A DNA stretch of 8,966 nucleotides from Oscillospiraceae bacterium (GTDB taxonomy: Bacteria > Bacillota_A > Clostridia > Oscillospirales > WRJC01): positions 1 to 8,966 of the forward strand of contig WQXD01000143.1 in NCBI GenBank assembly GCA_009785015.1, read 5' to 3'. The notes under the pieces are model-generated. The model was not told the origin of the DNA. It did not search any database and worked only from the letters and a program-made list of their open reading frames with translations. This document shows, one piece after another, positions 1 to 8,966 of this stretch. The position numbers and the translations under genes are program-made. The first letter of the stretch is position 1; the number at the start of each line of letters is the position of its first letter.

Positions 1-14
1 AAGGCGGTATTGAT

Positions 15-473
15 GTGTTTGAAAATGTTTTTTCCGTGGATACGGTTCTCCGAGGTTTTTTTATCGGGGTTTTGCTGGCTGTTTTTACCGTGGCATATAA
101 TAAACTCGTCATCGGCAAGTTTGTGAAAGCTTTGATAAAAGCCGAAGCTGTGCATCCCGCTTTTGCCAGGAGTTTCGAGCAGCTCAATCTCAAGAAAAGT
201 TTTTGGTTTTCTTATGCTCTCAGGGCAAAAGGCACTTTGCGCAAATTTGTCTTCGAATTGGACGGCGAAGATAAAAAGGGATATTATTATATTCCCGAGG
301 ACAAATTATACAGGGCGGGCAGGTTATACGGCGGAAAAGATGTGGATATTTTGTTGATTTTTTCTCTGATTCTCATCTTATTTATTTTTTTCGCGATAGT
401 TTTGATGGTTATGCCGGTTATTTCGGATCAGGCTTCCGGCTTTCTCTCCGATCTTTTCGGTTCGGTCGAATAG
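15..473 (+). CDS. Small protein with two predicted membrane segments, function unknown
   Basis: The 152-residue product is not recognised. Two hydrophobic stretches are visible, at about residues 11-29 and 111-135. Between them lies a mixed, Lys/Arg-containing region of about 80 residues with a Tyr-rich patch (GYYYIPEDKLYRAGRLYGG, 89-107). A hairpin topology with the loop on one side of the membrane is likely. The start is a GTG, chosen because an AAGGCGG-like ribosome site lies at the extreme left edge. However, the frame is open to the window edge (Gly-Gly-Ile-Asp precedes the GTG), so the true start may lie upstream and the gene may be partial. A TGA in another frame at 11-13 could be the end of a preceding gene. 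The gene ends 34 bases before the MORN-protein gene with no terminator between them, which suggests co-transcription. No function can be assigned. Confidence 0.7.
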   Translation: MFENVFSVDTVLRGFFIGVLLAVFTVAYNKLVIGKFVKALIKAEAVHPAFARSFEQLNLKKSFWFSYALRAKGTLRKFVFELDGEDKKGYYYIPEDKLYRAGRLYGGKDVDILLIFSLILILFIFFAIVLMVMPVISDQASGFLSDLFGSVE

Positions 474-507
474 TTTGAATTTTTGATAGGGTATTATAAA
501 GATTTTT

Positions 508-1797
508 ATGAAAAAAAAGTATCGCAGAACGGGTTCAGTTATTTTAGGAATATTTATCGCGGCTGTTTTATGTGTCGCCGCCGTTGTTTTTTTTATATAC
601 CAGAGCGGGTACCGTTATATAAAATCCGATATCGGCGTCAAGTTTTTCGGGGATACCGACAAAAACGACAATATAATCAGCGGCAGGATTTGGTTTGAAG
701 GCGGCGCGGCGAGTATCAGTTTGCAAAAATATTATATAATCAAAGCAAAAGGCGATTACGCGGTTTCCCGTTTGCCCGATGAAAACACATTTTTATCGGC
801 TGTAAATTCCGATGTTTTGGAAACTTTAAATTCATTTTTGTCGGAAAATGATCAAAATAATTATCCGCGCAATGATTTTATATTCAACCGCCTGGAGGAT
901 GGTATATCTCTAAAGATCGGGATTATCGATGAAATTATAAGCAGTTACAATCATGAAGGCGTCAAATTCGCGGCCGGCGAAATTTATTTGGGTTCCGGTA
1001 TCGAATGGGTTTTGGACATACCCGAAGACGCCGTTTACAAAAATATTTCCGTTGTGCGTTCTGACGACCGTTCGAAGAAATACAAAGGGGACATTCTGGA
1101 ATTTTTAAATGGGGAAAACGTGAGTTTTGCTTCGTTTTTGTTTACCGACGGAAGCGTTTTAAATTTATATCCCGCTCCCAATATATACAGGGTCAATTAT
1201 GACAAAGGTCCCCGCAGCGGTGAATTGTATATAGGCGAAATCGACGCCGATTTTCAAAAAAACGGCAGGGGGATATACTATTATATTGCAAGCGGGGATA
1301 TATATTACGGTGATTTTGAAAAAGACGAAAAAACCGGCCGTGCCGAAATATATTCCGCCAACGGCGATATTTATATCGGGTATATAAAAAACGGCAAAAA
1401 AAACGGGGAAGGATATTTTATTTGGGGCGACGACGGTTCTTCTTATTCCGGCACATTCGCGGATAATATGAAAAACGGATTCGGCGTATACAGTTTCGCC
1501 GACGGTTCAATCTACGAAGGCGAATATGTAAACGATATAAAACAGGGCAAAGGCAAATTTATCTGGGCAAACGGCGATGAGTACGAAGGCGATTACCAAG
1601 GGGATTTATATAAAGGGTTTGGCCGATACACCTGGGCAAACGGCGATTATTATGAAGGCGATTTCAATTATAACACCCTGCACGGGATCGGCACGTATTA
1701 TTGGCTCAGCGGGCGCAGTTATTACGGTTATTGGGATTTGGGCAAAATGGTCGAGTTCGACGAATTTCCGGCGGATATCGAAGAGAGCGGAGGTTAG
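508..1797 (+). CDS. Membrane-anchored MORN-repeat protein
   Basis: The product has 429 residues. It starts with a basic tail (MKKKYRRTGS) and a single hydrophobic segment at about 11-31, with no obvious signal-peptidase or lipobox site, so an N-terminally anchored (type II-like) protein is likely. Residues 40-235 form a mixed domain that I do not recognise. Residues 238 to about 416 are seven MORN repeats plus a partial eighth, in the pattern G-x-x-Y-x-G-x-[FY]-x5-K-x-G-x-G-x-[FY], with units starting at Gly 238, 263, 286, 310, 333, 356, 379 and 402. MORN repeats form elongated beta-hairpin arrays, used for protein or lipid contact and for dimerisation. ATG 508 is chosen because it gives the basic tail plus hydrophobic segment; its ribosome site is weak (AAAG at 498-501). 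The gene ends 11 bases before the SWIM gene, so the two are probably co-transcribed. The MORN assignment is firm; the role is unknown. Confidence 0.9.
   Translation: MKKKYRRTGSVILGIFIAAVLCVAAVVFFIYQSGYRYIKSDIGVKFFGDTDKNDNIISGRIWFEGGAASISLQKYYIIKAKGDYAVSRLPDENTFLSAVNSDVLETLNSFLSENDQNNYPRNDFIFNRLEDGISLKIGIIDEIISSYNHEGVKFAAGEIYLGSGIEWVLDIPEDAVYKNISVVRSDDRSKKYKGDILEFLNGENVSFASFLFTDGSVLNLYPAPNIYRVNYDKGPRSGELYIGEIDADFQKNGRGIYYYIASGDIYYGDFEKDEKTGRAEIYSANGDIYIGYIKNGKKNGEGYFIWGDDGSSYSGTFADNMKNGFGVYSFADGSIYEGEYVNDIKQGKGKFIWANGDEYEGDYQGDLYKGFGRYTWANGDYYEGDFNYNTLHGIGTYYWLSGRSYYGYWDLGKMVEFDEFPADIEESGG
1219..1755 (+). repeat. MORN-coding tandem repeat array, about 69-base period
   Basis: The C-terminal part of the MORN gene is a diverged in-frame tandem repeat with a 23-codon period; the first and third intervals are 25 and 24 codons. 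Units begin near 1219, 1294, 1363, 1435, 1504, 1573, 1642 and 1711, and the last is incomplete. The protein pattern is clear, but the DNA has mostly diverged. The exception is the junction into units 6 and 7, where a 16-base exact repeat (CTGGGCAAACGGCGAT at 1563 and 1632) recurs at 69 bases. This suggests a relatively recent unit duplication or a gene-conversion patch. Confidence 0.85.
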
Positions 1798-1808
1798 CGG
1801 GGGGATTT

Positions 1809-3269
1809 ATGAAAATAACAAAGGAATTTATTTCGTCTGTCAGTTTAAACGATACGGTTTTCAAAAACGGAGCGGATTTGGCCAAGAAAAAAAATTTCAA
1901 AAATTTGGCTGTGGATAAAGATAAGACATATATAAGCGGCGAATGTTTTGGAAGCGGCAAAAATCCCTATATTTGCTCAGTTGATTTTATCCTTGAAGAT
2001 TCCCCGGTTTTCCGGTGTTCGTGCCCGAGCAGGCAAATCCCCTGCAAACACGTCGTCGGTTTGCTTTGGGCATATATGGAAGGTCATTCTTTTTTTATTA
2101 CAACCATACCGGAGGAAATTTTGGCCAAGCGCGAGAACAAGCAGGAACGGGTAAAAAAAGCCAAGGAAAAACTTGAATCCGCCGAAAAAGACGATTCCGC
2201 CAAAGAAAAATCTTCCGCTTGGATAAAATCCGCGGTAAAAAAAATAGAAGCGCAGCTTGCCGGTATCGAAGAGGCTAAAAAAATACTTTTTGATTTCGCC
2301 CAATCGGGGTTTGGTTCGGTAGATTCCAAAATTATCGCCAATTATGTCGGCATTGTCAAACAGTTGGACAGTTATTTCATACCGGGAATCCAAAGCGAAA
2401 TCACCGATTTGTTCGCCATAGCGGGCAGCTGTATATCCGAAAAAGATAAATCCGATAATTTATGGCATATGGCCGCCGCCGAAAAATTATGCCGTATTTA
2501 TACCCTGCTCGAAAAAAGCCGCGAATATTTGGAAAACAAAAAATCGGCCCCCGACAAACCCGATATAAAAAGCGAAATCGAGGAACTTATCGGGTATGCC
2601 TGGAAATTGGAGGAACTTTCGCAGTACGGTTTGTTTGAAACAGATGCGAAACTTTTGCAGCTCTGTTTTCATGTAAGGCAGGAGGACGACAAAAAACAAT
2701 TTGTCGAAGAGGGTTATTATGTCAGCCTCAATTCCGGAAATATATACAAGACCCTAAATTACAGGCCTTATAAGGCGGTGAAATATATAAAAGAAGAAGA
2801 TTCGGTTTTTGACGTTTTGAATATACCCAAATTATATATTTATCCCGGCTCTTCAATTAATCCGAGGGTGCGATGGGACGAATTTTCGTTTGAAGCGGTC
2901 ACTTCGGATATATGCCGGTCTGTTTTGGCGTTTGCCAAACGCGATTATCAGGAAGTTATAAAATCCGTGAAAAATCAGCTTAAAAATTTATTTTTGCTCC
3001 CCCACCCCGCCGTGCTTTTGAATTTTGAAAAAATAATAAAAGCAGACGGCGGGGATTATGTGATATACAGCGGCGGCAATTCAATAAGGCTCAAAAAGAG
3101 CGGATATTTTATCCACAGTTTCGCTTTTCTGCTCGATTCACAATTGGATTCCGCTCCGAAAAAGCGCGCCGTACTGGCGGTTTTCGACAACGATATAAAA
3201 TCCGGCGAATTGTTCGCGCAGCCGGTCGCTCTTGTCACCGATGAAAAAATCGCGAGGCTGGTTTATTAG
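1809..3269 (+). CDS. SWIM zinc-finger protein of the MoxR/VWA/DUF5682 cluster
   Basis: The 486-residue product begins at ATG 1809, directly after a G-rich stretch (1799-1805) and 11 bases after the MORN stop. An in-frame ATG at 1701 would overlap the MORN gene and add an unrelated tail, so it is rejected. A SWIM zinc-binding motif CxCx6CxH is visible with ligands Cys70, Cys72, Cys79 and His81, preceded by the expected beta-strand region (about 40-70). SWIM domains bind zinc and mediate contacts with protein or DNA. Residues about 104-165 form a Lys/Glu-rich helical or coiled-coil stretch. The rest (170-486) is a family-specific region, helical at first and strand-rich near the end. It is a soluble cytoplasmic protein with no membrane segment. 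SWIM proteins accompany MoxR/VWA/DUF5682 genes in many bacteria, and E. coli yehQ is a comparable neighbour (recalled, not searched). A recognition or adaptor role is inference. Confidence 0.88.
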   Translation: MKITKEFISSVSLNDTVFKNGADLAKKKNFKNLAVDKDKTYISGECFGSGKNPYICSVDFILEDSPVFRCSCPSRQIPCKHVVGLLWAYMEGHSFFITTIPEEILAKRENKQERVKKAKEKLESAEKDDSAKEKSSAWIKSAVKKIEAQLAGIEEAKKILFDFAQSGFGSVDSKIIANYVGIVKQLDSYFIPGIQSEITDLFAIAGSCISEKDKSDNLWHMAAAEKLCRIYTLLEKSREYLENKKSAPDKPDIKSEIEELIGYAWKLEELSQYGLFETDAKLLQLCFHVRQEDDKKQFVEEGYYVSLNSGNIYKTLNYRPYKAVKYIKEEDSVFDVLNIPKLYIYPGSSINPRVRWDEFSFEAVTSDICRSVLAFAKRDYQEVIKSVKNQLKNLFLLPHPAVLLNFEKIIKADGGDYVIYSGGNSIRLKKSGYFIHSFAFLLDSQLDSAPKKRAVLAVFDNDIKSGELFAQPVALVTDEKIARLVY

Positions 3270-3299
3270 TTTGTTACTATAAAGAAAGGTTTTGTTAAA

Positions 3300-4985
3300 A
3301 TGGCGATACCTATATTATTTGAATTAAACGAAGAGCTTGTGCGTTTGTTTGCCGCGGGCAGCCGTTTGGCTTTTGGCGACCCGCGCTTAAAAAAATTCGT
3401 CGCTCCGCTTTTAAAATACGGGGAGAAAGCCCCTGTTTTTTTGAAACTCGCCGAACAATTGCAAAACCTCATTGAAACCGACGCCGCTTCCTCCGCGCAA
3501 AAATTGATAGAATCCGAATCGCTGTTACTATCCGTGCTTTCTACGCAGGGCGATACATTCCAAAAGTCCGGAGACATTCCCGAAACATCAAAGCATTCGG
3601 ATTATATCGCTTCCACAGATATAGGTTACAGGGAATTGGCTCCGGTTATCGAGGCGTTGACCACTACCGGCGGCGGCAGAATGGAGATCATACAGAATGC
3701 TTTTTCCAAGGGTTTATTCCGCGACCCCAGGCTGTACAGGGTTTCAATCGGAGCGCTCGGCGATAAATATGGGGAAATTTCCGAATTTATGGCGAACAAA
3801 GTTTTGCCTTCTATGGGTTCCGGCGTATTTCCTTATTTAGCCGAAGGGTACGACGTCAAAGGAGGCGCGTCCGACGGCAGGAGGCTTGCAGTGATGCATT
3901 CGCTCAAAGGCGAATATATGCTGGATTTGGCCGAAGACGCGGCGGAAAACGGAAGCGCGGTTGTAAAGGCTGAAGCGGTTAAAATCATGGCGTTTTATCC
4001 GCGTTATGAAGATACGCTGTTTTCCATGCTGGGCGAAAACAAAGCGGTGCGCGACGAGGTGATGAAAGCGCTTGTGAAAATGGATTCGCGCAGGGGCGTC
4101 GACAAAATAATGGAGATATATAAGACAAGCAAAGCGGAAACCATGGTGGACGCGCTACTTTCCGGCGAGGGCGAATATATAAGCGAAAAATTGCTCGATT
4201 TGGCTTTTAATCATTATGAAGTTCTCAAAAATGCCGGGGCGACGGCCAAAGACGCCGAAAAGCTGAAATTTGATTTGGCCGCTTTGGAAAACAAAACAAC
4301 CGACAAAGCGGTGGATTTTTTGAAAACGATGCTTTCCGAGCCGTATTTGGCAGAAGCCGAAAAGCTTTTTTCGAAAGAAAACAAAGCTTCGTATTATTAC
4401 AAAACCCTCGAGGAAAACGCGCTTGAAATTTTATATCATTCAAAAAAAGCCGACGATTATATATGGGATATGTTCAATGATTCGCGGGGCGGCATAGTAA
4501 ATAAAATATTTAAAAGAAAAAAGAACGAATTTCCCAAAACACTCTACCGTTACGCTTTTTATATCGGTTCAAAAAAACTTTCCCCCGATGATTTTTACAA
4601 TATGTTTTTCAAATCGGGATTGTACAAGGAGATATCGAAGCTCGATTATCGCGTATTTGCGAATGTTTTTTTGAAAAACGAAAATTCTCCGCCTTTTTCC
4701 GGCAAGATCGCTCGTTATTTCGCCGAGCAGATAGGCGACCATTCGCACATAAACCTGGCTCTTGAAATAGTATCCCAAAACGACTCGGGGACGCTCGATT
4801 TCATAGCCGATTATATAAAAACCATTTTGAAAAAAAGTACCTATTACTACAACAGTTTTGAAATAATGAAAAAATTCGGCGAATTTTATCACCATTCTTT
4901 CAAGGAATTGTTTGAGCTTTATTGCCAAAAATATAAGAATAATTCGTCGGATATCGAATATCTGCGGCAATTTTTGAAAAAATAA
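3300..4985 (+). CDS. HEAT-like helical-repeat protein of the MoxR/VWA/DUF5682 cluster
   Basis: The product has 561 residues, is soluble and is predicted to be nearly all helical. Residues about 125-300 show HEAT-like helix pairs, for example around RDPRLYRVSIGALGD (141-155), SAVVKAEAVKIMAFYP (219-234) and KAVRDEVMKALVKMDS (248-263), with the Asp/Arg and Ala/Leu spacing typical of such repeats. The C-terminal half (about 300-561) is Lys/Tyr/Phe-rich, helical and not recognised. The ATG at 3300 has a GAAAGG ribosome site at 3284-3289, 10 bases upstream. The gene lies 30 bases after the SWIM gene and 19 before the ATPase gene, inside the same apparent operon. Helical-repeat proteins are regular members of these clusters (related genes are often annotated DUF5691 or HEAT-repeat), but I cannot confirm which named family this belongs to. 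A scaffold or client-binding role is inferred from fold type and position only. Confidence 0.8.
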   Translation: MAIPILFELNEELVRLFAAGSRLAFGDPRLKKFVAPLLKYGEKAPVFLKLAEQLQNLIETDAASSAQKLIESESLLLSVLSTQGDTFQKSGDIPETSKHSDYIASTDIGYRELAPVIEALTTTGGGRMEIIQNAFSKGLFRDPRLYRVSIGALGDKYGEISEFMANKVLPSMGSGVFPYLAEGYDVKGGASDGRRLAVMHSLKGEYMLDLAEDAAENGSAVVKAEAVKIMAFYPRYEDTLFSMLGENKAVRDEVMKALVKMDSRRGVDKIMEIYKTSKAETMVDALLSGEGEYISEKLLDLAFNHYEVLKNAGATAKDAEKLKFDLAALENKTTDKAVDFLKTMLSEPYLAEAEKLFSKENKASYYYKTLEENALEILYHSKKADDYIWDMFNDSRGGIVNKIFKRKKNEFPKTLYRYAFYIGSKKLSPDDFYNMFFKSGLYKEISKLDYRVFANVFLKNENSPPFSGKIARYFAEQIGDHSHINLALEIVSQNDSGTLDFIADYIKTILKKSTYYYNSFEIMKKFGEFYHHSFKELFELYCQKYKNNSSDIEYLRQFLKK

Positions 4986-5004
4986 CAGCAAAGGATTTTA
5001 ATTT

Positions 5005-6084
5005 ATGGAAAATAAAAACACACTCAGGCTTCCGTCCGAAAAGCTGTACGCGCATGAAATCGAGGCTCTCATAAAAGAAGACGAGAAAGAGCAGAAGCCT
5101 TTCGGCTGGCAGTTGTCTCCCAGGGCCGTTTTAAAATTCATCGTGGGGGGCGATAAAATCACTCCCAAGTATTTGGGCCATGACAGGCTTGTCGAAATTT
5201 CGATAGCCACGCTTTTGACCGACCGCGCATTGCTTTTGATCGGAGAGCCCGGCACTGCCAAGTCCTGGCTTTCGGAAAATCTGGCCGCGGCTATTTGCGG
5301 AAATTCCAACAGGGTGATTCAGGGCACCGCCGGCACTTCCGAGGAACATATACGCTATTCCTGGAATTACGCGCTGCTTTTGGCCAATGGCCCCAGCCGG
5401 GAAGCGCTTATCAAAAGCCCTGTATTACATTGCATGGAAGAGGGCACGATCGCGCGCTTTGAGGAAATATCACGCTGCAGTTCCGAAGTCCAGGATGCGC
5501 TCATTTCGATTTTATCCGAAAAATATATATCCATTCCCGAATTGTCAGCAGAAACCGAAGCAGTCAGGGGGTTTTCGATCATCGCCACTGCGAACACGCG
5601 CGACAGGGGCGTGAACGATATGTCGTCCGCCTTGAAGCGCAGGTTTAATATAGTGGTGCTCCCCACCCCCGCGGACCTTGAAACCGAAGTCGATATTGTG
5701 CGAAGAAGGGTAAAAGAGATATCTTCGGCTTACAAGATAAACGCGAAAATCCCCGGGGAGGATTCAGTCTATAAAATCGTCACCATATTCAGGGAACTTC
5801 GCCAGGGGTTCACCACGGATAAGAGCCAGAAGATAAAACCGCCGAGCGGCGTCATATCCACCGCTGAGGCTATTTCGCTGCTCACCAACGGGATGGCGCT
5901 CGCTGCGAGTTTCGGCGACGGCAACATAAAAGAAAACGATTTGGCTGCGGGGCTCCAGGGCGCTATAGTGAAAGATGAAGACAAAGACAAAACGGCATGG
6001 AAGGAATATCTCGAAAATGTGATGAAAAAGAGGGGATCGGATTGGAGGAAACTTTACAACGCTTGCCAGGAGCTCAACAATTGA
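5005..6084 (+). CDS. MoxR-type AAA+ ATPase (YehL-like)
   Basis: The product has 359 residues, a usual length for single-domain MoxR ATPases. Walker A is GEPGTAKS at 80-87. The Walker B region reads ARFEEISR (150-157), with Glu-Glu where most AAA+ proteins have Asp-Glu. Then come VQDALISILSE (162-172), sensor 1 ATAN (194-197), RDRGVNDMSSALKRRFN (199-215) with the likely arginine finger at Arg212/Arg213, and a helical lid with PSGVISTAEAIS at 280-291, which lacks the usual sensor 2 arginine. MoxR ATPases form hexamers that use ATP to remodel or insert cofactors into client complexes together with a VWA partner; here that partner is encoded downstream at 8370. E. coli YehL is the nearest familiar homologue by context and size (from memory). 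The start ATG follows AAAGGA at 4990-4995. The stop overlaps the next gene's TTG start by sharing TTGA. The biological client is unknown. Confidence 0.95.
   Translation: MENKNTLRLPSEKLYAHEIEALIKEDEKEQKPFGWQLSPRAVLKFIVGGDKITPKYLGHDRLVEISIATLLTDRALLLIGEPGTAKSWLSENLAAAICGNSNRVIQGTAGTSEEHIRYSWNYALLLANGPSREALIKSPVLHCMEEGTIARFEEISRCSSEVQDALISILSEKYISIPELSAETEAVRGFSIIATANTRDRGVNDMSSALKRRFNIVVLPTPADLETEVDIVRRRVKEISSAYKINAKIPGEDSVYKIVTIFRELRQGFTTDKSQKIKPPSGVISTAEAISLLTNGMALAASFGDGNIKENDLAAGLQGAIVKDEDKDKTAWKEYLENVMKKRGSDWRKLYNACQELNN
6068..6072 (+). promoter_or_regulatory. Ribosome binding site that sets the DUF5682 start
   Basis: AGGAG lies inside the last codons of the ATPase gene, 8 bases before TTG 6081. 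It supports TTG as the initiation codon rather than the in-frame ATG at 5997, which would sit 88 bases inside the ATPase gene. Confidence 0.75.
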
Positions 6085-8354
6085 ATAATTTTGTTTTTAA
6101 TATATTCGGTGTGCGGCATTTGTCCCCCGCTTCGGCTCATCACCTTTTGGCTTATTTGAACAAGATACGCCCGAAATGCGTTTTGATAGAAGGGCCTTGT
6201 GATTTTTCGGAACTGCTCCCCCAAATCGCGAAAAAACAGGTCAAACCTCCGATCGCTATGCTCGGATATACCGCCGATTCTCCGATTCATACGGTTTTGT
6301 GTCCGTTTTCTTCTTATTCTCCCGAATATCAGGCGATTGTCTGGGCTTTTGACAACAAAGCCGAAGTTCGTTTCGTCGATTTGCCCGCATCGGCTGTCAT
6401 CTGTTCCGATATACGCCGGCATGAACATGAATCTTCCGATGAATACTTTACGGCGCAAAAGCAATTTTACGCCGACACGGTGACTTTGGCAGAAGAACCC
6501 GATTACGAAACATTTTGGGAACGGCATTTTGAGCACTGCCCGAATTCGGAAGCCTTCGTCGAAAAAATATCCGCGTTTTCGCATTCCATGCGCGAAAATC
6601 TCGAAGGCGTGCAATGGGAGACCCAAAAAAAAGACGCCGCCTATAACCATGTCCGCGAGGCTTTCATGAAGCTCCAAATACAAAAAACCCTCGGTAAATA
6701 CAAGCCCGGCGAAATCGTAGTCGTCGCCGGCGCGTATCATGTAAAAGGGCTCTCGGATGACACGCCTCCGATGAGTGAAGAAGAATTTGGACTGCTTCCG
6801 TCGGTTGAAGTCAAGTGCACGCTCATGCCCTATTCCTATTACAGGCTCTCCAGCCGTTCCGGTTACGGAGCGGGCAACAAAGCCCCCGCCTATTTTCAGT
6901 TGATGTGGGAATGTTTAAGGCGCGGCGATATGGAGCATTTAGCCCCGTTATACCTCTCAAATATCGGATCGCTTATGAGGGAATCGGGAAATTACAATTC
7001 CACGGCAAACGTCATAGAAGCGGTCCGGCTCTCCGAAAGTTTGGCTTTTATGCACGGCGGGGCATATCCGACCCTCAAGGATTTGCGCGATTCGGCGGTT
7101 TGTCTGCTCGGAGGGGGAGAGCTTTCCGCTGTTTCGGAAGCTCTGGCGAGAATCGATGTGGGCGTTATGATCGGCGAATTGCCGGAGGGCGTAAGCCAGA
7201 CTCCGGTTCAGGACGATATGAACCGGCAGTTGAAACGGTTGAAATTGGAAAAATACAAATCGGTGGTGGCGCAGGATATTTCGCTCGATTTGAGGGAAAA
7301 CCGTTTGGTGCAGAATTCGGAGGCTGCCAATCTCGATTTGAACCGTTCGATATTTTTCAACCGGCTGCAGCTGCTCGGAATCGGTTTCGCTTCATTTCGG
7401 GGAGAAGGTTCTTCTTCGTGGGGCGAAAATTGGGTTCTTTGCTGGACTCCCGAAAACGAAATCGAAGTGGTGGAAGCCACTCTCAAAGGCGAAACCATCG
7501 AAACTTCCGCGGCGTTTGTTTTAAAAGAAAAATTTGAAGCGGCAGGCAATATATTGGAAATCGCGAAACTCTTGCGCGTGGCATATGTTTGCCGCCTTTT
7601 ATCCGAAACTCAGAGCGGTTTGTCGCGCCTGCAGGCGCTTTGCGTCGAGAGCGAAAATTTCGCCGAGGCGGCAAATACCGCTTTTGAAATTTCAAATATC
7701 GTCAGATACCGCGATGTGCGCAATATAGACACGGCGCCGCTCATTCCGGTTTTGCGGCAGGTTTTTTTGAGGGCGGTTCTGGTGATGTTCGAAGGGGCGG
7801 CCTGCGACGATGAAGCTTCGAAGGCGTACATGGGCGCAATCGATTTTATGCACTCCGTTTCGCGCGAGCATTCAAATCATATCGACGACGCGCTCTGGCT
7901 CAAAGAGTTGCGCGCACTCGCCGATTCGGACAGCCGCAACGCCAAAATATCGGGCTATGCCGCCGCCGTTTTGATGGAGCGGGGACTTTTGTCCGACGAG
8001 GATTTGAAAATTTTTGTGTCCAAGCGTTTGTCATACGGCGTTCCCGGAGATCTTGCTGCTCTTTGGTTTGAGGGGCTCTCCGCGCGAAACCGTTATGTGC
8101 TGCTGTCCCGGGTTGGTATCTGGAAACAATTGGACGATTATTTGGATACTTTGGATGAAGCGGGTTTTTTGCGCGCCTTTGTTTTTTTGCGCAGGGCATT
8201 TTCTTCATTTGAGCCAAACGAAAAAAACAGCATCACCGATATACTGGCGGATTTGTGGAATATAGACGTCACCGAAATCGGCGGTTTTTTGCAGGGAGAG
8301 CTCTCCGAGAGCGAACAGGGCAGCTTCGACGAGCTCAACGAGTTCGAATTTTAA
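6081..8354 (+). CDS. DUF5682-type protein with EreA/ChaN/TraB-like N-terminal domain (YehM-like)
   Basis: I read this gene from TTG 6081, giving 757 residues starting (M)NNFVFNIFGVRHLSPAS. The TTG overlaps the ATPase stop (TTGA) and has AGGAG at the right distance, so the two genes are probably translationally coupled. The N-terminal region shows the family's motifs: GVRHLSP with His13, LIEGPCD with Glu37 and Asp41, a CPFSSYSPEYQA segment (74-85), RFVDLP with Asp100, and VVVAGAYHVKGL with His220. The GxxH plus hh-E-GP plus hh-xGxxH layout resembles the EreA/ChaN/TraB superfamily, whose members include erythromycin esterases and the haem-binding protein ChaN. Residues from about 265 to the end are mostly helical and family-specific. 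The length is close to the 759 residues I recall for E. coli YehM. There is no signal peptide or membrane segment. It is the likely enzymatic or effector component of the cluster; the reaction is unknown. Confidence 0.9.
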   Translation: MNNFVFNIFGVRHLSPASAHHLLAYLNKIRPKCVLIEGPCDFSELLPQIAKKQVKPPIAMLGYTADSPIHTVLCPFSSYSPEYQAIVWAFDNKAEVRFVDLPASAVICSDIRRHEHESSDEYFTAQKQFYADTVTLAEEPDYETFWERHFEHCPNSEAFVEKISAFSHSMRENLEGVQWETQKKDAAYNHVREAFMKLQIQKTLGKYKPGEIVVVAGAYHVKGLSDDTPPMSEEEFGLLPSVEVKCTLMPYSYYRLSSRSGYGAGNKAPAYFQLMWECLRRGDMEHLAPLYLSNIGSLMRESGNYNSTANVIEAVRLSESLAFMHGGAYPTLKDLRDSAVCLLGGGELSAVSEALARIDVGVMIGELPEGVSQTPVQDDMNRQLKRLKLEKYKSVVAQDISLDLRENRLVQNSEAANLDLNRSIFFNRLQLLGIGFASFRGEGSSSWGENWVLCWTPENEIEVVEATLKGETIETSAAFVLKEKFEAAGNILEIAKLLRVAYVCRLLSETQSGLSRLQALCVESENFAEAANTAFEISNIVRYRDVRNIDTAPLIPVLRQVFLRAVLVMFEGAACDDEASKAYMGAIDFMHSVSREHSNHIDDALWLKELRALADSDSRNAKISGYAAAVLMERGLLSDEDLKIFVSKRLSYGVPGDLAALWFEGLSARNRYVLLSRVGIWKQLDDYLDTLDEAGFLRAFVFLRRAFSSFEPNEKNSITDILADLWNIDVTEIGGFLQGELSESEQGSFDELNEFEF

Positions 8355-8359
8355 GCAGC

Positions 8360-8364
8360 GGAGG
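8360..8364 (+). promoter_or_regulatory. Ribosome binding site of the VWA-protein gene
   Basis: A full GGAGG lies 5 bases before ATG 8370, in the 15-base gap after the DUF5682 stop. It is the strongest ribosome site in the window and fixes the start of the right-edge gene. Confidence 0.8.
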
Positions 8365-8369
8365 CATTG

Positions 8370-8966
8370 ATGAATACAGACAAGCTGAAAAAGTGGCGCT
8401 TGATTTTGGGCGCGGAAGCAAATAAGCCGCTTGCCGCCATGAGTGAAAACCCGAATGATTTTTCGCTTGGCGAAGAAGAAAAAATCATGGATGAGGCGCT
8501 CGCTGCGATTTACGACGAAACCGGCGACGGCGACAGTTTCGGTCAGGGTGTATCGGGCAAAGGCGCAAAACAGGCCGGTCTCGGCAAATCGGCGCCCAAT
8601 TTGGCCAAATGGCTCACGGATATAAGAAAATTTTTTCCCCAGGACGTCGTTTCGGTGATTCAGTCCGACGCCATAAACAAAAAAGGTTTGACACAGCTTT
8701 TGCTGGAACCCGAGACTTTGCAAACGGTAAAGCCCGACATTTCCATGGTGGCCACGCTCATGGCCCTGAACCGCCGGATACCCGAAAAGGCGAAGGATTC
8801 GGCGAGGGCATTGATCAAAGCCGTGGTAGACGAGATCATGAAAAAAATGGAGCAGGATCTCACGCGGGCGGTCATGGGCGCACTCAACAAAAAAAACCAC
8901 TCTCCCCTGCCCTCCGTCACCGGAATGGACTGGAAGCGCACGATAAACAAAAACCTCGGACATTAC
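8370..8966 (+). CDS. VWA-domain protein, N-terminal part only (YehP-like)
   Basis: The reading frame is open from ATG 8370 to the window edge, giving 199 residues with no stop, so the gene is cut. The visible part matches the helical N-terminal region of the VWA partner that follows DUF5682 genes: MNTDKLKKWRLILG (1-14), an acidic Gly-rich linker (about 49-70), GLGKSAPNLAKWLTDIRKFF (70-89), a segment with GLTQLLLEPE (106-115), LMALNRRIPEK (130-140), and DWKRTINKNLGHY (187-199), which normally sits just before the VWA domain. The VWA domain and its metal-ion (MIDAS) residues lie beyond the window. In MoxR systems the VWA protein delivers or recognises the client for the ATPase. Homologues recalled are about 380 residues, so about half is present. 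The identification rests on recognised family motifs and gene order. Confidence 0.85.
   Translation, partial: MNTDKLKKWRLILGAEANKPLAAMSENPNDFSLGEEEKIMDEALAAIYDETGDGDSFGQGVSGKGAKQAGLGKSAPNLAKWLTDIRKFFPQDVVSVIQSDAINKKGLTQLLLEPETLQTVKPDISMVATLMALNRRIPEKAKDSARALIKAVVDEIMKKMEQDLTRAVMGALNKKNHSPLPSVTGMDWKRTINKNLGHY

Follow-up and report, generated by a model that had tools for sequence, protein, structure and literature searches.

Gene content and layout of the locus

The window analyzed here, a stretch of 8,966 nucleotides, comprises positions 1-8,966 of contig WQXD01000143.1 from an Oscillospiraceae bacterium (assembly GCA_009785015.1). Five reading frames on the forward strand span 1809-8966:

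1809..3269, + strand: SWIM zinc-finger protein, 486 aa
3300..4985, + strand: HEAT-repeat protein, 561 aa
5005..6084, + strand: MoxR-type AAA+ ATPase, yehL relative, 359 aa
6081..8354, + strand: DUF5682 protein, yehM relative, 757 aa, TTG start
8370..8966, + strand, open at the window end: N-terminus of a VWA (CoxE-like) protein, yehP relative, 199 aa

The first-pass annotation had described five close-set, co-directional genes, and we reproduced its spacing exactly (gaps of 30, 19, -4 and 15). It had also called the set complete-looking. The type of locus fits that description, but the fifth gene is cut at the window end and the VWA domain lies essentially beyond it. For the DUF5682 frame, an alternative in-frame ATG at 5997 is possible. 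A MORN-repeat gene (508-1797) lies upstream and ends 11 bases ahead of the SWIM start.

In Pfam, the third protein matched AAA_5 (E 8.5e-35) and passed the bpMoxR cut-off of 27 with 30.1 bits. Walker A, the sensor-1 Asn and the Arg finger are retained in 18/18 aligned MoxR relatives, where Walker B, in its usual form DE, reads EE; the window protein has the same motifs. The cut fifth frame had no Pfam match. We assign it as the VWA gene because it is 76% identical over 193 aa to a protein at locus L001 (10281-11483) that carries VWA_CoxE (E 4.4e-49, residues 163-379). Both VWA relatives scanned, from L001 and E. coli, carry VWA_CoxE. MIDAS residues were counted in relatives, the window's own domain falling past its end: the first motif, DxSxS, and the third Asp were each found in 18/18, and the threonine is replaced by N in L006. 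From these alignments, MoxR and VWA relatives retain the predicted catalytic and MIDAS residues.

Domains of the DUF5682, SWIM and HEAT proteins

The fourth protein matched Pfam DUF5682 with an E-value of 7.6e-135. Profile matching places a TraB/TIKI-like domain in its N-terminal part, at about 2-228, and its structure model (AF2, pLDDT 88.8) shows a C-terminal alpha-solenoid at about 462-751. When the N-terminal third was compared by hhalign with a profile of the TraB family (TIKI superfamily), the match reached 96.1% (P 3.1e-9), and GxxH, E, D and GAxHxxG lined up between the two. In the window protein these motifs fall at 10-13 (GxxH), E37, D100 and 217-220 (GxxH), and R12, H13, E37, D100, E151, E193, G217 and H220 are invariant in 75/75 DUF5682 sequences. 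The two GxxH motifs and Glu of TraB/TIKI proteins are therefore present, the first-motif G in 70/75 sequences and the second-motif G in 75/75. Control comparisons with the same N-terminal profile gave at most 0.3% for unrelated profiles, at most 0.9% for 30 column-shuffled TraB profiles and 0.7% for reversed TraB; the 96.1% match to accepted members stands against these controls. The 60 close DUF5682 sequences alone matched TraB at 91.4% over 196 columns, and the 15 distant ones alone at 95.7%, but over 49 columns only.

Other searches gave mixed results. A search of viral structures (BFVD) with the DUF5682 model returned a TraB protein at the top (probability 1.00, E 0.015), and single-sequence Pfam scans for TraB/TIKI gave weak matches only. 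Fold searches of the PDB had no TIKI structure among the best 50 matches, where solenoid-type matches prevailed. The DUF5682 alignment found a single match among PDB chain sequences, a repeat protein at E 0.21. We conclude that a predicted TraB/TIKI-type domain, its His-Glu-His invariant, makes up the N-terminal part of DUF5682 and is joined to a modeled helical solenoid. The profile similarity and the GxxH-E-GxxH in register are shared with the TraB/PrgY/gumN family, to which DUF5682 adds the C-terminal solenoid of ~290 residues and a gene position adjoining MoxR and VWA genes. We infer that the protein would act as a TraB-like hydrolase, its activity and substrate both being putative. This likeness to TraB/TIKI is new here, as is the predicted OB-like domain of the SWIM protein.

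The SWIM protein passed the Pfam SWIM cut-off of 19.6 with 24.5 bits (E 1.9e-5). Its SWIM domain occupies residues 1-99, with CxCPSRxxPCKH at 70-81, so that both the CxCx(n)CxH ligands and the SWIM fold of these zinc fingers are present; a helical middle and a C-terminal tandem OB-like domain (about 274-480) follow. The tandem domain is predicted to resemble HIN-200 and RPA folds, with modest scores. As modeled, the protein looks built for contact with DNA or RNA and is likely a nucleic-acid binder. In profile comparison, the window-type SWIM protein matched the Deinococcus/Rhizobium type at 99.8% over 278 columns. Against the E. coli type, the match (66%) covered only 56 columns, none of them in the zinc finger, so we do not claim a C-terminal likeness.

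The HEAT protein matched Pfam HEAT_2 below the cut-off (E 5e-4), and HEAT_2 was found in 24/26 of its relatives at E <= 1 (best 3.5e-11). In relatives, a DUF5691 or DUF4132 protein fills its slot. A relationship to DUF5691 was considered and set aside: hhalign gave 0.1-0.2% against a DUF5691 profile of 5 sequences only, and DUF5691 was not found for the 26 HEAT relatives among 25 of 39 families listed. Without profile similarity, we treat the two as equivalent in gene position only. Comparison with the DUF4132 profile gave 2.2%, and this candidate was also set aside.

Co-inheritance and the E. coli yeh genes

We read 25 DUF5682 neighborhoods, three of which (L002, L025, L033) run into the end of a contig; in L025, ~2.1 kb separates DUF5682 from VWA. 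In all 22 untruncated neighborhoods, SWIM, MoxR, DUF5682 and VWA genes stand together with a HEAT, DUF5691 or DUF4132 gene, in two layouts, one of which is that of E. coli yehLMPQ. The set was found in records of Bacillota, Fusobacteriota, Bacteroidota, Deinococcota, Actinomycetota and Pseudomonadota. The 22 include near relatives (L003/L009, L008/L041, L005/L040, L010/L038 and L027-L029), and most of their profile matches fall on the sequences from which the profiles were built, independent SWIM matches being those in L005, L008, L009, L035, L036 and L041 only. SWIM and DUF5691 are fused in a single frame in Hymenobacter (L008) and Nocardia (L035). Some copies on plasmids are broken: the SWIM gene of L005 runs over two frames, the VWA gene of L007 is in three pieces, and DUF5682 and SWIM/DUF5691 are split in L041. 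Our reading of plasmid neighborhoods covered 14 of the 34 plasmid records that matched.

The trees built for MoxR, DUF5682 and VWA from 18 loci are congruent (distance r 0.96-0.99, with 0/2000 permutations as high), a correlation likewise expected under plain vertical descent. These 18 loci, which also supplied the motif counts for MoxR and VWA, are the 22 without L007, L009, L028 and L041, and do not include the window. Conservation followed the order MoxR > VWA > DUF5682 > SWIM > HEAT in 10/10 pairs (for the window VWA, the N-terminal part only), making the HEAT protein the fastest-evolving subunit. Relatives listed were 120 of 3742 and 120 of 461. Weak DUF5682 matches in three genomes (G258, G264, G287) were dropped because their loci, L030-L032, held no system components (L032 is a 3.9-kb contig); matches in G437 and G448 were equally weak.

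With MoxR, DUF5682, VWA and SWIM genes together, the window belongs to the E. coli YehLMPQ kind. The yehL-yehM-yehP-yehQ genes with yehI correspond to it in the ATPase, DUF5682, VWA and SWIM families, yehM being the DUF5682 gene. They differ in that the DUF4132 protein YehI replaces the HEAT protein and in that the SWIM gene is last in E. coli and first in the window; E. coli DUF5682 copies are ~26% identical to the window protein over 66% of the query. We know of no role assigned to these yeh genes, and in a text search of the literature few papers named them and none was titled for them. We found yehM in 5284/5426 E. coli genomes, and 2 of its 5291 places were on plasmids. The gene is near-universal in this species, as its partners probably are by linkage, which argues against a mobile anti-phage defense.

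A proposed machine and its rivals

Taken together, the results lead us to propose, with moderate confidence, that the five genes encode one ATP-driven machine, in which a MoxR/VWA motor would arm a TraB-like hydrolase, or bring it into position, at targets that the SWIM-OB and HEAT proteins select. We infer that the products assemble. Through the VWA protein, a MoxR ring would bind DUF5682 and remodel it; its hydrolase, most likely a peptidase, would be switched on, or have its metal seated, by MoxR/VWA. The SWIM-OB protein would recognize nucleic acid or a nucleic-acid-bound protein, and the HEAT protein (DUF5691 or DUF4132 in relatives) would couple recognition to the motor and provide lineage-specific targeting. 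The role of the machine is likely a chromosomal stress or quality-control function rather than mobile anti-phage defense. The first-pass annotation had already suggested a machine of this kind related to yehL-yehM-yehP, with DUF5682 as effector or client and SWIM as a recognition part. The yeh kinship, the 22/22 neighborhoods with congruent trees, the TraB/TIKI-like domain and the SWIM and OB-like folds support this in part, homologs not being scattered; its further suggestion of a conflict role gained little.

A somewhat unlikely alternative is a chaperone for cofactor insertion or enzyme activation, in which MoxR and a CoxE-like VWA protein would put a metal in place or open up an enzyme, in the way NorQD acts on nitric oxide reductase, and DUF5682 would be a scaffold or a ChaN-like metal or heme carrier rather than a hydrolase. 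It would explain the VWA_CoxE domains of both scanned relatives and has a precedent in NorQD, proposed in the portion of PMC13036017 available to us to drive metal insertion through twisting. NorQD and other MoxR/VWA chaperones share an ATPase and a VWA partner that remodel a client; here the client would be DUF5682, and the SWIM and HEAT subunits are extra. Second-hand statements, in excerpts of PMC8533742 and PMC4245954, link DUF4132/MolR proteins to molybdate use; on these alone we did not adopt a molybdate role. Weak ChaN heme-binding matches occurred in 8/60 DUF5682 sequences, but the N-terminal profile matched ChaN at 17.6% (a profile of 3 sequences) and TraB at 96.1%. Moreover, it is not obvious what a SWIM-OB protein would do in metal insertion, and a non-systematic look at annotated loci revealed no common metalloenzyme gene conspicuous beside the set.

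We consider it quite unlikely that the locus is a conflict system, a defense unit resembling the MoxR-vWA ternary systems with a TIKI-type effector and SWIM/HEAT sensors of invaders. Such ternary systems are described in PMC7159879, in the part accessible to us, and share with the window a MoxR ATPase, a VWA adaptor and a further conserved component; the bpMoxR match, the broken plasmid copies and a patchy distribution (DUF5682 over cut-off in 8/398 genomes of the L001 phylum and, among closer kin, in 1/61, L001's own) would suit this reading. However, their further component is VMAP, iSTAND, FtsH or a beta-propeller, and in the window it is DUF5682; none of the four turned up in Pfam scans of the other window proteins or of the relatives scanned, and the accessible main text of PMC7159879 does not mention SWIM, Tiki or YehL. 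PADLOC 2.0.0 gave weak matches only (ATPase, mad8 at E 7.3e-5 and PDC-M37B at E 0.0029; SWIM protein, DpdH at E 0.0062). One of 50,697 records was phage-labeled, and its other genes look bacterial. IMG/VR yielded 2 pattern matches, 0 confirmed, for a single-sequence query that reaches close relatives only. Ten flanking genes scanned were mostly ordinary, with one DNA methylase among them, and two VWA proteins scanned carried no extra effector domain. The near-universality of yehM in E. coli also counts against this reading. That the genes are coincidental neighbors without a shared machine is highly improbable, given their co-inheritance from Bacillota to Pseudomonadota and their congruent trees.

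A narrower form of the proposed machine, which we regard as unlikely, is a nucleic-acid-triggered protease belonging to the bacterial core: the SWIM/tandem-OB protein would sense exposed ssDNA or RNA, and MoxR/VWA would then arm DUF5682 as a TraB/TIKI-fold protease, so that proteins there are cleared or processed, with E. coli yehI-yehLMPQ as the laboratory example. The TraB/TIKI-type reading points to particular residues as candidates for catalysis, which can be altered in a laboratory strain, and the nucleic-acid-binder reading of the SWIM partner tells which ligands to offer. If the proposal is true, MoxR/VWA motors would gain a new class of client, through a gene near-universal in the best-studied bacterium yet scarcely treated in the literature.

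At L001, the set lies directly before rpoB, a gene we identified by reading translations, and in Nocardia (L035) an rpoB2 annotation is close by, making two such cases.

The gene set and its inheritance

Recalculation of the gene spacing returned the values of the first-pass annotation, which had described five co-directional genes separated by 30, 19, -4 (a four-base overlap) and 15 bases. The features are as follows.

508-1797, MORN-repeat protein gene, ending 11 bases upstream of the SWIM gene
1809-3269, + strand, SWIM protein gene
3300-4985, + strand, HEAT protein gene
5005-6084, + strand, MoxR-type ATPase gene
6081-8354, + strand, DUF5682 protein gene
8370->8966, + strand, first 199 residues of the fifth protein, frame open at the window end

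No domain match was found for the fifth frame within its window part. Over 193 residues it shares 76% identity with the N-terminal part of a protein from L001, a locus in a Clostridiales MAG, and this counterpart carries a CoxE-like VWA domain in its later part. The MORN-repeat gene may share a transcript with the SWIM gene; in the 25 neighbourhoods described below, no frame had a MORN-repeat relative as its best match.

Of 7997 candidates scored, at least 3742 are relatives of DUF5682 at E ≤ 0.001. We read its neighbourhood at 25 places, with Bacillota, Fusobacteriota, Bacteroidota, Deinococcota, Actinomycetota and Pseudomonadota among the records. SWIM, MoxR, DUF5682 and VWA genes, together with a HEAT, DUF5691 or DUF4132 gene, occurred in all 22 neighbourhoods not cut by a contig end, a few of them with broken genes. 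The parts are co-inherited. Thirteen of the 27 DUF5682 proteins nearest that of the window lie on contigs of at least 10 kb, and for 10 of these 13 a SWIM relative on an equally long contig was among the matches listed.

Two layouts were observed. Type A, that of the window, runs SWIM, HEAT or DUF5691, MoxR, DUF5682, VWA; Hymenobacter L008 and Nocardia L035 have SWIM and DUF5691 in a single frame, which is split in a second Hymenobacter. Type B, that of E. coli, keeps MoxR, DUF5682 and VWA in order with SWIM last, and the position of DUF4132 varies: it precedes MoxR in E. coli and Proteus, separates DUF5682 from VWA in Sinorhizobium and Allorhizobium, and separates VWA from SWIM in L026-L029. 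The MoxR, DUF5682 and VWA trees, each built from 18 loci, have this A/B split in common, and their distances correlate at 0.96-0.99, a level that none of 2000 permutations reached. Type B SWIM proteins from E. coli and rhizobia (L003, L009, L010, L038) have a second CxCx(n)CxH about 290 bases past the first. At the E. coli loci L003 and L009, the tandem DUF4132 genes yehH and yehI adjoin yehL, the MoxR gene; yehH is a pseudogene in K-12.

A proposed conserved motor with variable partners

The first-pass observation of the gene set was right. Its interpretation as an NTP-driven machine is supported in part and allows a more precise reading, in which DUF5682 is most plausibly a putative hydrolase of TraB/TIKI-like kind with a solenoid tail, which the MoxR/VWA motor would serve, and the SWIM-OB subunit is a probable nucleic-acid binder by prediction. 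All 18 loci aligned retain the MoxR Walker A, sensor-1 Asn and arginine finger, and in each of them the Walker B motif is EE in place of the usual DE. The VWA MIDAS residues are also kept across the 18, with small exceptions in L006 and L039. Another MoxR/VWA pair, NorQD, has been proposed to insert iron by twisting its client (PMC13036017).

Identity fell in the order MoxR > VWA > DUF5682 > SWIM > HEAT in 10 of 10 pairs among five type A systems. Between the window and L001 the values were 86, 76 (N-terminal part of the window VWA only), 68, 59 and 51%. Searches of the same kind, each capped at 7997 candidates, gave fewer relatives for HEAT (at least 31) than for SWIM (at least 461) or DUF5682 (at least 3742). 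By inference, a motor that changes little and a rim that changes fast would suit a machine in which the outer subunits choose the targets.

Distribution, surroundings and role

The gene set is sparse within the phylum of L001's genome, where 8 of 398 genomes passed the DUF5682 cut-off; among closer kin, 1 of 61 did, L001's own. This patchiness, together with broken copies of system genes in L005, L007 and L041, suggests that the system is dispensable. In E. coli the system belongs to the core genome: 5284 of 5426 genomes carry yehM, the DUF5682 relative, 5166 of them with at least 80% of its length in a single place, and 2 of its 5291 places are on plasmids.

A PADLOC scan of the window gave weak matches only. 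Ten flanking genes from five loci included desaturase, DesK kinase, semialdehyde dehydrogenase, EAL, EngA, DUF4430, MatE and WG-repeat genes, one gene with no match over the cut-off and, adjoining the Fusobacterium copy, a DNA methylase gene. By our reading of translations, the five-gene set of L001 (3816-11483) follows ribosomal-protein genes and lies just before rpoB, inside a housekeeping cluster. Taken together, the core yehM, the weak PADLOC matches, the flanking genes and this rpoB setting favour a role in stress or quality control, exerted from the chromosome, over one in mobile defence.

A second instance of proximity to RNA polymerase genes, possibly due to chance, comes from Nocardia farcinica L035, where a gene annotated as rpoB2 (rifamycin resistance) lies upstream of the system at a distance of a few kilobases. 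The 2.1 Mb Fusobacterium record L034 (NZ_CP084075.1) is entered as a plasmid but probably represents a chromosome; other plasmid hits also reach megabase size. L033 (MT835988.1), labelled bacteriophage, has MoxR, DUF5682 and VWA next to genes for an MgsA-like ATPase, a polysaccharide deacetylase and DUF5716/5717, and looks like a bacterial scaffold.
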